A DNA stretch of 64,000 nucleotides, taken from contig NZ_CP063373.1 in the NCBI RefSeq assembly GCF_015160855.1, forward strand, positions 2,542,001-2,606,000. The letters are read 5' to 3'. The notes below the pieces were generated by a model, which was not told where the DNA came from, ran no database searches, and was given only the letters and a program-made list of their open reading frames with translations. The DNA is from Streptomyces ferrugineus. GTDB taxonomy: Bacteria > Actinomycetota > Actinomycetes > Streptomycetales > Streptomycetaceae. A program made the translations under genes and the position numbers. Positions within the stretch are counted from its first letter, which is position 1. Each line of letters opens with the position of its first letter. Shown one piece after another: positions 1 to 64,000 of the stretch.

Positions 1-661
1 GCCGTCCCAGGGAATGCACGAGGAGGAGGCTGCGGGCGGCGGCCGTACGGCCGGTGGGGCGCGGCAGGCGGCGGGCCGGCGCGGTCACGGGGGCCGCCAC
101 CGCGGCGACCGCCAGCAGCAGCGGACGGAACGTGGTCGCCGCGACCGCGCGCAGCAGCTGGGCCAGGGCCCGCTCGCCGCGGCGCAGCCAGGCCGCGGCG
201 ATGAGGCCCACGCCCACGTGGGCGCCGAGCAGCAGCCAGGCGGTGACCGGGTCGACATGGGTCAGCAGGCCGCCGAGCCGGTCGGGATCGGTGCCGGTGA
301 CCTGGGCCAGCGGGGCGCCGACCTGGGTGCCCTGGCCGCACAGCACGTCCCAGCCGACCGAGGCCAGCGGGCCGGCGACCGGGCCGCCCGCCCTGCCGTA
401 GCAGACGTGCTGACCGGTGGTGAGGATCGTGTCGGCGGCCAGCTCCAGCGGGACCAGCAGGGCGGCGATCCGCCCGAAGGTCCGCTCCCGGCCGGCCATG
501 GCGTACGCGAGGGTGAACACGACGGCCGTCAGCAGGGCCACCGTGTTCAGCGGCAGGGGTGCCCGGGACAGCAGCACGTGCGACGCGGTGCTGAGGGTCA
601 CGACGAGTGCCGTGAACAGCGCCGCGCGTACGGCTCGTAGCTGGGTCCCGGAAATGTCCAT
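1..661 (-). CDS. Integral membrane protein, 3' end outside the window
   Basis: The reading frame opens with ATG at 661 and stays open to the left edge (220 codons visible), so the C-terminus is missing. The translation begins MDISGTQLRAVRAALF and has several hydrophobic stretches of about 20 residues (roughly residues 12-30, 36-52, 58-75 and 135-155, and again near 175-190), which indicates a multi-pass membrane protein. The tail seen before the edge is rich in Arg, Pro and Ala. I do not recognise the family and assign no function. The gene is read in the same direction as the DUF2252 gene to its right, separated by 68 bp containing a short perfect hairpin. Confidence 0.6.
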   Translation of the reverse strand, partial: MDISGTQLRAVRAALFTALVVTLSTASHVLLSRAPLPLNTVALLTAVVFTLAYAMAGRERTFGRIAALLVPLELAADTILTTGQHVCYGRAGGPVAGPLASVGWDVLCGQGTQVGAPLAQVTGTDPDRLGGLLTHVDPVTAWLLLGAHVGVGLIAAAWLRRGERALAQLLRAVAATTFRPLLLAVAAVAAPVTAPARRLPRPTGRTAAARSLLLVHSLGR

Positions 662-683
662 AGCGCAGAAGAGTGTGTCACGT

Positions 684-699
684 GGTCCCGTAAGGGACC
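684..699. other. Short perfect hairpin between two minus-strand genes
   Basis: GGTCCC, a GTAA loop and GGGACC form a perfect 6-bp stem between the stop codon of the DUF2252 gene and the start of the membrane protein gene. It may weaken read-through or shape the leader of the downstream membrane protein gene. No T-rich tail is visible, so a terminator role is uncertain. Confidence 0.35.
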
Positions 700-729
700 C
701 TTAAAGGGTGGCTGTGTGCGGCCTTTTCG

Positions 730-2055
730 TCACAGACCCGGGATCCGGCCGTTGCGGAACAGGTCCACGAAGATCTGGTGGTCGGCACGCGCGCGTGCGC
801 CGTACTCGTGGGCGAAGTCGACCAGGAGGTCCCCGAAGCCGGACTCGTCGGACGCGATCGCCGCGTCGATGGCCCGCTCGGTGGAGAACGGCACCAGGGA
901 CTCGCCGGAGGTGTCGTCCGCCGCCGCGTGCATGGTGGCCGTGGCCCGGCCGAGGTCGGCGACGACCGACGCGATCTCCTCCGGCTCGTCGATGTCGCTC
1001 CAGTCCAGGTCCACGGCGTACGGCGAGACCTCGGCGACCAGCTGGCCCGCGCCGTCCAGCTCGGTCCAGCCCAGCCACGGGTCGGCGTGCGCCTGCAGGG
1101 CGCGCTGCGAGATCACCGTGCGGTGGCCCTCGTGCTGGAAGTAGTCGCGCAGCGCCTGGTCCGTGATGTGCCGGGAGACCGCCGGGGTCTGGGCCTGCTT
1201 GATGTAGATCACGACATCGTTCTCGAGGGCGTCGGTATGGCCCTCCAGCAGGATGTTGTACGACGGCAGCCCGGCCGACCCTATGCCGATGCCGCGGCGG
1301 CCGACCACGTCCTTCACCCGGTACGAGTCCGGTCGGGCCAGCGAGGCGTCCGGCAGCGTCTCCAGGTAGCCGTCGAAGGCCGCGAGCACCTTGTAGCGCG
1401 TGGCCGCGTCCAGCTCGATGGAGCCGCCGCCCGGGGCGAAGCGGCGCTCGAAGTCACGGATCTCCGTCATGGAGTCCAGCAGCCCGAAGCGGGTCAGCGC
1501 GCGGGCGTCGCGCAGCGCGTCCAGCAGCGGGCCCTGGGCGGTGTCCAGCGTGAACGGCGGCACCTCGTCGCTCTTGGCGCCGGTCGCCAGCGCGTGCACA
1601 CGCTCGCGGTACGCGCCCGCGTAGATCCGCACCAGCTCGGTGATCTGGTCGTCGCCGAGCGCCTTCGCGTACCCGATGAGGGCGCTCGAGGCGGCGAAGC
1701 GCTTGAGGTCCCAGGTGAAGGGGCCGACGTACGCCTCGTCGAAGTCGTTGACATTGAAGGTCAGCCGCCCGTTGGCGTCCATATAGGTGCCGAAGTTCTC
1801 CGCGTGCAGGTCGCCGTGGATCCACACGCGCGAGGTGCGCTCGTCCAGGTACGGCCCGCCGCGCCTCTCCGCGTCCAGGTCGTGGTAGAAGAGGCATGCC
1901 GTGCCGCGGTAGAACGCGAAGGCCGAGGCCGCCATCTTCCGGAACTTCACCCGGAACGCGGTCGGATCGGCGGCCAGGAGCTCGCCGAAGGCGGTGTCGA
2001 AGACGGCGAGGATCTCGTCGCCGCGCTGCTCGCCGTTGAGCTGGGGGACCGACAT
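730..2055 (-). CDS. DUF2252 family protein, kinase-like fold
   Basis: 441 residues. An upstream in-frame ATG exists at 2106, but the start at 2055 (MSVPQLNGEQ) is preferred because AGGAGG lies about 8 bases in front of it. The family resembles aminoglycoside phosphotransferase-like kinases: HGDLHAENFG near residue 95 looks like the catalytic loop, and NVNDFDEA about 20 residues later looks like the metal-binding DFD segment. The real substrate of DUF2252 proteins is unknown, so a phosphotransferase activity is inference from the fold-like motifs. It is divergent from dnaE, with about 200 bp between the two start codons. Confidence 0.85.
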   Translation of the reverse strand: MSVPQLNGEQRGDEILAVFDTAFGELLAADPTAFRVKFRKMAASAFAFYRGTACLFYHDLDAERRGGPYLDERTSRVWIHGDLHAENFGTYMDANGRLTFNVNDFDEAYVGPFTWDLKRFAASSALIGYAKALGDDQITELVRIYAGAYRERVHALATGAKSDEVPPFTLDTAQGPLLDALRDARALTRFGLLDSMTEIRDFERRFAPGGGSIELDAATRYKVLAAFDGYLETLPDASLARPDSYRVKDVVGRRGIGIGSAGLPSYNILLEGHTDALENDVVIYIKQAQTPAVSRHITDQALRDYFQHEGHRTVISQRALQAHADPWLGWTELDGAGQLVAEVSPYAVDLDWSDIDEPEEIASVVADLGRATATMHAAADDTSGESLVPFSTERAIDAAIASDESGFGDLLVDFAHEYGARARADHQIFVDLFRNGRIPGL

Positions 2056-2256
2056 CGCTGGGTGCCTCCTGGTGCATGTGTACGACAGCGTTTCTGTCGT
2101 CTTCAACGGGCGGGCCCGCGCGAAAGTGCCCGCGGCCCTCGCTGTGAAGGTACGCGGGGGAGCCCCGCGAGTGTCAGTGGCGAGGCATAGACTTCGACGC
2201 TGTCCCCAGAAGTGTCCGTCCGCCTGTCACCCAGCGTTTTCCATGGAGGCCAAGCC

Positions 2257-5200
2257 GTGTCAAAGCCGCCGTTCACGCACCTGCACGTCCACACCCAGTA
2301 CTCGCTGCTGGACGGTGCCGCGCGGCTGAAGGACATGTTCAACGCGTGCAACGAGATGGGCATGACGCACATCGCCATGTCCGACCACGGCAACCTCCAC
2401 GGGGCGTACGACTTCTTCCACTCCGCGAAGAAGGCCGGAGTCACCCCGATCATCGGGATCGAGGCATATGTCGCCCCCGAGTCCCGGCGCAACAAGCGAA
2501 AGATCCAGTGGGGCCAGCCGCACCAGAAGCGGGACGACGTCTCCGGCTCCGGTGGTTACACCCACAAGACGATGTGGGCCGTGAACAAGACGGGCCTGCA
2601 CAACATCTTCCGGCTCTCCTCCGACGCCTACGCCGAGGGCTGGCTGCAGAAGTGGCCCCGGATGGACAAGGAGACCATCTCGCAGTGGTCCGAGGGGATC
2701 GTCGCCTCCACCGGCTGCCCGTCGGGTGAGGTGCAGACCCGGTTGCGGCTCGGTCAGTTCGACGAGGCGCTCAAAGCGGCCGCCGACTATCAGGACATCT
2801 TCGGCAAGGACCGCTACTTCCTGGAGCTGATGGACCACGGCATCGACATCGAGCACCGGGTCCGCGACGGCCTGCTGGAGGTCGGCAAGAAGCTCGGCAT
2901 CCCCCCGCTGGTCACCAACGACTCGCACTACACGTACGCGCACGAGGCGACCGCCCACGACGCCCTGCTGTGCATCCAGACCGGCAAGAACCTCTCCGAC
3001 CCCGACCGCTTCAAGTTCGACGGCACCGGCTACTACCTGAAGTCCACCGACGAGATGTACGCCATCGACTCCTCGGACGCCTGGCAGGAGGGCTGCGCCA
3101 ACACGCTCCTCGTCGCCGAGATGGTCGACACCACCGGCATGTTCGAGAAGCGCGACCTGATGCCCAAGTTCGACATCCCCGAGGGCTACACCGAGGTCAC
3201 CTGGTTCAAGGAGGAAGTCCGCCGCGGCATGGAGCGCCGCTTCCCCGGCGGCGTCCCCGAGGACCGCCAGCGGCAGGCCGAGTACGAGATGGACGTCATC
3301 ATCTCGATGGGCTTCCCCGGCTACTTCCTCGTGGTCGCCGACTTCATCATGTGGGCCAAGAACAACGGCATCGCGGTCGGCCCCGGACGAGGCTCCGCGG
3401 CCGGCTCGATCGTCGCCTACGCCATGGGCATCACCGACCTCGACCCCATCCCGCACGGCCTGATCTTCGAGCGGTTCCTCAACCCCGAGCGCATCTCGAT
3501 GCCCGATGTCGACATCGACTTCGACGAGCGCCGGCGCGTCGAGGTGATCCGGTACGTGACGGAGAAGTACGGCGCCGACAAGGTCGCCATGATCGGCACC
3601 TACGGCACCATCAAGGCCAAGAACGCGATCAAGGACTCCGCGCGCGTGCTGGGCTACCCGTACGCCATGGGCGACCGCATCACCAAGGCCATGCCCGCCG
3701 ACGTCCTCGGCAAGGGCATCCCGCTCTCCGGCATCACCGACCCGCAGCACCCGCGCTACAGCGAGGCCGGCGAGGTCCGCGGGATGTACGAGAACGAGCC
3801 GGACGTGAAGAAGGTCATCGACACCGCACGCGGCGTGGAGGGCCTGGTCCGGCAGATGGGCGTGCACGCCGCCGGCGTGATCATGTCCAGCGAGACCATC
3901 ACCGAGCACGTACCGGTCTGGGTCCGGCACACCGACGGCGTGACCATCACACAGTGGGACTACCCGAGCTGTGAGTCGCTCGGCCTGCTGAAGATGGACT
4001 TCCTCGGCCTGCGCAACCTGACGATCATGGACGACGCCGTCAAGATGGTGAAGTCCAACAAGGGCATCGACATCGACCTGCTGTCGCTGCCGCTGGACGA
4101 CCCCACGACCTTCGAACTGCTCCAGCGCGGCGACACCCTCGGCGTCTTCCAGTTCGACGGCGGCCCCATGCGCTCCCTGCTGCGCCTGATGAAGCCGGAC
4201 AACTTCGAAGACATCTCCGCCGTCTCGGCCCTGTACCGCCCGGGCCCGATGGGCATGAACTCGCACACCAACTACGCCCTGCGCAAGAACGGCCAGCAGG
4301 AGATCACGCCGATCCACAAGGAGCTCGAAGAGCCCCTCAAGGAGGTCCTGGACGTCACCTACGGCCTGATCGTCTACCAGGAGCAGGTGCAGAAGGCCGC
4401 CCAGATCATCGCGGGCTACTCGCTCGGCGAGGCCGACATCCTCCGGCGCGTCATGGGCAAGAAGAAGCCCGAGGAACTGGAGAAGAACTTCGTCATCTTC
4501 CAGGGCGGCGCCCGCAAGAACGGCTACAGCGACGAGGCCATCCAGGCCCTGTGGGACGTGCTGGTCCCGTTCGCCGGCTACGCGTTCAACAAGGCGCACT
4601 CGGCCGCGTACGGCCTGGTGTCGTACTGGACCGCCTTCCTCAAGGCCAACCACCCCGCCGAGTACATGGCCGCCCTGCTGACGTCCGTCAAGGACGACAA
4701 GGACAAGTCGGCGATCTACCTCAACGAGTGCCGCCGCATGGGCATCCGGGTACTCCCGCCGAACGTCAACGAGTCGGTGCACAACTTCGCCGCCCAGGGC
4801 GACGACGTGATCCTCTTCGGCCTCGAGGCCGTACGCAACGTCGGCACCAACGTGGTGGAGTCGATCATCAAGAGCCGCAAGGCCAAGGGCAAGTACGCCT
4901 CCTTCCCCGACTACCTCGACAAGGTCGACGCGACCGCGTGCAACAAGCGCACCACGGAGTCGCTGATCAAGGCGGGCGCCTTCGACAGCCTGGGCCACAC
5001 CCGCAAGGGCCTCACCGCGCACTTCGAGCCGATGATCGACAACGTGGTCGCGGTCAAGCGCAAGGAGGCCGAGGGCCAGTTCGACCTCTTCGGCGGGATG
5101 GGCGAGGAGGAGAGCGACGAGCCCGGCTTCGGACTGGACGTGCAGTTCACCGACGAGGAGTGGGAGAAGACCTATCTGCTCGCCCAGGAGCGGGAGATGC

Positions 5201-5796
5201 TCGGTCTGTACGTCTCCGACCACCCGCTCTTCGGCCTGGAGCACGTGCTGTCCGACAAGGCCGACGCGGGCATCGCCCAGCTCACCGGAGGCGAGCACGC
5301 GGACGGTGCGGTCGTCACCATCGGCGGCATCATCTCGGGCCTGCAGCGCAAGATGACCAAGCAGGGCAACGCCTGGGCCATCGCCACCGTGGAGGACCTC
5401 GCCGGTTCCATCGAGTGCATGTTCTTCCCGGCGACCTACCAGCTCGTGTCGACCCAACTCGTCGAGGACGCCGTCGTGTTCGTCAAGGGCCGCCTCGACA
5501 AGCGCGAGGACGTGCCCCGGCTGGTCGCGATGGAGCTCCAGGTCCCCGACCTGTCGAACGCCGGCACCAACGCGCCCGTGATCCTCACCATCCCGGCCAC
5601 CAGGGTCACCCCGCCGATGGTCAGCCGCCTCGGTGAGATCCTCAGCCACCACCGGGGCGAGAGCGAGGTCCGCATCAAGCTCCAGGGCCCGACCAAGACG
5701 ACGGTGCTACGGCTGGACCGGCACCGTGTGAAGCCCGACCCGGCGCTGTTCGGCGACCTGAAGGTGCTGCTCGGTCCGTCCTGCCTGGCCGGCTGA
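2257..5796 (+). CDS. dnaE: DNA polymerase III subunit alpha DnaE1
   Basis: 1179 residues, the normal length for an actinobacterial DnaE. The start is GTG at 2257 (MSKPPFTHLHVHTQYS), with GGAGG 7 bases upstream; a longer frame from 2212 has no such signal. Order of domains: N-terminal PHP domain (HLHVHTQYSLLDGA and MSDHGNLHGA), palm/fingers with the catalytic Asp triad (PDVDIDF at 417-422 with D419 and D421, and D581 in LKMDFLGLRN), helix-hairpin-helix region, beta-clamp-binding segment near QFDLFGG, and a C-terminal OB fold (VTIGGIISGLQRKMTKQGN). This is the essential replicative polymerase catalytic subunit. A strong hairpin terminator follows the stop codon. Confidence 0.98.
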   Translation: MSKPPFTHLHVHTQYSLLDGAARLKDMFNACNEMGMTHIAMSDHGNLHGAYDFFHSAKKAGVTPIIGIEAYVAPESRRNKRKIQWGQPHQKRDDVSGSGGYTHKTMWAVNKTGLHNIFRLSSDAYAEGWLQKWPRMDKETISQWSEGIVASTGCPSGEVQTRLRLGQFDEALKAAADYQDIFGKDRYFLELMDHGIDIEHRVRDGLLEVGKKLGIPPLVTNDSHYTYAHEATAHDALLCIQTGKNLSDPDRFKFDGTGYYLKSTDEMYAIDSSDAWQEGCANTLLVAEMVDTTGMFEKRDLMPKFDIPEGYTEVTWFKEEVRRGMERRFPGGVPEDRQRQAEYEMDVIISMGFPGYFLVVADFIMWAKNNGIAVGPGRGSAAGSIVAYAMGITDLDPIPHGLIFERFLNPERISMPDVDIDFDERRRVEVIRYVTEKYGADKVAMIGTYGTIKAKNAIKDSARVLGYPYAMGDRITKAMPADVLGKGIPLSGITDPQHPRYSEAGEVRGMYENEPDVKKVIDTARGVEGLVRQMGVHAAGVIMSSETITEHVPVWVRHTDGVTITQWDYPSCESLGLLKMDFLGLRNLTIMDDAVKMVKSNKGIDIDLLSLPLDDPTTFELLQRGDTLGVFQFDGGPMRSLLRLMKPDNFEDISAVSALYRPGPMGMNSHTNYALRKNGQQEITPIHKELEEPLKEVLDVTYGLIVYQEQVQKAAQIIAGYSLGEADILRRVMGKKKPEELEKNFVIFQGGARKNGYSDEAIQALWDVLVPFAGYAFNKAHSAAYGLVSYWTAFLKANHPAEYMAALLTSVKDDKDKSAIYLNECRRMGIRVLPPNVNESVHNFAAQGDDVILFGLEAVRNVGTNVVESIIKSRKAKGKYASFPDYLDKVDATACNKRTTESLIKAGAFDSLGHTRKGLTAHFEPMIDNVVAVKRKEAEGQFDLFGGMGEEESDEPGFGLDVQFTDEEWEKTYLLAQEREMLGLYVSDHPLFGLEHVLSDKADAGIAQLTGGEHADGAVVTIGGIISGLQRKMTKQGNAWAIATVEDLAGSIECMFFPATYQLVSTQLVEDAVVFVKGRLDKREDVPRLVAMELQVPDLSNAGTNAPVILTIPATRVTPPMVSRLGEILSHHRGESEVRIKLQGPTKTTVLRLDRHRVKPDPALFGDLKVLLGPSCLAG

Positions 5797-5830
5797 ACCG
5801 GGCGCGGCATCCGCCGACGCAACGCGCGAG

Positions 5831-5860
5831 AGGGGCGCGTCCCGTGTGGGACGCGCCCCT
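5831..5860. terminator. Hairpin terminator between dnaE and the convergent small gene
   Basis: AGGGGCGCGTCCC, a GTGT loop and GGGACGCGCCCCT form a perfect 13-bp stem. It sits 35 bp after the dnaE stop and 40 bp after the stop of the convergent small basic protein gene, so it can serve both strands. There is no long U tract, as is common for Streptomyces terminators. Confidence 0.85.
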
Positions 5861-5899
5861 GTCCTGTGCCTGGGTCTCAAACAACCCGTTATGCAGATG

Positions 5900-6064
5900 T
5901 CAGTTGTGACCGAAGCGCTTCTGCCGGCCCTTGCGGGCCATGTCGCCCGGGGTCACCTGCGTGGCGCGCTGCTCGGCCTGCGTCTCCATCGAGGACTGCT
6001 GGGCCTGCTGCTGACCACGCTCGGACTGCGGCTGCTTTCGGTCCTGTTTCTTGTTCTTGGCCAT
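5900..6064 (-). CDS. Small basic, hydrophilic hypothetical protein
   Basis: 54 residues beginning MAKNKKQDRKQPQSERGQ. The ATG at 6064 is chosen over an upstream start at 6115 because AGGAGG stands 6-8 bases before it. The product is very rich in Lys, Arg and Gln and has no hydrophobic segment or Cys, so it is a soluble, probably disordered protein; nucleic-acid binding is possible from composition only. It ends KGRQKRFGHN. Proteins of this sort sit beside dnaE in other Streptomyces as far as I recall, but I know no function. Upstream DNA (6110-6160) is AT-rich for this genome and likely holds its promoter. Confidence 0.7.
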   Translation of the reverse strand: MAKNKKQDRKQPQSERGQQQAQQSSMETQAEQRATQVTPGDMARKGRQKRFGHN

Positions 6065-6309
6065 GGTGGTGCCTCCTGTGGGGGATCTAGGGGCCAGGGC
6101 CGGGACCAGATTCACATAGGCTTATAAAGAACGCATTTCGGATAATTACCGTGTGTAACAGCGGTTGTCGGGGCGTGAGGCATGGCGCGCCGCGGACCTG
6201 ATGCCCCGAAACGCCACGCCGAAGATCGAGTTCGGCCCGTTAACACCAGCGTGGTCGGGCAGACTCGAAGGAAGCCCGAAGCAAACCTCCCGGGAAGAGG
6301 GTGAGTCGC

Positions 6310-7530
6310 GTGGACCGCTGCATCGTCCTGGTGGACGCCGGGTATCTGCTGGGGGCCGCCGCCAGCCTGCTCGCCGGGGAACCCTCCCGGTCCCGGATCA
6401 CCGTCGACCATGCCGCCCTCATCCAGGGGCTGCGCGAACGCGCCGAGTCCGACACCCAGCAGCCCCTGCTGCGTATCTACTGGTTCGACGGCGCCCCCGA
6501 CCGCGTCCCCCAGCCCGAGCACCGCAGGCTGCGCGTGATGCCCCGGGTCACCGTCCGGCTCGGCGCCCTGACCCGCAGCGACGGCCGCTGGGCGCAGAAG
6601 GGCGTGGACGCCGCGATGCACGCCGAGCTGACCGAACTGGCCCGCAACCGCGCCTGCTCCGACGTGGTGCTGGTGACCGGGGACGGCGATCTGCTGCCGG
6701 GCATGATGGCCGCCAAGGAGCACGGCGTCGCCGTACACCTGTGGGCCGTGCAGGCCGCCGACGGTGACTACAACCAGTCCGAGGACCTGGTCGCCGAGGC
6801 CGACGAACGGCGCGTGCTGGACCGTACCTGGATCACCAAGGCCGTACGCGCCAAGGAGCTCACCGGGGTGTGCGCGCCGCCGCCCGCGCCCCGGCCCGAG
6901 ATCGCCGCGATCCTGTCCGCGCCGCTGCCCGACTCCGCGCTCGGCGCGGCGGCCGAGCGGCCGACCGAGGAGGGCGAGCGCGCACCGGCGGCCGCCGCCT
7001 CGGAGAACGGCACGCAGGAGCGGATCCCGGCACCCAAGGGCGTGCCCACGCCGAAGGACCTCGCCGCCCTGCGCCCGCCCGGCGTCCAGCCGGCCCAGCA
7101 TCCGACGAGCGCCACGCTGCGCTGGTCCTCCGACAAGGGATGGGTCGACCGGCCCGGCGTCGCGGCCGAGCCGCCCGAGGCCTCCTCCATGCCGACGCTC
7201 GCCCAGCTCACCACCGCCGAGCAGCGGTGGGCCGACCGGGAGGAGGACATCACCACGGTCGGCGGCGATCCCTACGAGGTGGGACAGGTCTTCGCCCGAC
7301 GGTGGATGGGGCGGCTGGGCGACCAGGGACATCTGCAGCGGCTGTCCGGGATGTACCCGCGGATTCCGCATCGGATCGACGGGGAGCTGCTCCGGTACGC
7401 GGCGCGGTTCGGGCTGCTCGCGCACAAGGACGATCAGATCGACGAGCACGACCGGTACGCGATCCGGGCCGGGTTCTGGCGGGAGATCGATGTGCGGACC
7501 GCGGCCGAACACGCTCCGGCGAGTGAGTGA
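6310..7530 (+). CDS. NYN domain-containing protein (PIN-like nuclease fold)
   Basis: About 406 residues. I prefer GTG at 6310 (MDRCIVLVDAGYLLG) because GAGGG lies 8 bases before it; GTG at 6301 would add three residues but has its purine tract touching the start. The N-terminal half is an NYN/DUF88 domain: an early Asp in LVDAGYLLG and the acidic cluster VLVTGDGDLLPGM around residues 118-130 match the metal-binding carboxylates of PIN-like RNases. Residues 190-300 are Pro/Ala/Glu-rich linker, and the C-terminal part has a conserved-looking helical domain (GQVFARRWMGRLGDQ) resembling an OST-HTH-like module, which is less certain. RNA is the likely substrate by family analogy. Confidence 0.85.
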   Translation: MDRCIVLVDAGYLLGAAASLLAGEPSRSRITVDHAALIQGLRERAESDTQQPLLRIYWFDGAPDRVPQPEHRRLRVMPRVTVRLGALTRSDGRWAQKGVDAAMHAELTELARNRACSDVVLVTGDGDLLPGMMAAKEHGVAVHLWAVQAADGDYNQSEDLVAEADERRVLDRTWITKAVRAKELTGVCAPPPAPRPEIAAILSAPLPDSALGAAAERPTEEGERAPAAAASENGTQERIPAPKGVPTPKDLAALRPPGVQPAQHPTSATLRWSSDKGWVDRPGVAAEPPEASSMPTLAQLTTAEQRWADREEDITTVGGDPYEVGQVFARRWMGRLGDQGHLQRLSGMYPRIPHRIDGELLRYAARFGLLAHKDDQIDEHDRYAIRAGFWREIDVRTAAEHAPASE

Positions 7531-7682
7531 CCCGGGCCGCGACGACCTCGGTGGCGCCGGGCCGCACGGTTGCGGTTGAGCGCCGTTGCGGCCGATTTGT
7601 GGGGACCGGCGGATGTACGTCGGCGAACCGGCGGTTTGTGGCGAGTGGCCGACCCGAGGGCGGATCGGGCGTGCGGACCCCG

Positions 7683-7688
7683 TAGTCT
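7683..7688 (+). promoter_or_regulatory. -10 element TAGTCT for a leaderless ABC exporter transcript
   Basis: TAGTCT ends 8 bases before the GTG start at 7697 and no purine-rich ribosome site intervenes, the usual arrangement for leaderless mRNAs in Streptomyces. No convincing -35 hexamer is visible. Confidence 0.45.
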
Positions 7689-7696
7689 CGTCCCTT

Positions 7697-8716
7697 GTGA
7701 GTACGCGCGTGGGACAGGCACTTCGGCACAGTGGTGATGTCGTGTGCGCCGTGCGCGGGCTGACCAAGACCTATCCGGCCGTACGAGGGCGGCGCGGGGC
7801 GCCCGGCACCCCCGAGGTGCGGGCCACCGACGACGTACGGCTGGACATCCGGCGCGGCGAGATCTTCGGGCTGCTCGGCCCGAACGGCGCCGGCAAGACC
7901 ACCCTGGTACGACAGCTCACCGGACTGATGCGGCCCGACACGGGGAGCGTCGAGATCCTCGGCCACGACATCGTGCGCCACCCCGAGCGGGCCGCCCGCA
8001 TCCTCGCCTACCTGGGGCAGGAGTCGACCGCCCTCGACGAGCTGACCGTGTCGCTGGCCGCCGAGACGACCGGGCGGCTGCGCGGCCTCGACGTGCGCCG
8101 GGCGCGGGACGAGCGGGACGCCGTACTCGACGAGCTGGGGCTCGCACCGCTCGCCGCGCGGCCGCTGCGGAAGCTGTCCGGCGGGCAGCGCCGGCTGGCC
8201 TGCTTCGCCGCCGCGCTGGTGGGGGAGCGGCCCCTGCTGGTGCTGGACGAGCCGACCACCGGGATGGACCCCGTGGCGCGGCGGGCCGTGTGGTCGGCCG
8301 TGGACCGGCGGCGGGCCGAGCACGGGACGACCGTGCTGCTCGTCACCCACAACGTCATCGAGGCCGAGACCGTGCTCGACCGGGTCGCGGTGCTCGACCG
8401 GGGCCGTGTGATCGCCTGCGACACGCCGTCCGGGCTCAAGGAACGGGTCGCCGGCGAGGTACGGGTCGAACTGCTGTGGCGGGACCGGGCGCCCCTGGAG
8501 GTTCCCGAGGTCGCCGCGCTGCAGGACCGGGTCGTGGAGTCCGGGCGCCGCTGGACGCTGCGGCTCGCCCCCGAGGAGGCCCGCGCGGTCGTCGCCACCG
8601 TCACCGGCGGGGCCGCCTTCGCCGCGCTGGACGACTTCACGCTCGCCACGCCGAGCCTGGAGGACGTGTATCTGGCGCTGGGCGGGGCCGCACAGCAAGG
8701 GCTGGTGAAAGCGTGA
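7697..8716 (+). CDS. ABC transporter ATP-binding protein (exporter type)
   Basis: 339 residues from GTG at 7697 (MSTRVGQALRHSGD). Walker A is GLLGPNGAGKTT, the ABC signature is LSGGQRR, Walker B is LLVLDEPTTGMDP, and the switch His follows in LVTHNVIE. The order and spacing match DrrA/CcmA-like ATPases that power drug, lipid or polysaccharide export. The C-terminal 90 residues form the extra regulatory region common in this class. The permease gene starts 88 bp downstream and is the obvious partner. The cargo cannot be read from the sequence. The start was chosen from the adjacent -10 element; the frame is open further upstream. Confidence 0.93.
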   Translation: MSTRVGQALRHSGDVVCAVRGLTKTYPAVRGRRGAPGTPEVRATDDVRLDIRRGEIFGLLGPNGAGKTTLVRQLTGLMRPDTGSVEILGHDIVRHPERAARILAYLGQESTALDELTVSLAAETTGRLRGLDVRRARDERDAVLDELGLAPLAARPLRKLSGGQRRLACFAAALVGERPLLVLDEPTTGMDPVARRAVWSAVDRRRAEHGTTVLLVTHNVIEAETVLDRVAVLDRGRVIACDTPSGLKERVAGEVRVELLWRDRAPLEVPEVAALQDRVVESGRRWTLRLAPEEARAVVATVTGGAAFAALDDFTLATPSLEDVYLALGGAAQQGLVKA

Positions 8717-8804
8717 GCACACGGACCGTCGCAGCCGTATCCGTAGGCGTACGGAGCAGGGCCACCTCCCCAGTGATCCCCAGTGTGAAAGGGAGCAGCG
8801 CCAC

Positions 8805-9629
8805 GTGAGTGTCGTACCCGCCGAGGTTCTGCCGGGCAGCGCCCTGGCCGTGGACGAGACGGCCTCCCCGGCCACGGCCGAGCTCGGGCCGCGTGCGCGG
8901 CTGTGGCCGTCGCTGTGCGCCGTGTACCGGGCGCAGCTGTCCCGGGCGCGGGTCGCACGCATTCCGCTGCTGTTCGTGGCGACCTTCCAGTCGATCGGGA
9001 TCATGATCCTGATGCGCGGGGTCGTGGACGGCGGGGCCGAGGCGCAGGCCGTGGTGGCCGGGTCGGCGGTACTCGTGGTCGCCTTCGTCGCGCTGAACCT
9101 GCTCGCCCAGTACTTCGGGCAGCTGCGGGCCAGCGGCGGGCTCGACCACTACGCCACGCTGCCGGTGCCGCCGGCCGCCGTGGTGCTGGGGGCGGCGGGG
9201 GCGTACGCCTCCTTCACCGTGCCGGGGACCGTGGTGACGGCCGTGTTCGGGTGCGTGCTGTTCGGGCTGCCGATGGCGCATCTGTGGGTGCTCGTCGCGG
9301 TGATCCCGCTGGCCGGGGCCGCGCTCGCCGGGCTCGGGGCGGCGCTGGGGCTGCTCGCGCCGCGGCCGGAACTGGCCACGCTGCTCGGGCAGCTCGGCAT
9401 GTCGGCGGCGCTGCTGCTGGGGGTGCTGCCCGCCGAACGGATGCCGGAGGCGGTGCGCCTTGCGCGGGATCTGCTGCCCTCGACGTACGGCGTGGAGGCC
9501 TTCGCGCGGACCTTCGGGGAGCGGCCGGACTGGGCGTTCGTGCTCGGTGACCTGGCCGTGTGCGGGGTGGTCGGCGTGGTCTCGCTGGCCGTCGCCACCT
9601 GGGCGTACCGCCGGGCGGCCGTCCGGTGA
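8805..9629 (+). CDS. ABC transporter permease (ABC-2 type)
   Basis: 274 residues from GTG at 8805, with AAAGGGAG about 9 bases upstream. After a 45-residue hydrophilic N-terminus there are six predicted membrane segments (for example [66 protein letters not shown] and a last one near the C-terminus before WAYRRAAVR). This is the ABC-2 membrane topology paired with DrrA-like ATPases. It works with the ATPase encoded just upstream as an inner-membrane exporter. Substrate unknown. Confidence 0.88.
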   Translation: MSVVPAEVLPGSALAVDETASPATAELGPRARLWPSLCAVYRAQLSRARVARIPLLFVATFQSIGIMILMRGVVDGGAEAQAVVAGSAVLVVAFVALNLLAQYFGQLRASGGLDHYATLPVPPAAVVLGAAGAYASFTVPGTVVTAVFGCVLFGLPMAHLWVLVAVIPLAGAALAGLGAALGLLAPRPELATLLGQLGMSAALLLGVLPAERMPEAVRLARDLLPSTYGVEAFARTFGERPDWAFVLGDLAVCGVVGVVSLAVATWAYRRAAVR

Positions 9630-9663
9630 CGCGCCGCACAGGTCGGTTTGGCACGATGGCAGG

Positions 9664-10395
9664 GTGACCGCTCCGCTGACTCCTCCACCGCCGCCGCGTG
9701 AACCGTCCCCCAACGGGGGGTGGCAGCCGCCTGCTGCCGGTCCTGCGGCTGCCGTGCCGCATGACGCGATATCCGACGCCCCGCCCGGGGCACAGGGCCC
9801 GCATGGCTCTCCCGGCCCGTACGGCATATATGGCTCGTACGAACAGGACGGTCCTGGCATGAAGACCGAAGTGCGAGAGGCCGCCGTGGTCGCGGTGGTG
9901 GTGGCGCTCTTCGGGGCGCTGCTCGGGGTGTTGTGGTGGCGGCTGGCGCCGAGTGTGCCGCTGGTCGGGGACGTCGTGGACGGCCAGTGGGTCGTCTACT
10001 TCAAGGACTCCGAAGGGGAGCAGGCCGTCGGGGTGGACGGAACGTTCACTCTGCTTGCGCTGGGGTTCGGGCTGGTCAGCGCGGTTGCCGTGTTTCTCTG
10101 GCGGCGGCGTGGGGGTGTGCCGTTGGTGGTGGCGCTGGCCGTCGGGGGGCTTCTCGGGGCGCTGCTCGCGTGGCGGGTCGGGGTGTGGCTCGGGCCCTCG
10201 GGTGATGTGATCGCCCAGGCGAAGGAAGCGGGTGAGGGGGTTGCGTTCTCGGCGCCGTTGAAGCTGGGGGCGAAGGGGGCGTTGCTGGCGTGGCCGTTGG
10301 GTGCGTTGGTGGTCCATCTCGGGCTGATGGCGTTGTTCGGGCCTCGGGATGCGGAGCCGGAGCAGCTGGGGGTGCATGGGGTGCCGCCGGCGTAG
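9664..10395 (+). CDS. DUF2567 family membrane protein
   Basis: 243 residues from GTG at 9664 (MTAPLTPPPPPREPSPNGGW). The first 60 residues are Pro/Gly-rich and cytoplasmic-looking; then come four hydrophobic segments (VVAVVVALFGALLGVLWW, FTLLALGFGLVSAVAVFLW, VALAVGGLLGALLAW, and LAWPLGALVVHLGLMALF). The layout fits the actinobacterial DUF2567 family, whose function is not known. It lies 34 bp after the exporter permease in the same direction, so it may share its transcript. A dispersed repeat begins about 30 bp after its stop. Confidence 0.8.
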   Translation: MTAPLTPPPPPREPSPNGGWQPPAAGPAAAVPHDAISDAPPGAQGPHGSPGPYGIYGSYEQDGPGMKTEVREAAVVAVVVALFGALLGVLWWRLAPSVPLVGDVVDGQWVVYFKDSEGEQAVGVDGTFTLLALGFGLVSAVAVFLWRRRGGVPLVVALAVGGLLGALLAWRVGVWLGPSGDVIAQAKEAGEGVAFSAPLKLGAKGALLAWPLGALVVHLGLMALFGPRDAEPEQLGVHGVPPA

Positions 10396-10426
10396 GGCTT
10401 CGGTGGGTTCGCGCCCACGCCGGGCT

Positions 10427-10600
10427 GTTTCTCGCCCCCGCCGCCCCTACCCGTCCCATCCCCAGGGGCGCCGCCCCTTCGACCCCGGTGCTCGCTGGGG
10501 GCTGCCGCCCCCAGACCCCCGCGTCGGCCCTTAAGGGGCCTTGTCCTCAAACGCCGGACGGGCTGACTGATGCGGGCCGGCGCCGGAAGGTGGCGTCCCC
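10427..10600. repeat. Dispersed intergenic element, copy A (inverted relative to 62348-62491)
   Basis: From TTTCTCGCCCCCGCCGCCCC to about CGGACGGGCTG and slightly beyond, this stretch matches the reverse complement of 62348-62491 almost base for base, with one insertion of about 6 bases (GTGCTC) near 10488. It contains nested palindromes: AGGGGCGCCGCCCC, TGGGGGCTGCCGCCCCCA and GGCCCTTAAGGGGCC. It lies immediately downstream of a stop codon, as does the other copy, so it may serve as a terminator or mRNA 3' stabiliser. Elements of this kind are common between genes in Streptomyces. Confidence 0.8.
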
Positions 10601-10604
10601 TGCC

Positions 10605-10790
10605 GGGTGGGTGGGGGTTCGGGATGGTGTGGTCTTGTGCTCGCACGCGGGACTGGTTGAGGGGTGTGGGCTGGCCGGTGTTGGGTGGGGTGCCCTGTTG
10701 GGTGGGTGGGGGTTCGGGGTGGTGGGGCCCCGTGCTCGCACGCCGGGCTGGGTCTTGGGCGCCGGGTGGGGTGGAGGGCGGGCGGCGGTG
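10605..10790 (+). repeat. 95-bp G-rich tandem repeat with two G-quadruplex motifs
   Basis: GGGTGGGTGGGGGTTCGGG at 10605-10623 recurs at 10700-10718, and the sequence that follows each copy is similar (GTGCTCGCACGC appears in both), giving a 95-bp unit present about twice. Four G runs with one- to three-base loops meet the usual definition of a G-quadruplex on the plus strand. The rest of the gap from 10396 to 10932 is G/T-rich on the plus strand and shows no codon bias or plausible start in any frame, so I see no protein gene in it. Confidence 0.65.
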
Positions 10791-10932
10791 TGGGGAGGGG
10801 GCGTTGGTTGCTGGGTGGGCTGCTTGGCGCTGGTCGGGGGAATGAGCGCTTGGTGCGTCGGAGGGGGTGGGAGCGGTGCCGGGTCGGTCGGTGATGTCGG
10901 CCGGCCCGGCGGTGCACTGGGCTGTGGTGGTT

Positions 10933-11007
10933 CTACGCCGGTCGGTGGCCGTGGTTCGAGCGGCCCTTCTTGGTGCGCCACTTGCGTTTGCGGGTTTTCT
11001 TCGACAT
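10933..11007 (-). CDS. Ribosomal protein bL37-like 24-residue protein
   Basis: The frame from ATG at 11007 to TAG encodes 24 residues beginning MSKKTRKRKWRTKKGR and ending SNHGHRPA. Eleven of 24 residues are Lys or Arg. Length, the highly basic first two-thirds and the Asn-His-Gly-x-Arg-Pro ending agree with what I remember of bL37, the short extra large-subunit protein found in mycobacterial ribosome structures. A GAGGG sits 2 bases before the ATG, closer than ideal. It lies 41 bp before the ybaK gene's 3' end boundary in the same orientation, so it may be read from the ybaK transcript. Too short for most gene callers. Confidence 0.72.
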   Translation of the reverse strand: MSKKTRKRKWRTKKGRSNHGHRPA

Positions 11008-11048
11008 GTCCCTCGTACTTAACCGAGGGCACCGCTCCCGTCGAGGGG

Positions 11049-11555
11049 TCACGCGCGCCCGATGGGGGCGAGTACCGCGTCGGTGAGCTTGGTGAGGTCC
11101 TCGGGGGAGAGTTCGACCTCCAGGCCGCGGCGGCCCGCCGAGACGCAGATCGTGGGGTGGGCGCAGGCCGAGGCGTCCAGGACCGTGCGGAGCTTCTTGC
11201 GCTGGCCCAGGGGGGAGATACCGCCCCGGACGTAGCCCGTCGTGCGTTCCGCCAGGGCCGGGTCGGCCATCGCCGCGCGCTTGCCGCCGACCGCCGACGC
11301 CAGGGCCTTGAGGTCGAGCTGGCCCGCCACCGGGACCACGGCCACCGTGAGGCTGCCGTCCACATCCGCCACCAGCGTCTTGAAGACCCGCTCGGGTGAC
11401 ACGCCCATCGCCTCCGCGGCCTCCTCGCCGTAGGAGGGGTGGGAGGGGTCGTGGTCGTAGGCGTGGACCGTGTAGGTGATGCCCGCGGAGGTGAGGGCCA
11501 CCGTCGCGGGGGTGCCGCCCGGTTGGGGGTGGTTCTTCTTCGACTTCTTCGCCAT
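11049..11555 (-). CDS. ybaK: YbaK/EbsC family Cys-tRNA(Pro) deacylase
   Basis: 168 residues from ATG at 11555 (MAKKSKKNHPQPGGTPATVA). The core carries the trans-editing domain: RVFKTLVADVDG with the conserved Lys, the central hydrophobic strand LTVAVVPVAGQLDLKALA, and the glycine loop YVRGGISPLG, followed by ICVSAGRRGLEVELSPEDL. Such proteins hydrolyse Cys wrongly attached to tRNA-Pro by prolyl-tRNA synthetase. Length is normal for the family. The start is 14 bp after the stop of the Lon-domain gene in the same direction, so the two are probably co-transcribed. Confidence 0.92.
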   Translation of the reverse strand: MAKKSKKNHPQPGGTPATVALTSAGITYTVHAYDHDPSHPSYGEEAAEAMGVSPERVFKTLVADVDGSLTVAVVPVAGQLDLKALASAVGGKRAAMADPALAERTTGYVRGGISPLGQRKKLRTVLDASACAHPTICVSAGRRGLEVELSPEDLTKLTDAVLAPIGRA

Positions 11556-11569
11556 GTCGGCCGGTCCCG

Positions 11570-12307
11570 TCAGTTCAGGCTCGTCGGGCCGCGCGTCAGG
11601 TCCGACGCCGGCAGCGACGGCAGCGTACGGATGATCGAGGTCTCGGCGCGAAGGAGTTTCAGCTCGTCGCGCAGCCGGGACGCGGTGTCCGGGGCCTGGA
11701 GCAGACGCTGCTTGGTCGGCGTGTCCAGCATCATCGCGGCCGCGACCAGGTAGGACACGACCGAGGGCTGGTCGGGGAGGTCGGCCGTGGTGGACAGGGA
11801 CCGTTCCCGCGCGCCCGCCAGGCGCTTCTGGTACTGGCGGAACGACCGCAGCACCCCCTCCGCCAGCGCCCCCGCCTCGTCGCCCGGTTCCTCCGGGAGC
11901 TCTTCCAGTTCCGCGGTCAGGAACGGCCCCGACGCGTCCACCGACACCAGCCGCACCCGCGTCGTCCCCGTCGCCAGCACCTCGAACGTGCCGTCGGCCC
12001 GCTCCCGGATCGTCGCCGCGTCCGCCACACAGCCCACACCGTGGAAGGACTTCACCGGGTCCTGGCCGAAGCCCGCGGTCGGCCCGCGGTCGGGCTGGGC
12101 GGTCGGGTCCGGCATACCGGGGGCGCTCGGGGCCACCTCGTGGCCGTCGCGGATCGCCACGACGGCGAAACGGCGCGATTCCTCCTCGGGGGTCTTCAGC
12201 AGCTCGCGCATCATGGCGCGGTAGCGCTCCTCGAAGACGTTCAGCGGAAGGACCAGGCCTGGGAACAGCACCGAGTTCAGGGGGAAGAGCGGAAGGTGGA
12301 CGGTCAC
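11570..12307 (-). CDS. LON N-terminal (substrate-binding) domain protein
   Basis: 245 residues from GTG at 12307. It begins VTVHLPLFPLNSVLFPGLVL, the hallmark of the Lon peptidase N-terminal domain, and continues with GHEVAPSAPG and FHGVGCVADAATIRE typical of the beta-rich fold, then a helical C-terminal part (RLRDELKLLRAET). There is no AAA+ or serine protease domain, so it is not a full Lon protease; stand-alone domains are thought to bind substrates or partners, but the function is unknown. It lies 11 bp after the helical-repeat gene and 14 bp before ybaK, forming a compact minus-strand unit. Confidence 0.88.
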   Translation of the reverse strand: MTVHLPLFPLNSVLFPGLVLPLNVFEERYRAMMRELLKTPEEESRRFAVVAIRDGHEVAPSAPGMPDPTAQPDRGPTAGFGQDPVKSFHGVGCVADAATIRERADGTFEVLATGTTRVRLVSVDASGPFLTAELEELPEEPGDEAGALAEGVLRSFRQYQKRLAGARERSLSTTADLPDQPSVVSYLVAAAMMLDTPTKQRLLQAPDTASRLRDELKLLRAETSIIRTLPSLPASDLTRGPTSLN

Positions 12308-12318
12308 GGCGCCAAAGC

Positions 12319-13356
12319 CTAGTGGTCGTCGCAGTGAACGCGTCTCGCCCGCCCACCTGGTGGATGCCCGCGGCCCGCACCCTGCGCCGCCCGCACCCTC
12401 ACCTCGTCGCGCATCTCCAGGAACCGGCCCAGCGGATCGTCCGAGAGCCGGCTCCACGGGAAGGAGGTGGCGTACGGCCCGATCAGGCGGAGCTGCTCCA
12501 GGGCGTCCTCCCAGCGGCCCAGCCGTACCAGGACGTACGTCAGCTTGTTGCGGACGGCGGCGGGCCACACGTCGGTCGCCGGGAACCGGGCGGAGAGCGC
12601 GATGGCCCGGTCGGCCGCCGCGTCCAGCCGCTCGCGCGGCACGCCCGGCCCGCAGCCGTCGTTCAGGTAGGCGAGGACGGCCCGGGTCGGCAGCGCCTGG
12701 ACGAGGGAGTCGGCCGGGGTGTCCTGAGCGGCCCGGTCGGCGAAGTCCAGGCACTCCCGGTGCGAGCCGTGCCAGGAGGAGGCCAGGTAGTGCAGGGCGG
12801 CCACATGGCAGCCGTAGTGGCGCGGGGCGCGGCGCAGCGCCGCCTCCCACAGCTCCCCGAAGTAGGTGTGCCCGGCGCGTGAGCCGCGCGCGTGGTCCAG
12901 GGCGATCCGCCACGGCACCGGGTCGCGGTCGTCGGCGCGGGCGGCGGCGGTGATCATCGGGCTCACCCCGCGCAGCGTCTCGGCCCGGGCCGGCGACCGC
13001 CAGGCGTGGTCCACCGCGAGCTGGGCCCTGATCAGCAGCGCGTCCGGGTCCTGCGGGGCGGTCGCGTACCAGGACTGAAGCCACTCGGGGCGCGAGCGGG
13101 CGAAGGCAGCCAGGTGCAGCGTGTATGTGTCGCGGTGCTCCCACTGGGCGTGCCGCCGGGTGGCGGCGAGTAGTTCGGCGGCGGGTTCGTACGCACCCTG
13201 CCCGGCCGCTACCAGCGCGGGGCCGAGGCGGTCGTCGGGCGCGTCGAGGAGCACGTCGTCGTCGGCGGGGAGCCCGGTGACGTCGGCGGGGAGCCCGGTG
13301 ACGGGGCGCTCGGCGGTCGTCCGGGACGCCCGGCCGAACGGGAGCATCGAAGCCAT
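12319..13356 (-). CDS. Helical-repeat (TPR-like) hypothetical protein
   Basis: 345 residues from ATG at 13356, preceded by AAGGGGGTGG. Residues about 55-300 are a series of amphipathic helix pairs rich in Ala, Leu, Arg and Trp (for example WLQSWYATAPQDPDALLIRA and WEDALEQLRLIG), which suggests a tetratricopeptide-like superhelix used for protein contacts. No catalytic motif is evident. Near residues 18-31 the heptapeptide VTGLPAD is duplicated by a perfect 21-bp tandem repeat at about 13262-13304. The C-terminus is short, basic and His-rich. It heads the minus-strand unit with the Lon-domain protein and ybaK. Confidence 0.72.
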   Translation of the reverse strand: MASMLPFGRASRTTAERPVTGLPADVTGLPADDDVLLDAPDDRLGPALVAAGQGAYEPAAELLAATRRHAQWEHRDTYTLHLAAFARSRPEWLQSWYATAPQDPDALLIRAQLAVDHAWRSPARAETLRGVSPMITAAARADDRDPVPWRIALDHARGSRAGHTYFGELWEAALRRAPRHYGCHVAALHYLASSWHGSHRECLDFADRAAQDTPADSLVQALPTRAVLAYLNDGCGPGVPRERLDAAADRAIALSARFPATDVWPAAVRNKLTYVLVRLGRWEDALEQLRLIGPYATSFPWSRLSDDPLGRFLEMRDEVRVRAAQGAGRGHPPGGRARRVHCDDH

Positions 13357-13490
13357 GCCACCCCCTTGCGCCCGCACCGGCGCCGCTCTCGCGGACCGGG
13401 TCGCTCGCCGTCGTGGTCGCTCAATCAATGGTTGCGGTAGAGGTGACCACTCAAAACCGGCGATGGTTGTACGCGCGTCCGGGTGACGGG

Positions 13491-15080
13491 TCAGCCGCGT
13501 CGCAGCAGACGTGTCGCCCCGGCCGCGACCGTCGTCGCCAGGACCCAGCCCAGCAGGATCATCGCCGCGGCCAGCCACTGCCAGGCGCCGCTGAGCTGCC
13601 AGAACCCGACCTGGCCGAGATCGATGACCGGCAGCAGCAGGTCGAGGGCGAACAGCGGCGGGTTCCAGGTCGGATGCTCGCCGCCCTTGAGCGGAGGGGG
13701 GTCGGCGTGCGCGAAGGCCACCGAACTCGCCGCCCACAGCACCGCCATCCACACCGCCGCCCGGCCGGGCCGATAGCCGTAGGCGACCATCCAGTCCTGG
13801 GCGTACCCCCAGAACTTGGCCGCCGGCGGCAGCGTCTCGCGGCGTCGGCGCTGCTTGGCGAGCAGCACCTCGCGCGCGTCCTCGTCCTCACCGCCGTTGC
13901 GCAGGACGGCGGCCAGCCGCTCGTACGGCTCCGGGTTGTACTCGGCGGTCGCCGCGGCCACCCACTCCAGCCGCCGCTCCAGCGGGAACGGGCCGCGCGG
14001 CACGAGGTTCTCGTAGGTGAAGCCGCTCATGTGCAGCAGCCCCGGGTCCGGCCAGGCGTCCGCCCGGTCCATCAGGTTGACGATCCGCGCCCCCGACAGC
14101 ACCACCCCGCCGCGCTCCGGCCGCTCCCCGAGGAAGCGCAGCTCGGGTGTCTGGATGCGGCGCAGCGACAGCTCCTGCTCGTCGGTGAAGGTGAACCGGG
14201 CCCGCTCCAGGTCGACCGCGTCCCCGAACCGCCCGTCGTCGAGGCGCACCCCGCCCTGGCACTCGAACCGCTGGATGCGCGTCCCGCGCGCGGGCGTACG
14301 GCCGCTCAGCAGCGGACTGCCGATGCCGGCCGGGGTCAGGTACAGGGTGCGCCCGACGGTCAGCTGGGGCGCGTTCAGCGCGAGCCGGGTGTACGGGTTG
14401 ACCAGCCGAGCGCCCCGCAGGCTCAGCGACACGCCGATGCTGGCGCCGCGCAGGCTCAGCTCGCCGTGCGACTCCAGCATCTCGGCCTGGAGGTCCTGCC
14501 CGACGCTCATGCCGTCCGCGGCCAGCGAGCGGCCGCTGCGGTCCCGGTAGACGATCGCCTGGTTGAGCAGCAGATCGGTGCCTATGTGGGCGTCGGTGAG
14601 CCGTACGCCGTTGTGGAACCGGCAGCGCGGCAGATGCAGATCGCCCTCGGTCTGCACCCGGGCCGCCTCCAGCCGCGGTACCGCGCAGTCCACCAGGCGC
14701 ACGGTCGTGAAGTGGGCCTCCGGCAGCAGGATCTCCCGGTCGAAGCGGCAGCCGCGCATCTCGACGTACGGCACCACGGTGCCACCCGCGAGGTCCATCG
14801 TGCCGCTGATCCGCACGCCGACCAGCTTCAGCGAGGACACCCGGCCCGCGAGGGCGGGCGGCCCGTCCAGCAGCAGCCAGCAGATGATCCGCGCGCGTAC
14901 GGTGCGCTCGTCTCCCCAGGGATGCCCGCCGTGCGGATCGTCGACGATCGTGTCGCCGCTGCTCAGGTCGTACACGCTGCCGTTGCGGAAGGCCTGCCAC
15001 ATGCCGAGTTCGGCGGCGGTCAGGTCGTTCGGCAGGTCGTCCGGCAGGTCTCCGTCGCGGAGGCCGGCACCTTCGGTCAC
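13491..15080 (-). CDS. Membrane-anchored pentapeptide-like repeat protein
   Basis: 529 residues from GTG at 15080 with a GAGGGGGATGGG tract upstream. Residues about 70-330 consist of repeating short beta segments (VRISGTMDLAG, VEMRGCRFDREI, LDLHLPRCRFHNGVRLTDAHIG-like units), resembling right-handed beta-helix or pentapeptide-type repeats. The last 100 residues have three hydrophobic helices (AAVWMAVLWAASSVAFAH, ALDLLLPVIDLGQV, WLAAAMILLGWVLATTVAAG), so the repeat domain is tethered to the membrane. Homologues are often labelled membrane-associated oxidoreductase, but I see no cofactor-binding motif and would not support that name. It is divergent from hisD with 181 bp between starts. Confidence 0.78.
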   Translation of the reverse strand: MTEGAGLRDGDLPDDLPNDLTAAELGMWQAFRNGSVYDLSSGDTIVDDPHGGHPWGDERTVRARIICWLLLDGPPALAGRVSSLKLVGVRISGTMDLAGGTVVPYVEMRGCRFDREILLPEAHFTTVRLVDCAVPRLEAARVQTEGDLHLPRCRFHNGVRLTDAHIGTDLLLNQAIVYRDRSGRSLAADGMSVGQDLQAEMLESHGELSLRGASIGVSLSLRGARLVNPYTRLALNAPQLTVGRTLYLTPAGIGSPLLSGRTPARGTRIQRFECQGGVRLDDGRFGDAVDLERARFTFTDEQELSLRRIQTPELRFLGERPERGGVVLSGARIVNLMDRADAWPDPGLLHMSGFTYENLVPRGPFPLERRLEWVAAATAEYNPEPYERLAAVLRNGGEDEDAREVLLAKQRRRRETLPPAAKFWGYAQDWMVAYGYRPGRAAVWMAVLWAASSVAFAHADPPPLKGGEHPTWNPPLFALDLLLPVIDLGQVGFWQLSGAWQWLAAAMILLGWVLATTVAAGATRLLRRG

Positions 15081-15190
15081 GTTTCGCCCATCCCCCTCAT
15101 CTACTCATGGGTTCGTACAACTGTTCATGCCCGCTGGGTGACGCTCCGAACGCAAGACGTGAAGGTGATCTTCCGGGTTCCCGTGAGATC

Positions 15191-15220
15191 TTGGGAGGGA
15201 TCTGTATCAGCCATTGATAC
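15191..15220 (+). promoter_or_regulatory. Candidate his operon promoter with overlapping inverted repeat
   Basis: TTGGGA at 15191 and TTGATA at 15214 are separated by 17 bases, compatible with a vegetative promoter. The -10 overlaps a perfect inverted repeat GTATCA-GCCAT-TGATAC (15204-15220), which would be a sensible operator position. It lies about 42 bp before the hisD GTG. No T-box or histidine-rich leader peptide is seen. Confidence 0.4.
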
Positions 15221-15261
15221 GCGCGAACGGCGCCGGACCCGGGTCTGAGAGAATTGAGCCC

Positions 15262-16587
15262 GTGATCTCCCGAATCGATCTGCGCGGCGACGCCCTTCCT
15301 GAGGGTCCCGCCCTGCGCGACCTGCTGCCCCGAGCCGAGTTCGACGTTCAGGCCGCCCTGGAGAAGGTGCGCCCGATCTGCGAGGCCGTGCATCATCGGG
15401 GCGACGCGGCGCTGATCGACTTCGCCGAGAAGTTCGACGGTGTCAGGCTCGACCAGGTGCGCGTGCCGGTCGCGGCGCTCACGCGCGCGTTGGAGGAGCT
15501 CGACCCGGCCGTGCGCGCGGCCCTGGAGGAGTCCATCCGCCGCGCCCGTCTCGTCCACCGCGAGCAGCGCCGTACGACGCACACCACCCAGGTCGTGCCC
15601 GGCGGCTCGGTCACCGAGAAGTGGGTGCCGGTCGAGCGGGTCGGGCTGTACGCGCCCGGCGGTCGGGCCGTCTACCCGTCCTCCGTGATCATGAACGTCG
15701 TCCCGGCCCAGGAGGCCGGCGTCGAGTCCCTCGCCCTCGCCTCCCCGGCGCAGGCCGAGTTCGGCGGCCTTCCGCACCCGACGATCCTCGCCGCGTGCGC
15801 GCTGCTCGGCGTCGACGAGGTGTACGCCGCCGGCGGCGCCACGGCCGTCGCGATGTTCGCGTACGGCACCGAGTCCTGCGCGCCCACCAACCTGGTCACC
15901 GGCCCCGGCAACATCTGGGTCGCCGCCGCCAAGCGCTACTTCACCGGCAAGATCGGCATCGACGCCGAGGCGGGCCCGACCGAGATCGCGATCCTGGCCG
16001 ACGCCACCGCCGACCCGGTGCACGTCGCCTCCGACCTGATCAGCCAGGCCGAGCACGACCCGCTGGCCGCCGCCGTCCTCGTCACCGACTCCGTGGAGCT
16101 CGCGGACGCGGTGGAGAAGGAGCTGGAGCCGCAGGTCGCGGCCACCAAGCACATCGACGACCGGATCGTCCCGGCCCTCAAGGGCAAGCAGTCCGCGATC
16201 GTCCTCGTGGACGGCGTCGACGAGGGCCTGCGGGTGGTGGACGCATACGGCGCCGAGCACCTGGAGATCCAGACCGCCGACGCGGCCGCCGTGGCCGACC
16301 GGGTGCGCAACGCCGGCGCGATCTTCATCGGCCCCTGGGCGCCGGTGTCGCTCGGCGACTACGCCGCCGGCTCCAACCACGTGCTCCCGACGGGCGGCTG
16401 CGCCTGCCACTCCTCCGGGCTGTCCGTGCAGTCCTTCCTGCGCGGCATCCACATCGTCGACTACACCAAGGACGCGCTGGCCGAGGTCGCGCATCACGTG
16501 GTCACGCTGGCGGAGGCGGAGGACCTGCCGGCACACGGCGCGGCGATCAAGGCGAGGTTCGGCTGGAAGGTGCCCGAGAGCAAGTGA
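15262..16587 (+). CDS. hisD: Histidinol dehydrogenase
   Basis: 441 residues from GTG at 15262 ([20 protein letters not shown]). It catalyses the last two steps of histidine synthesis, NAD-dependent oxidation of L-histidinol to L-histidine. The zinc ligands expected from the E. coli enzyme are present: Q262 and H265 in SQAEHDP, D366 in [14 protein letters not shown], and H425 near the C-terminus in LPAHGAAIK. Length is normal. First gene of the his operon; its stop overlaps the hisC start (GTGA), which implies translational coupling. Confidence 0.97.
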
Positions 16588-17696
16588 GCGACGTACGTAT
16601 CGACGATCTCCCCGTACGGGACGAGCTGCGCGGCAAGTCCCCCTATGGCGCGCCCCAACTCGACGTCCCCGTACGGCTGAACACCAACGAGAACCCCTAC
16701 CCGCTGCCCGAGCCCCTGGTCGAGCGGATCGCCGAGCGCGTCCGTGAGGCGGCCCGCAACCTCAACCGCTACCCGGACCGGGACGCGGTCGAGCTGCGCA
16801 CCCGGCTCGCCGAGTACCTGACGGACACGTCCGGCTACGAGGTGGGCCTGGCGAACGTCTGGGCGGCCAACGGCTCCAACGAGGTCATCCAGCAGCTGCT
16901 GCAGACCTTCGGCGGGCCCGGCCGCACGGCCATCGGCTTCGAGCCGTCGTACTCGATGCACGGGCTCATCTCACGCGGCACCGGCACCGGATGGATCTCC
17001 GGCCCCCGCAACGACGACTTCACGATCGACCTCGCCGCCGCCGAGAAGGCGATCGCCGAGCACCGGCCGGACGTCGTCTTCATCACCACGCCCAACAACC
17101 CCACCGGCAACGCGGTCCCGCCCGAGACGGTCCTCGCGCTGTACGAGGCCGCGCAGGCGGCGAAGCCGTCGATGGTGGTGGTCGACGAGGCGTACATCGA
17201 GTTCAGCCACGGCGACTCGCTGCTGCCGCTGCTCGAAGGCCGGCCGAATCTCGTCGTCTCCCGGACGATGTCGAAGGCCTTCGGCGCGGCCGGCCTGCGC
17301 CTCGGCTATCTCGCCGCGCACCCGGCGGTGGTGGACGCCGTCCAGCTCGTACGGCTGCCGTACCACCTCTCGGCCGTCACCCAGGCGACCGCCCTGGCCG
17401 CCCTGGAACACACCGACACGCTGCTCAAGTACGTCGAGCAGCTCAAGGCGGAGCGGGACCGGCTGGTCACCGAGCTGCTGGCGATCGGCTACGAGGTCAC
17501 CGCGTCGGACGCCAACTTCGTGCAGTTCGGCCGGTTCGCCGACGCGCACGCCTTCTGGCAGAAGATCCTCGACCGGGGCGTCCTGGTCCGGGACAACGGC
17601 GTGCCGGGCTGGCTGCGGGTCACCGCCGGAACCCCCGAAGAGAACGACGCGTTCCTCGACGCGGTACGTGAACTGAAGAAGGAGCAGAGCGCATGA
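16584..17696 (+). CDS. hisC: Histidinol-phosphate aminotransferase
   Basis: 370 residues from GTG at 16584, overlapping the hisD stop by 4 bp. A fold-type I PLP enzyme: substrate loop [10 protein letters not shown] near the N-terminus, cofactor-contacting TTPNNPTGN and VVDEAYIEF, and the Schiff-base lysine K231 in [18 protein letters not shown]. It transfers the amino group of glutamate to imidazole-acetol phosphate in histidine synthesis; in this class aromatic amino acids can sometimes also be substrates. The frame is open far upstream inside hisD, but that extension is a shadow. Its stop overlaps the hisB start (ATGA). Confidence 0.96.
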
Positions 17697-18286
17697 ACCG
17701 CGTAGGACGTGTGGAGCGGGTGACCAAGGAGACCTCGGTCCTCGTCGAGATAAACCTGGACGGCACGGGCCAGGTCGATGTGTCGACCGGCGTCGGCTTC
17801 TACGACCACATGCTCGACCAGCTCGGCCGGCACGGTCTGTTCGACCTGACCGTGAAGACCGAGGGCGACCTGCACATCGACTCGCACCACACCATCGAGG
17901 ACACCGCCCTCGCGCTGGGCGCCGCCTTCAAGCAGGCGCTCGGCGACAAGGTGGGGATCTACCGGTTCGGCAACTGCACGGTCCCGCTGGACGAGTCCCT
18001 CGCCCAGGTCACCGTCGACCTGTCGGGCCGCCCGTACCTCGTGCACACCGAGCCCGAGAACATGGCGCCGATGATCGGCGAGTACGACACCACGATGACC
18101 CGGCACATCCTGGAGTCCTTCGTCGCCCAGGCCCAGATCGCACTGCACGTGCACGTGCCGTACGGCCGCAACGCGCACCACATCGTGGAGTGCCAGTTCA
18201 AGGCGCTGGCCCGGGCCCTGCGGTACGCGTCCGAGCGCGACCCGCGCGCGGCCGGCATCCTGCCCTCCACGAAGGGTGCGCTGTAA
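17693..18286 (+). CDS. hisB: Imidazoleglycerol-phosphate dehydratase
   Basis: 197 residues from ATG at 17693, monofunctional (no HisB phosphatase domain as in enterics). The manganese-binding His motifs are all present: [25 protein letters not shown], and [12 protein letters not shown] near the C-terminus. It dehydrates imidazoleglycerol phosphate to imidazole-acetol phosphate, the step before HisC. Overlaps hisC by 4 bp. A separate histidinol-phosphate phosphatase must be encoded elsewhere; none is in this window. Confidence 0.97.
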
Positions 18287-18290
18287 AGCC

Positions 18291-18455
18291 ATGAACGGTC
18301 TGTCGACCCTGCTGATCGTCGTCGGCCTCTTCCTGGTCGGCGGCATCTACTCCTTCGTCAAGCAGCAGATGCCGAAGAGCCTCATCGTGCTGCTCTCGAT
18401 AGGCGCCGCGATGTGTCTCACCGCGGGCGTCCTGAGGCTGGAGGTGTGGAATTGA
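18291..18455 (+). CDS. Small membrane protein inside the his operon
   Basis: 54 residues from ATG at 18291, 4 bp after the hisB stop. It begins [18 protein letters not shown] and contains two hydrophobic helices (residues about 5-22 and 31-48) joined by a short basic loop ([11 protein letters not shown]). Its TGA overlaps the TTG start of hisH, so it is embedded in the his operon by translational coupling. I know the same small gene at this place in other Streptomyces but no function; it is too short for many gene callers. Confidence 0.82.
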
Positions 18456-19093
18456 CCAACCCCAAGAAGGTCGTGGTCTTCGACTACGGCTTCGGCAACG
18501 TCCGCTCCGCCGAGCGCGCCCTCGCGCGCGCGGGTGCCGACGTCGAGATCACCCGTGACTTCGACAAGGCCATGAACGCCGACGGACTGCTGGTGCCGGG
18601 CGTCGGCGCCTTCGCCGCCTGTATGCGGGGGCTGAAGGAAGCGCGCGGCGACTGGATCGTCGAGCGCCGGCTGTCCGGCGGGCGCCCGGTGATGGGCATC
18701 TGCGTCGGCATGCAGATCCTGTTCGCGCGCGGCATCGAGCACGGCGTGGAGGCCGAGGGCCTCGGCGAGTGGCCGGGCTCGGTCGAGCCGTTGCAGGCCG
18801 ACGTCGTGCCCCACATGGGCTGGAACACCGTGGAGGCGCCGCCCGCCTCCGAGCTGTTCGCCGGTCTGGACGCGGACGCGCGCTTCTACTTCGTGCACTC
18901 CTACGCCGTCCACGACTGGACCCTTCAGACCGAGAACCCGGTGATGACCGCACCGCTGGTCACCTGGTCGACGCACGGCAAGCCCTTCGTGGCCGCCGTG
19001 GAGAACGGCGCCCTGTGGGCCACGCAGTTCCACCCCGAGAAGTCCGGCGACGCCGGAGCGCAGCTGCTCACCAACTGGATCGGAACCCTGTAG
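18452..19093 (+). CDS. hisH: Imidazole glycerol phosphate synthase subunit HisH (glutaminase)
   Basis: 213 residues from TTG at 18452, chosen because GGAGG lies 7 bases before it; GTG at 18446 would add two residues. Class I glutamine amidotransferase with the nucleophile C84 in [10 protein letters not shown] and the partners H194 and E196 in TQFHPEKSG. It releases ammonia from glutamine for HisF, with which it forms the HisHF synthase. The start codon overlaps the stop of the small membrane protein; priA begins 4 bp after its stop. HisF is three genes downstream. Confidence 0.95.
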
Positions 19094-19097
19094 AGAC

Positions 19098-19823
19098 ATG
19101 GCCAAGCTCGAACTCCTCCCCGCCGTCGACGTCCGCGACGGACAGGCCGTCCGCCTCGTGCACGGCGAGTCCGGCACCGAGACCTCCTACGGCTCCCCGC
19201 TGGAGGCCGCCCTCGCCTGGCAGCGTTCGGGCGCCGAGTGGCTGCACCTGGTCGACCTGGACGCCGCCTTCGGCACCGGCGACAACCGGGAGCTGATCGC
19301 CGAGGTCGCGAAGGCGATGGACATCAAGGTCGAGCTGTCCGGCGGTATCCGTGACGACGCGTCGTTGGCCGCCGCTCTCGCGACGGGCTGCACCCGCGTG
19401 AACCTCGGCACGGCCGCCCTGGAGACCCCCGAGTGGGTCGCCAAGGTCATCGCCGAGCACGGCGACAAGATCGCGGTGGGTCTGGACGTACGGGGCACGA
19501 CGCTCCGCGGCCGTGGCTGGACCCGCGACGGCGGCGACCTCTACGAGACGCTGGAGCGCCTCAACAGCGAGGGCTGCGCGCGGTACGTCGTCACGGACAT
19601 CGCCAAGGACGGCACCCTCCAGGGCCCGAACCTGGAGCTGCTGAGGAACGTCTGCGCGGCGACGGACCGCCCCGTGGTCGCCTCCGGCGGCGTCTCGTCC
19701 CTGGACGACCTGCGGGCCATCGCCGAGCTGGTGCCGCTCGGTGTCGAGGGCTCCATCGTCGGGAAGGCCCTGTACGCGAAGGCGTTCACCCTGGAAGAGG
19801 CCTTGGAGGCTGTGTCGCGATGA
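19098..19823 (+). CDS. priA: Bifunctional HisA/TrpF isomerase PriA
   Basis: 241 residues, a (beta/alpha)8 barrel. In actinobacteria this enzyme performs both the HisA step (ProFAR isomerisation) and the TrpF step (phosphoribosylanthranilate isomerisation). The catalytic Asp pair is present: D11 in [10 protein letters not shown] and D171 in [13 protein letters not shown]. Phosphate-binding loops [10 protein letters not shown] and [12 protein letters not shown] are intact. No separate trpF occurs among the trp genes of this window, which agrees with dual use. The ATG is 4 bp after hisH; its stop overlaps the next start. Confidence 0.96.
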
Positions 19824-20215
19824 CATCGGATGCCGTACGGCGTGTGCAGAGCGGAAGTCCCTGGGAAGAGTCCTTCGGTTTCGCACGTGCCGTCGCGGCG
19901 GGCGATCGTGTGCTGGTGGCGGGCACGACCTCCTTCAAGGGCCATGTCCTGTACGGGGAGGGCGACCCGTACGAGCAGGCGAAGGTGGCGTTCACCGGCG
20001 CGCTGGAGGCGATCGCCGAGTTCGGGCTCGGCGTCGAGTCGGTGGTCCGGACCCGGATGTACCTGAGCCATCAGCGGGACGTCGACGAGGTGGCCCGGGC
20101 GCACAAGGACCTCTTCGACTCCGTGCGCCCGGTCTCGACCCTGGTGGTCGTGGAGGGCTTCGTCGACCCGCGCATCCTGGTCGAAGTAGAGATAGAAGCA
20201 TTCAGAGGACGTTAG
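19820..20215 (+). CDS. RidA family protein
   Basis: 131 residues from ATG at 19820, overlapping the priA stop by 4 bp. The Rid fold is recognisable from the ending [22 protein letters not shown], which includes the conserved Pro-Arg that binds enamine/imine carboxylates, and from [23 protein letters not shown]. RidA proteins hydrolyse reactive 2-aminoacrylate and related imines. Its place between priA and hisF suggests it protects or tidies PLP-dependent chemistry such as HisC, but that is inference. Family assignment is firm; the exact Rid subgroup is not. Confidence 0.9.
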
Positions 20216-20228
20216 AGGAGCCGGTTTC

Positions 20229-20984
20229 ATGACCCTGGCGGTCCGAGTCATCCCCTGCCTGGACGTGGACAACGGCCGGGTCGTCAAGGGTGTCAACTTC
20301 CAGAACCTGCGCGACGCGGGCGACCCCGTCGAGATGGCCAAGGTGTACGACACCGAGGGCGCCGACGAGCTGACGTTCCTGGACATCACCGCCTCGTCGG
20401 GCAACCGCGAGACGACGTACGACGTGGTGCGCCGCACCGCCGAGCAGGTGTTCATCCCGCTGACGGTCGGCGGCGGCGTCCGTACGGCCGAGGACGTGGA
20501 CAAGCTGCTGCGCGCGGGCGCGGACAAGGTGGGCGTGAACACGGCCGCCATCGCCCGGCCCGACCTGATCCGCGAGATCGCCGAGCGGTTCGGACGGCAG
20601 GTGCTGGTGCTGTCGGTGGACGCGCGGCGCACGCCTGAGGGCACCTTCGAGGTCACGACCCACGGCGGCCGCAAGGGCACCGGCATCGACGCCGTCGAGT
20701 GGGCGCACCGGGCCGCCGAGCTGGGTGCGGGCGAGATCCTGCTCAACTCGATGGACGCGGACGGCACGAAGGACGGCTACGACCTGGAGATGATCCGGGC
20801 CGTGCGCAAGCACGTCACGGTCCCGGTGATCGCCTCCGGCGGCGCCGGCAAGCTCGCGGACTTCGCGCCGGCCGTCGAGGCGGGGGCGGACGCGGTGCTG
20901 GCGGCGTCGGTGTTCCACTTCGGGGATCTGCGGATCGGCGAGGTGAAGGACGCGTTGCGGGGGGCGGGGCACCCCGTGCGCTGA
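20229..20984 (+). CDS. hisF: Imidazole glycerol phosphate synthase subunit HisF (cyclase)
   Basis: 251 residues from ATG at 20229 with AGAGGAG upstream. A (beta/alpha)8 barrel with the catalytic D12 in [16 protein letters not shown] and the second acid in the strand LVLSVDAR; phosphate loops [13 protein letters not shown] and [13 protein letters not shown] are intact. Uses HisH-derived ammonia to form imidazole glycerol phosphate and AICAR. It is the last gene of the his operon and is followed by a hairpin with a short T tract. Confidence 0.97.
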
Positions 20985-20994
20985 CGGTGGGCTG

Positions 20995-21028
20995 AGCCCC
21001 GGTCGCCCTTGGGATGGCCGGGGCTTTC
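20995..21028 (+). terminator. Hairpin terminator after hisF
   Basis: AGCCCCGG (20995-21002) and CCGGGGCT (21018-21025) form an 8-bp stem with a 15-base loop, followed by TTTCTC. It lies 11 bp after the hisF stop and just before the palindromic promoter region of the next unit. Confidence 0.65.
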
Positions 21029-21036
21029 TCGTGGGC

Positions 21037-21090
21037 AGATGCGAAAGAGAAGTTGCGCAAAATATATTGTGCAATTTTTCTTTCGCATCT
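21037..21090. promoter_or_regulatory. 54-bp imperfect palindrome, probable operator of the ArsR-type regulator
   Basis: The two halves match at 23 of 27 positions around a centre at 21063/21064. Outer arms are AGATGCGAAAGA and TCTTTCGCATCT; the inner part is TTGCGCAA-AATATA-TTGTGCAA. It is the most AT-rich spot of the region, ends 11 bp before the regulator's ATG, and most likely contains the promoter that the regulator controls. Confidence 0.7.
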
Positions 21091-21101
21091 ACGGTGGGGG
21101 C

Positions 21102-21692
21102 ATGACGGACAAGGAACGAGGCCGCCGCATCACGGACGTGGGCACGATGAAGGCCCTCGCGCACCCGCTGCGCATGCGGCTGTACCGGAACCTGATGCTG
21201 GCGCGCGTCGCCACCGCCTCACAGCTGGCCGAGCTGGTCGACGAGGCCGTCTCACTGGTCAGCTACCACCTGCGCAAGCTCGCCGAGCACGGATTGATCG
21301 AGGAGGCCGAGCCGCAGCGCGCGGACGGCCGGGAGCGCTGGTGGCGGCCCGCCTCCGACGGCGTGAGCATCCACGACGAGGACTTCCGGGAGGCCCCCGA
21401 GGCGGCGGCCGCTCACACGGCGGCGAGCCGGCTCTTCGCCGAGCAGCGCACGGACATGTACCGCCGCTGGCTCGACGAGCGGACCCACTGGGGCCCCGAG
21501 TGGAACCAGGCGGCCCAGTCCTCCGAGTCCGCGCTGCGCCTCACCGCGGACGAACTGGACGAGCTGAACAGGGAGATGCTCGCGCTGGTCCACAGGTACG
21601 ACGAGCACGGCCGGGCCGCCGAAGCCGCCGGCGACTTGGAGGGCCGCGAGAACGTCGCGGTGCACACGTACACCTTCCCGTTCCGCGCCTGA
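21102..21692 (+). CDS. ArsR-type winged-helix transcriptional regulator
   Basis: 196 residues from ATG at 21102 with GGTGGGGG just upstream. Residues about 15-85 form a winged helix-turn-helix (MKALAHPLRMRLYRNLM, ASQLAELVDEAVSLVSYHLRKLAEHGLIEE, then a wing with ERWWRPASDG). No metal-binding Cys pair is present, so it is not a classic metal sensor; the C-terminal 110 residues are a helical effector or dimerisation part. It is followed after 14 bp by an MFS transporter and preceded by a large palindrome, the arrangement of a local repressor that controls its own exporter. Inducer unknown. Confidence 0.9.
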   Translation: MTDKERGRRITDVGTMKALAHPLRMRLYRNLMLARVATASQLAELVDEAVSLVSYHLRKLAEHGLIEEAEPQRADGRERWWRPASDGVSIHDEDFREAPEAAAAHTAASRLFAEQRTDMYRRWLDERTHWGPEWNQAAQSSESALRLTADELDELNREMLALVHRYDEHGRAAEAAGDLEGRENVAVHTYTFPFRA

Positions 21693-21706
21693 GAGGACCC
21701 CCTCCC

Positions 21707-22957
21707 GTGACCGCCACGCTCCTGGCCCCGTCCGACGGCATCGAACGACCCGCCCACCGCGACGGCAACGTCCTGCGCTGGCTCACCGCCTACACCGCCT
21801 CGATGACGGGCGACAGCGTCTACTACATCGCCCTGTCCTGGGCAGCCGTACAGGCCGGTTCGCCCTCGCAGGCCGGAGTGGTCATGGCGGTGAGCGCCCT
21901 GCCCCGGGCCCTGCTGATGCTGGGCGGGGGAGTGATCGCCGACCGGCTGGGGCCACGCAGGGTCGTCATAGGCAGCGACGCGATGCGCTGCGCGGCCGTG
22001 CTCGCGGTCGCGGCACTCCTGTTCCTCACCACGCCCGGACTGTGGCCGCTGGCCCTGCTGGCCCTCGTCTTCGGCACCGTCGACGCCGTGTTCATGCCGG
22101 CCGTGGGGGCCCTCCCCGCGCGCGTGACGAGCCGCGGGCAGCTCGCGCGCGTGCAGGGCATGCGCGGGCTCGCCATCCGCTTCGCGAGCGTCGTCGGCGC
22201 CCCGCTCGGCGGGCTGGCCGTGGCGGTCGGGGGCGCGGCCGCCGCGTTCGCCCTCGCGGGGCTGCTGATCGCCGTGTCGGTGCCACTGCTGGTCTTCGTA
22301 CGGGTGCGGGAGTTGCCCTCCGACGACAGGGCCGCCTCTCAGCGCGACACCGCCTGGCGCGATCTGACGGCCGGTCTCGGCCACATCCGCCGACACCGCG
22401 TGCTCGCCCCGCTGATGGTGGCCATCGCCCTCGGAGACCTCGGCTTCGTCGGTCCGCTCAACGTCGGGCTGACCCTGCTCGCCGACGAGCGCGGCTGGGG
22501 CGCTTCCGGGATGGGCTGGGTGCTCGGCGGGTTCGGCGTCGGCGCGGGCGCCGCGTCCCTGCTGCTGACCGTGCGCGGGCACCTGCCGCACGCCGGGCGG
22601 GTGGCGGCGTACAGCATTCTCGGCGGGTCGGTCGCGATCGGCGCCCTGGCTTTCGCCCCGAACGTCGTCACGGCCATCGGCGTCGCCCTGCTCATCGGAC
22701 TGCTCGCCGGACTCAGCGGGGCCATGTGCGGGGCCCTGCTCCAGACCCAGGCCGACCCCGCCTACCTGGGCCGCGTCACCGCCGTCTCCTCACTGGTCAG
22801 CCTCGGCTTCGCACCGCTGAGCATGCCGCTGTGCGCCGCCGCCATCGGGGCCTGGGGCACCGGACCGGTCTTCGTGGTCAGCGCGGCGGTGTGCGGGCTC
22901 GGCGGGGTCGTCGTCCTGGGCGTGCGCGACCTGCGGTGCGCGGAGCTGCCGAAGTGA
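21707..22957 (+). CDS. MFS transporter, probable drug exporter
   Basis: 416 residues from GTG at 21707. Twelve hydrophobic segments can be counted, with the MFS loop signature between the second and third (GGGVIADRLGPRRVVIGSD) and an ENTRE-type helix pattern (WLTAYTASMTGDSVYYIALS). The profile resembles MFS_3/EmrB-like multidrug exporters rather than sugar transporters. It is in an operon with the ArsR-type regulator. Its stop is 4 bp from the stop of a convergent gene. Substrate not deducible. Confidence 0.9.
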   Translation: MTATLLAPSDGIERPAHRDGNVLRWLTAYTASMTGDSVYYIALSWAAVQAGSPSQAGVVMAVSALPRALLMLGGGVIADRLGPRRVVIGSDAMRCAAVLAVAALLFLTTPGLWPLALLALVFGTVDAVFMPAVGALPARVTSRGQLARVQGMRGLAIRFASVVGAPLGGLAVAVGGAAAAFALAGLLIAVSVPLLVFVRVRELPSDDRAASQRDTAWRDLTAGLGHIRRHRVLAPLMVAIALGDLGFVGPLNVGLTLLADERGWGASGMGWVLGGFGVGAGAASLLLTVRGHLPHAGRVAAYSILGGSVAIGALAFAPNVVTAIGVALLIGLLAGLSGAMCGALLQTQADPAYLGRVTAVSSLVSLGFAPLSMPLCAAAIGAWGTGPVFVVSAAVCGLGGVVVLGVRDLRCAELPK

Positions 22958-22961
22958 CCCC

Positions 22962-23597
22962 TCAGATCCCCAACTGCTTCGTCTCGTGCAGCTTGGCGAT
23001 CGCGTCCTCGTCGCCGTCCAGCTCCACCTTGGCGGCGCTCTGCCGGCCGTAGGAGAACAGCAGCAGCTCCGACGGCTCGCCCGTCACCGTGACCACCGGC
23101 GTGCCCTTGTGGGCGACCGCCGTCTGGCCGTCGGGGCGGCGCAGCACCAGGCCGGTGGGGGCGCCGCGGCCCATCAGGCGGGCGGAGCGCTCCAGGCGGG
23201 ACCACAGGGCGTCCTGGAACACCGGGTCGAGCTCGCGCGGAGTCCAGTCCGGCTGGGCGCGGCGGACGTCCTCGGTGTGGACGTAGAACTCGATCGTGTT
23301 CGACGCCTCGTCGATCTGCTTGAGCTGGAAGGGCGAGAAGCGTGGCGGGCCGGTGCGGATGAGCTGGATCAGCTCCTCGTACGGCTTCGCCGCGAACTCC
23401 TCCATCGCCTTGTCCAGGCGCGGCGCGAGCTGCTTGATCAGAATTCCGGCGGCAGCGTCGGGGCGGCGCTCGCGCACCACCACGTGCGCGGCGAGATCAC
23501 GGGTCGTCCAGCCCTCGCAGAGGGTGGGGGCCTCGGGGCCCTCGGCCTCCAAGAGGTCGGCCAGGAGAAGTCGTTCACGCTTGGCGAAGGTCGACAT
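22962..23597 (-). CDS. TIGR03085-type maleylpyruvate isomerase-like metal-binding protein
   Basis: 211 residues from ATG at 23597 ([20 protein letters not shown]). The N-terminal half is the DinB/MDMPI four-helix domain; [22 protein letters not shown] carries the His expected to bind a divalent metal, and a second His occurs in [17 protein letters not shown]. The C-terminal half resembles the SCP2-like part ([17 protein letters not shown]). Related proteins are thiol-dependent, for example mycothiol-using, transferases or isomerases, but this subgroup has no proven function. It is divergent from hisI. Confidence 0.85.
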
Positions 23598-23680
23598 GCA
23601 GTCAGCCTACGACCACCTATCAGGTCCGCCCAGTGGACGGCTGCCCAGGGTTGTCAGTGGCACGCGGCACAATGGCTTCC

Positions 23681-24082
23681 ATGACCACCGGCACGCCCCG
23701 TCAGCCCAGCCCGCTGGACCCCGACATCACCGCGCGCCTCAAGCGCAGCGCGGACGGGCTCCTGCCCGCCATCGCCCAGCAGTACGACACCGGAGAGGTG
23801 CTGATGCTCGGCTGGATGGACGACGAGGCGCTGCATCGCACACTCACCACCGGCCGCTGCACCTACTGGTCGCGCAGCCGCCAGGAGTACTGGGTCAAGG
23901 GCGACACCTCCGGCCACTTCCAGTGGGTGAAGTCCGTGGCCCTCGACTGCGACGCCGACACCGTGCTGGTCAAGGTCGACCAGGTCGGCGCCGCCTGCCA
24001 CACCGGGGCGCGCACCTGCTTCGACGCCGATGTGCTGCTCAAGGACGGCGCCGGTTCCGGCACACCGGCCCGGGATCAGTAA
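23681..24082 (+). CDS. hisI: Phosphoribosyl-AMP cyclohydrolase
   Basis: 133 residues. ATG at 23681 is preferred; ATG at 23672 is also possible. CACAAT about 9 bases upstream with TTGTCA farther up suggests a short leader or leaderless start. The cyclohydrolase core is complete: [29 protein letters not shown], the metal-binding DCDADT and the Cys motif [12 protein letters not shown]. It catalyses the third step of histidine synthesis and lacks a fused HisE domain. trpE begins 11 bp after its stop, so a his and a trp gene share a transcript. Confidence 0.95.
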
Positions 24083-24093
24083 GGTCGGCCGCC

Positions 24094-25581
24094 ATGGACC
24101 TCGAGACGTTCCGCAAGCTGGCCACCGACCGCCGTGTCATCCCGGTCACCCGCAAGCTCCTCGCCGACGGCGACACCCCGGTCGCCCTCTACCGCAAGCT
24201 CGCCGCCGAGCGCCCCGGCACGTTCCTGCTGGAGTCCGCGGAGAACGGCCGTTCCTGGTCCCGCTACTCGTTCGTGGGCGTCCGGTCCACCGGGACGCTC
24301 ACCGAGCGCGACGGACAGGCCCACTGGCTCGGCGTCCCGCCCGTCGGCGTCCCCGCCGAGGGCGACCCGCTCGCCGCCCTGCGCGCCACCATCGAGACCC
24401 TGCACACCCCGCGCGACCTCGCCCACGACCTGGGCCTGCCGCCCTTCACCGGCGGCATGGTCGGCTACCTCGGCTACGACATCGTGCGCCGCCTGGAGAA
24501 GATCGGCCCCGGCGAGCGAGACGATCTGAAGCTGCCCGAGCTGACCATGCTGCTCACCAGCGACCTCGCCGTCATGGACCACTGGGAGGGCTCCGTCCTG
24601 CTGATCGCCAACGCGATCAACCACAACGACCTCGACACGGGCGTCGACGAGGCCTACGCGGACGCGGTCGCCCGCCTGGACGCCATGGAGGCCGACCTCT
24701 CCCGCCCGGTCGCCCAGCCACCCGCCGTCCTGCCGCCCTCCGAGCTTCCCCAGTACACCGCCCGGTGGGGCGGCGAGGACTTCCAGGAGGCCGTCGAGGA
24801 CATCAAGGAGCGCATCCGGGCCGGGGAGGCCTTCCAGGTGGTCCCCTCCCAGCGCTTCGAAACGCCGTGCACGGCGAGCGCGCTGGACGTCTACCGGGTC
24901 CTCAGGGCGACCAACCCCTCGCCGTACATGTACCTGTTCCGCTTCGACGGCTTCGACGTCGTCGGCTCCTCGCCGGAAGCGCTGGTGAAGGTCGAGGACG
25001 GGAGGGCCATGGTCCATCCCATCGCCGGCACCCGGTGGCGCGGGGCCACCCCGCAGGAGGACCAGGCCCTCGCCGACGAACTGCTCGCCGACCCCAAGGA
25101 GCGCGCCGAGCACCTGATGCTGGTCGACCTGGGGCGCAACGACCTGGGGCGGGTCTGTGAGCCGGGCTCCGTCGAGGTCGTCGACTTCATGTCCATCGAG
25201 CGGTATTCGCACGTGATGCACATCGTCTCGACGGTGACGGGACGGGTCGCGCCGGGCCGCACCGCCTTCGACGTGCTGACGGCCTGCTTCCCGGCCGGCA
25301 CCCTCTCCGGCGCCCCCAAGCCCCGCGCGATGCAGATCATCGACGAACTCGAACCGTCCCGGCGCGGTCTGTACGGCGGCTGCGTGGGCTACCTCGACTT
25401 CGCGGGCGACTCCGACACCGCCATCGCCATCCGCACGGCCCTGCTGCGGGACGGCACGGCCTACGTCCAGGCCGGCGCGGGCATCGTCGCCGACTCGGAC
25501 CCGGTCGCCGAGGACACCGAGTGCCGCAACAAGGCGGCGGCGGTACTGCGAGCGGTACACACGGCGAACCGCCTCAAGTGA
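24094..25581 (+). CDS. trpE: Anthranilate synthase component I
   Basis: 495 residues from ATG at 24094 ([20 protein letters not shown]). The N-terminal domain has the LLES feedback motif ([17 protein letters not shown]) where tryptophan binds, and the C-terminal chorismate-binding domain has the conserved blocks [24 protein letters not shown] and [15 protein letters not shown]. Makes anthranilate from chorismate with ammonia from a TrpG subunit, which is not in the window. The frame runs on upstream through hisI but that part is a shadow. A strong hairpin follows. Confidence 0.97.
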
Positions 25582-25622
25582 GCCGAGCGGGCGGCCGTTC
25601 GGACCCCGGGTGGCCGCTTCAT

Positions 25623-25656
25623 CCGAACCCCGGGTGACTGATCGTCCGGGGTTCGG
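25623..25656 (+). terminator. Hairpin after trpE, with a competing upstream copy of one arm
   Basis: CCGAACCCCGG and CCGGGGTTCGG form a perfect 11-bp stem with a 12-base loop, 42 bp after the trpE stop. Upstream at about 25598-25610 a near copy of the left arm (TTCGGACCCCGGGTGG) could also pair with the right arm. The structure ends 15 bp before the next GTG start, so it may act on that gene as well. Confidence 0.7.
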
Positions 25657-25671
25657 GTGATAGTGGAGTAC

Positions 25672-26304
25672 GTGACTGCTGTACCTCACCCCCGTTCCGA
25701 AGCCCCCGGTTCCGCCCGGGCCGGCCGTATGAGTCTCGCCCTCGCCCTGCTGTGCGGGGCGCTCGGCGCGGCCGTGGCGCTGCTCGCCACCCGGCAGCGC
25801 TGGTCGGAGGGCACCGTGACGGTGGCGGGCGGCCCGTTCCCCCTGACCGCCAACGGCAGTGACGTCACCGGCGTCCCCGCGGCCCTGGCGATAGTGGGGC
25901 TGGCCGCGCTCGTCGCCGTCTTCGCCGTCCGCCGGGCCGGCCGCCTCATGGTCGCCGGCCTGCTCGCGCTCTCCGGCGCCGGCACCGTCGCCGCCGCCCT
26001 GCTCGGCGCCTCCGACAGCACCGCGCTCGACGAGAAGGCCGCCAAGGCCTCCGGCGACACCGCGGCCACCGTCGACGCCCTCACCCACACCGCCTGGCCG
26101 TACGTCGCGGCCGTCGGCGGCGTCCTGATCCTGCTCGCCGGACTGCTGGCCCTGCGCTACGGCCGCCTGTGGCCCGGCATGTCCGGCCGCTACGAGCGCG
26201 GCGGCGCCCCCCGGCCGCGCCGCCGGGCCCAGCCCACCGACCCCGACCGGCCCGAGGAACTCTGGAAGGCCCTCGACCGGGGCGAGGACCCCACCGGAGC
26301 CTGA
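25672..26304 (+). CDS. TIGR02234-type tryptophan-associated membrane protein
   Basis: 210 residues from GTG at 25672; an in-frame GTG at 25657 overlaps the hairpin arm and is less likely. Four hydrophobic helices are visible (LALALLCGALGAAVALLA, ALAIVGLAALVAVFAV, LMVAGLLALSGAGTVAAALL, YVAAVGGVLILLAGLLAL) and a charged, Pro-rich tail ending ELWKALDRGEDPTGA. Members of this family sit next to trp genes in many actinobacteria, which prompted the name, but their role is not known. It lies between trpE and trpC here. Confidence 0.87.
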   Translation: MTAVPHPRSEAPGSARAGRMSLALALLCGALGAAVALLATRQRWSEGTVTVAGGPFPLTANGSDVTGVPAALAIVGLAALVAVFAVRRAGRLMVAGLLALSGAGTVAAALLGASDSTALDEKAAKASGDTAATVDALTHTAWPYVAAVGGVLILLAGLLALRYGRLWPGMSGRYERGGAPRPRRRAQPTDPDRPEELWKALDRGEDPTGA

Positions 26305-26418
26305 GCCGGGGGGGCACGCCGTGACCCCCCATCACCGCACGCCTGCGCGTGCGGGACAATGACAGCGAGCGACCGGCTCACCCACGTACGACACGTACAC
26401 AGCAACGAGGAGCAAGCA

Positions 26419-26670
26419 ATGGCGGGCAGCAGCCACGGTCACACCCCGGCCGCCTGGACCGGTGTCACGATCGCCTTCATCGGTTTCTGCGTGGCGGGCG
26501 CCTTCATGGTGCTGGACCAGCCCGCGGGCTTCTGGGCCGGCCTGGGCCTCACGGTCCTCGGTGGCGTCATCGGCTGGATCATGAGCGCGATGGGCATGGG
26601 CCAGCCCAAGGACGCCCACAAGGCGCTGCTCACCACGCAGCAGCGCGAGGCCGCGAGCGTCGAGAGCTGA
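26419..26670 (+). CDS. HGxxPAAW family small membrane protein
   Basis: 83 residues from ATG at 26419 with ACGAGGAG 6 bases upstream. The name-giving motif is at residues 6-13 (HGHTPAAW), followed by two membrane helices (WTGVTIAFIGFCVAGAFMVL and FWAGLGLTVLGGVIGWIM) and a charged tail. Found in actinobacteria beside trp genes; function unknown. It stands between the TIGR02234 and DUF2752 membrane proteins. Confidence 0.88.
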   Translation: MAGSSHGHTPAAWTGVTIAFIGFCVAGAFMVLDQPAGFWAGLGLTVLGGVIGWIMSAMGMGQPKDAHKALLTTQQREAASVES

Positions 26671-26758
26671 TCCACGTACGACTTCGCTGAGGGGCGACCC
26701 GGCACCGATGGAGTGCCAGGGGGCGCCCCTCACGCGTGTGCGGGGCACAATGCATGAC

Positions 26759-27202
26759 GTGAACGCCGACACCCAGAGGGTGACCGAGCCCCGTGCGGGC
26801 GCCGCCATGCCGGCGCGACTGGCCGCTCCGGCGGGCGTGCTCGCGGCCGTCGTCGGCGCCTTCGCCTACGTGGGCGCCGTCGACCCCAACGAACCCGGCC
26901 ACTACCCCGCCTGCCCGCTCCTGCAGTACACCGGCATCTACTGCCCCGGCTGCGGCGGACTGCGCAGCGCGCACGCCGTCGTCCACGGGGACTTCCCGGC
27001 CGCGCTCCAGGGCAACGCGCTCGCCGTCGCCGGCTATGCGCTCTTCGCCGTGGTGTGGACCGTCTGGGTGGTCCGCGCGGTGCGCGGGCGCCGCCCGCCG
27101 AGGATCGACCTCGGGCCGGTGCACCTGTGGACCGCCGGTACGTTGCTGCTGGTCTTCACCGTTGTCCGGAACCTGCCGTTCGGTGGCTGGCTCCACCCTT
27201 GA
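26759..27202 (+). CDS. DUF2752 family membrane protein
   Basis: 147 residues from GTG at 26759; ATG at 26750 is an alternative, and CACAAT at 26746 would fit a leaderless transcript. The DUF2752 signature is clear: CPLLQYTGIYCPGCGGLRS, in which a short Cys-rich loop follows the first helix. Three hydrophobic helices in total, and the end is NLPFGGWLHP. The conserved Cys-Pro-Gly-Cys-Gly-Gly suggests metal or thiol chemistry at the membrane, but the function is not established. Confidence 0.87.
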   Translation: MNADTQRVTEPRAGAAMPARLAAPAGVLAAVVGAFAYVGAVDPNEPGHYPACPLLQYTGIYCPGCGGLRSAHAVVHGDFPAALQGNALAVAGYALFAVVWTVWVVRAVRGRRPPRIDLGPVHLWTAGTLLLVFTVVRNLPFGGWLHP

Positions 27203-27335
27203 TCAACTCATGAACGTCCAGGTAGTGGGACCGGCGTCAACCGGATGCGAGGCCGACGCCCACCTACGGATACCATCGCAGTGACCACCGGTTTCGTACC
27301 GTTCACCGCCCACCGTCTGGAAGGGGGCCGCTCGC

Positions 27336-28145
27336 GTGAGTGTGCTCGACGAGATCATCGACGGAGTCCGTGCCGACCTCGCGGAGCGGCAGGCGCGCGT
27401 CAGCCTCGACGAGCTCAAGGAACGCGCGGCCAAGGCACCCGCGGCCAAGGACGGGGTCGCCGCGCTCAAGGGCGACGGCGTCAAGGTCATCTGCGAGGTC
27501 AAGCGCTCCAGCCCCTCCAAGGGCGCGCTGGCCGCGATCGCCGACCCGGCCGGGCTCGCCGCCGACTACGAGGCGGGCGGCGCGGCCGTCATCTCCGTCC
27601 TCACCGAACAGCGCCGCTTCGGCGGCTCGCTGGCCGACCTGGAGGCGGTCCGGGCCCGCGTGGACATCCCGGTCCTGCGCAAGGACTTCATCGTCACGTC
27701 GTACCAGCTCTGGGAGGCCCGAGCGTACGGCGCCGACCTGGCCCTGCTGATCGTGGCCGCGCTGGAGCAGCCGGCCCTGGAGTCCCTCATCGAGCGCGCC
27801 GTGTCCATCGGCCTCACGCCCCTGGTCGAGGTGCACGACGAGGACGAGGTCGAGCGCGCGGTCGACGCCGGCGCCAAGGTGATCGGCGTCAACGCCCGCA
27901 ACCTCAAGACCCTCGAGGTCGACCGCGGCACCTTCGAGCGTGTCGCGCCCGAGATCCCGGACGCCCTGGTCAAGGTCGCCGAGTCCGGCGTCCGCGGTCC
28001 CCACGACCTCATCGCCTACGCCAACGCGGGCGCCGACGCGGTGCTGGTCGGCGAGTCCCTCGTCACCGGCAAGGACCCCAAGTCCGCGGTCTCCGACCTG
28101 GTGGCGGCGGGCGAGCACCCCGCATTGCGGCACGGTAGAGGCTGA
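27336..28145 (+). CDS. trpC: Indole-3-glycerol phosphate synthase
   Basis: 269 residues from GTG at 27336, with GGAAGGGGG upstream. A (beta/alpha)8 barrel: the catalytic lysine is in [11 protein letters not shown], a second in [21 protein letters not shown], and the phosphate site in [12 protein letters not shown] and VLVGESLV. Converts CdRP to indole-3-glycerol phosphate, the substrate of TrpA. First gene of trpC-trpM-trpB-trpA. The 133 bp upstream contain no obvious Trp-rich leader peptide. Confidence 0.97.
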
Positions 28146-28153
28146 TCACCCGC

Positions 28154-28159
28154 TAGGCT
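28154..28159 (+). promoter_or_regulatory. -10 element TAGGCT for a leaderless trpM transcript
   Basis: TAGGCT ends 7 bases before the trpM ATG and no ribosome site intervenes. This implies that trpM, and perhaps trpBA, has its own start within the trp locus apart from any trpC promoter. Confidence 0.5.
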
Positions 28160-28166
28160 GACCCCG

Positions 28167-28364
28167 ATGACTCTCACCGTGACCACCATGGACCGGCACG
28201 CCCGCCTCGCGCGCGGCTGCCGCCCCCGTGGCTGCCGCGCGCCGGCACGCCGCGTGCACGGCCGCAGGGTCAGGTACGTCATCGGTGACGAACCCGGGCA
28301 GGTAAACGGCCGTCGATGGCAGCGCCCCTTCAGGGGCGCGGGGAACTGCGCGACCAGCCACTGA
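28167..28364 (+). CDS. trpM: TrpM, small modulator of tryptophan biosynthesis
   Basis: 65 residues from ATG at 28167. The central part, RGCRPRGCRAPARRVHGRR followed by VRYVIGDEPGQVNG, matches what I remember of TrpM (trpX) of S. coelicolor, a small protein between trpC and trpB reported to modulate tryptophan synthesis and development. It is strongly basic with two Cys. The last 15 codons or so (WQRPFRGAGNCATSH) are encoded by a dispersed intergenic repeat that runs into the gene, so the C-terminus here is probably not ancestral. Position between trpC and trpB supports the name. Confidence 0.75.
   Translation: MTLTVTTMDRHARLARGCRPRGCRAPARRVHGRRVRYVIGDEPGQVNGRRWQRPFRGAGNCATSH
28320..28361. 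repeat. Dispersed Streptomyces intergenic repeat overlapping the trpM 3' end
   Basis: The sequence contains the hairpin GCGCCCC-TTCA-GGGGCGC followed by GGGGAACTGCGCGACC and AGCCAC. This wording is familiar from many intergenic sites in Streptomyces genomes. Only this copy occurs in the window. It covers the last 14 codons of trpM and the run-up to its stop. Confidence 0.65.
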
Positions 28365-28441
28365 CGGCCTACAGCCAACAGACAAACCCCGCCCCCACGG
28401 CGATTAGTGTCATTTCCACGCACTCACCGTGAGGTACAGGC

Positions 28442-29728
28442 ATGCCCAGCGACTTCTTCATCCCCGACCCGCAGGGTCAACTCCCCAGCCCCGAAGGCTA
28501 CTTCGGGGCGTTCGGCGGCAAGTTCATCCCGGAGGCCCTGGTCGCCGCCGTGGACGAGGTGGCCGTCGAGTACGACAAGGCCAAGCACGACCCCGAGTTC
28601 GCCCGCGAGCTCGACGACCTGCTGGTCAACTACACCGGTCGGCCGTCGGCGCTCACCGAGGTCCCCCGTTTCGCCGCGGAAGCGGGTGGCGCCCGGGTCT
28701 TCCTCAAGCGCGAGGACCTCAACCACACCGGCTCCCACAAGATCAACAACGTGCTCGGCCAGGCCCTGCTCACCAAGCGCATGGGCAAGACCCGAGTGAT
28801 CGCCGAGACCGGCGCCGGCCAGCACGGCGTCGCCACGGCGACGGCCTGCGCCCTGTTCGGCCTCGAGTGCACCATCTACATGGGCGAGATCGACACCAAG
28901 CGCCAGGCCCTCAACGTGGCCCGCATGCGCATGCTCGGCGCCGAGGTCATCGCCGTGAAGTCGGGCAGCCGCACCCTCAAGGACGCCATCAACGAGGCGT
29001 TCCGCGACTGGGTGGCGAACGTCGACCACACCCACTACCTCTTCGGTACGGTCGCCGGCCCGCACCCCTTCCCCGCCATGGTCCGCGACTTCCACCGCGT
29101 GATCGGCGTCGAGGCCCGCCGCCAGCTCCTGGAGCGGGCCGGCCGCCTCCCCGACGCGGCCGTCGCCTGCGTCGGCGGCGGCTCCAACGCCATCGGCCTC
29201 TTCCACGCCTTCATCCCCGACACGGACGTACGCCTCATCGGCTGCGAGCCCGCCGGGCACGGCGTCGAGACCGGTGAGCACGCGGCCACGCTGACCGCCG
29301 GCGAGCCCGGCATCCTGCACGGCTCCCGGTCCTACGTCCTCCAGGACGACGAGGGCCAGATCACCGAGCCGTACTCGATCTCGGCGGGTCTGGACTACCC
29401 CGGCATCGGCCCCGAGCACTCCTACCTCAAGGACTCCGGCCGCGGCGAGTACCGCGCGGTCACCGACGACGCGGCCATGCAGGCGCTGCGCCTGCTGTCG
29501 CGCACCGAGGGCATCATCCCGGCGATCGAGAGCGCCCACGCGCTCGCCGGCGCGCTGGAGGTCGGCCGGGAGCTGGGCAGGGACGGGCTGATCGTCGTCA
29601 ACCTGTCCGGCCGCGGTGACAAGGACATGGACACGGCCGCCCGGTACTTCGGCCTGTACGACACCGACGCCGAGGTCGCCGCCGACGCAAACGGCGGTGC
29701 CGCCGAGATCCAGGGGGACGCCAAGTGA
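28442..29728 (+). CDS. trpB: Tryptophan synthase beta chain
   Basis: 428 residues from ATG at 28442 ([20 protein letters not shown]). PLP lysine K100 lies in [10 protein letters not shown], the catalytic loop in [12 protein letters not shown], the phosphate-binding loop in [10 protein letters not shown] and the conserved [13 protein letters not shown] end in [13 protein letters not shown]. Condenses indole with serine to give tryptophan. The N-terminus reads [16 protein letters not shown] as in bacterial TrpB1. The trpA GTG overlaps its stop. Confidence 0.98.
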
Positions 29729-30543
29729 GCGGGAACATTCAGCTGCTGTCCGACGCCCTCGCCGCCGCCAGGGCCGAGGACCGCTCCGCCCTCATCGCCT
29801 ACCTCCCGGCCGGGTTCCCGACCGTGGACGGCGGTATCGAGGCGATCAAGGCCGCGCTCGACGGCGGCGCGGACGTCGTGGAGGTCGGTCTGCCGCACAG
29901 CGACCCCGTCCTCGACGGCCCCGTCATCCAGACCGCCGACGACATCGCCCTGCGCGGCGGGGTCAGGATCGCGGACGTCATGCGCACGGTCCGGGAGGCC
30001 CACGCGGCCACCGGGAAGCCGATCCTCGTCATGACGTACTGGAACCCCATCGACCGCTACGGCGTCGAGCGCTTCACCGCCGAGCTGGCCGAAGCGGGCG
30101 GCGCGGGCTGCATCCTGCCCGACCTGCCCGTCCAGGAGGCGGCGCTGTGGAGGGAGCACGCCGAGAAGCACGGGCTCGCCACGGTCTTCGTGGTCGCGCC
30201 CAGCAGCAAGGACGAGCGGCTCGCGCAGATCACCGCGGCGGGCAGCGGCTTCGTCTACGCCGCCTCGCTGATGGGCGTCACCGGCACCCGCGAGTCCGTG
30301 GGCGCACAGGCCCAGGACCTGGTGGAGCGCACCCGGGCCACCGGCACCGAACTGCCCGTCTGCGTCGGGCTCGGCGTCTCCAACGCCGAGCAGGCCGCCG
30401 AGGTCGCCGGCTTCGCCGACGGGGTGATCGTCGGCTCGGCCTTCGTCAAGCGGATGCTGGACGCGCCGGACGACGCGGCCGGCGTCGAGGCCGTCCGGGC
30501 ACTCGCCGGTGAGCTGGCGAAGGGTGTGCGCGGACAGGCGTAA
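29725..30543 (+). CDS. trpA: Tryptophan synthase alpha chain
   Basis: 272 residues from GTG at 29725, overlapping the trpB stop by 4 bp. The catalytic acids E53 ([11 protein letters not shown]) and D64 (LDGPVIQ) are in place, as are the substrate loop TGTRESVG and the phosphate site [12 protein letters not shown]. Cleaves indole-3-glycerol phosphate to indole, which is channelled to TrpB. Last gene of the trpCMBA unit; a perfect 12-bp hairpin follows its stop. Confidence 0.98.
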
Positions 30544-30588
30544 CCAGGCGGGATTTCATACGGATCCCTCGTAAGGGTGGACCTGAGG

Positions 30589-30615
30589 CCGGGGAGGCGC
30601 GCTGCGCCTCCCCGG
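30589..30615 (+). terminator. Hairpin terminator after trpA
   Basis: CCGGGGAGGCGC, a GCT loop and GCGCCTCCCCGG form a perfect 12-bp stem, followed by TTCGTTCTG. It ends 14 bp before the next GTG start, so that gene either is read through or has a promoter overlapping the hairpin. Confidence 0.8.
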
Positions 30616-30629
30616 TTCGTTCTGCGGGT

Positions 30630-31403
30630 GTGAGCGAAAAGAATCGTGAGGGAAAGCGGACCGCCCGGGAGCGGCTGGCGGTCGAGCGGGAGAAGCAGAA
30701 GGCCGCCGACAAGCGGCGCCGCGCGCTGATCGTGGGCGCGAGCGTCGTCTGCGTCCTCGGACTCGCGGCGGTGGTCGGAGTCGTCGCGGCGAACGCCGGC
30801 AAGGACGACAGCAGTGACGCGGGGCCGGTCGTCGGGCCCTCGGGAGCGCAGGGCAAGGACGGTCTCGCGATCCCGGTGGGCGAGCAGGGCGCCAAGTCGA
30901 CGCTCACGGTCTGGGAGGACTTCCGCTGCCCGGCCTGCAAGTCCTTCGAGGACGCCTACCGCTCGACGATCCATGAGCTGACCGACACCGGCAAGCTCAA
31001 GGTCGAGTACCACCTGGCGACGATCATCGACGGCAACATGGGCGGCACCGGCTCCCGCAACGCCGCCAACGCCGCGGCCTGCGCCCAGGACGCCGGGAAG
31101 TTCACGCAGTACCACGACGTGCTGTACGAGAACCAGCCGCAGGAGATCGACGACGCCTTCGCCAAGAACAGCAGGCTGTTCGAGCTCGCGAACAAGGTCA
31201 AGGGCCTGGACACGCCCGCCTTCCGCAAGTGCGTCGAGGACGGCACGCACAACAGCTGGGTCAACAAGTCCAACGAGGCGTTCCAGAAGGGCGGCTTCAG
31301 CGGCACGCCCACGGTGCTGCTGAACGGCAAGAACATCTACCAGGACCAGACGATGACCCCGGCCAAGCTGAAGCAGATGGTGGAGGAGGCCGCCAAGGGG
31401 TGA
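30630..31403 (+). CDS. DsbA-like thioredoxin-fold protein, membrane-anchored
   Basis: 257 residues from GTG at 30630. A basic N-terminus (residues 1-30), one membrane helix (31-54) and an extracytoplasmic thioredoxin fold whose active site is C100-P-A-C103 in EDFRCPACKSF. The later part has the DsbA helical insertion and the cis-Pro loop GGFSGTPTVLLNGK. Such proteins in actinobacteria handle disulfide formation or exchange in exported proteins. The lgt gene follows, so both neighbours act on exported proteins. Partner oxidase (VKOR or DsbB) not in the window. Confidence 0.92.
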   Translation: MSEKNREGKRTARERLAVEREKQKAADKRRRALIVGASVVCVLGLAAVVGVVAANAGKDDSSDAGPVVGPSGAQGKDGLAIPVGEQGAKSTLTVWEDFRCPACKSFEDAYRSTIHELTDTGKLKVEYHLATIIDGNMGGTGSRNAANAAACAQDAGKFTQYHDVLYENQPQEIDDAFAKNSRLFELANKVKGLDTPAFRKCVEDGTHNSWVNKSNEAFQKGGFSGTPTVLLNGKNIYQDQTMTPAKLKQMVEEAAKG

Positions 31404-31408
31404 GCCCC

Positions 31409-31452
31409 GTCGGGCGGCTGCCTGTTATGGACCCGTAGCCGGGCCGCCCGAC
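31409..31452 (+). terminator. Hairpin between the DsbA-like gene and lgt
   Basis: GTCGGGCGGC and GCCGCCCGAC form a perfect 10-bp stem around a 24-base loop, starting 5 bp after the stop codon. The long loop makes termination less certain. Confidence 0.45.
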
Positions 31453-31465
31453 ATCGGCGCCGCCC

Positions 31466-31488
31466 GGCAAGGTAGCGTCGACCTTGCC
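31466..31488 (+). promoter_or_regulatory. Perfect inverted repeat abutting the lgt start codon
   Basis: GGCAAGGT, seven bases (AGCGTCG) and ACCTTGCC form an 8-bp perfect repeat that ends at the base before the lgt ATG. It contains TAGCGT, a possible -10, so it could be an operator on a leaderless promoter or a fold at the ribosome entry site. Confidence 0.4.
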
Positions 31489-32424
31489 ATGGAACTTGCC
31501 TACATTCCCAGCCCGTCGCGCGGAGTGATCAACCTCGGTCCCATTCCGCTGCGCGGCTACGCATTCTGCATCATCATCGGTGTCTTCGTAGCCGTCTGGC
31601 TCGGCAACAAACGCTGGGTCGCCCGGGGCGGGCGGTCCGGCACGGTCGCCGACATCGCGGTCTGGGCCGTGCCGTTCGGACTGGTCGGCGGACGCCTCTA
31701 CCACGTGATCACGGACTACCAGCTGTACTTCAGCGAGGGCCGTGACTGGGTGGACGCCCTCAAGATCTGGGAGGGCGGCCTCGGCATCTGGGGCGCGATC
31801 GCCTTCGGCGCGCTGGGCGCGTGGATCGGCTGCCGCCGCCGCGGCATCCCGCTGCCCGCGTACGCCGACGCCGTCGCCCCCGGAATCGCCCTCGCGCAGG
31901 CCATCGGCCGCTGGGGCAACTGGTTCAATCAGGAGCTGTACGGGCGGGCGACCGATCTCCCGTGGGCCCTGAAGATCACGTCCTCGGCGGACGGGCGGGT
32001 GCCGGGCACGTACCACCCGACGTTCCTCTACGAGTCGCTGTGGTGCATCGGCGTCGCCGTGCTGGTGATCTGGGCCGACCGCCGCTTCAAGATGGGGCAC
32101 GGGCGGGCGTTCGCGCTGTACGTCGCCGCGTACTGCGCGGGCCGGTTCTGGGTCGAGTACATGCGGGTCGACGACGCCCACCACATCCTGGGGCTGCGGC
32201 TGAACAACTGGACCGCGCTGATCGTGTTCCTGCTCGCGGTGGTCTACATCGTGGTGTCGGCGAAGAAGCGGCCCGGCCGGGAAGACGTGGTCGAGCCCGG
32301 CGCGGATGCCTCCGGCGGTGAAGCCGAGGGAGAGGCCGAGGCGGACGCCGATGCCGATGCCGATGCCGATGTCAAGGACGACGACGTCAAAGACGAGGCC
32401 GGGTCGGCGACCAAGAAGACGTGA
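31489..32424 (+). CDS. lgt: Prolipoprotein diacylglyceryl transferase
   Basis: 311 residues from ATG at 31489. Seven membrane helices; the Lgt signature GRWGNWFNQELYG is intact, as is the conserved N-terminal GPIPLRGYAFCIIIG with its Arg, and VEYMRVDDAHHILG near the end of the core. It transfers diacylglycerol from phosphatidylglycerol to the lipobox Cys of prelipoproteins. The C-terminal 45 residues are a cytoplasmic acidic tail with a run of Asp-Ala pairs encoded by a (GCCGAT)n microsatellite at about 32349-32372, then DVKDDDVKDEAGSATKKT; such tails vary between species. Confidence 0.96.
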   Translation: MELAYIPSPSRGVINLGPIPLRGYAFCIIIGVFVAVWLGNKRWVARGGRSGTVADIAVWAVPFGLVGGRLYHVITDYQLYFSEGRDWVDALKIWEGGLGIWGAIAFGALGAWIGCRRRGIPLPAYADAVAPGIALAQAIGRWGNWFNQELYGRATDLPWALKITSSADGRVPGTYHPTFLYESLWCIGVAVLVIWADRRFKMGHGRAFALYVAAYCAGRFWVEYMRVDDAHHILGLRLNNWTALIVFLLAVVYIVVSAKKRPGREDVVEPGADASGGEAEGEAEADADADADADVKDDDVKDEAGSATKKT

Positions 32425-32443
32425 GGTTCGGTCTTACGACCAT

Positions 32444-32473
32444 GAGGGCGCCCGGAGTGTTCCGGGCGCCCTC
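32444..32473. terminator. Bidirectional hairpin terminator between lgt and the lyase gene
   Basis: GAGGGCGCCCGGA, a GTGT loop and TCCGGGCGCCCTC form a 13-bp perfect stem. It lies 20 bp after lgt and 15 bp after the stop of the convergent seven-gene operon, so it can end transcription from both sides. Confidence 0.85.
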
Positions 32474-32487
32474 GTCGCGTGTGGGGA

Positions 32488-33321
32488 TCAGGCGCGGTGG
32501 GCCAGGGACAAGGTGCGGTGTGCCGCCGCGACCACCGCCGCGTCGATGAAGGTTCCGTCCCGCAAGGCCTGGGCCCCCTGTTCCGTGGCGGCCGCTTTGA
32601 TGATCGTCTCGGCCTGTTCCAGTTCCTCCTCCGTGGGGAGGTAGGCCCGTTCGATCACCGGGAGCTGACGGGGGTGGATGGCCGCTCGGCCCAGGAAGCC
32701 CAGGGTGCGGCCGTGGGCGCAGGACTCCGCCAGGCCCTCCAGGTCGCGGATGTCCGGATGGACCGACTGGGCCGGCGGAGGCAGGCCCGCCGCCCGCGCG
32801 GCCACGACGACGCGGGAGCGGCACCAGTCGAGGCCCGCGTCGTCCCGTACGCCCAGGTCGGCCCGGAGGTCCGCGGTGCCCAGGGAGATGCCGTGGAGGG
32901 CGGGGTGGGCGGAGGCGATCGCGTGGGCGCGTTCGATGCCGAGGGCCGATTCCAGCAGGGCGTGCAGCGGGATGGTGCCCGGGGCGGAGGGCGGGGTCGT
33001 CTGGGCGAGGTGGATGATCTGCTCGGCCGAGGTCACCTTCGGCAGACGCAGGCCGGACAGGCCGGGGAGGTCGGCCAGGGCCGCGAGGTCCTTCGCCGCC
33101 GCCGGGGTGGCCAGGGCGTTCACCCGCACGTGGACGGGGACGGGGTGCTCCGGTTCGCGGAGCAGGTCGGCCGTGGCCGCCCGGGCGTAGTCCTTGCGGT
33201 CCGGGGCCACGGCGTCCTCCAGGTCGACGACGACGATGTCGGCGCCGGACGCCAGGGCCTTGGCCACCACATGCGGGCGGTCGCCGGGAGCGTACAGCCA
33301 GGTCAGGGGGAAGCGCGTCAC
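32488..33321 (-). CDS. CitE/HpcH-like CoA lyase family protein
   Basis: 277 residues from GTG at 33321, overlapping the CoA transferase stop by 4 bp. A TIM-barrel lyase of the HpcH/HpaI and CitE class: VVVDLEDAVAP carries the first acid near residue 32, ALLESALGI the magnesium-binding Glu and SLGTADLRADLG the Asp. The conserved SVHPDIRDLEGL and KAAIHP-like GRAAIHPRQLPV segments fit stand-alone CitE-like enzymes that cleave or hydrolyse malyl-, citramalyl- or related beta-hydroxyacyl-CoAs. It follows a CoA transferase, which would supply the CoA thioester. Exact substrate unknown. Last gene of the seven-gene operon. Confidence 0.88.
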   Translation of the reverse strand: MTRFPLTWLYAPGDRPHVVAKALASGADIVVVDLEDAVAPDRKDYARAATADLLREPEHPVPVHVRVNALATPAAAKDLAALADLPGLSGLRLPKVTSAEQIIHLAQTTPPSAPGTIPLHALLESALGIERAHAIASAHPALHGISLGTADLRADLGVRDDAGLDWCRSRVVVAARAAGLPPPAQSVHPDIRDLEGLAESCAHGRTLGFLGRAAIHPRQLPVIERAYLPTEEELEQAETIIKAAATEQGAQALRDGTFIDAAVVAAAHRTLSLAHRA

Positions 33322-34520
33322 AGGCTTCCCTCCTCGCGCAGGGCCGCCAGTTCGGCGGGGGTCAGGCCCAGACCGGTGAGGATGTCGTGGGTGTCCGCGC
33401 CGTGCGGGCGGCCTGTCCAGCGGATCGTGCCGGGGGTGGCGGAGAGACGGAACAGGACGTTCTGCATGCGCAGCGGGCCGAGTTCGGGGTCGTCGACCGT
33501 GGTGATCGTGTCCAGGGCCGCGTACTGCGGGTCGGTCATCACATCCCGTACGTCTTGGATCGGGGCGACCGCAGCCTCCGCCTTCTCGAAGGCCGCCATG
33601 ACGTCGGCGCGGGTGTGGCGGGCGATCCAGTCGCCGACCGCCCGGTCGAGGACGTCGGCGTGGCGGGCCCGGTCGGCGCCCGTCGCGAACCAGGGCTCGT
33701 CGATCAGGTCGGGGCGTCCCACCAGGCGCATCACACGCTCGGCGATGGACTGGGCGGAGGTGGAGACGGCGACCCAGGTGCCGTCGGCGGTGCGGTAGGT
33801 GTTGCGCGGGGCGTTGTTCGCGGAGCGGTTGCCGGTGCGCCGCTGGACGTGGCCGAGCTGGTCGTACCAGGTGGGCTGGGGGCCGAGGGCCATCAGCATC
33901 GGTTCGATCAGGGCCATGTCGACGACCTGGCCCTCGCCGGTGCGGTCGCGGGCGGACAGGGCGGTCATCACCGCGTACGCGGTCGCCAGGCCCGCGATGG
34001 AGTCGGCCAGGCCGAACGGAGGGAGAGTCGGGGGCGCGTCCGGTTCGCCGGTGATGGCCGCGAAGCCGCTCATCGCCTCGGCGAGGGTGCCGAAGCCGGG
34101 GCGATGGGCGTAGGGGCCGAACTGGCCGAAGCCGGTGACGCGGGTGAGGACCAGACCGGGGTTGGCGGCGGAGAGTTCCTCCCAGCCGAGGTCCCATTTC
34201 TCCAGGGTGCCGGGGCGGAAGTTCTCGATGACGACGTCCGCGGTCGCGGCCAGGCGCAGCAGGGCGGCGCGGCCGCCGGGCTTGGAGAGGTTCAGGGCGA
34301 TCGTGCGCTTGTTGCGGCCGAGGACCTTCCACCACAGGCCGACCCCGTCCTTCGACGGGCCGTGGCCGCGGGAGGGGTCCGGCTTCTCGGGGTGCTCGAC
34401 CTTGATGACCTCCGCGCCGAAGTCACCGAGCATCGTGGCGGCGAGGGGGCCGGCGAAGAGGGTGGCCAGGTCCAGGACACGCAGGCCGGTCAGGGGGGTC
34501 GTCCGGGGGGTCTCGGTCAT
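33318..34520 (-). CDS. CaiB/BaiF family (class III) CoA transferase
   Basis: 400 residues from ATG at 34520, overlapping the ribokinase stop by 4 bp. Starts PLTGLRVLDLATLFAGPLAA, the family N-terminus; the catalytic aspartate is probably D173 in FGLADSIAGLAT, and DFGAEVIKVEHPEKPDPSR and NRNKRTIALNL-like GRNKRTIALNLSKPGG are conserved. It moves CoA between organic acids. Together with the CitE-like protein downstream it forms a two-enzyme acid activation and cleavage set. The upstream genes act on ADP-ribosyl bonds and ribose, so the connection between the two halves of the operon is unclear. Confidence 0.9.
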   Translation of the reverse strand: MTETPRTTPLTGLRVLDLATLFAGPLAATMLGDFGAEVIKVEHPEKPDPSRGHGPSKDGVGLWWKVLGRNKRTIALNLSKPGGRAALLRLAATADVVIENFRPGTLEKWDLGWEELSAANPGLVLTRVTGFGQFGPYAHRPGFGTLAEAMSGFAAITGEPDAPPTLPPFGLADSIAGLATAYAVMTALSARDRTGEGQVVDMALIEPMLMALGPQPTWYDQLGHVQRRTGNRSANNAPRNTYRTADGTWVAVSTSAQSIAERVMRLVGRPDLIDEPWFATGADRARHADVLDRAVGDWIARHTRADVMAAFEKAEAAVAPIQDVRDVMTDPQYAALDTITTVDDPELGPLRMQNVLFRLSATPGTIRWTGRPHGADTHDILTGLGLTPAELAALREEGSL

Positions 34521-35410
34521 GACGCGTGCCGTTCGTCGATCTCGGGGCGGTACGGCATCGCCGCCGTGGCGCCCTCCCGCTGGACGGACAGCGCGGCCGC
34601 CGCGGACGCCCAGGCCAGCGCGTCCGGCATCGGGCGTCCCTCGCCGAGGGCCACCGCGAGGGCGCCGACGAAGGTGTCTCCGGCGCCGGTGGAGTCGACG
34701 GCGGTGACCTTCGGGGCGGGCACGGTCAGCGGGTCGGCGCCGCGGGTGGCGTACAGGCAGCCCGCCGCGCCCAGGGTGACGACGACCTCGGGCACCCGGT
34801 CGAGCAGCGCGGTGGCCGCCTCGCGGGGGTCGGTGCGACCGGTGAGGGTGGTGGCCTCGTGCTCGTTGGGGACCAACAGGTCGATGGTGGCGAGGAGTTC
34901 GTCCGGGAGCGGCTGCGCGGGGGACGGGGTGAGGATCGTGCGGACGCCGTGGCGGTGGGCGGCCTGGGCGCCGGCGAGGACCGCGGCCAGGGGGATCTCC
35001 AACTGGAGCAGCAGGGTGCCGGCGGAGGCGATGACGCCCTCGTCGCCGGGGCTGAGGTGGTCGACGGTGCCGTTCGCGCCGGGGATCACGACGATCGCGT
35101 TGCCGCCCTCGTCGTCCACGACGATGTGCGCGGTGCCGGAGGGGCCCTCGACCGTGCGGAGGTCGTCGGTGTCCACTCCGGAGTGTTCGAGGGTGGAGCG
35201 CAGGTGGATGCCGAAGGCGTCGTTGCCGACGGCGCCGATCATCAGCACGTCGCCGCCCGCGCGGGCCGCCGCGATGGCCTGGTTGGCGCCCTTGCCGCCG
35301 GGGATCGTACGGAACTCGCGGCCCGTCACGGTCTCGCCGCGCTGCGGCGCCTTCTCGACGTAGGTGACGAGGTCCATGTTCGTGCTGCCGAGCACGACGA
35401 TGTCGGTCAT
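34517..35410 (-). CDS. rbsK: Ribokinase (PfkB family)
   Basis: 297 residues from ATG at 35410. PfkB signatures are complete: GGKGANQAIAAARAGGDV near residue 38, and the anion hole with catalytic D245 in DSTGAGDTFVGAL. The substrate-site residues NMD (11-13) and GAVGND agree with ribokinase rather than fructokinase. Phosphorylates D-ribose to ribose 5-phosphate. In this operon it stands right after the ADP-ribosylglycohydrolase genes (ATGA overlap on both sides), which makes ribose or a ribosyl compound released by them a plausible substrate; that link is inference. Confidence 0.92.
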   Translation of the reverse strand: MTDIVVLGSTNMDLVTYVEKAPQRGETVTGREFRTIPGGKGANQAIAAARAGGDVLMIGAVGNDAFGIHLRSTLEHSGVDTDDLRTVEGPSGTAHIVVDDEGGNAIVVIPGANGTVDHLSPGDEGVIASAGTLLLQLEIPLAAVLAGAQAAHRHGVRTILTPSPAQPLPDELLATIDLLVPNEHEATTLTGRTDPREAATALLDRVPEVVVTLGAAGCLYATRGADPLTVPAPKVTAVDSTGAGDTFVGALAVALGEGRPMPDALAWASAAAALSVQREGATAAMPYRPEIDERHAS

Positions 35411-36789
35411 GGGCGGGAGGCCTCCAAGGGGGTGAGTTCATGGGTGAGTCGGGCCAGCGCGTCGAAGCCGGTGCCGTTGAAGTCGGCGACGGAGGTGGCG
35501 AGGCGGTTCTTGAGGGGGGTGGTCCAGCGGTCCGGGAGGGCGGCGGGGTCGCCGGCGAGGAGGGCGGCGATGCCGCCCGCCGTCGCGCCGTTCGAGTCGG
35601 TGTCCCAGCCTCCCGATACGGCACCGCGGATGGCGCCGGTGAAGTCGCCGTTCGCGTGGGCGAGGGCGGCGGCGATCAGGGCGGTGTTGGGGATGGCGTG
35701 GACCCAGTGGTGGGTGTCGGCGTAGGTGGCGTGGAGTTCGTCGACGAGCGCGTCGAAGTCCTCGTGGGCGTCGGCCAGTTGGAGGGCGTGGTCGATGGCC
35801 CGGGCCAGGCGGGACCTCGGCGGGATCACCGTGAGGCCGGTGCGCAGGCAGGTGTGGATGTCGTGCGGGCCGGTCGCCGTCGCGGCCCGTGCGATGACCG
35901 CCGCCGTGAACATCGCCGCGTAGACGCCGTTGGCGGTGTGGGTGAGGGTGGCGTCGCGGTGGGCCTGTTCGGCCGCGGTGGCCGGGTCGCCGGGGTTGGT
36001 CCAGCCGTGGACGTCGGCGCGGATGAGGGCGCCGATCCATTCGCGGAAGGGGTTGCGGTGGCGGGCCGTGTGCGGGGGTTCGATGCCCAGGAGGAGGTTG
36101 CGGTGGGCGATGCGCTCGGCGGTGAAGGTGCGGCCGGGCGGGAGTTCGTCGAGCCAGAGGCGGGCCACGTCCGCGGTGGTGAAGGCGCTGCCGTGGCGCT
36201 GGAGCAGGAGGAGGTTGAGGAGGGGGTAGTTGAGGTCGTCGTCCTCGGGCATGCCGTCGATGTTCTCGGCGAGGGAGGTGGTGGCCGAGCGGCGGTTCCA
36301 GGGGTGGGCGGCGAGCAGGTCCGGGGGGACTCCCTTGGCCGTGAAGTAGGTGTTCAGGGGCCAGTTGCCGGTCGATCCGGCCAGTTGGCGGATGGCGTCG
36401 AAGGGGAGCTTCTCCACCGGTTTGCCGAGGAGGCAGCCGACCGCTCGGCCCAGCCAGGCGGCTTCGTAGCGGGCAGGCCGCGCGGCCGCACTGCTCGCGG
36501 ATCGTGACGGCCAGTCCGGGCACCGGGACCTGATCTTCTCCAGGTCCGTCGGCTCGTCGTCCTGCAAGCCGCTGGGCAGGTCCGCCAGTTCGTCCAGCAG
36601 GTCCTCCGCCAGTTGCCGCAGATAGCGCGACGCCGGTTCCGGTGACGCCCCCGCCCGCAGCGGGGCCTCCGGGCCGCCCGCCGCCCGCCACCTCTCCGCG
36701 ATCCTCGACGGCTCGCGGCCGTCCAGGGCCGCCTGCCGGAGTTCATGGCCCAGGAGGTCCTCCGGCTGGACCCAGGTCAGTCGGAGCAC
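35407..36789 (-). CDS. ADP-ribosylglycohydrolase family protein with N-terminal extension
   Basis: 460 residues from GTG at 36789, overlapping the previous gene's stop by 13 bp. The first 125 residues (MLRLTWVQPEDLLGHELRQA onward) are an extension not found in the other paralogues. The ARH/DraG core follows: LGRAVGCLLGKPVEKLP, the metal motif PEDDDLNYPLL in place of the usual TDDT, and the second metal motif GWDTDSNGATAGG. The DDD-type motif marks a subgroup distinct from the two canonical paralogues. Predicted to hydrolyse an N- or O-linked ADP-ribosyl or other ribosyl bond with two magnesium ions. Fourth of the seven genes. Confidence 0.9.
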   Translation of the reverse strand: MLRLTWVQPEDLLGHELRQAALDGREPSRIAERWRAAGGPEAPLRAGASPEPASRYLRQLAEDLLDELADLPSGLQDDEPTDLEKIRSRCPDWPSRSASSAAARPARYEAAWLGRAVGCLLGKPVEKLPFDAIRQLAGSTGNWPLNTYFTAKGVPPDLLAAHPWNRRSATTSLAENIDGMPEDDDLNYPLLNLLLLQRHGSAFTTADVARLWLDELPPGRTFTAERIAHRNLLLGIEPPHTARHRNPFREWIGALIRADVHGWTNPGDPATAAEQAHRDATLTHTANGVYAAMFTAAVIARAATATGPHDIHTCLRTGLTVIPPRSRLARAIDHALQLADAHEDFDALVDELHATYADTHHWVHAIPNTALIAAALAHANGDFTGAIRGAVSGGWDTDSNGATAGGIAALLAGDPAALPDRWTTPLKNRLATSVADFNGTGFDALARLTHELTPLEASRP

Positions 36790-37952
36790 GGTCGGCCCTC
36801 CAGTGCGGTGAACGCCGCTTCGTGCGCCCGGCGCCGGTCCACGTCCCGTGCGTGGATCTCCCTCGTCACCTCGGTGAGGGCGCGGGGCGGTTCCCACAGG
36901 TCCAGGCGGCTGGCCTCCGCCACCGTCTTCGACCAGTCCTCGGGGGCCGGTGAGCCCAGGGCCCCGGCCAGGGCGCCGGCCATCGTCGCGATGGAGTCGC
37001 AGTCGCGGCCGTAGTTCACCGCGCCCAGGACCGCCCGGCGGTAGTCGCCGTGCGCGATCAGCAGCATGGCGAGGGCGACGGGGAGTTCCTCGATGGCGTG
37101 CAGGCGGGAGGGGCGACGGGCACCGAGGGACGGGCGGCGGTAGTCGGGGCCGACCGTGTCGTACGGGGCGACCGCCTCCCGGAGCGGGACGAGCGCCGAC
37201 TCGAAGTCGGTGTGGGCGCCGGCCACTTCGCAGGTCTGCTCGATCGCCGCCCGCGTGCCGTCCTTCGCCAGGGACAGACAGGTCGAGACGACCGACTCCG
37301 GGGTGGCTCCCGGTGCGCACGCCGCTGCCACCGCCGCCGCGAAGACGCCCGCCGCCTCCCGGCCGTACGACGACTGGTGCGCGCCCGCGATGTCCAGCGC
37401 CTCGGCGTACGCCGCCCTCGGGTCGGCCGCGTTGACCAGGCCGACCGGGGCCATGTACATCGCCGCACCGCAGTTGACGATGTTGCCGACACCGGCCTCC
37501 CGTGGGTCGACATGGCCGTAGTGGAGGCGGGCCACCAGCCACTTCTCCGCCAGGAAGAGGCGGTGCAGGGGGAGTGCCTCGGACTCCAGTTCCGGGATCC
37601 AGCGCGGGTTGGTCATCAGGTCCGGGACCAGGTGGTCGGCGATCGCGTGGGCGTCGAGGTGGTCGCGGACCCGCGCGTAGACGCGGACCAGCGCGTGCGT
37701 CATCAACGTGTCGTCGGTGACGTGCCCGTCGCCCTTGTGGTACGGCGCGATGGGGCGGGCCGTGCGCCAGGCGTCGCCGTTCCAGGGGCCGACGACACCG
37801 TGGACCCGGCCGCCGTGGCGCTGAAGGATCTGGTCGGGGGAGTAGCCCTCCACCGGGCCGCCGAGGGCGTCGCCGACCGCCGCGCCGACCAGGGCGCCGG
37901 TGATCCGCTCGTCGAGACGCGGGCCACTGCTTTCTTCTGCTTTGGGCGTCAT
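36777..37952 (-). CDS. ADP-ribosylglycohydrolase family protein
   Basis: 391 residues from ATG at 37952; another ATG at 37964 touches the AGGAGG and is unlikely. Canonical ARH/DraG features: ITGALVGAAVGDALGGPVEG, the first metal motif T79-D-D-T82 in GDGHVTDDTLMTHAL, CGAAMYMAPVGLVNAADP and the second metal motif GRDCDSIATMAGALAG. All ligands for two magnesium ions seem present, so it should be active. It would remove ADP-ribose from a protein or small molecule. Its gene is 8 bp downstream of the degenerate paralogue and overlaps the next one by 13 bp. Confidence 0.92.
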   Translation of the reverse strand: MTPKAEESSGPRLDERITGALVGAAVGDALGGPVEGYSPDQILQRHGGRVHGVVGPWNGDAWRTARPIAPYHKGDGHVTDDTLMTHALVRVYARVRDHLDAHAIADHLVPDLMTNPRWIPELESEALPLHRLFLAEKWLVARLHYGHVDPREAGVGNIVNCGAAMYMAPVGLVNAADPRAAYAEALDIAGAHQSSYGREAAGVFAAAVAAACAPGATPESVVSTCLSLAKDGTRAAIEQTCEVAGAHTDFESALVPLREAVAPYDTVGPDYRRPSLGARRPSRLHAIEELPVALAMLLIAHGDYRRAVLGAVNYGRDCDSIATMAGALAGALGSPAPEDWSKTVAEASRLDLWEPPRALTEVTREIHARDVDRRRAHEAAFTALEGRPCSD

Positions 37953-37960
37953 GCCCCGAA

Positions 37961-39232
37961 TCATCCTCCTGCTCGCGCCGGTTGTGAGGCTTCCAGGAGT
38001 TCGGCGAGTTCCACCAGGTCCGTGCCGGTGAGCCGAGGGAGTACGCAGCCGGAGAGGGTGCGGCAGGTCTCCCGCCAGGTCACCGGGATCGACGTACCGC
38101 CGCCGAGTGCGCCCGTCAGCGCGCCCGCCAGGGCCGGTGCCGAGTCCGCCACCCGGGACAGGCACGCGGCCGCGGGGACCGCCTCGGCGATACGGCCGTT
38201 CGCGGCGACCGTGAGGGCGAGGGCGACCGGGACCGTCTCGGCGGCGGCGATGCCGTAGCTGTAGACGTGGTCGACGATCTGGTGCTCGAGGAGGGGGATC
38301 AGGGCGAAGGCGCTGTCGGCGGACCGCGCGAGGTGCAGTGCGTGGCGGGCGTTGCGGCCGATCTCCGTCTCCTCGGGGAGTTCGGAGAGCGCCGCGGTCA
38401 CACATGCGCCGGTCTCCGCGCCGGTCAGGGCCAGTGCCACGGCCGCCGCCATCGCCCTCGCGCCGTGCACGCCGTCGCCGTCCTGGGTGTAGCGGGCGTC
38501 GAACTCGGCGAGGTCGGCGGCGCGGTGGGGGTCGCCGGGGTGGGCCACGGCCAGGACACAGGCGCGTACGCAGGCCGCGTCGTCGAAGTAGTGCGGGTTG
38601 TCATGGCCGGTGGCGGGTGGACGCAGGCCGGTGGCGAGGTTGCCGAGGCCGGCTCGGACGGAGATGCGGGCGCGCAGGGGGAGGACGGCCGACTCGATCT
38701 CGGGGGCGCGGTCCGCCGCCGCGGCGATCTCGTCTGCCAGGGCGCTCCAGGTGAGGTCGATCGCGGCTCGGGTGCGGCGTTCCCGGCTCAGGTCGCCGAG
38801 GGCTGTGTCGTCGCCGGCTCGGAGGAGGGCCTCTGCGGTGAAGGCCGCCCATTCCGCGTCGTCGGAGGGGCCCAGGCGGAGGGGCTCCGGGGGCTGGTTC
38901 AGGGCGATGGGGACGGGGAGGGTGGTGGTGGCGTTGTGCTCGGCGAAGGTGTCGAGTTCGCGGGTGAGGCGGCGGGTCCATTCGGGCATACGGGCGGCTC
39001 GGTGGCGGGCGGCGGGCCAGCCGGCCGCGTCGCCTGCGGCTAGGCCTAGGAGGAGGCCGAGGGTGTGTTGAGCGGCCTCGGCTTCGCCTTCGGCCTGTTT
39101 GTTCCCACCCGCACCGCCCGTGCGACTTTCGTCGTCGAGTGCGGGTGGCCCTTGTGGGGGTTCCTCGCCGTCGACGACTGCGGGAGGTGCCTCTGCTGGG
39201 ATTCCCTCGTCCCAAGGCGTCGGCGGCGTCAT
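37961..39232 (-). CDS. Divergent ADP-ribosylglycohydrolase-like protein, probably inactive
   Basis: 423 residues from ATG at 39232, overlapping the upstream paralogue's stop by 4 bp. After an acidic, Pro-rich N-terminus (1-50) it has the ARH start HTLGLLLGLAAGDAAGWPA. The first metal motif is S123-D-D-A instead of TDDT, and the second, normally GRDxDT/S, reads S-R-V361-A-D363-S, so one ligand Asp is replaced by Val. The fold ends SAPALAGALTGALGG as in the family. With an altered metal site it may be a binding or regulatory partner of its active neighbours; residual activity cannot be excluded. Confidence 0.82.
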   Translation of the reverse strand: MTPPTPWDEGIPAEAPPAVVDGEEPPQGPPALDDESRTGGAGGNKQAEGEAEAAQHTLGLLLGLAAGDAAGWPAARHRAARMPEWTRRLTRELDTFAEHNATTTLPVPIALNQPPEPLRLGPSDDAEWAAFTAEALLRAGDDTALGDLSRERRTRAAIDLTWSALADEIAAAADRAPEIESAVLPLRARISVRAGLGNLATGLRPPATGHDNPHYFDDAACVRACVLAVAHPGDPHRAADLAEFDARYTQDGDGVHGARAMAAAVALALTGAETGACVTAALSELPEETEIGRNARHALHLARSADSAFALIPLLEHQIVDHVYSYGIAAAETVPVALALTVAANGRIAEAVPAAACLSRVADSAPALAGALTGALGGGTSIPVTWRETCRTLSGCVLPRLTGTDLVELAELLEASQPARAGG

Positions 39233-40251
39233 CGTCGGCCCCTCCACTTTCCGTTCTCGCCCGGTGTCAGCAGCTCCGCCACGTCCAGGACGTGGTGGCC
39301 CGCCATCGACGGCAGGCAGCTTCCCCGCGCCGGGCCGATCGCCGACGCCCAGTCGGCCGGGATCGCCGGCTCGCCCTGGGTCGCGCCCGCCAGTGCCCCG
39401 GCCACCGCTGCCGTCGTGTCGGCGTCGCGGCCCATGTTCACGGCCGTCAGGACCGCCTGGACGAAGTCGCCGTCCGCCGCCGCGTACGCGCCGAAGGCCA
39501 GTGCGACCGCCTCGGGGGCCAGGTCGGTCCACGGGTAGCCGCCGATCACGACCGCGGAGCGGACCGCGCGTTCGCCGCGGTGGGCCACCGCCACCGCCCG
39601 CCGCAGTGATCTGGCCGTCCAGGAGTCGTCCGGGATCACCGCCAGGGCGGAGGCGACCACGGCGATGGTCGGTGCGCCCGCCATCGCCGCCGCCACGCCC
39701 GCGGCCACCGCCTGCCCGCCGTAGATGCCCTCGCCGTCGTGGCTCACCGAGCCGTCGATCGCCACCAGGCGGGCCGCCTCGGACGGGCGGCCCGCCGCGA
39801 AGACGCCGAAGGGGGCCGCCCGCATGGCGAGGCCGTCGCTCCAGGCGTGGCGGTGCTGGGCGGAGATGGGGGCGGCCAGGCCCCGGCGGAGGTTCTCCAG
39901 CGTGCCGCGTTCGCTGAAGCCCGCGCCTCGGAAGGGGCCCTCCGCGCGGTCGGCGATCCACTCGTGCCAGGCCGCCTCCACATGCGCCGGGGTGAGCGCC
40001 GAGCCATGGCGGGCGAGGAGGAGGCCCGAGAAGATCGCGTACTCGGTGTCGTCGGTGCCGGAGGGGCTGTCGGTGACGAAGCCCGTGACGCGGCCCCAGC
40101 GGGCGCGGATCTCGGAGGGCTTCATGTTCTCCGCGGGGGCGCCCAGCGCGTCGCCGACCGCCAGGCCCAGCAGCGCGCCGCGGGCCCGTTCGCGCAGGTC
40201 GGCGACGTACCCGGGCGCCGGGACCGAGGGGATGCAGGCGATGGATGGCAT
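39229..40251 (-). CDS. ADP-ribosylglycohydrolase family protein, first gene of operon
   Basis: 340 residues from ATG at 40251 with GGAGGAGAGG upstream. Core features: RARGALLGLAVGDALGAPAE at 22-41, first metal motif T66-D-D-T69 in SGTDDTEYAIFSGLLL, SVSHDGEGIYGGQAVAAGVAAA, and second metal motif D276 and D278 in MGRDADTTAAVAGALAG. All catalytic acids are present. Length matches bacterial DraG/ARH enzymes. It leads seven minus-strand genes joined by overlaps or gaps of at most 8 bp, so the promoter must lie in 40252-40531, shared with a divergent metal transporter. Confidence 0.92.
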   Translation of the reverse strand: MPSIACIPSVPAPGYVADLRERARGALLGLAVGDALGAPAENMKPSEIRARWGRVTGFVTDSPSGTDDTEYAIFSGLLLARHGSALTPAHVEAAWHEWIADRAEGPFRGAGFSERGTLENLRRGLAAPISAQHRHAWSDGLAMRAAPFGVFAAGRPSEAARLVAIDGSVSHDGEGIYGGQAVAAGVAAAMAGAPTIAVVASALAVIPDDSWTARSLRRAVAVAHRGERAVRSAVVIGGYPWTDLAPEAVALAFGAYAAADGDFVQAVLTAVNMGRDADTTAAVAGALAGATQGEPAIPADWASAIGPARGSCLPSMAGHHVLDVAELLTPGENGKWRGRR

Positions 40252-40416
40252 GCGAGGCCTCTCCTCCGGGGGCTCCGCCCAGGGCGCGGAGCCCTTTGCG
40301 GATGTGTCCCACCGTCGGCGGTTGACCTGAGCCTCGGGGGCGTCATGTCACCCGGTCGACATCTGTGCAGGCTCTTACACGAATGAGCGTTCTAAGGGAA
40401 AAGCGCAGGTTAGCGG

Positions 40417-40504
40417 AGCCTTTCCTTGCTGGCGGGGTGGAATTTCGGGGCGTAGATTTGGTGTTGTCCAAGAGTAGAACTTGTCTAAAGGCAGCCTTTC
40501 CTAA
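40417..40504 (+). promoter_or_regulatory. Candidate tandem iron-box-like sites upstream of the VIT transporter
   Basis: TAAAGGCAGCCTTTCCTAA at 40486-40504 agrees with the DmdR/IdeR iron-box consensus (TTAGGTTAGGCTAACCTAA) at 12 of 19 positions, and AGCCTTTCCT recurs 76 bp upstream at 40417-40426 following GGTTAGCGG. The sites lie 28 bp and more before the transporter ATG. The match is partial. The remaining part of the 280-bp gap (40252-40416) also has to hold the promoter of the divergent seven-gene operon; I see no clear hexamers there. Confidence 0.35.
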
Positions 40505-40531
40505 GCTTCCGAACCTCCTGGGGGACCTCTC

Positions 40532-41263
40532 ATGGCGATCATCGACACCGAGGCCGCGCTGCACGAGGCGCACCGTGACAACCACACCCACCGCGATGTG
40601 AACGGCGGCTGGCTGCGCCCCGCGGTCTTCGGTGCGATGGACGGGCTGGTCTCCAACCTCGCCCTGATGACCGGCGTCGCGGGTGGCGCCGTCAGCCATC
40701 AGGCCATCGTGCTCAGCGGGCTGGCGGGGCTCGCCGCCGGTGCCTTCTCCATGGCCGCCGGCGAGTACACCTCCGTCGCCTCGCAGCGCGAGCTCGTCGA
40801 GGCCGAGCTGGCCGTCGAACGGCGGGAGCTGCGAAAGCACCCGGAGGACGAGGAGGCCGAGCTCGCGGCGCTGTACGAGGCGCGGGGCGTCGAGCCGAAG
40901 CTGGCGCGGGCCGTCGCCGGGCAGCTCTCCCGCGACCCCGAGCTGGCCCTGGAGATACACGCCCGGGAAGAGCTGGGCATCGATCCCGGGGATCTGCCGT
41001 CGCCGCTCGTCGCGGCCGTCTCGTCGTTCGGGTCGTTCGCGCTGGGTGCGCTGCTGCCCGTACTGCCCTATCTGCTCGGGGCGACCGCGCTGTGGCCGGC
41101 CGTGCTGCTCGCGCTGCTCGGGCTGTTCCTGTGCGGTGCCGTCGTGGCCAAGGTGACCGCGCGGACCTGGTGGTACAGCGGGCTGCGGCAGCTCGCGCTC
41201 GGTGGTGCGGCGGCTGGTGTGACGTACGCCCTGGGCACGCTGTTCGGAACGGCCGTAGGATAG
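40532..41263 (+). CDS. VIT1/CCC1 family iron/manganese transporter
   Basis: 243 residues from ATG at 40532 with GGGGGA upstream. Five membrane helices in the VIT layout: an N-terminal pair after LRPAVFGAMDGLVSNLALM, the cytoplasmic metal-binding helical hairpin rich in Glu (RELVEAELAVERRELRKH, then EEAELAALYEARG), and three C-terminal helices (FGSFALGALLPVLPYLLGA and so on). The conserved Asp and Met residues of the first helix (MDGLVSN) are present. Exports or stores Fe2+/Mn2+ by proton exchange. The iron-box-like sequence upstream would fit iron-dependent control. Confidence 0.9.
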   Translation: MAIIDTEAALHEAHRDNHTHRDVNGGWLRPAVFGAMDGLVSNLALMTGVAGGAVSHQAIVLSGLAGLAAGAFSMAAGEYTSVASQRELVEAELAVERRELRKHPEDEEAELAALYEARGVEPKLARAVAGQLSRDPELALEIHAREELGIDPGDLPSPLVAAVSSFGSFALGALLPVLPYLLGATALWPAVLLALLGLFLCGAVVAKVTARTWWYSGLRQLALGGAAAGVTYALGTLFGTAVG

Positions 41264-41640
41264 CTCCTCGGCCGGAACTTATGCGTGGGGCCGCATAAGT
41301 AGCCGTTACTCGCTGGTTTCGGATGCGTGACCACGGGGCATGAGCCGTAAGCGCTGTGGGCAATGACGCCTGCGGCGCACTCGCGGGGTCGGCGACGACG
41401 CCTTCCCCGCCCCCTCGGATCGGCGGACATGGACCTGTCCTGTTTCGGTCCCCACATACTTCAAGCCATGTGCGCGGAACCCCCGCCGCACGCACATGGC
41501 GTCCGCATGTTGGAACGGAGTATCCCGGTTCCCGAGAACCGTTCCATCATGTAACCTGCACGAAATTTTGCGATCACGCAGAGGGCCAACGTCGTCCCTC
41601 GGCACCTTGCATATGCCAATTGACGACGACGGGAGAGCCG
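41264..41640 (+). other. 377-bp gltB leader with two hairpins
   Basis: No gene is supported here. The stretch has two notable folds: CCATGTGCG (41466-41474) with CGCACATGG (41491-41499), and GGAACGG (41512-41518) with CCGTTCC (41539-41545), the latter enclosing CGGTT/AACCG. A GlnR-type site follows directly. The final 75 bp contain the AT-rich CGAAATTTTGCG and the ribosome site GGGAGAG before gltB. Confidence 0.5.
41551..41566 (+). promoter_or_regulatory. GlnR-type binding site upstream of gltB
   Basis: GTAAC, six bases and GAAAT match the actinobacterial GlnR consensus GTnAC-n6-GAAAC with one mismatch at the last position. It lies 75 bp before the gltB start, a normal place for control of nitrogen assimilation genes. 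Confidence 0.55.
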
Positions 41641-46234
<4,594 letters not shown>

Positions 46235-46242
<8 letters not shown>

Positions 46243-47695
46243 CCCGAAGGGCTTTCTGAACCACGGCCGCGAGGTCGCCAAGTCCCGCCCGGTCGAGGAG
46301 CGCCTCAAGGACTGGAACGAGGTCTACGTCCCCGGCTCCCTGCTGCCGATCATCAGCAAGCAGGCCAGCCGCTGCATGGACTGCGGCATCCCGTTCTGCC
46401 ACAACGGCTGCCCGCTGGGGAACCTGATCCCCGAGTGGAACGACTACGCCTACCGCGAGGACTGGACGGCCGCGTCGGAGCGCCTGCACGCGACGAACAA
46501 CTTCCCGGAGTTCACGGGCCGGCTGTGCCCGGCCCCGTGCGAGGCGGCGTGTGTGCTCGGCATCAACCAGCCGGCCGTCACCATCAAGAACGTCGAGGTC
46601 TCGATCATCGACAAGGCGTGGGACGCGGGCACCGTCGCCCCGCAGGCCCCCGAGCGCCTGTCCGGCAAGACCGTCGCCGTCATCGGCTCGGGCCCGGCGG
46701 GACTGGCCGCCGCCCAGCAGCTCACCCGGGCCGGCCACACCGTCGCCGTCTACGAGCGCGCGGACCGCATCGGCGGCCTTCTCCGCTACGGCATCCCCGA
46801 GTTCAAGATGGAGAAGCGGCACATCAACCGCCGTATCGAGCAGATGCGCGCGGAGGGCACCCGCTTCCGTACCGGCATCGAGATCGGCCGCGACCTCAAG
46901 GCGACCGACCTGAAGAAGCGGTACGACGCGGTCGTCATCGCCGCCGGCGCCACGACCGCCCGTGACCTCCCGGTCCCCGGCCGCGAGCTCAAGGGCGTCC
47001 ACCAGGCGATGGAGTACCTGCCGCTGGCGAACAAGGTCCAGGAGGGCGACTACGTCACCTCCCCGATCTCGGCCGAGGGCAAGCACGTCGTCGTCATCGG
47101 CGGTGGCGACACCGGCGCCGACTGCGTGGGCACCGCCCACCGCCAGGGCGCGGCCTCGGTGACCCAGCTGGAGATCATGCCGAGGCCGGGCGAGGAGCGT
47201 GCCGCGCACCAGCCGTGGCCGACCTTCCCGATGCTGTACAAGGTCACCTCCGCGCACGAGGAGGGCGGCGAGCGCGTCTACTCGGTGTCGACGACGCACT
47301 TCGAGGGCGACGAGGACGGCAACGTCCAGTGGCTGCACATGACCGAGGTCGAGTTCGTCGACGGCAAGCTCACGTCCAAGCCGGGCACCGAGCGCAAGAT
47401 CCCGGCCCAGCTGGTGACGCTGGCCATGGGCTTCACCGGCACCGACCGGGACAACGGCCTGGTCGAGCAGTTCGGCCTGGAGCTCGACGAGCGCGGCAAC
47501 GTCGCCCGCGACGCCGACTTCCAGACCAATGTGCCGGGCGTCTTCGTCGCCGGTGACGCGGGCCGCGGCCAGTCGCTCATCGTGTGGGCGATCGCGGAGG
47601 GCCGCTCGGCCGCCCGCGGCTGCGACCGCTTCCTGACCGGCGCGAGCGACCTGCCGGCCCCGATCCGCCCGACGGACCGCGCCCTGATGGCCTGA
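46235..47695 (+). CDS. gltD: Glutamate synthase (NADPH) small subunit
   Basis: 486 residues from ATG at 46235, overlapping gltB by 8 bp. N-terminal Cys motifs for 4Fe-4S clusters: [17 protein letters not shown] and [12 protein letters not shown]. Two dinucleotide folds: [17 protein letters not shown] for FAD and [18 protein letters not shown] for NADPH; the FAD-site ending [19 protein letters not shown] is intact. Supplies electrons from NADPH to GltB. A hairpin follows 44 bp after its stop. Confidence 0.98.
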
Positions 47696-47736
47696 CACCT
47701 CAACAGACGTCCCGTACAACGGCGTACGGAACACTG

Positions 47737-47785
47737 ACGGCGCCTGCCCACAGTCCCCGACCGGACGACTGGGCGGGCGCCGTCG
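47737..47785. terminator. Imperfect hairpin terminator between gltD and the chitosanase gene
   Basis: GACGGCGCCTGCCCACAGT pairs with ACTGGGCGGGCGCCGTC, allowing two single-base bulges, around a 12-base loop. It lies between two convergent genes and can end both transcripts. Confidence 0.7.
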
Positions 47786-47813
47786 CCTTGCGCTCAGGAC
47801 TTTCGAAACACCC

Positions 47814-48722
47814 CTAGGGCACCCGGTACGTCTCCCCGTACACCTGCCACCGCAGAGGCGTCCGCAACTGCAGATTCCCGTCGGAAAGGAACCGTCGCTG
47901 GGCCGTGTCGATGCGGGTGGTGTCGGTGTTCGGCCGCTTCTCCCGCATGGCCGTGCGGCGGACGTCGAGGAAGGCGTCCAGGTAGGCCTTCTCGGAGCCG
48001 CCCTGGGAGGGGGACTCCGCCTTGCGCAGGGCGCGTTCGCGCAGGACGTAGAAGCCGTCCTCGTCGATGCCCGGGCCGTGGAAGACCATCGCGTCGTAGT
48101 AGACGAACTGGCCCAGCGTGCCCAGGCCGTCGAGCTTGGCGAGGCGGACGGCCGGGTCGAAGTAGGCGCGGTCGCGCTCGGCGAGCTGGGCCTCGCGGAA
48201 GGCGGTCACCTCGGACTCCGCCTTCCAGGCGGCCGTGAAGCCGGGGTCGAGTCCCTCGTGGGAGTCGGTGCCGTCGACCGCGCGCAGGGCGGGCAGGTAC
48301 TCGGCGAGTCCGTTGTCCGGGTGGTCGGCGGTGTAGCGCTCGACCAGGGCGAGCAGGTCGTGGGTGCCGGTGCAGAAGCCGATGACGCCGGCGGTGTAGC
48401 CCTGGCCGTCGTCGAGGTCCTCGATGTAGCCGTAGGTGTCGCGCCAGTTCAGGGTCGAGTTCTCGGCCGTGGACACGAGCTGCTGGGCCAGTTCCTTCTT
48501 CGCCGGGTCGGCCAGACCCGGTGGCAGGCTCGCGATCAGCTTGTCGTCCGCCGACCGCTCCTGCTCGGCGCGGTTCTTGGCCTCCTGGCGGGTCGACTGC
48601 TGCGCGGTGGCGGCGGGGGGCTCGGCCGGGCCCTCGGCGGAGTCGGTGGGGACGAGGAAGTAGGCGGCCGCGGCGATGACCACGGGGGCGGCCGCGAACA
48701 GCAGGATTCCGGTGCGTCTCAC
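47814..48722 (-). CDS. GH46 family chitosanase, exported or membrane-tethered
   Basis: 302 residues from GTG at 48722, overlapping the rhomboid stop by 4 bp. One N-terminal hydrophobic helix (ILLFAAAPVVIAAAAYFLV, residues 6-24) acts as signal or anchor; a Pro/Ala/Gln-rich and charged linker follows to about residue 60. The GH46 domain has the acid E87 in TAENSTLNW and the base D105 in EDLDDGQGYTAG, 18 residues apart as in Streptomyces N174 chitosanase, then GVIGFCTGTHDLLALVERY. Cleaves chitosan internally. An AxA cleavage site may lie near AATAQQ, but it is not strong, so the enzyme may stay membrane-bound. Confidence 0.9.
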   Translation of the reverse strand: MRRTGILLFAAAPVVIAAAAYFLVPTDSAEGPAEPPAATAQQSTRQEAKNRAEQERSADDKLIASLPPGLADPAKKELAQQLVSTAENSTLNWRDTYGYIEDLDDGQGYTAGVIGFCTGTHDLLALVERYTADHPDNGLAEYLPALRAVDGTDSHEGLDPGFTAAWKAESEVTAFREAQLAERDRAYFDPAVRLAKLDGLGTLGQFVYYDAMVFHGPGIDEDGFYVLRERALRKAESPSQGGSEKAYLDAFLDVRRTAMREKRPNTDTTRIDTAQRRFLSDGNLQLRTPLRWQVYGETYRVP

Positions 48723-49648
48723 AGTGTCAGTCCTCCGCCCGTCAGATCCGAGACCCTGGCGGTGGCGACCACGGCCAGCAGCACCAGCACACCCACGCAC
48801 GCGGCCACCTGGATCACGGCCCGGCGCGGTCCGCGTGGGGCGTAGGCGTAGGCGAGCGTCACCACGGCACCGGTCAGCAGCCCGCCGAGGTGGCCCTGCC
48901 AGGAGGTCAGGCCGGCGGACAGCAGCAACCACAGCAGCAGGAACACCATGAACCGGTTGACCGGCCGCATGTCCGCACCGACCCGGCGGGCCAGCACGTA
49001 GTACGCGGCGCCGAGACCGAAGATCGCCCCCGAGGCGCCGACCGACTCCCGGGCAGGGTGGGTGAGGAGCAGTTCCATGACGGAGCCGCCGAGCGCCGAC
49101 AGGAGATAGAGAGCGAGGTAGCGGACCCGGCCGAGCTGGATCTCCAGGAGGTGTCCGAGGTGCCACAGCGCGGCCATGTTCATCACGATGTGCAGAATCC
49201 CGAACGTGCCCTCCGTGGGCGGCAGATGCAGGAACGCGCTGGTGATCAGCCGCTCCCACTCACCTGCGGCGACACCCTCGGTGTGGAAGTTCCCCAGAAC
49301 GCCGCCGACGTCGGGGTAGTAGCCGGCGTCAAGCCCGGCCAGCCGGAACCCGACCATCGACAACCGCCCGATGATCTCCGGAAACGCCAGCTCGGCCAGG
49401 TAGACCAGGATGTTGAGGGCGATCAGGAGGTACGTCACGACGGCTGTCTCGGCGATCCGCCCGCCGACGACCGTCCGGGCCTGCCGCACCGACCGGGCGC
49501 CCTCCTTCACACACTCCACGCACTGGTGGCCGACGGACGCCTCCCGCATGCAGTCCGGGCAGATGTAGCGGTCGCAGCGGGTACAGCGGACGTAGGACGC
49601 CACCTTGGGGTGGCGATAACAGGTGGTGACGGTGGACTCGGGCTCCAC
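48719..49648 (-). CDS. Rhomboid family intramembrane serine protease with N-terminal zinc finger
   Basis: 309 residues from GTG at 49648 with GGAGGA 8 bases upstream; a longer frame to 49780 lacks a ribosome site. Residues 10-46 form a Cys/His-rich B-box-like finger (CYRHPKVASYVRCTRCDRY, then CPDC and HQCVEC). The rhomboid core has at least six helices: HIVMNMAALWHLG after the first, the catalytic S206 in VGASGAIFG and H253 in WQGHLGGLLTG. It cleaves within membrane helices of other proteins. The chitosanase start overlaps its stop, so the two are translated together, which raises the idea that the anchored chitosanase is a substrate. Confidence 0.92.
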   Translation of the reverse strand: MEPESTVTTCYRHPKVASYVRCTRCDRYICPDCMREASVGHQCVECVKEGARSVRQARTVVGGRIAETAVVTYLLIALNILVYLAELAFPEIIGRLSMVGFRLAGLDAGYYPDVGGVLGNFHTEGVAAGEWERLITSAFLHLPPTEGTFGILHIVMNMAALWHLGHLLEIQLGRVRYLALYLLSALGGSVMELLLTHPARESVGASGAIFGLGAAYYVLARRVGADMRPVNRFMVFLLLWLLLSAGLTSWQGHLGGLLTGAVVTLAYAYAPRGPRRAVIQVAACVGVLVLLAVVATARVSDLTGGGLTL

Positions 49649-49794
49649 GCCGGCTCCTCCAGGGACGGAACGATCAGTGAGCCGGTGGGGACGGCGCCGA
49701 ACAAAATAACCAATGCCCGTGGACGGTGGGAGAGGTGGGGCCGAGGTGCCGTAGCCTCGGCAGCCGGACCGGTGCGTCAAGGGGGAGACAAGAC

Positions 49795-50526
49795 ATGGCC
49801 GCGATCAGTCTCAGCAAGGTGGAGGAGACCGCGCCCGCGCTGGTCAGCCTGTACAAGAGCGCCGGGGTGTCGCTGCGCAAGCACGGACTGGACGGGGTGC
49901 GGGCCGCGGTCTACCTGGTCGTCGACTACTCCGGGTCGATGCGGCCGTACTACAAGGACGGCAGCGTGCAGGCCCTGGCCGACCGGGTGCTCGGGCTGTC
50001 GGCCCACCTCGACGACGACGGGATCGTGCCGGTCGTCTTCTTCTCCACCGACGTCGACGCCGTCACCGACATCGCGCTGGCCGATCACCGGGGGCGGATC
50101 GAGCGGATCGCGGCCGGGCTCGGGCACATGGGCAAGACCAGCTACCACCTGGCCATGGACGCCGTCATCGACCACTACCTGGACAGCGGCTCGACGGACC
50201 CCGCCCTGGTCGTGTTCCAGACCGACGGCGGCCCCATCAACAAGCTCGCCGCGGAACGGTATCTGTGCAAGGCGGCCCGGCTTCCGCTGTTCTGGCAGTT
50301 CATCGGCTTCGGGGACCCGAACAGCAAGCAGTTCGACTATCTGCGCAAGCTCGACGAGCTGGCGGTGCCGGACAGGCGGGTCGTCGACAACGCCGGGTTC
50401 TTCCACGCCGGTTCGGACCCGCGCAGGATGTCCGACGCCGAGCTGTACGACCGTCTGCTCGGGGAGTTCCCGAAGTGGCTGGTGGCGGCGCGGGCGCAGG
50501 GGATCGTACGGCCGCACCGACCGTGA
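49795..50526 (+). CDS. von Willebrand factor A domain protein (TerF/TerD-associated type)
   Basis: 243 residues from ATG at 49795 (MAAISLSKVEETAPALVSLY) with AAGGGGGAG upstream. The vWA fold has an intact MIDAS: DYSGSM near residue 46, a conserved Thr in GKTSYHLAMDAV and Asp in FQTDGGPIN. The N-terminus resembles the vWA parts of tellurium-resistance-type Ter proteins in actinobacteria. No signal peptide, so cytoplasmic. It binds a divalent metal and a protein partner; its role here is unknown. TAGCCT at 49752 may be its -10. It is divergent from the rhomboid gene and followed by an orphan cytochrome b. Confidence 0.85.
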   Translation: MAAISLSKVEETAPALVSLYKSAGVSLRKHGLDGVRAAVYLVVDYSGSMRPYYKDGSVQALADRVLGLSAHLDDDGIVPVVFFSTDVDAVTDIALADHRGRIERIAAGLGHMGKTSYHLAMDAVIDHYLDSGSTDPALVVFQTDGGPINKLAAERYLCKAARLPLFWQFIGFGDPNSKQFDYLRKLDELAVPDRRVVDNAGFFHAGSDPRRMSDAELYDRLLGEFPKWLVAARAQGIVRPHRP

Positions 50527-50601
50527 GCCGGGGCGTTCGCCCCGTTGGCGAGGCCTGTGGGGCCGTGTCACCCTGTGGTTGATCCGACGGGGAGGCGACG
50601 T

Positions 50602-52251
50602 ATGGACGGCGCGCGATCGGAGAACGACGGGACGACTGCACGGAGAGCGGCTCCGCCCGGGAAGGGCGAGAAGGTCGCCGACTGGGCCGACGGGCGGCTC
50701 GGCCTCTACGCGCTGGCCAAAGCCAATATGCGCAAGGTCTTCCCGGACCACTGGTCCTTCATGCTGGGCGAGGTCTGCCTCTACAGCTTCCTGATCCTGA
50801 TCCTCACCGGCGTCTACCTCACCCTGTTCTTCGACCCGAGCACCAACGAGGTCGTCTACAACGGCACCTACGAGCCGCTCAACGGCGTCCTGATGACCAG
50901 GGCCTACGAGTCCACGCTCGACATCAGCTTCGACGTCCGCGGCGGGCTGCTCATGCGGCAGATCCACCACTGGGCGGCGCTGGTCTTCGTCACCGGCATG
51001 CTCGTGCACATGATGCGGGTGTTCTTCACCGGCGCCTTCCGCAAGCCGCGCGAGCTGAACTGGGTGTTCGGCTGGACCCTGCTGATGCTCGGCATCATCA
51101 CCGGCCTGACCGGCTACTCCCTCCCCGACGACCTGCTGTCCGGCACCGGCCTCAGGTTCGCGCACGGCGCGATCCTGTCCGTCCCGATCGTGGGCACCTA
51201 CCTGGCGTTCTTCCTCTTCGGCGGGGAGTTCCCCGGCGAGGACTTCATCGCCCGGCTGTACCCGGTCCACATCCTGCTGCTGCCCGGGATCATGCTCGGC
51301 CTGGTGGTCGCCCATCTGATCCTGGTCTTCTACCACAAGCACACCCAGTACCCCGGCCCCGGCCGCGACCAGAAGTCGGTCGTCGGCATGCCCTTCCTGC
51401 CGGTGTACATCGCCAAGGCGGGCGGCTTCTTCTTCCTGGTCTTCGGCGTGCTGACGATCATGGGCGGCATCGCCGGCATCAACCCGGTGTGGGCGTTCGG
51501 CCCCTACCGCCCCGACCTGGTGACCACCGGGGCCCAGCCCGACTGGTATCTGGGCTTCTCCGAGGGACTGATCCGGGTGATGCCGGGATGGGAGCTCAAC
51601 GCCTGGGGCCACACCCTGGAACTGGGCGTCTTCATCCCCTTCTCGCTGTTCCCGCTGATCCTGCTCGCGCTCGGCCTGTACCCCTTCCTGGAGGCGTGGA
51701 TCACCGGCGACAAGCGTGAGCACCACATCCTCGACCGGCCCCGCAACATGCCCGTGCGCACCGGGCTCGGCGCGGCCTGGCTGAGCCTGTACGCGGTGCT
51801 GCTGATCGGCGGCGGCAACGACATCGTGGCCACGCATCTGCATCTGTCCATCAACTCGATCACCTGGTTCGTACGGATCTCGGTCTTCGTCGTGCCGGTC
51901 CTCACCTACTACGTGACCAAGCGGATCTGTCTCGGACTGCAGCGCCGGGACCGGGACAAGGTGCTGCACGGCAGGGAGACCGGCATCATCAAGCGGCTGC
52001 CGCACGGCGAGTACATCGAGGTGCACGAGCCGGTCACCCAGGGCCAGCTGTTCACCCTCACCCAGCACGAGCAGCATCCGCCGTACGAGATCGGCGAGCG
52101 CGTCGACGCGAACGGCGTCCGGCGCCGGGTCACCGTCTCCCAGCGGGTGCGGGCCCGGCTGGCGCTGGCGATGTTCGGGCCCCGGTCGCGGATCACCAAG
52201 CCGACGGTGGCGGAGTACCGCGAGGTCACCAGCGGCGATCACCACCACTGA
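50602..52251 (+). CDS. Cytochrome b subunit (QcrB-like), encoded without the rest of complex III
   Basis: 549 residues from ATG at 50602 with GGGGAGG 7 bases upstream. An actinobacterial-type cytochrome bc1 b subunit: haem-ligand His pairs in QIHHWAALVFVTGMLVHM and RLYPVHILLLPGIM/LVVAHLILVFYHKH, and the Qo-site motif PDWY (QPDWYLGFSEGLIRV) in place of PEWY. About nine membrane helices and a 110-residue hydrophilic tail ending SGDHHH, as in actinobacterial QcrB. The Rieske protein and cytochrome c genes (qcrA, qcrC) are absent nearby, so this is a second, stand-alone copy. Its last 26 bp overlap the convergent ipdE2 gene. Confidence 0.9.
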   Translation: MDGARSENDGTTARRAAPPGKGEKVADWADGRLGLYALAKANMRKVFPDHWSFMLGEVCLYSFLILILTGVYLTLFFDPSTNEVVYNGTYEPLNGVLMTRAYESTLDISFDVRGGLLMRQIHHWAALVFVTGMLVHMMRVFFTGAFRKPRELNWVFGWTLLMLGIITGLTGYSLPDDLLSGTGLRFAHGAILSVPIVGTYLAFFLFGGEFPGEDFIARLYPVHILLLPGIMLGLVVAHLILVFYHKHTQYPGPGRDQKSVVGMPFLPVYIAKAGGFFFLVFGVLTIMGGIAGINPVWAFGPYRPDLVTTGAQPDWYLGFSEGLIRVMPGWELNAWGHTLELGVFIPFSLFPLILLALGLYPFLEAWITGDKREHHILDRPRNMPVRTGLGAAWLSLYAVLLIGGGNDIVATHLHLSINSITWFVRISVFVVPVLTYYVTKRICLGLQRRDRDKVLHGRETGIIKRLPHGEYIEVHEPVTQGQLFTLTQHEQHPPYEIGERVDANGVRRRVTVSQRVRARLALAMFGPRSRITKPTVAEYREVTSGDHHH

Positions 52252-53197
52252 GCAGGACCTCCGCCCGGCACACGTCCGGGCCGCCCCAGGCGGAGCGCAG
52301 CGCGCGGGCCTTGGTCAGCCACAGCGACAGGTCGAGCTCCGCCGTGTAACCGATCGCGCCGTGCAACTGCAGCGCGGTGCGGGCGGTGGCGTACGCGGCC
52401 TCACCGGCGGCCACCTTGGCGGCGGCAATGTCCGCGGGCGCCATGGTGAGCGCGGCGCCGAGGACCAGGGGCCGGGCGAACTCCAGGGCGATCTTCGCAT
52501 CGGCCAGGCGATGCTTGACGGCCTGGAAGGAGCCTATGGGGACGCCGAACTGGCTGCGCCCCTTGACGTGGCCGACCGTCTTGTCGAGCAGGGCGAGCCC
52601 GACGCCGAGGGCTTGGGCTGCGGTGGTGAGACGGGCGAGGGCTAGGGCGTGGGCGGTGGGCGGGTCGGGACTGAGGAGTTCACCGCCGGGTTCGAGAGGA
52701 GTCAGGCGGCGGGCCGGATCCAGGGAGGGGCGCACGGGGCCGTGGCCGGGGGAGAGGCGCAGACCGTCGGGGGTGAGCGCGAGGCGGGTGGTGGCCGCGT
52801 CGCCGTCCAGGGCGTACGGCGCCGTCCACGCCAGCGTCGCCACGGCCTCGCCCGCCGCCAGCGCCGGCAGCAGCCGCTTGGCCGGGCCGGGGTCCGCCAG
52901 CCCGCCGAGCAGGGCGGCCGCCGTGACGGTCTCCACGACGGGCCCCGGCACCGCATGGCGGCCCAACTCCACAAAGGCGACGGCGAGTTCGACGGGCCGC
53001 GGGCCCAGCCCCTCGTAGGCCTCGGGGACCGCCAGCGCGAACACGCCCGCCTCGGCGATACGGGACCACAGCGCCCGGCCGCTCGCATGCTCGCCCCGGC
53101 TCCACTCCCGTACGACCGACGGTGTGTCCGCCGCCGTCAGCATCGCGTCCAGGGAGTCGGCGAAGGCCCGCTGCTCGGCGTCGAGGAGGAACCTCAT
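52226..53197 (-). CDS. ipdE2: Acyl-CoA dehydrogenase, IpdE2-like small subunit
   Basis: 323 residues from ATG at 53197, sharing one base with the upstream gene's stop. The N-terminus MRFLLDAEQRAFADSLDAML and the helical C-terminal domain (KGRSQFGVPIGSFQAVKHRLADAK, LQLHGAIGYTAELDLSLWL) are those of FadE-type dehydrogenases, but the FAD-binding middle is short. This is the small partner of the alpha2-beta2 steroid acyl-CoA dehydrogenases; beside ipdE1 in a KstR2-type cluster it corresponds to IpdE2 (FadE33). With IpdE1 it should dehydrogenate the propionyl side chain of a HIP-CoA derivative. The symbol rests on context and recall, not a search. Confidence 0.8.
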   Translation of the reverse strand: MRFLLDAEQRAFADSLDAMLTAADTPSVVREWSRGEHASGRALWSRIAEAGVFALAVPEAYEGLGPRPVELAVAFVELGRHAVPGPVVETVTAAALLGGLADPGPAKRLLPALAAGEAVATLAWTAPYALDGDAATTRLALTPDGLRLSPGHGPVRPSLDPARRLTPLEPGGELLSPDPPTAHALALARLTTAAQALGVGLALLDKTVGHVKGRSQFGVPIGSFQAVKHRLADAKIALEFARPLVLGAALTMAPADIAAAKVAAGEAAYATARTALQLHGAIGYTAELDLSLWLTKARALRSAWGGPDVCRAEVLLSGGDRRW

Positions 53198-54336
53198 CAG
53201 CGTCGCCCCTTCGGCAGGCCGAGCAGCCGCTCGGCGATGATGTCGCGCTGGATCTCGTTCGTCCCCGCGTAGATGGGGCCGGCCAGGGCGAAGACGTACC
53301 GCTCGGACCAGTCGGTGTCGGCCCGCTCGCCGTCGGCGTCCAGGAGATCGAGGGCCGTCTCGTGCAGCGCGATGTCGAACTCCGACCAGAACACCTTGTT
53401 CAGGCTGGACTCCGGGCCGATCGACTCGCCGTCGAGGAAGCGGGAGGCGGCGGCGAAGGTGAAGAGCTGGTAGGCGCGGGCGCCGATCAGGGCGTCGGCC
53501 ACGCGGCTCTCGGTGCTCTGCGGGCTGCCCCGGTCCTGCCAGAGGCGGTGGAGGCGGTCGGCGCTCGCCAGGAAACGGCCGGGGGAGCGCAGCATCAGAC
53601 CGCGTTCGTTGCCCGCCGTCGACATCGCGATCCGCCACCCGCGGCCCGGCTCGCCGATCACGTCCTCGTCCGGCACGAACACCTCGTCCAGGAACAGCTC
53701 GGCGAAGGCGGGCTTGCCGTCCAGGCGGGCGATGGGACGGACCGTGACGCCGGGGGCGCGCAGGTCGAACATCAGGTAGGTCAGCCCCTGGTGGGGCTTG
53801 GGGGCGTCCGGGTCGCTGCGGAACAGGCCGAACGCGCGGTCGGCGAAGGCGGCGCGCGAGGACCAGGTCTTCTGGCCCGACAGCAGCCAGCCCCCGTCCG
53901 CGCGCACGGCCCTCGACCGGAGCGAGGCCAGGTCCGAGCCCGCCTCCGGCTCCGACCACGCCTGCGCCCAGATCACCTCGCCGGTCGCCATGGACGGAAG
54001 CACACGCGCGCGCTGCTCGGCCGTGCCGTGGTCGAAGAGGGTCGGGGCCAGGAGACTGACGCCGTTCTGACCGACGCGGCCCGGTGCGCCCGCCGCGTAG
54101 TACTCCTCCTCGAACAGCAGCCACCGTACGAGTGAGGCGTCCCGACCGCCGTACACCGCCGGCCAGTTCACCACCGACCAGCGGTCCGCGGCCAGCTCGG
54201 CCTCCCACGCCCGGTGCGCCGCGAAGCCCTCCTCGGTCTCCAGGGAGGGGAGCGGATCGGGCGGCACATGCGCATGGAGCCAGGCGCGGGCCTCGGCGCG
54301 GAACGCCTCGTCGGCGGCGCAGTGGGTGAGATCCAC
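53197..54336 (-). CDS. ipdE1: Acyl-CoA dehydrogenase, IpdE1-like large subunit
   Basis: 379 residues from ATG at 54336. Standard FadE layout: N-terminal helices with GWPAVYGGRD-like NWPAVYGGRDASLVRW, FAD contact AWSEPEAGSDLASLRSRAV and QKTWSSRAAFADR, and the C-terminal IYAGTNEIQRDIIAERLLG, which is close to FadE30 (IpdE1) of M. tuberculosis as I remember it. It pairs with the small subunit gene immediately downstream. The gene is transcribed away from ipdF over a 72-bp region holding a KstR2-type operator. Role: first beta-oxidation step on the HIP-CoA side chain (inferred). Confidence 0.82.
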   Translation of the reverse strand: MDLTHCAADEAFRAEARAWLHAHVPPDPLPSLETEEGFAAHRAWEAELAADRWSVVNWPAVYGGRDASLVRWLLFEEEYYAAGAPGRVGQNGVSLLAPTLFDHGTAEQRARVLPSMATGEVIWAQAWSEPEAGSDLASLRSRAVRADGGWLLSGQKTWSSRAAFADRAFGLFRSDPDAPKPHQGLTYLMFDLRAPGVTVRPIARLDGKPAFAELFLDEVFVPDEDVIGEPGRGWRIAMSTAGNERGLMLRSPGRFLASADRLHRLWQDRGSPQSTESRVADALIGARAYQLFTFAAASRFLDGESIGPESSLNKVFWSEFDIALHETALDLLDADGERADTDWSERYVFALAGPIYAGTNEIQRDIIAERLLGLPKGRR

Positions 54337-54374
54337 GGTCGCCCTCCCTTCCTGCGAGCCCTACAGATTCTCTT

Positions 54375-54392
54375 CCCTAACAAGTGTTTGGT
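54375..54392. promoter_or_regulatory. KstR2-type operator 1 between ipdE1 and ipdF
   Basis: On the minus strand it reads ACCAAACACTTGTTAGGG, matching the pseudo-palindrome ACCNAACANNTGTTNGGT except for the last base. It fits the published KstR2 motif AnCAAGnnCTTGnT at 9 of 10 fixed positions. It overlaps TAGGTT (54392-54397), a possible -10 for ipdF, so repressor binding would block it. The same palindrome recurs at 60425-60442. Confidence 0.8.
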
Positions 54393-54408
54393 AGGTTAGC
54401 GTGCTGCT

Positions 54409-55191
54409 ATGACAAACGTCGAGGCGCCGGCGTACGTTCCCGGGCACGGGCTGCTCCGCGGCCGCACCGCCGTCATCACCGCGGCGGCCGGTGCCGGCAT
54501 CGGCGGGGCGACCGCGCGCCGCTTCCTGGAGGAGGGCGCGCGGGTGCTGATCAGCGACGCGCACGCGCGCCGGCTGAAGGAGCACGAGGGCGAGCTGGCC
54601 CGTCGGTTCGAGGGCGCGGTGACGTCCGCGGTGTGCGACGTCACCGACGAGGCGCAGGTGCGGGCCCTGTTCGACACCGCCGTGCGGGAACACGGCCGGC
54701 TCGACGTCGTCGTCAACAACGCGGGCCTCGGCGGGACTTCGCCGCTCGTCGACATGACCGACGAGCAGTGGTCGAAGGTCCTCGACGTGACCTTGAACGG
54801 CACCTTCCGATGTACCCGGGCCGCCCTGCGCCACCTGCGTGACACCGGCGGCGTGATCGTCAACAACGCCTCCGTCGTCGGCTGGCGCGCCCAGGCCGGC
54901 CAGGCGCACTACGCGGCCGCCAAGGCGGGTGTGATGGCGCTGACCCGGTGCGCGGCGATCGAGGCGGCCGAGTACGGGGTGCGGGTGAACGCCGTGGCAC
55001 CGAGCCTCGCCATGCACCCCCATCTGGCCAAGGTGACCACCCCGGAACTGCTGGAGGAGCTCACCGCCCGCGAGGCCTTCGGGCGGTACGCCGAGCCATG
55101 GGAGGTGGCCAACGTGATCGTCTTCCTCGCGTCGGGCTACTCGTCGTACCTGACCGGAGAGATCGTCTCCGTCAGCAGCCAGCATCCCTAG
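54409..55191 (+). CDS. ipdF: SDR family oxidoreductase, IpdF-like
   Basis: 260 residues from ATG at 54409. Classical SDR: cofactor loop TAAAGAGIGGATARRFLEEG, NNAGLGG, catalytic Ser in NNASVVGW and Tyr/Lys in HYAAAKAG. The opening AYVPGHGLLRGRTAVITAAA and the ending SSYLTGEIVSVSSQHP are close to Rv3559c (IpdF) of M. tuberculosis as I recall it. IpdF oxidises the ring hydroxyl of a HIC-CoA intermediate in HIP breakdown. First gene of ipdF-kstR2-fadA6, controlled from operator 1; kstR2 starts 15 bp after its stop. Confidence 0.85.
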   Translation: MTNVEAPAYVPGHGLLRGRTAVITAAAGAGIGGATARRFLEEGARVLISDAHARRLKEHEGELARRFEGAVTSAVCDVTDEAQVRALFDTAVREHGRLDVVVNNAGLGGTSPLVDMTDEQWSKVLDVTLNGTFRCTRAALRHLRDTGGVIVNNASVVGWRAQAGQAHYAAAKAGVMALTRCAAIEAAEYGVRVNAVAPSLAMHPHLAKVTTPELLEELTAREAFGRYAEPWEVANVIVFLASGYSSYLTGEIVSVSSQHP

Positions 55192-55206
55192 GACCACAAT
55201 GGACCC

Positions 55207-55824
55207 GTGCCGACCAAGAAGAAGCCCCAGGTGACCGCCGCCGCCCAGGCCGCCCGGCGGCGCGAACTCCTCGACACCGCCGCCGAGGTCTTCGCCGAGC
55301 AGGGCTACAACGCCACGACCGTACGCAAGATCGCGGACCACGCGGGCATGCTCGCGGGCAGCCTCTACTACCACTTCGACTCCAAGGAGTCGATGCTGGA
55401 GGAGATCCTGCGGACCTTCCTCGACGAGCTCTGGGGCGGCTACGACACCGTCCTGGGCGCCGAGCTCGGACCCCGCGAAACCCTCGAAGCCCTGGTCACC
55501 GAGTCGTTCCGGGAGATCGACCGGCACCGCGCCGCCGTCGCGATCTACCAGAAGGAGAACAAGCAACTGGTGGCGCAGGAACGGTTCGCGTTCCTCGCCG
55601 ATTCCCAGCGCAGATTCGAGAAGGCGTGGCTGTCCACGCTGGAGCGCGGCGTCGCGGCCGGTGTGTTCCGGTCCGACCTCGACGTCCGGCTCACCTACCG
55701 GTTCGTCCGCGACACGGTGTGGGTCGCCGCGTCCTGGTACCGGCCCGGCGGACAGCACAGCCCGGAGGAGATCGCCCGGCAGTACCTGTCGATGGTGCTG
55801 GACGGGATCGCTGTACGCACATAA
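55207..55824 (+). CDS. kstR2: TetR family repressor, KstR2-like
   Basis: 205 residues from GTG at 55207. Residues about 18-62 form the TetR HTH (RRRELLDTAAEVFAEQGYNA, then TTVRKIADHAGMLAGSLYYHF with SKESMLEEIL). The C-terminal ligand domain resembles KstR2 of mycobacteria, including IYQKENKQLVAQERFAFL and the ending VWVAASWYRPGGQHSPEEI with QYLSMVLDGI. KstR2 releases DNA when HIP-CoA binds. Its presumed operators are the two 18-bp palindromes in this cluster. Located between ipdF and fadA6 in the same transcript, so it is autoregulated. Confidence 0.87.
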   Translation: MPTKKKPQVTAAAQAARRRELLDTAAEVFAEQGYNATTVRKIADHAGMLAGSLYYHFDSKESMLEEILRTFLDELWGGYDTVLGAELGPRETLEALVTESFREIDRHRAAVAIYQKENKQLVAQERFAFLADSQRRFEKAWLSTLERGVAAGVFRSDLDVRLTYRFVRDTVWVAASWYRPGGQHSPEEIARQYLSMVLDGIAVRT

Positions 55825-55850
55825 CCCACTGGTCCCATTGGGGAGTTGCC

Positions 55851-57008
55851 ATGGCCGAGGCCTACATCGTCGAAGCGGTCCGTACGCCCGTCGGGCGGCG
55901 CGGAGGAGGGCTCAGCGGGGTCCATCCGGCCGACCTGGGCGCGCATGTCCTCAAGGAACTCGTCTCGCGCGCGGGCATGGACCCGGCCGCCGTCGAGGAC
56001 GTCGTCTTCGGCTGTCTGGACGCGGTCGGGCCACAGGCCGGCGACATCGCGCGGACCTGCTGGCTGGCGGCCGGGCTGCCCGAGGAGGTGCCGGGTGTGA
56101 CCGTGGACCGGCAGTGCGGGTCCTCGCAGCAGGCCGTGCACTTCGCCGCGCAGGGCGTGCTGTCCGGCACCCAGGACCTGGTGGTCGCGGGCGGCGTGCA
56201 GAACATGTCGATGATCCCCATCGCCTTCGCCACCCGGCAGGCCGCCGAGCCGCTCGGGCTGACCGCCGGTCCCTTCGCCGGCAGCGAGGGCTGGCGGGCG
56301 CGGTACGGGGAGAAGCCCGTCAACCAGTTCGTCGGCGCCGAGATGATCGCCGCCAAGTGGGGGATCACCCGGCAGGACCAGGAGGAGTTCGCGCTGCGCT
56401 CGCACCGGCGGGCGCTGCGGGCGATCGACGAGGGGCGCTTCGAGCGGGAGACCGTGGCGTACGGCCAGGTCGGCTTCGACGAAGGGCCGCGCCGGGACAC
56501 CTCGCTGGAGAAGATGGCCGGGCTGAAGCCGGTCATCGACGGCGGCACGATCACCGCGGCCTGTTCCTCACAGGTCTCCGACGGCGCGGCGGCGATGCTG
56601 CTGGCCTCGGAGCGGGCGGTGCGCGAGCATGGGCTCACGCCCCGGGCCCGGGTGCACCACCTCTCGGTGCGCGGTGAGGATCCCATCCGCATGCTCACCG
56701 CCCCGATACCCGCCACCGCCCACGCCCTGAAGAAGACCGGCCTGTCCATCGACGACATCGACCTCGTCGAGATCAACGAGGCCTTCGCGCCCGTCGTCCT
56801 GGCCTGGCTGAAGGAGACCGGCGCGGATCCCGACAGGGTCAATGTCAACGGCGGTGCGATCGCCCTGGGGCACCCTCTGGGCGCCACCGGAGCCAAGCTG
56901 ATGACGACCCTGCTGCACGAACTGGAGCGCACCGGAGGCCGGTTCGGACTCCAGACCATGTGCGAGGGCGGGGGACAGGCCAACGTGACGATCATCGAGA
57001 GGCTGTGA
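55851..57008 (+). CDS. fadA6: Acetyl-CoA acetyltransferase, FadA6-like thiolase
   Basis: 385 residues from ATG at 55851. Thiolase with the nucleophile C89 in VDRQCGSSQQA, the His in GGAIALGHPLGATGAK and the second Cys in MCEGGGQANVT. The sequence VTVDRQCGSSQQA, PIPATAHALKKTGLSIDDID and FGLQTMCEGGG agree with FadA6 (Rv3556c) as remembered. It performs the thiolytic cleavage late in ring C/D breakdown. Its last 17 bp overlap the end of the convergent ipdC gene. GGGGAG stands 6 bases before the ATG. Confidence 0.87.
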   Translation: MAEAYIVEAVRTPVGRRGGGLSGVHPADLGAHVLKELVSRAGMDPAAVEDVVFGCLDAVGPQAGDIARTCWLAAGLPEEVPGVTVDRQCGSSQQAVHFAAQGVLSGTQDLVVAGGVQNMSMIPIAFATRQAAEPLGLTAGPFAGSEGWRARYGEKPVNQFVGAEMIAAKWGITRQDQEEFALRSHRRALRAIDEGRFERETVAYGQVGFDEGPRRDTSLEKMAGLKPVIDGGTITAACSSQVSDGAAAMLLASERAVREHGLTPRARVHHLSVRGEDPIRMLTAPIPATAHALKKTGLSIDDIDLVEINEAFAPVVLAWLKETGADPDRVNVNGGAIALGHPLGATGAKLMTTLLHELERTGGRFGLQTMCEGGGQANVTIIERL

Positions 57009-58041
57009 GACGCCGGCACGTCTCCTCCGCCTCCTTCATGATCCGCTCCACCAGTTCCGCGCACGACGGCAGGTCGTCGATCACCCCGGCGACCTGCCCG
57101 GACGCCATCACCCCCAGATCCGTACGGCCGTCCACCATGGACGCCTTCAGCAGCATCGGCGTGTTCGCGGCGAGCAGGACCTGGCTGAAGGTCAGGTCCT
57201 TGCCGTGCCGGAGCGCGCGACCGTCCTGGAGCATCCGGCGCCAGCTGGTGCCGGACAGCTTCCGGTAGCCGGCCGCCCTGCGGACCGCCCGGAGAAGAGC
57301 CCGCACACGTCCGGAGTGCTCGAGCGCGTCGACCAGTTCGGTGCGCAGCATGCGATGGGGCAGGCCGTCCACGGCCGTCGTGACCGTGACGTCCCGTACC
57401 GTCGCCGCCAGATACCGCGCCTTGACCGCCTGCGGCACCGTCGAGTCCGAGGTGAGCAGGAACCGCGTGCCCATGGCGATGCCCGCCGCCCCGTAGGCCA
57501 GCGCCGCGGCCAGTCCCCGCCCGTCGAAGAAGCCGCCCGCCGCCACGACCGGTATCTCCACGGCGTCCACGACCTGCGGCAGCAGCACCGTCGTCGCCAC
57601 CTCACCGGTGTGCCCGCCGCCCTCCCCACCCTGCACGATCACGGCGTCCGCACCCCAGGCGGCGACCTTCTCGGCATGCCGCCGGGCGCCGATCGAGGGA
57701 ATGACGACCACGTCGGCCTCCTTGAGCCCGGCCATCAGCTCACGGGAAGGCGCGAGGGCGAAGGAGGCCACCCGCACCCCCTCGTCGATCATCACGCTCA
57801 CCCGGTCGCCCGCGTCCGAGGCGTCCGCCCGCAGGTTCACCCCGAACGGCGCGTCCGTACGGGACTTGACCTCCCGTATCGCCGCGCGCAGCCGGTCCAC
57901 CGTCATCGTCGCCGAGGCCAGGATGCCCAGCGCCCCCGCGTTCGCCGTCGCCGAGACCAGCCGCGGCCCCGCCACCCAGCCCATCCCCGTCTGCACGATC
58001 GGGTGGCGGACCCCGACCAGCCGGGTCAGCGGCGTCTCCAT
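56992..58041 (-). CDS. ipdC: FMN-dependent oxidoreductase IpdC (nitronate monooxygenase fold)
   Basis: 349 residues from ATG at 58041, sharing a base with the ipdB stop. TIM-barrel of the nitronate monooxygenase/enoyl reductase type: start RHPIVQTGMGWVAGPRLVSA, flavin loops VIVQGGEGGGHTGEVATT and PVVAAGGFFDGRGLAAALAYG, then GIAMGTRFLLTSDSTVP. These segments are almost word for word those of Rv3553 (IpdC) as I recall it. IpdC oxidises the CoA ester to HIEC-CoA, the substrate for ring D opening. Last gene of echA20-ipdA-ipdB-ipdC. Confidence 0.9.
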   Translation of the reverse strand: METPLTRLVGVRHPIVQTGMGWVAGPRLVSATANAGALGILASATMTVDRLRAAIREVKSRTDAPFGVNLRADASDAGDRVSVMIDEGVRVASFALAPSRELMAGLKEADVVVIPSIGARRHAEKVAAWGADAVIVQGGEGGGHTGEVATTVLLPQVVDAVEIPVVAAGGFFDGRGLAAALAYGAAGIAMGTRFLLTSDSTVPQAVKARYLAATVRDVTVTTAVDGLPHRMLRTELVDALEHSGRVRALLRAVRRAAGYRKLSGTSWRRMLQDGRALRHGKDLTFSQVLLAANTPMLLKASMVDGRTDLGVMASGQVAGVIDDLPSCAELVERIMKEAEETCRRLTASR

Positions 58042-58796
58042 CACACACCGACCTCCCTGGCCCGGGTGTTCTCCGGGTCGAGCACCTCGCGGATGAGCCG
58101 CAGTTCCTCGGCGGTGGGTGCGCGGGTGTGCGGGACGTCGTCCGGGACGGTCAGCTCGAACGCGGTCGCCTCCCGCACCTGCTCCGGTGTGACCCCCGGA
58201 TGGAGCGAGACCGGCCGCATCGAGTGGTCCGGGGTGTCGAAATCGAAGACGCCCAGGTCGGAGACGACACGGGGGATGCGGTGATAGCGGGCGGCGTCGC
58301 CCACGCGGTCGTAGCCGACCCCGCACACCATGTCGACCTTCTCCACGAAGACGCGCCTGGAGTGCCGGGGGACCCAGTAACTGGTCGGGTTGTTGAGCGT
58401 GTTGACCGGTGCCCCGCGCACCCCCAGCAACTGCCGCTTCGGCCGCTCCCAGTCGCCGATGCAGGAGATGTTCTGGTTGCCGTACCGGTCGATCTGGCTC
58501 GCGCCCATCATCACGTGCCGCCGGCCGCCGGTGACCAGGGCGAGGTGCTGCCGATAGGGCAGCCAGCCCTCGACGGTGCCGTCCGGCGCGACGAGCAGCG
58601 CCTCCCCGTCGGTCAGCAGCAGATCCGGCGCGAAGGCGCGGCGCGCGAGGCGGGCACCGATGGCCGGGATCAGGCCCATCGGACTGGCCAGCACCTCCCC
58701 GTCGTCCCGCCAGGCCTCGGCGCAGGCGATCACGCAGTACTCGGCACGGGTGACGTCCGCGGACCCGGTGCCGGTGCCCTCCGTCATGACCTCCAT
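58041..58796 (-). CDS. ipdB: IpdB, beta subunit of the ring C-opening CoA hydrolase
   Basis: 251 residues from ATG at 58796 with GGGGAGG just upstream; ATG at 58787 in ATGA overlap with ipdA is an alternative. Class I CoA transferase beta fold: DLLLTDGEALLVAPDG, GGRRHVMMGASQIDRYGNQN, VGGVRG-like LLGVRGAPVNTLNNPTSYWV and DLGVFDFDTPDHSMR, then SLHPGVTPEQVREATAFEL. The Asn-rich NTLNNPTSYWV and the rest match IpdB (Rv3552) closely. IpdAB hydrolyses the last carbocycle of COCHEA-CoA by a retro-Claisen reaction. Confidence 0.92.
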   Translation of the reverse strand: MEVMTEGTGTGSADVTRAEYCVIACAEAWRDDGEVLASPMGLIPAIGARLARRAFAPDLLLTDGEALLVAPDGTVEGWLPYRQHLALVTGGRRHVMMGASQIDRYGNQNISCIGDWERPKRQLLGVRGAPVNTLNNPTSYWVPRHSRRVFVEKVDMVCGVGYDRVGDAARYHRIPRVVSDLGVFDFDTPDHSMRPVSLHPGVTPEQVREATAFELTVPDDVPHTRAPTAEELRLIREVLDPENTRAREVGV

Positions 58797-59629
58797 GACC
58801 CCTCCCCGACCGCCGACTGGTACGCCTGCTCGTCCCCGCCCAGGAACCGTGCCGCGAACTCGGGCCAGGGTGTGGTCGCATACGTCTTCTGGAAGGCCTC
58901 GTCCCGGCCGTAGTCGGGTGCGCAGGACGTGAAGTGCGCGCCGTTCGGAGCCTCGACGACCCCCGTCACCGTGTGCCGCTTGATCAGCAGGGACTGCGGG
59001 GGTGCCTCCTTCGTCAGCTCGGCCGTGTCGACGATCCGTTCGCACGAGACGTAAGCTGTCTCCGCCGCCTCGCAGAACAGGTCGTCGAAATACGGGTCGG
59101 GCCCCAGATACCGGCCGTTGCCCCGCCGGTCGGCGCGGCCGACGTGGACCAGGGCCGCGTCCAGCCGCAGGGCCGGCATGGCCACGAAGGTCTCCCCGTC
59201 GTCGTACGGCGAAGTCACCGTCCGCAGGCCCGGATTGACGCGCATGACGTCCGAACCGATCCCGGCCCGCACCGGCAGGAACGGCAGCCGGTTCGCGGCG
59301 GCGTGCAGTCCCCACATGAACATCGCCTCGTCGATCTCCATCAGTTCGAAGGCACCGCGCTCACGGGCCGCTCGATAGTGCGGCTCCAGCGGGATCGAGT
59401 CGAGGGTGACGAAGGGGGTGACCAGTTTGCGGATGCGTCCGGCGGCCGCCAGCATGCCGACGTCGGGGCCGCCGTACGAGACGATCGTGAGGTCGGTGAC
59501 CTCGGAGCGCAGCAGGGCGCGCACCAGGGCCATCGGTTTGCGGCGCGAGCCCCAGCCGCCGATGCCCAGGGTCATGCCGTCGCGCAGCCGGGACACCACC
59601 TCGTCCGCGGTCGTCGTCTTGTCGCTCAC
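58784..59629 (-). CDS. ipdA: IpdA, alpha subunit of the ring C-opening CoA hydrolase
   Basis: 281 residues from GTG at 59629, directly after the echA20 stop. Class I CoA transferase alpha fold: RLRDGMTLGIGGWGSRRKPM at 14-33, SYGGPDVGMLAAAGRI, and E101 in MEIDEAMF, which aligns with the glutamate held to be catalytic in IpdA (E105 in M. tuberculosis, from memory). RTVTSPYDDGETFVAMPALR and GPDPYFDDLFCEAAE complete the match with Rv3551. Together with IpdB it opens ring C; it is a hydrolase despite the CoA transferase fold. Confidence 0.92.
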   Translation of the reverse strand: MSDKTTTADEVVSRLRDGMTLGIGGWGSRRKPMALVRALLRSEVTDLTIVSYGGPDVGMLAAAGRIRKLVTPFVTLDSIPLEPHYRAARERGAFELMEIDEAMFMWGLHAAANRLPFLPVRAGIGSDVMRVNPGLRTVTSPYDDGETFVAMPALRLDAALVHVGRADRRGNGRYLGPDPYFDDLFCEAAETAYVSCERIVDTAELTKEAPPQSLLIKRHTVTGVVEAPNGAHFTSCAPDYGRDEAFQKTYATTPWPEFAARFLGGDEQAYQSAVGEGSWRS

Positions 59630-60388
59630 TCAGCCACCGTCCTTTCCGAAACCGTCCCGGACCCGGTCGGCCACCCCGCTGAGATTCGCCTCGAACGTGA
59701 AGCCCTGCTCGAAGCGGTAGCTGCGGCGGACGTCGACCGGATCGATGCCGTTGATCGCGGCCTTGGCCAGCCGCAGCAGCTGCCCGTCCTTCGCGGCGAT
59801 CTCGCGTGCCAGCTCCAGCGCGGCGGCGCGCAGTTCCTCGCGCGGCACCAGGCGCCACACCGAGCCGTGCGCATGCAGCTCGGCCGCCGTCGCCGTGCGC
59901 GAGGTGTAGTACAGGGCGCGCATCAGGTGCTGGGGGACCAGCCGGGCCAGATGCGTGGCCGCGCCCAGCGCGCCCCGGTCCAGCTCGGGCAGCCCGAAGG
60001 TGGCGTCCTCGCTCGCCACGATCGCGTCCGCGTTGCCCACCAGGCCGATACCGCCGCCCAGGCAGAAGCCGTGCACCGCCGCGACGACCGGGACCTCGCA
60101 GTCGTAGACCGCGGCGAAGGCGTCCGCGCAGGCGTGGTTGACGCCGATCAGCGCGCTGTGCCCGTCCCGCTGTATCTCCTTGATGTCCACGCCCGCGTTG
60201 AACCCGCGCCCCTCCGCCGCGAGGACGACACACCGGATCCGCGGATCGCGGCCCGCCGCCCGCACCGCGTCGGCCAGGGCGGACCAGCCGTCCACCGGCA
60301 GGGCGTTCACCGGCGGGAAGTCGACCGTGACGACGGCGATTCCCTCTTTCCCGGACCCCTTTTCCGGGGACGAGGTGGAGACACCCAT
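59630..60388 (-). CDS. echA20: Enoyl-CoA hydratase family protein EchA20 (ring D opening)
   Basis: 252 residues from ATG at 60388; the longer frame to 60433 would begin inside the operator and is rejected. Crotonase fold: VDFPPVNALPVDGWSALADA, oxyanion loop AEGRGFNAGVDIKEIQRDG, HGFCLGGGIGLVGNADAI and FGLPELDRGALGAATHLARL. The pattern and the ending SYRFEQGFTFEANLSGVADR match EchA20 (Rv3550). In the HIP pathway EchA20 opens the five-membered ring D of HIEC-CoA by hydrolysis. First gene of a four-gene operon read from operator 2. Confidence 0.9.
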   Translation of the reverse strand: MGVSTSSPEKGSGKEGIAVVTVDFPPVNALPVDGWSALADAVRAAGRDPRIRCVVLAAEGRGFNAGVDIKEIQRDGHSALIGVNHACADAFAAVYDCEVPVVAAVHGFCLGGGIGLVGNADAIVASEDATFGLPELDRGALGAATHLARLVPQHLMRALYYTSRTATAAELHAHGSVWRLVPREELRAAALELAREIAAKDGQLLRLAKAAINGIDPVDVRRSYRFEQGFTFEANLSGVADRVRDGFGKDGG

Positions 60389-60424
60389 GGACGCATCAGC
60401 TACCTTCGCACTCAGCCGCTTTCC

Positions 60425-60442
60425 ACCAAACATTTGTTAGGT
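60425..60442. promoter_or_regulatory. KstR2-type operator 2 between echA20 and the SDR pair
   Basis: The plus strand reads ACCAAACATTTGTTAGGT, an exact instance of ACCNAACANNTGTTNGGT and 8 of 10 fixed positions of the published KstR2 motif. It lies 37 bp before the echA20 ATG and 47 bp before the SDR GTG, so one site can control both directions. It differs from operator 1 at only two positions. Confidence 0.82.
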
Positions 60443-60488
60443 GTGTGGCTTCGAAGCTAGCAGTCGACACAGACGAGCGGGAGAGCCT

Positions 60489-61247
60489 GTGGATAACTCT
60501 CACGAGCCGCGACCGACCGGCCGGACCGTCGTCGTCACCGGCGGTACGCGAGGCGTCGGTGCCGGGATCGCGCGGGCTTTCGCCGAGGCCGGCGCCGACG
60601 TCGTGACCTGTGCGCGCAGACCGCCCGAAGTCCCGGTCAAGGGCGTCGAGTTCAGGCCCGTCGACCTGCGCGACCCGCGAGCCGTACGGGCCTTCTTCGC
60701 CGCCCTGCCCCGCGTCGACGTCCTCGTCAACAACGCGGGCGGCACACCGTACCGACGGCTGACGGACGCGGATGCCGAGCGGCATGCCCGCGTCATCGAG
60801 CTGAACCTCGTCGCCCCGCTGACGGCGTCCCTGGCCGCGTACGAGCAGCTGAAGCGGTCGAGGGGCTCGGTCGTGATGGTCGGCAGCGTCAGCGGCGGTC
60901 GCCCCTCGCCCGGCTCGGCGGCCTACGGGGCGGCCAAGGCCGGGCTGGACAGCCTGGCGCGCTCGATGGCGGTCGAGTGGGCGCCGGAGGTGCGCGTCAA
61001 CACGCTCGTCGTCGGCATGGTCCGCACCGAGCTGGCCCACCTGCACTACGGAGGCGACGACGGCATCGCCGAGGTCTCCCGCACGGTGCCGCTCGGCCGT
61101 CTCGCCGAACCCGCCGACGTCGGCACGGCGGCCGTCTTCCTCGCCTCCGACGCCGCCGCCTACATCAGCGGGGCGAGCCTGCTCGTGCACGGCGGGGGCG
61201 AACGGCCCGCGTTCCTGGACGCCGCAACGGTCAACAAGGAGGCATGA
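60489..61247 (+). CDS. SDR family oxidoreductase (Rv3549c-like)
   Basis: 252 residues from GTG at 60489 with GGGAGAG 5 bases upstream; an in-frame ATG at 60441 overlaps the operator and is unlikely. SDR features: cofactor loop VTGGTRGVGAGIARAFAEAG, NNAGGTPY, catalytic Ser in GSVSGGRPSPGS and Tyr/Lys in AYGAAKAG. The end SGASLLVHGGGERPAFL is typical of FabG-like enzymes. Its position next to echA20 corresponds to Rv3549c in the mycobacterial cluster. The exact hydroxyacyl- or keto-CoA substrate is unknown. Confidence 0.85.
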   Translation: MDNSHEPRPTGRTVVVTGGTRGVGAGIARAFAEAGADVVTCARRPPEVPVKGVEFRPVDLRDPRAVRAFFAALPRVDVLVNNAGGTPYRRLTDADAERHARVIELNLVAPLTASLAAYEQLKRSRGSVVMVGSVSGGRPSPGSAAYGAAKAGLDSLARSMAVEWAPEVRVNTLVVGMVRTELAHLHYGGDDGIAEVSRTVPLGRLAEPADVGTAAVFLASDAAAYISGASLLVHGGGERPAFLDAATVNKEA

Positions 61248-61248
61248 C

Positions 61249-62172
61249 ATGAGCCGGATGTGTGAGGGACGGGTTGTCGTGGTCACCGGCGCGGGGCGGG
61301 GGCTCGGGCGCGCGCACGCGCTCGCGTTCGCCGCCGCGGGGGCGAGGGTCGTCGTCAACGACCTCGACGTCGGCCTCGACGGCACCCGCGGCGCCGGGGC
61401 ACAGGCCCCCGCCGGCAGCCCCGCCCGACAGGTCGTCGCCGAGATCCGCGCGGCGGGCGGTGAGGCCGTCGCGCACGGCGGTGACATCGCGACCGGCGCC
61501 GGGGCGGCCTCGCTGGTGGCGGCCGCGCTGGAGACGTACGGCCGCCTCGACACCCTCGTCAACAACGCCGGGTTCCTGCGCGACCGGATGCTGGTCAACC
61601 TCGACGACGACGACTGGGACGCCGTCGTACGCGTCCACCTCAAGGGTCACTTCCTCCCCCTGAAGCACGCGGCCGCGCACTGGCGGGCCGAGGCCAAGGC
61701 GGGGCGCAGGCCGGTCGCGCGGATCGTCAACACCAGCAGCGGGGCGGGGCTGCTGGGCTCGCTCGGGCAGTGCGGCTACAGCGCCGCGAAGGCCGGAATC
61801 GTCGGCCTCACCCTGGTCGCGGCGGCCGAACTGGCCCGCTACGGCATCCAGGTCAACGCGATCGCCCCGGCGGCCCGCACACGCATGACGGAACACACCT
61901 TCGCGGAGTCGATGGCGGCCCCCGACACCGGCTTCGACGCCATGGCCCCGGAGAACGTCTCACCCCTGGTCGTCTGGCTGGGCTCGGCCGCGAGCGAGGG
62001 CGTCACCGGCCGGGTCTTCGAGGCGGAGGGCGGCCGGATCACCGTCATGGAGGGCTGGCGCGCGGGACCGACGGCCGACAAGGGCGCCCGGTGGACGCCG
62101 GAGGAGGCGGGGGAGACGGCACTCAAGCTGCTGGGAGAGGCGGAGGTGCCGGGGGCGGTGTACGGGGCATAG
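61249..62172 (+). CDS. SDR family oxidoreductase (Rv3548c-like)
   Basis: 307 residues from ATG at 61249, 1 bp after the previous stop, with AAGGAGG upstream. SDR core: VTGAGRGLGRAHALAFAAAG, VVNDLDVGLDG, NNAGFLRDRMLVNL, Ser in IVNTSSGAGLLGS and Tyr/Lys in GYSAAKAG. The RAHALAFAAAGARVVVNDL pattern and the C-terminal extension after residue 250 (TVMEGWRAGPTADKG) resemble the peroxisomal hydroxyacyl-CoA dehydrogenase type, as in Rv3548c. Likely a hydroxyacyl-CoA dehydrogenase of the HIP pathway. Last gene of the cluster. Confidence 0.85.
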   Translation: MSRMCEGRVVVVTGAGRGLGRAHALAFAAAGARVVVNDLDVGLDGTRGAGAQAPAGSPARQVVAEIRAAGGEAVAHGGDIATGAGAASLVAAALETYGRLDTLVNNAGFLRDRMLVNLDDDDWDAVVRVHLKGHFLPLKHAAAHWRAEAKAGRRPVARIVNTSSGAGLLGSLGQCGYSAAKAGIVGLTLVAAAELARYGIQVNAIAPAARTRMTEHTFAESMAAPDTGFDAMAPENVSPLVVWLGSAASEGVTGRVFEAEGGRITVMEGWRAGPTADKGARWTPEEAGETALKLLGEAEVPGAVYGA

Positions 62173-62189
62173 GGCGATGCTTCAGCGCC

Positions 62190-62347
62190 GGTCGACACCA
62201 TCCGGCCCGTCCGGAGTTCGAGGACAAGGCGCTCGCTTCGGCCTGCTGTGCGCCATCTCTCCCGCGCCGGTTGGCACCATCAGGCCTGTCCGGAGTTCGA
62301 GGACAAGGCGCTCACTTCGGCCCGCTGTGCGCCACCTCTCCCGCGCC
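62190..62347. repeat. 79-bp tandem repeat, two full copies and a diverging third
   Basis: GGTCGACACCATC at 62190 recurs as GGTTGGCACCATC at 62269 and GGTCGGCACCATC at 62348, exactly 79 bp apart each time. The intervening text is nearly identical (GTCCGGAGTTCGAGGACAAG, CTCTCCCGCGCC). The third copy departs after about 40 bp into the dispersed element. The 320-bp gap between the SDR and the metalloprotease gene consists entirely of these repeats and that element; no gene is supported. Confidence 0.8.
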
Positions 62348-62491
62348 GGTCGGCACCATCCAGCCCGTCCGGCGTTTGAGGACGAGGCCCCTTAAGGGCC
62401 GAAGCGGGGGTCTGGGGGCGGCAGCCCCCAGCGGGGTCGAAGGGGCAGCGCCCCTGGGGATGGGACGGGTAGGGGCGGCGGGGGCGAGAAC
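62348..62491. repeat. Dispersed intergenic element, copy B (inverted relative to 10427-10600)
   Basis: Runs from GGTCGGCACCATCCAGCCC to GGCGGGGGCGAGAA and, read on the minus strand, matches 10427-10570 nearly perfectly over about 140 bp. Nested palindromes GGCCCCTTAAGGGCC, TGGGGGCGGCAGCCCCCA and AGGGGCAGCGCCCCT are shared. It stops 1 bp before the stop codon of the next minus-strand gene, so it sits immediately downstream of a gene in the same relative orientation as copy A. Confidence 0.8.
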
Positions 62492-62492
62492 C

Positions 62493-64000
<1,508 letters not shown>

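Follow-up and report, generated by a model that had tools for sequence, protein, structure and literature searches.

Analysis of the window, that is, the whole 64-kb stretch of DNA, showed that positions 52226 to 62172 are filled by eleven adjacent genes. They are organized in four transcription units arranged as two divergent pairs, in agreement with the coordinates and the four short divergent operons given in an earlier note on this DNA. On the minus strand, genes encoding acyl-CoA dehydrogenase (ACAD) beta (52226..53197) and alpha (53197..54336) subunits diverge from the plus-strand genes ipdF, encoding an SDR (54409..55191; NF005880, 451.5 bits, cut-off 336), kstR2, encoding a TetR repressor (55207..55824), and the thiolase gene fadA6 (55851..57008; NF005865, 702.5 bits, cut-off 591). 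The other pair has on the minus strand ipdC, for a flavin-dependent reductase (56992..58044; PF03060), ipdB (58041..58796) and ipdA (58784..59629), for the predicted beta and alpha subunits of COCHEA-CoA hydrolase, and echA20, for a predicted HIEC-CoA hydrolase (59630..60388; NF005925, 404 bits, cut-off 260), and on the plus strand two SDR genes, Rv3549c-like (60489..61247; NF005893, 368.7 bits, cut-off 255) and Rv3548c-like (61249..62172; NF005861, 457.4 bits, cut-off 373). The latter probably starts at 61249 and not at the composition-called 61279. In addition, each divergent promoter contains a putative KstR2-like box, AACAAGTGTTTGGT between the alpha-subunit gene and ipdF (54379..54392, plus strand) and AACAAATGTTTGGT between echA20 and the SDR genes (60425..60438, minus strand).

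In a PDB search, IpdA and IpdB matched the solved IpdAB structures (6co6_A, E 2.9e-99, and 6co6_B, E 1.1e-88). The best matches of KstR2 were 2ibd (235 bits) and then the KstR2 structures 4w1u/4w97 (200 bits), and IpdC and EchA20 retrieved general relatives only. Identities to eight reference loci were 55–58% for IpdA and also for IpdB, 62–68% for IpdC, 63–72% for EchA20, and 54–69% for both SDRs. FadA6 (67–70%) and KstR2 (55–60%) were compared with the five reference loci that have a syntenic gene in the stretch, and IpdF (65–69%) with the four that do. By close homology and synteny, these nine proteins are homologues of KstR2-regulon members, and those of IpdC, IpdF, EchA20, and FadA6 adjoin an IpdAB pair, as in the HIP pathway. 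All the motifs named in the earlier note were found in the translations (IpdA Glu101, IpdB NTLNNPTSYWV, IpdC GGEGGGHTG, and EchA20 GGGIGL). The IpdA Glu is kept in 94 of 94 aligned rows and the IpdB Gly (Gly64 in the window, aligned with Gly57 of R. jostii IpdB) in 83 of 83, the window row being counted twice in each; the catalytic beta-subunit Glu of class I CoA-transferases was not found in any of these IpdB rows. As the available part of PMC5380842 presents this Glu and Gly as typical of IpdAB, unlike CoA-transferases, the comparison suggested earlier between the two families came out on the side of the IpdAB of steroid degraders. The window KstR2, as read from its sequence, lacks a motif that the accessible text of PMC13176608 reports solely from Mycobacteriaceae KstR2.

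Whereas these nine gene names stood, the names ipdE1 and ipdE2 given earlier to the ACAD genes at 53197..54336 and 52226..53197 were ruled out. Of the R. ruber proteins, FadE31 is 66% identical to the alpha subunit and FadE30 (IpdE1) 41%; for the beta subunit the values are 55% with FadE32 and 39% with FadE33 (IpdE2). Because R. ruber FadE33 itself fails the NF050027 (IpdE2) cut-off (305 of 450 bits), this cut-off was discarded as a test and clade trees were used, which placed the two proteins with FadE31 (branch 100) and FadE32 (branch 99); these trees were built by a quick method, and the three for ACADs and FadD3 carry long-branch warnings. The best PDB matches of both proteins were ACADs (136 and 69 bits), too distant to name a substrate. 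FadE31 and FadE32 act after ring opening and are also members of the KstR2 regulon; the fadE32-type product is predicted to be a MOODA-CoA dehydrogenase partner. Since its two ACADs are not IpdE1 and IpdE2, the cluster alone is not complete, contrary to the earlier description: FadD3, IpdE1, and IpdE2 were looked for within 52226–62172 and not found, and the side-chain hydratase is missing as well.

The KstR2/IpdAB-type assignment itself was supported by comparison with the actinobacterial KstR2 regulon. According to the parts of PMC5380842 and PMC3068626 available to us, IpdA, IpdB, IpdC, IpdF, EchA20, FadA6, KstR2, FadE31, FadE32, and the two SDRs are common to the window cluster and the regulons of M. 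tuberculosis, M. smegmatis, and R. jostii, as is the box at the SDR/echA20 promoter. However, in addition to the four absent proteins, the window cluster differs in gene order, and its genome has two boxes against three reported. The exact box was found twice in the whole genome, both times in the cluster, against 0.004 occurrences expected from base composition, and no exact or one-mismatch box was detected elsewhere in the genome. A first scan allowing up to two mismatches had given 23 matches against 5.7 expected, of which the two promoter sites alone were kept. The SDR/echA20 box, two positions off the published consensus, is the counterpart of the Rv3549c/Rv3550 site, to which KstR2 binds according to the consulted section of PMC3068626; that paper also describes the regulon as highly conserved among actinomycetes. 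With kstR2 and this putative box both present, as in the HIP pathway, the cluster is predicted to be KstR2-controlled. Fourteen further Streptomyces clusters were read, and all 14 had IpdA, IpdB, IpdC, and FadA6 as well as two sites each under a slightly relaxed pattern; a simple gene caller missed a few other genes in them.

Proteins of the FadD3, IpdE1, and IpdE2 clades were found in the same genome at a second locus, a conserved gene block about 1.7 Mb from the cluster (members at C1:872.6 kb, the FadE30 type, and at 909.2 and 919.6 kb), with tree placements in the FadD3, FadE30, and FadE33 clades. The FadD3 member scored 805 bits for its family (cut-off 657), and the IpdE2-clade protein, on a long branch, 208 bits against the 450-bit cut-off that R. 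ruber FadE33 also misses. No box was found at this locus, even with two mismatches, which by this motif places it outside the same regulon. Genes adjoining ipdC in some other Streptomyces were rejected as fadD3, their sequence starts being cold-shock-like and helicase-like instead.

KshA of steroid-degrader grade was not found in this genome: its best score, 53 bits and split over contig ends, passes Pfam's 23-bit cut-off yet falls in the lower of two modes among 295 sampled Streptomyces genomes (28 above 260 bits, the rest below 102). HsaA of that grade was not found either (NF045629, best E 2.6e-52), this genome not being among the 28 of 295 that exceed the 450-bit cut-off. This sets it apart from the KstR2-regulon hosts. 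According to the accessible part of PMC5380842, steroid breakdown converges at HIP both with and without oxygen, so that whole steroids might be degraded here through ring A/B genes unlike KshA and HsaA, but with both of the genome's own scores below grade, we regard such a route as very improbable. IpdB orthologues were detected in 209 of the 295 genomes, and in 180 of those 209, both KshA and HsaA were missing. These soil bacteria therefore probably feed on a steroid remnant, or on a compound resembling it, that other organisms produce.

HIP is a two-ring, 13-carbon steroid remnant, and its pathway is familiar as the final part of steroid catabolism. The best reading of our data is a HIP-type pathway divided over two loci, old in the genus, often lost, and fed from outside the cell. 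The window cluster would be its ring C/D-opening half and the second locus would supply the entry enzymes, a proposal based on sequence to which we assign a probability of roughly 0.55. HIP taken up from outside would be converted to HIP-CoA by the FadD3-clade ligase of the second locus, and its side chain shortened by the IpdE1/IpdE2-clade dehydrogenases and their partners, yielding 5-OH-HIC-CoA. IpdF and IpdC would then produce HIEC-CoA, EchA20 would hydrolyse ring D to give COCHEA-CoA, IpdAB would hydrolyse ring C, and FadE31/FadE32 would dehydrogenate MOODA-CoA. KstR2 may repress the two divergent promoters and release them once it binds an acyl-CoA, for example HIP-CoA.

Co-variation of the two loci was followed on a tree of 78 genomes picked by hand. 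A FadD3-like gene was present in all 37 IpdB-positive genomes and in 2 of the 41 negative ones, and IpdB and the distant FadD3-like gene changed alike in 9.7 of 11 independent pairs and oppositely in none (median p 0.002), against 1.7 pairs alike and 2.4 opposite for a control gene. For the FadE30 type, the threshold lies in a narrow score gap, and 7 of 295 genomes were discordant. The GltB tree supported at least 11 changes of IpdB state; moreover, the cluster is partly deleted in genome G143 and reduced to a lone ipdF in G163. This would fit a relic, in that a steroid pathway would have been lost and its lower half would now be decaying. However, such decay seems unlikely given the gene and box content shared by the 14 other clusters, the invariant IpdA Glu and IpdB Gly, and the loss of the distant locus along with the cluster.

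The FadD3 of the second locus and that of the steroid clusters are paralogues, both being kept in 8 of 8 KshA-positive genomes tested. In the clade tree, two KshA-positive genomes, G073 and G097, have FadE30 proteins of both types, so the 872.6-kb gene of the FadE30 type was rejected as an orthologue of the IpdE1 found in steroid clusters. These paired paralogues suggest a different substrate for the second locus, which also encodes an Ltp2-type protein and ChsH2-type OB-fold proteins not obviously needed for HIP breakdown. Tentatively, then, ring C/D opening in Streptomyces might be a genus-wide ancestral module for a non-steroidal hydrindane acid, such as a terpenoid or polyketide breakdown product, activated by the second-locus ligase and dehydrogenases. 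Its two distant loci would have been repeatedly lost together, and steroid degraders, about a tenth of the genus, would have joined a ring A/B module to this shared hub. The 180 genomes without KshA and HsaA agree with this possibility, but the closeness of the EchA20/IpdAB set to steroid enzymes and the likeness of the boxes to KstR2 sites argue against it, and to our knowledge, no such substrate is known. Further FadD3-like copies occur in some KshA-negative genomes (G012, G090, and G109).

Under the preferred HIP reading, a ring-opening marker in most sampled genomes with ring A/B markers rare would mean widespread cross-feeding on steroid remnants among antibiotic producers; otherwise, IpdAB may have a second natural substrate. 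As a genus that is not pathogenic, Streptomyces also lends itself to IpdAB/KstR2 work. The earlier note held this capacity to be not usually credited to the genus, a statement that calls for rewording. The addition made by the sampled genomes is the presence of IpdB in most of them, mostly without ring A/B markers, and no description of this in Streptomyces was found in the open-licence PMC literature. According to the available part of PMC4810484, steroid pathways were attributed in 2016 to 2 of 57 genomes of Streptomyces, and growth of Streptomyces rubescens on HIP, giving MOODA, was reported in 1977 (Hashimoto and Hayakawa, as cited in the part of PMC5380842 at hand). S. rubescens is not known to be the strain analysed here; MOODA is the acid of the substrate proposed here for FadE32, and the two loci may provide a genetic basis for the observation.

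Finally, the steroid clusters of KshA-positive Streptomyces (G073, G011, G097, and G290) showed the same ring C/D genes with two boxes each, and the flanking gene hyp62 is common to the window cluster, G073, and G097. Unlike the window cluster, they add FadE30, and G073 also hsaEGF, kshA, kshB, hsaADCB, and kstD, with HsaA and HsaD above the NCBIfam cut-offs, HsaC and KstD matched below them, and the rest named by order and resemblance. In G011, HsaA lies far from the cluster.

We read the cluster as one half of a two-locus pathway, predicted from gene content, in which it would degrade rings C/D of HIP, a two-ring, 13-carbon steroid remnant, or of a similar compound. By its nearest named proteins, the host is probably a Streptomyces. 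As the earlier note had claimed, eleven genes of this kind fill positions 52226–62172. The solved IpdAB pair was the best structure match of IpdA and IpdB by a wide margin over all others, KstR2 best matched 2ibd and the KstR2 structures 4w1u/4w97, and IpdF, FadA6, EchA20, and both SDRs passed curated NCBIfam cut-offs. Eight named reference loci, from 80 fetched (Rhodococcus, Nocardia, Gordonia, and others), shared the order echA20-ipdA-ipdB-ipdC and had a divergently oriented Rv3548c-like SDR; two of them gave no match for the second SDR. The same note's names IpdE1 and IpdE2, formerly FadE30 and FadE33, had to be replaced by FadE31 and FadE32: the alpha-subunit acyl-CoA dehydrogenase showed 66% identity to R. 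ruber FadE31 versus 41% to FadE30 (IpdE1), the beta subunit 55% to FadE32 versus 39% to FadE33 (IpdE2), and trees agreed. With these two enzymes, FadE32 being the proposed MOODA-CoA dehydrogenase, the cluster would cover ring opening and later steps, without CoA activation or side-chain removal. FadE proteins are numbered according to Table 1 of PMC5380842 and the order of genes in the reference loci.

A QcrB-type cytochrome b gene (50602–52251; NF050120, 769 bits), without qcrA or qcrC alongside, abuts the cluster and is missing from the corresponding place in some relatives. A conserved flank gene (62493–63389), with no Pfam or NCBIfam match, encodes HEVMH and a C-terminal cysteine cluster and is zinc metallopeptidase-like by sequence. 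In some Streptomyces (loci L126, L127, L129, L131, and L134), cold-shock-like and helicase-like genes adjoin ipdC, splitting the cluster.

Among 295 genomes drawn evenly from a larger group of the genus, 239 showed IpdB matches; by our own division, 209 were orthologues (E 1.5e-81 or better) and 30 were weak (1.1e-47 or worse) and left uncounted. KshA or HsaA, markers of ring A/B degradation, was present in 29 genomes, every one of them within these 209, and the other 180 had neither. At the cluster site of ten inspected IpdB-negative genomes, hyp62, the gene beside the last SDR, was kept in all, and ipdA, ipdB, ipdC, and echA20 were called in none. In G171 and G236, qcrB2 and hyp62 were neighbours with zero or one small ORF between; G143 kept six of the eleven genes and G163 ipdF alone. 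We infer from this distribution, the empty sites, and the single group formed by Streptomyces IpdB (branch 100*) that the cluster was ancestral in the genus and repeatedly deleted.

The second locus lies ~1.7 Mb away. A Nocardia FadD3 query gave one strong match in the genome, at 919.6 kb (500 bits; next best 247), and against the FadD3 family model (cut-off 657) the full protein reached 805 bits, more than R. ruber FadD3 (735). An IpdE2-clade protein is encoded nearby (909.2 kb) and a FadE30-clade one 47 kb from the FadD3-like gene (872.6 kb); Ltp2-type, ChsH2-type, hydratase, and thiolase genes accompany them. In ten of ten genomes inspected, the Ltp2-like, OB-fold, hydratase, and FadD3-like genes were contiguous; the IpdE2-clade gene was found in eight, being absent from the regions inspected in G073 and G271.

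Both loci co-varied. FadE30-type matches (E < 1e-68) occurred in 209/209 IpdB-positive versus 7/86 IpdB-negative genomes. On a GltB tree of 78 genomes, chosen to have both IpdB states and including six of those seven discordant genomes, IpdB required 14 changes, of which at least 11 fell on supported branches, and the FadD3-like gene was present in 37/37 IpdB-positive (in G011 as two separate pieces) versus 2/41 IpdB-negative genomes. In 11 independent pairs, it changed the same way as IpdB in 9.7 on average and the opposite way in none (median p 0.002); the corresponding averages were 7.4 and 0 for the FadE30-type gene (median p 0.008, reaching up to 0.06) and 1.7 and 2.4 for a control CoA-transferase (median p 1). 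As the loci are so far apart, a single deletion would not explain their joint loss. In 1977, Streptomyces rubescens was reported to give MOODA from HIP (as cited in PMC5380842); this fits the pathway, since MOODA-CoA is the expected substrate on which FadE31/FadE32 would act.

The substrate is the main doubt, because KshA-positive strains retain both FadD3 versions and locus 2 has no KstR2-like box. In 20 genomes compared using the first 140 residues, the locus-2 FadD3-like gene was in all (73–93% identity) and a further copy (48–61%) in 8/8 KshA-positive versus 0/12 KshA-negative ones; outside this set, KshA-negative G012, G090, and G109 carry several extra FadD3-family ligases (51–61%), contradicting a simple KshA-only rule. 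Relative to the 2010 KstR2 motif AnCAAGnnCTTGnT (PMC3068626), the box AACAARTGTTTGGT has one mismatch at 54379 and two at 60425; each divergent promoter contains one of these two copies. These were its only exact sites in the 9.96 Mb genome (9,959,088 bases scanned); four more had two mismatches, none within two lay at locus 2, and a reversed control pattern gave nine within two. With a slightly relaxed pattern, 14/14 other Streptomyces clusters (10 KshA-negative, 4 KshA-positive) had two such sites each; G178 and G022, whose fetched stretches lack their ring C/D genes, were outside this count.

KshA scores (PF19298) were bimodal, above 260 bits in 28/295 genomes and below 102 in the rest; the 23-bit Pfam cut-off was passed by 80, including the window's genome, whose best match (53 bits) is split across contig ends. 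There, a KshA_C-like Rieske gene lies in two parts, at 9958633–9959031 and 7–111; the assembly was therefore cut inside a gene, which is odd for a linear chromosome. HsaA exceeded its cut-off in 28/295 genomes, the window's genome not among them; by the 260-bit level for KshA and this cut-off for HsaA, G180 had only KshA and G237 only HsaA. An HsaB-like flavin reductase gene nevertheless lies near locus 2 (895060–895644; 189 bits, cut-off 230). Ring A/B genes lie between the last SDR and hyp62 in G073 and G097 and adjoin the ring C/D genes in G290; in G011, KshA adjoins them and HsaA is 5.4 Mb away. Finally, the record of Kitasatospora arboriphila NRRL B-24581 (L076), possibly mislabelled or contaminated, has an IpdB 84% identical to that of R. 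jostii versus 57% to that of the window, and its FadE30 groups with Gordonia/Rhodococcus.
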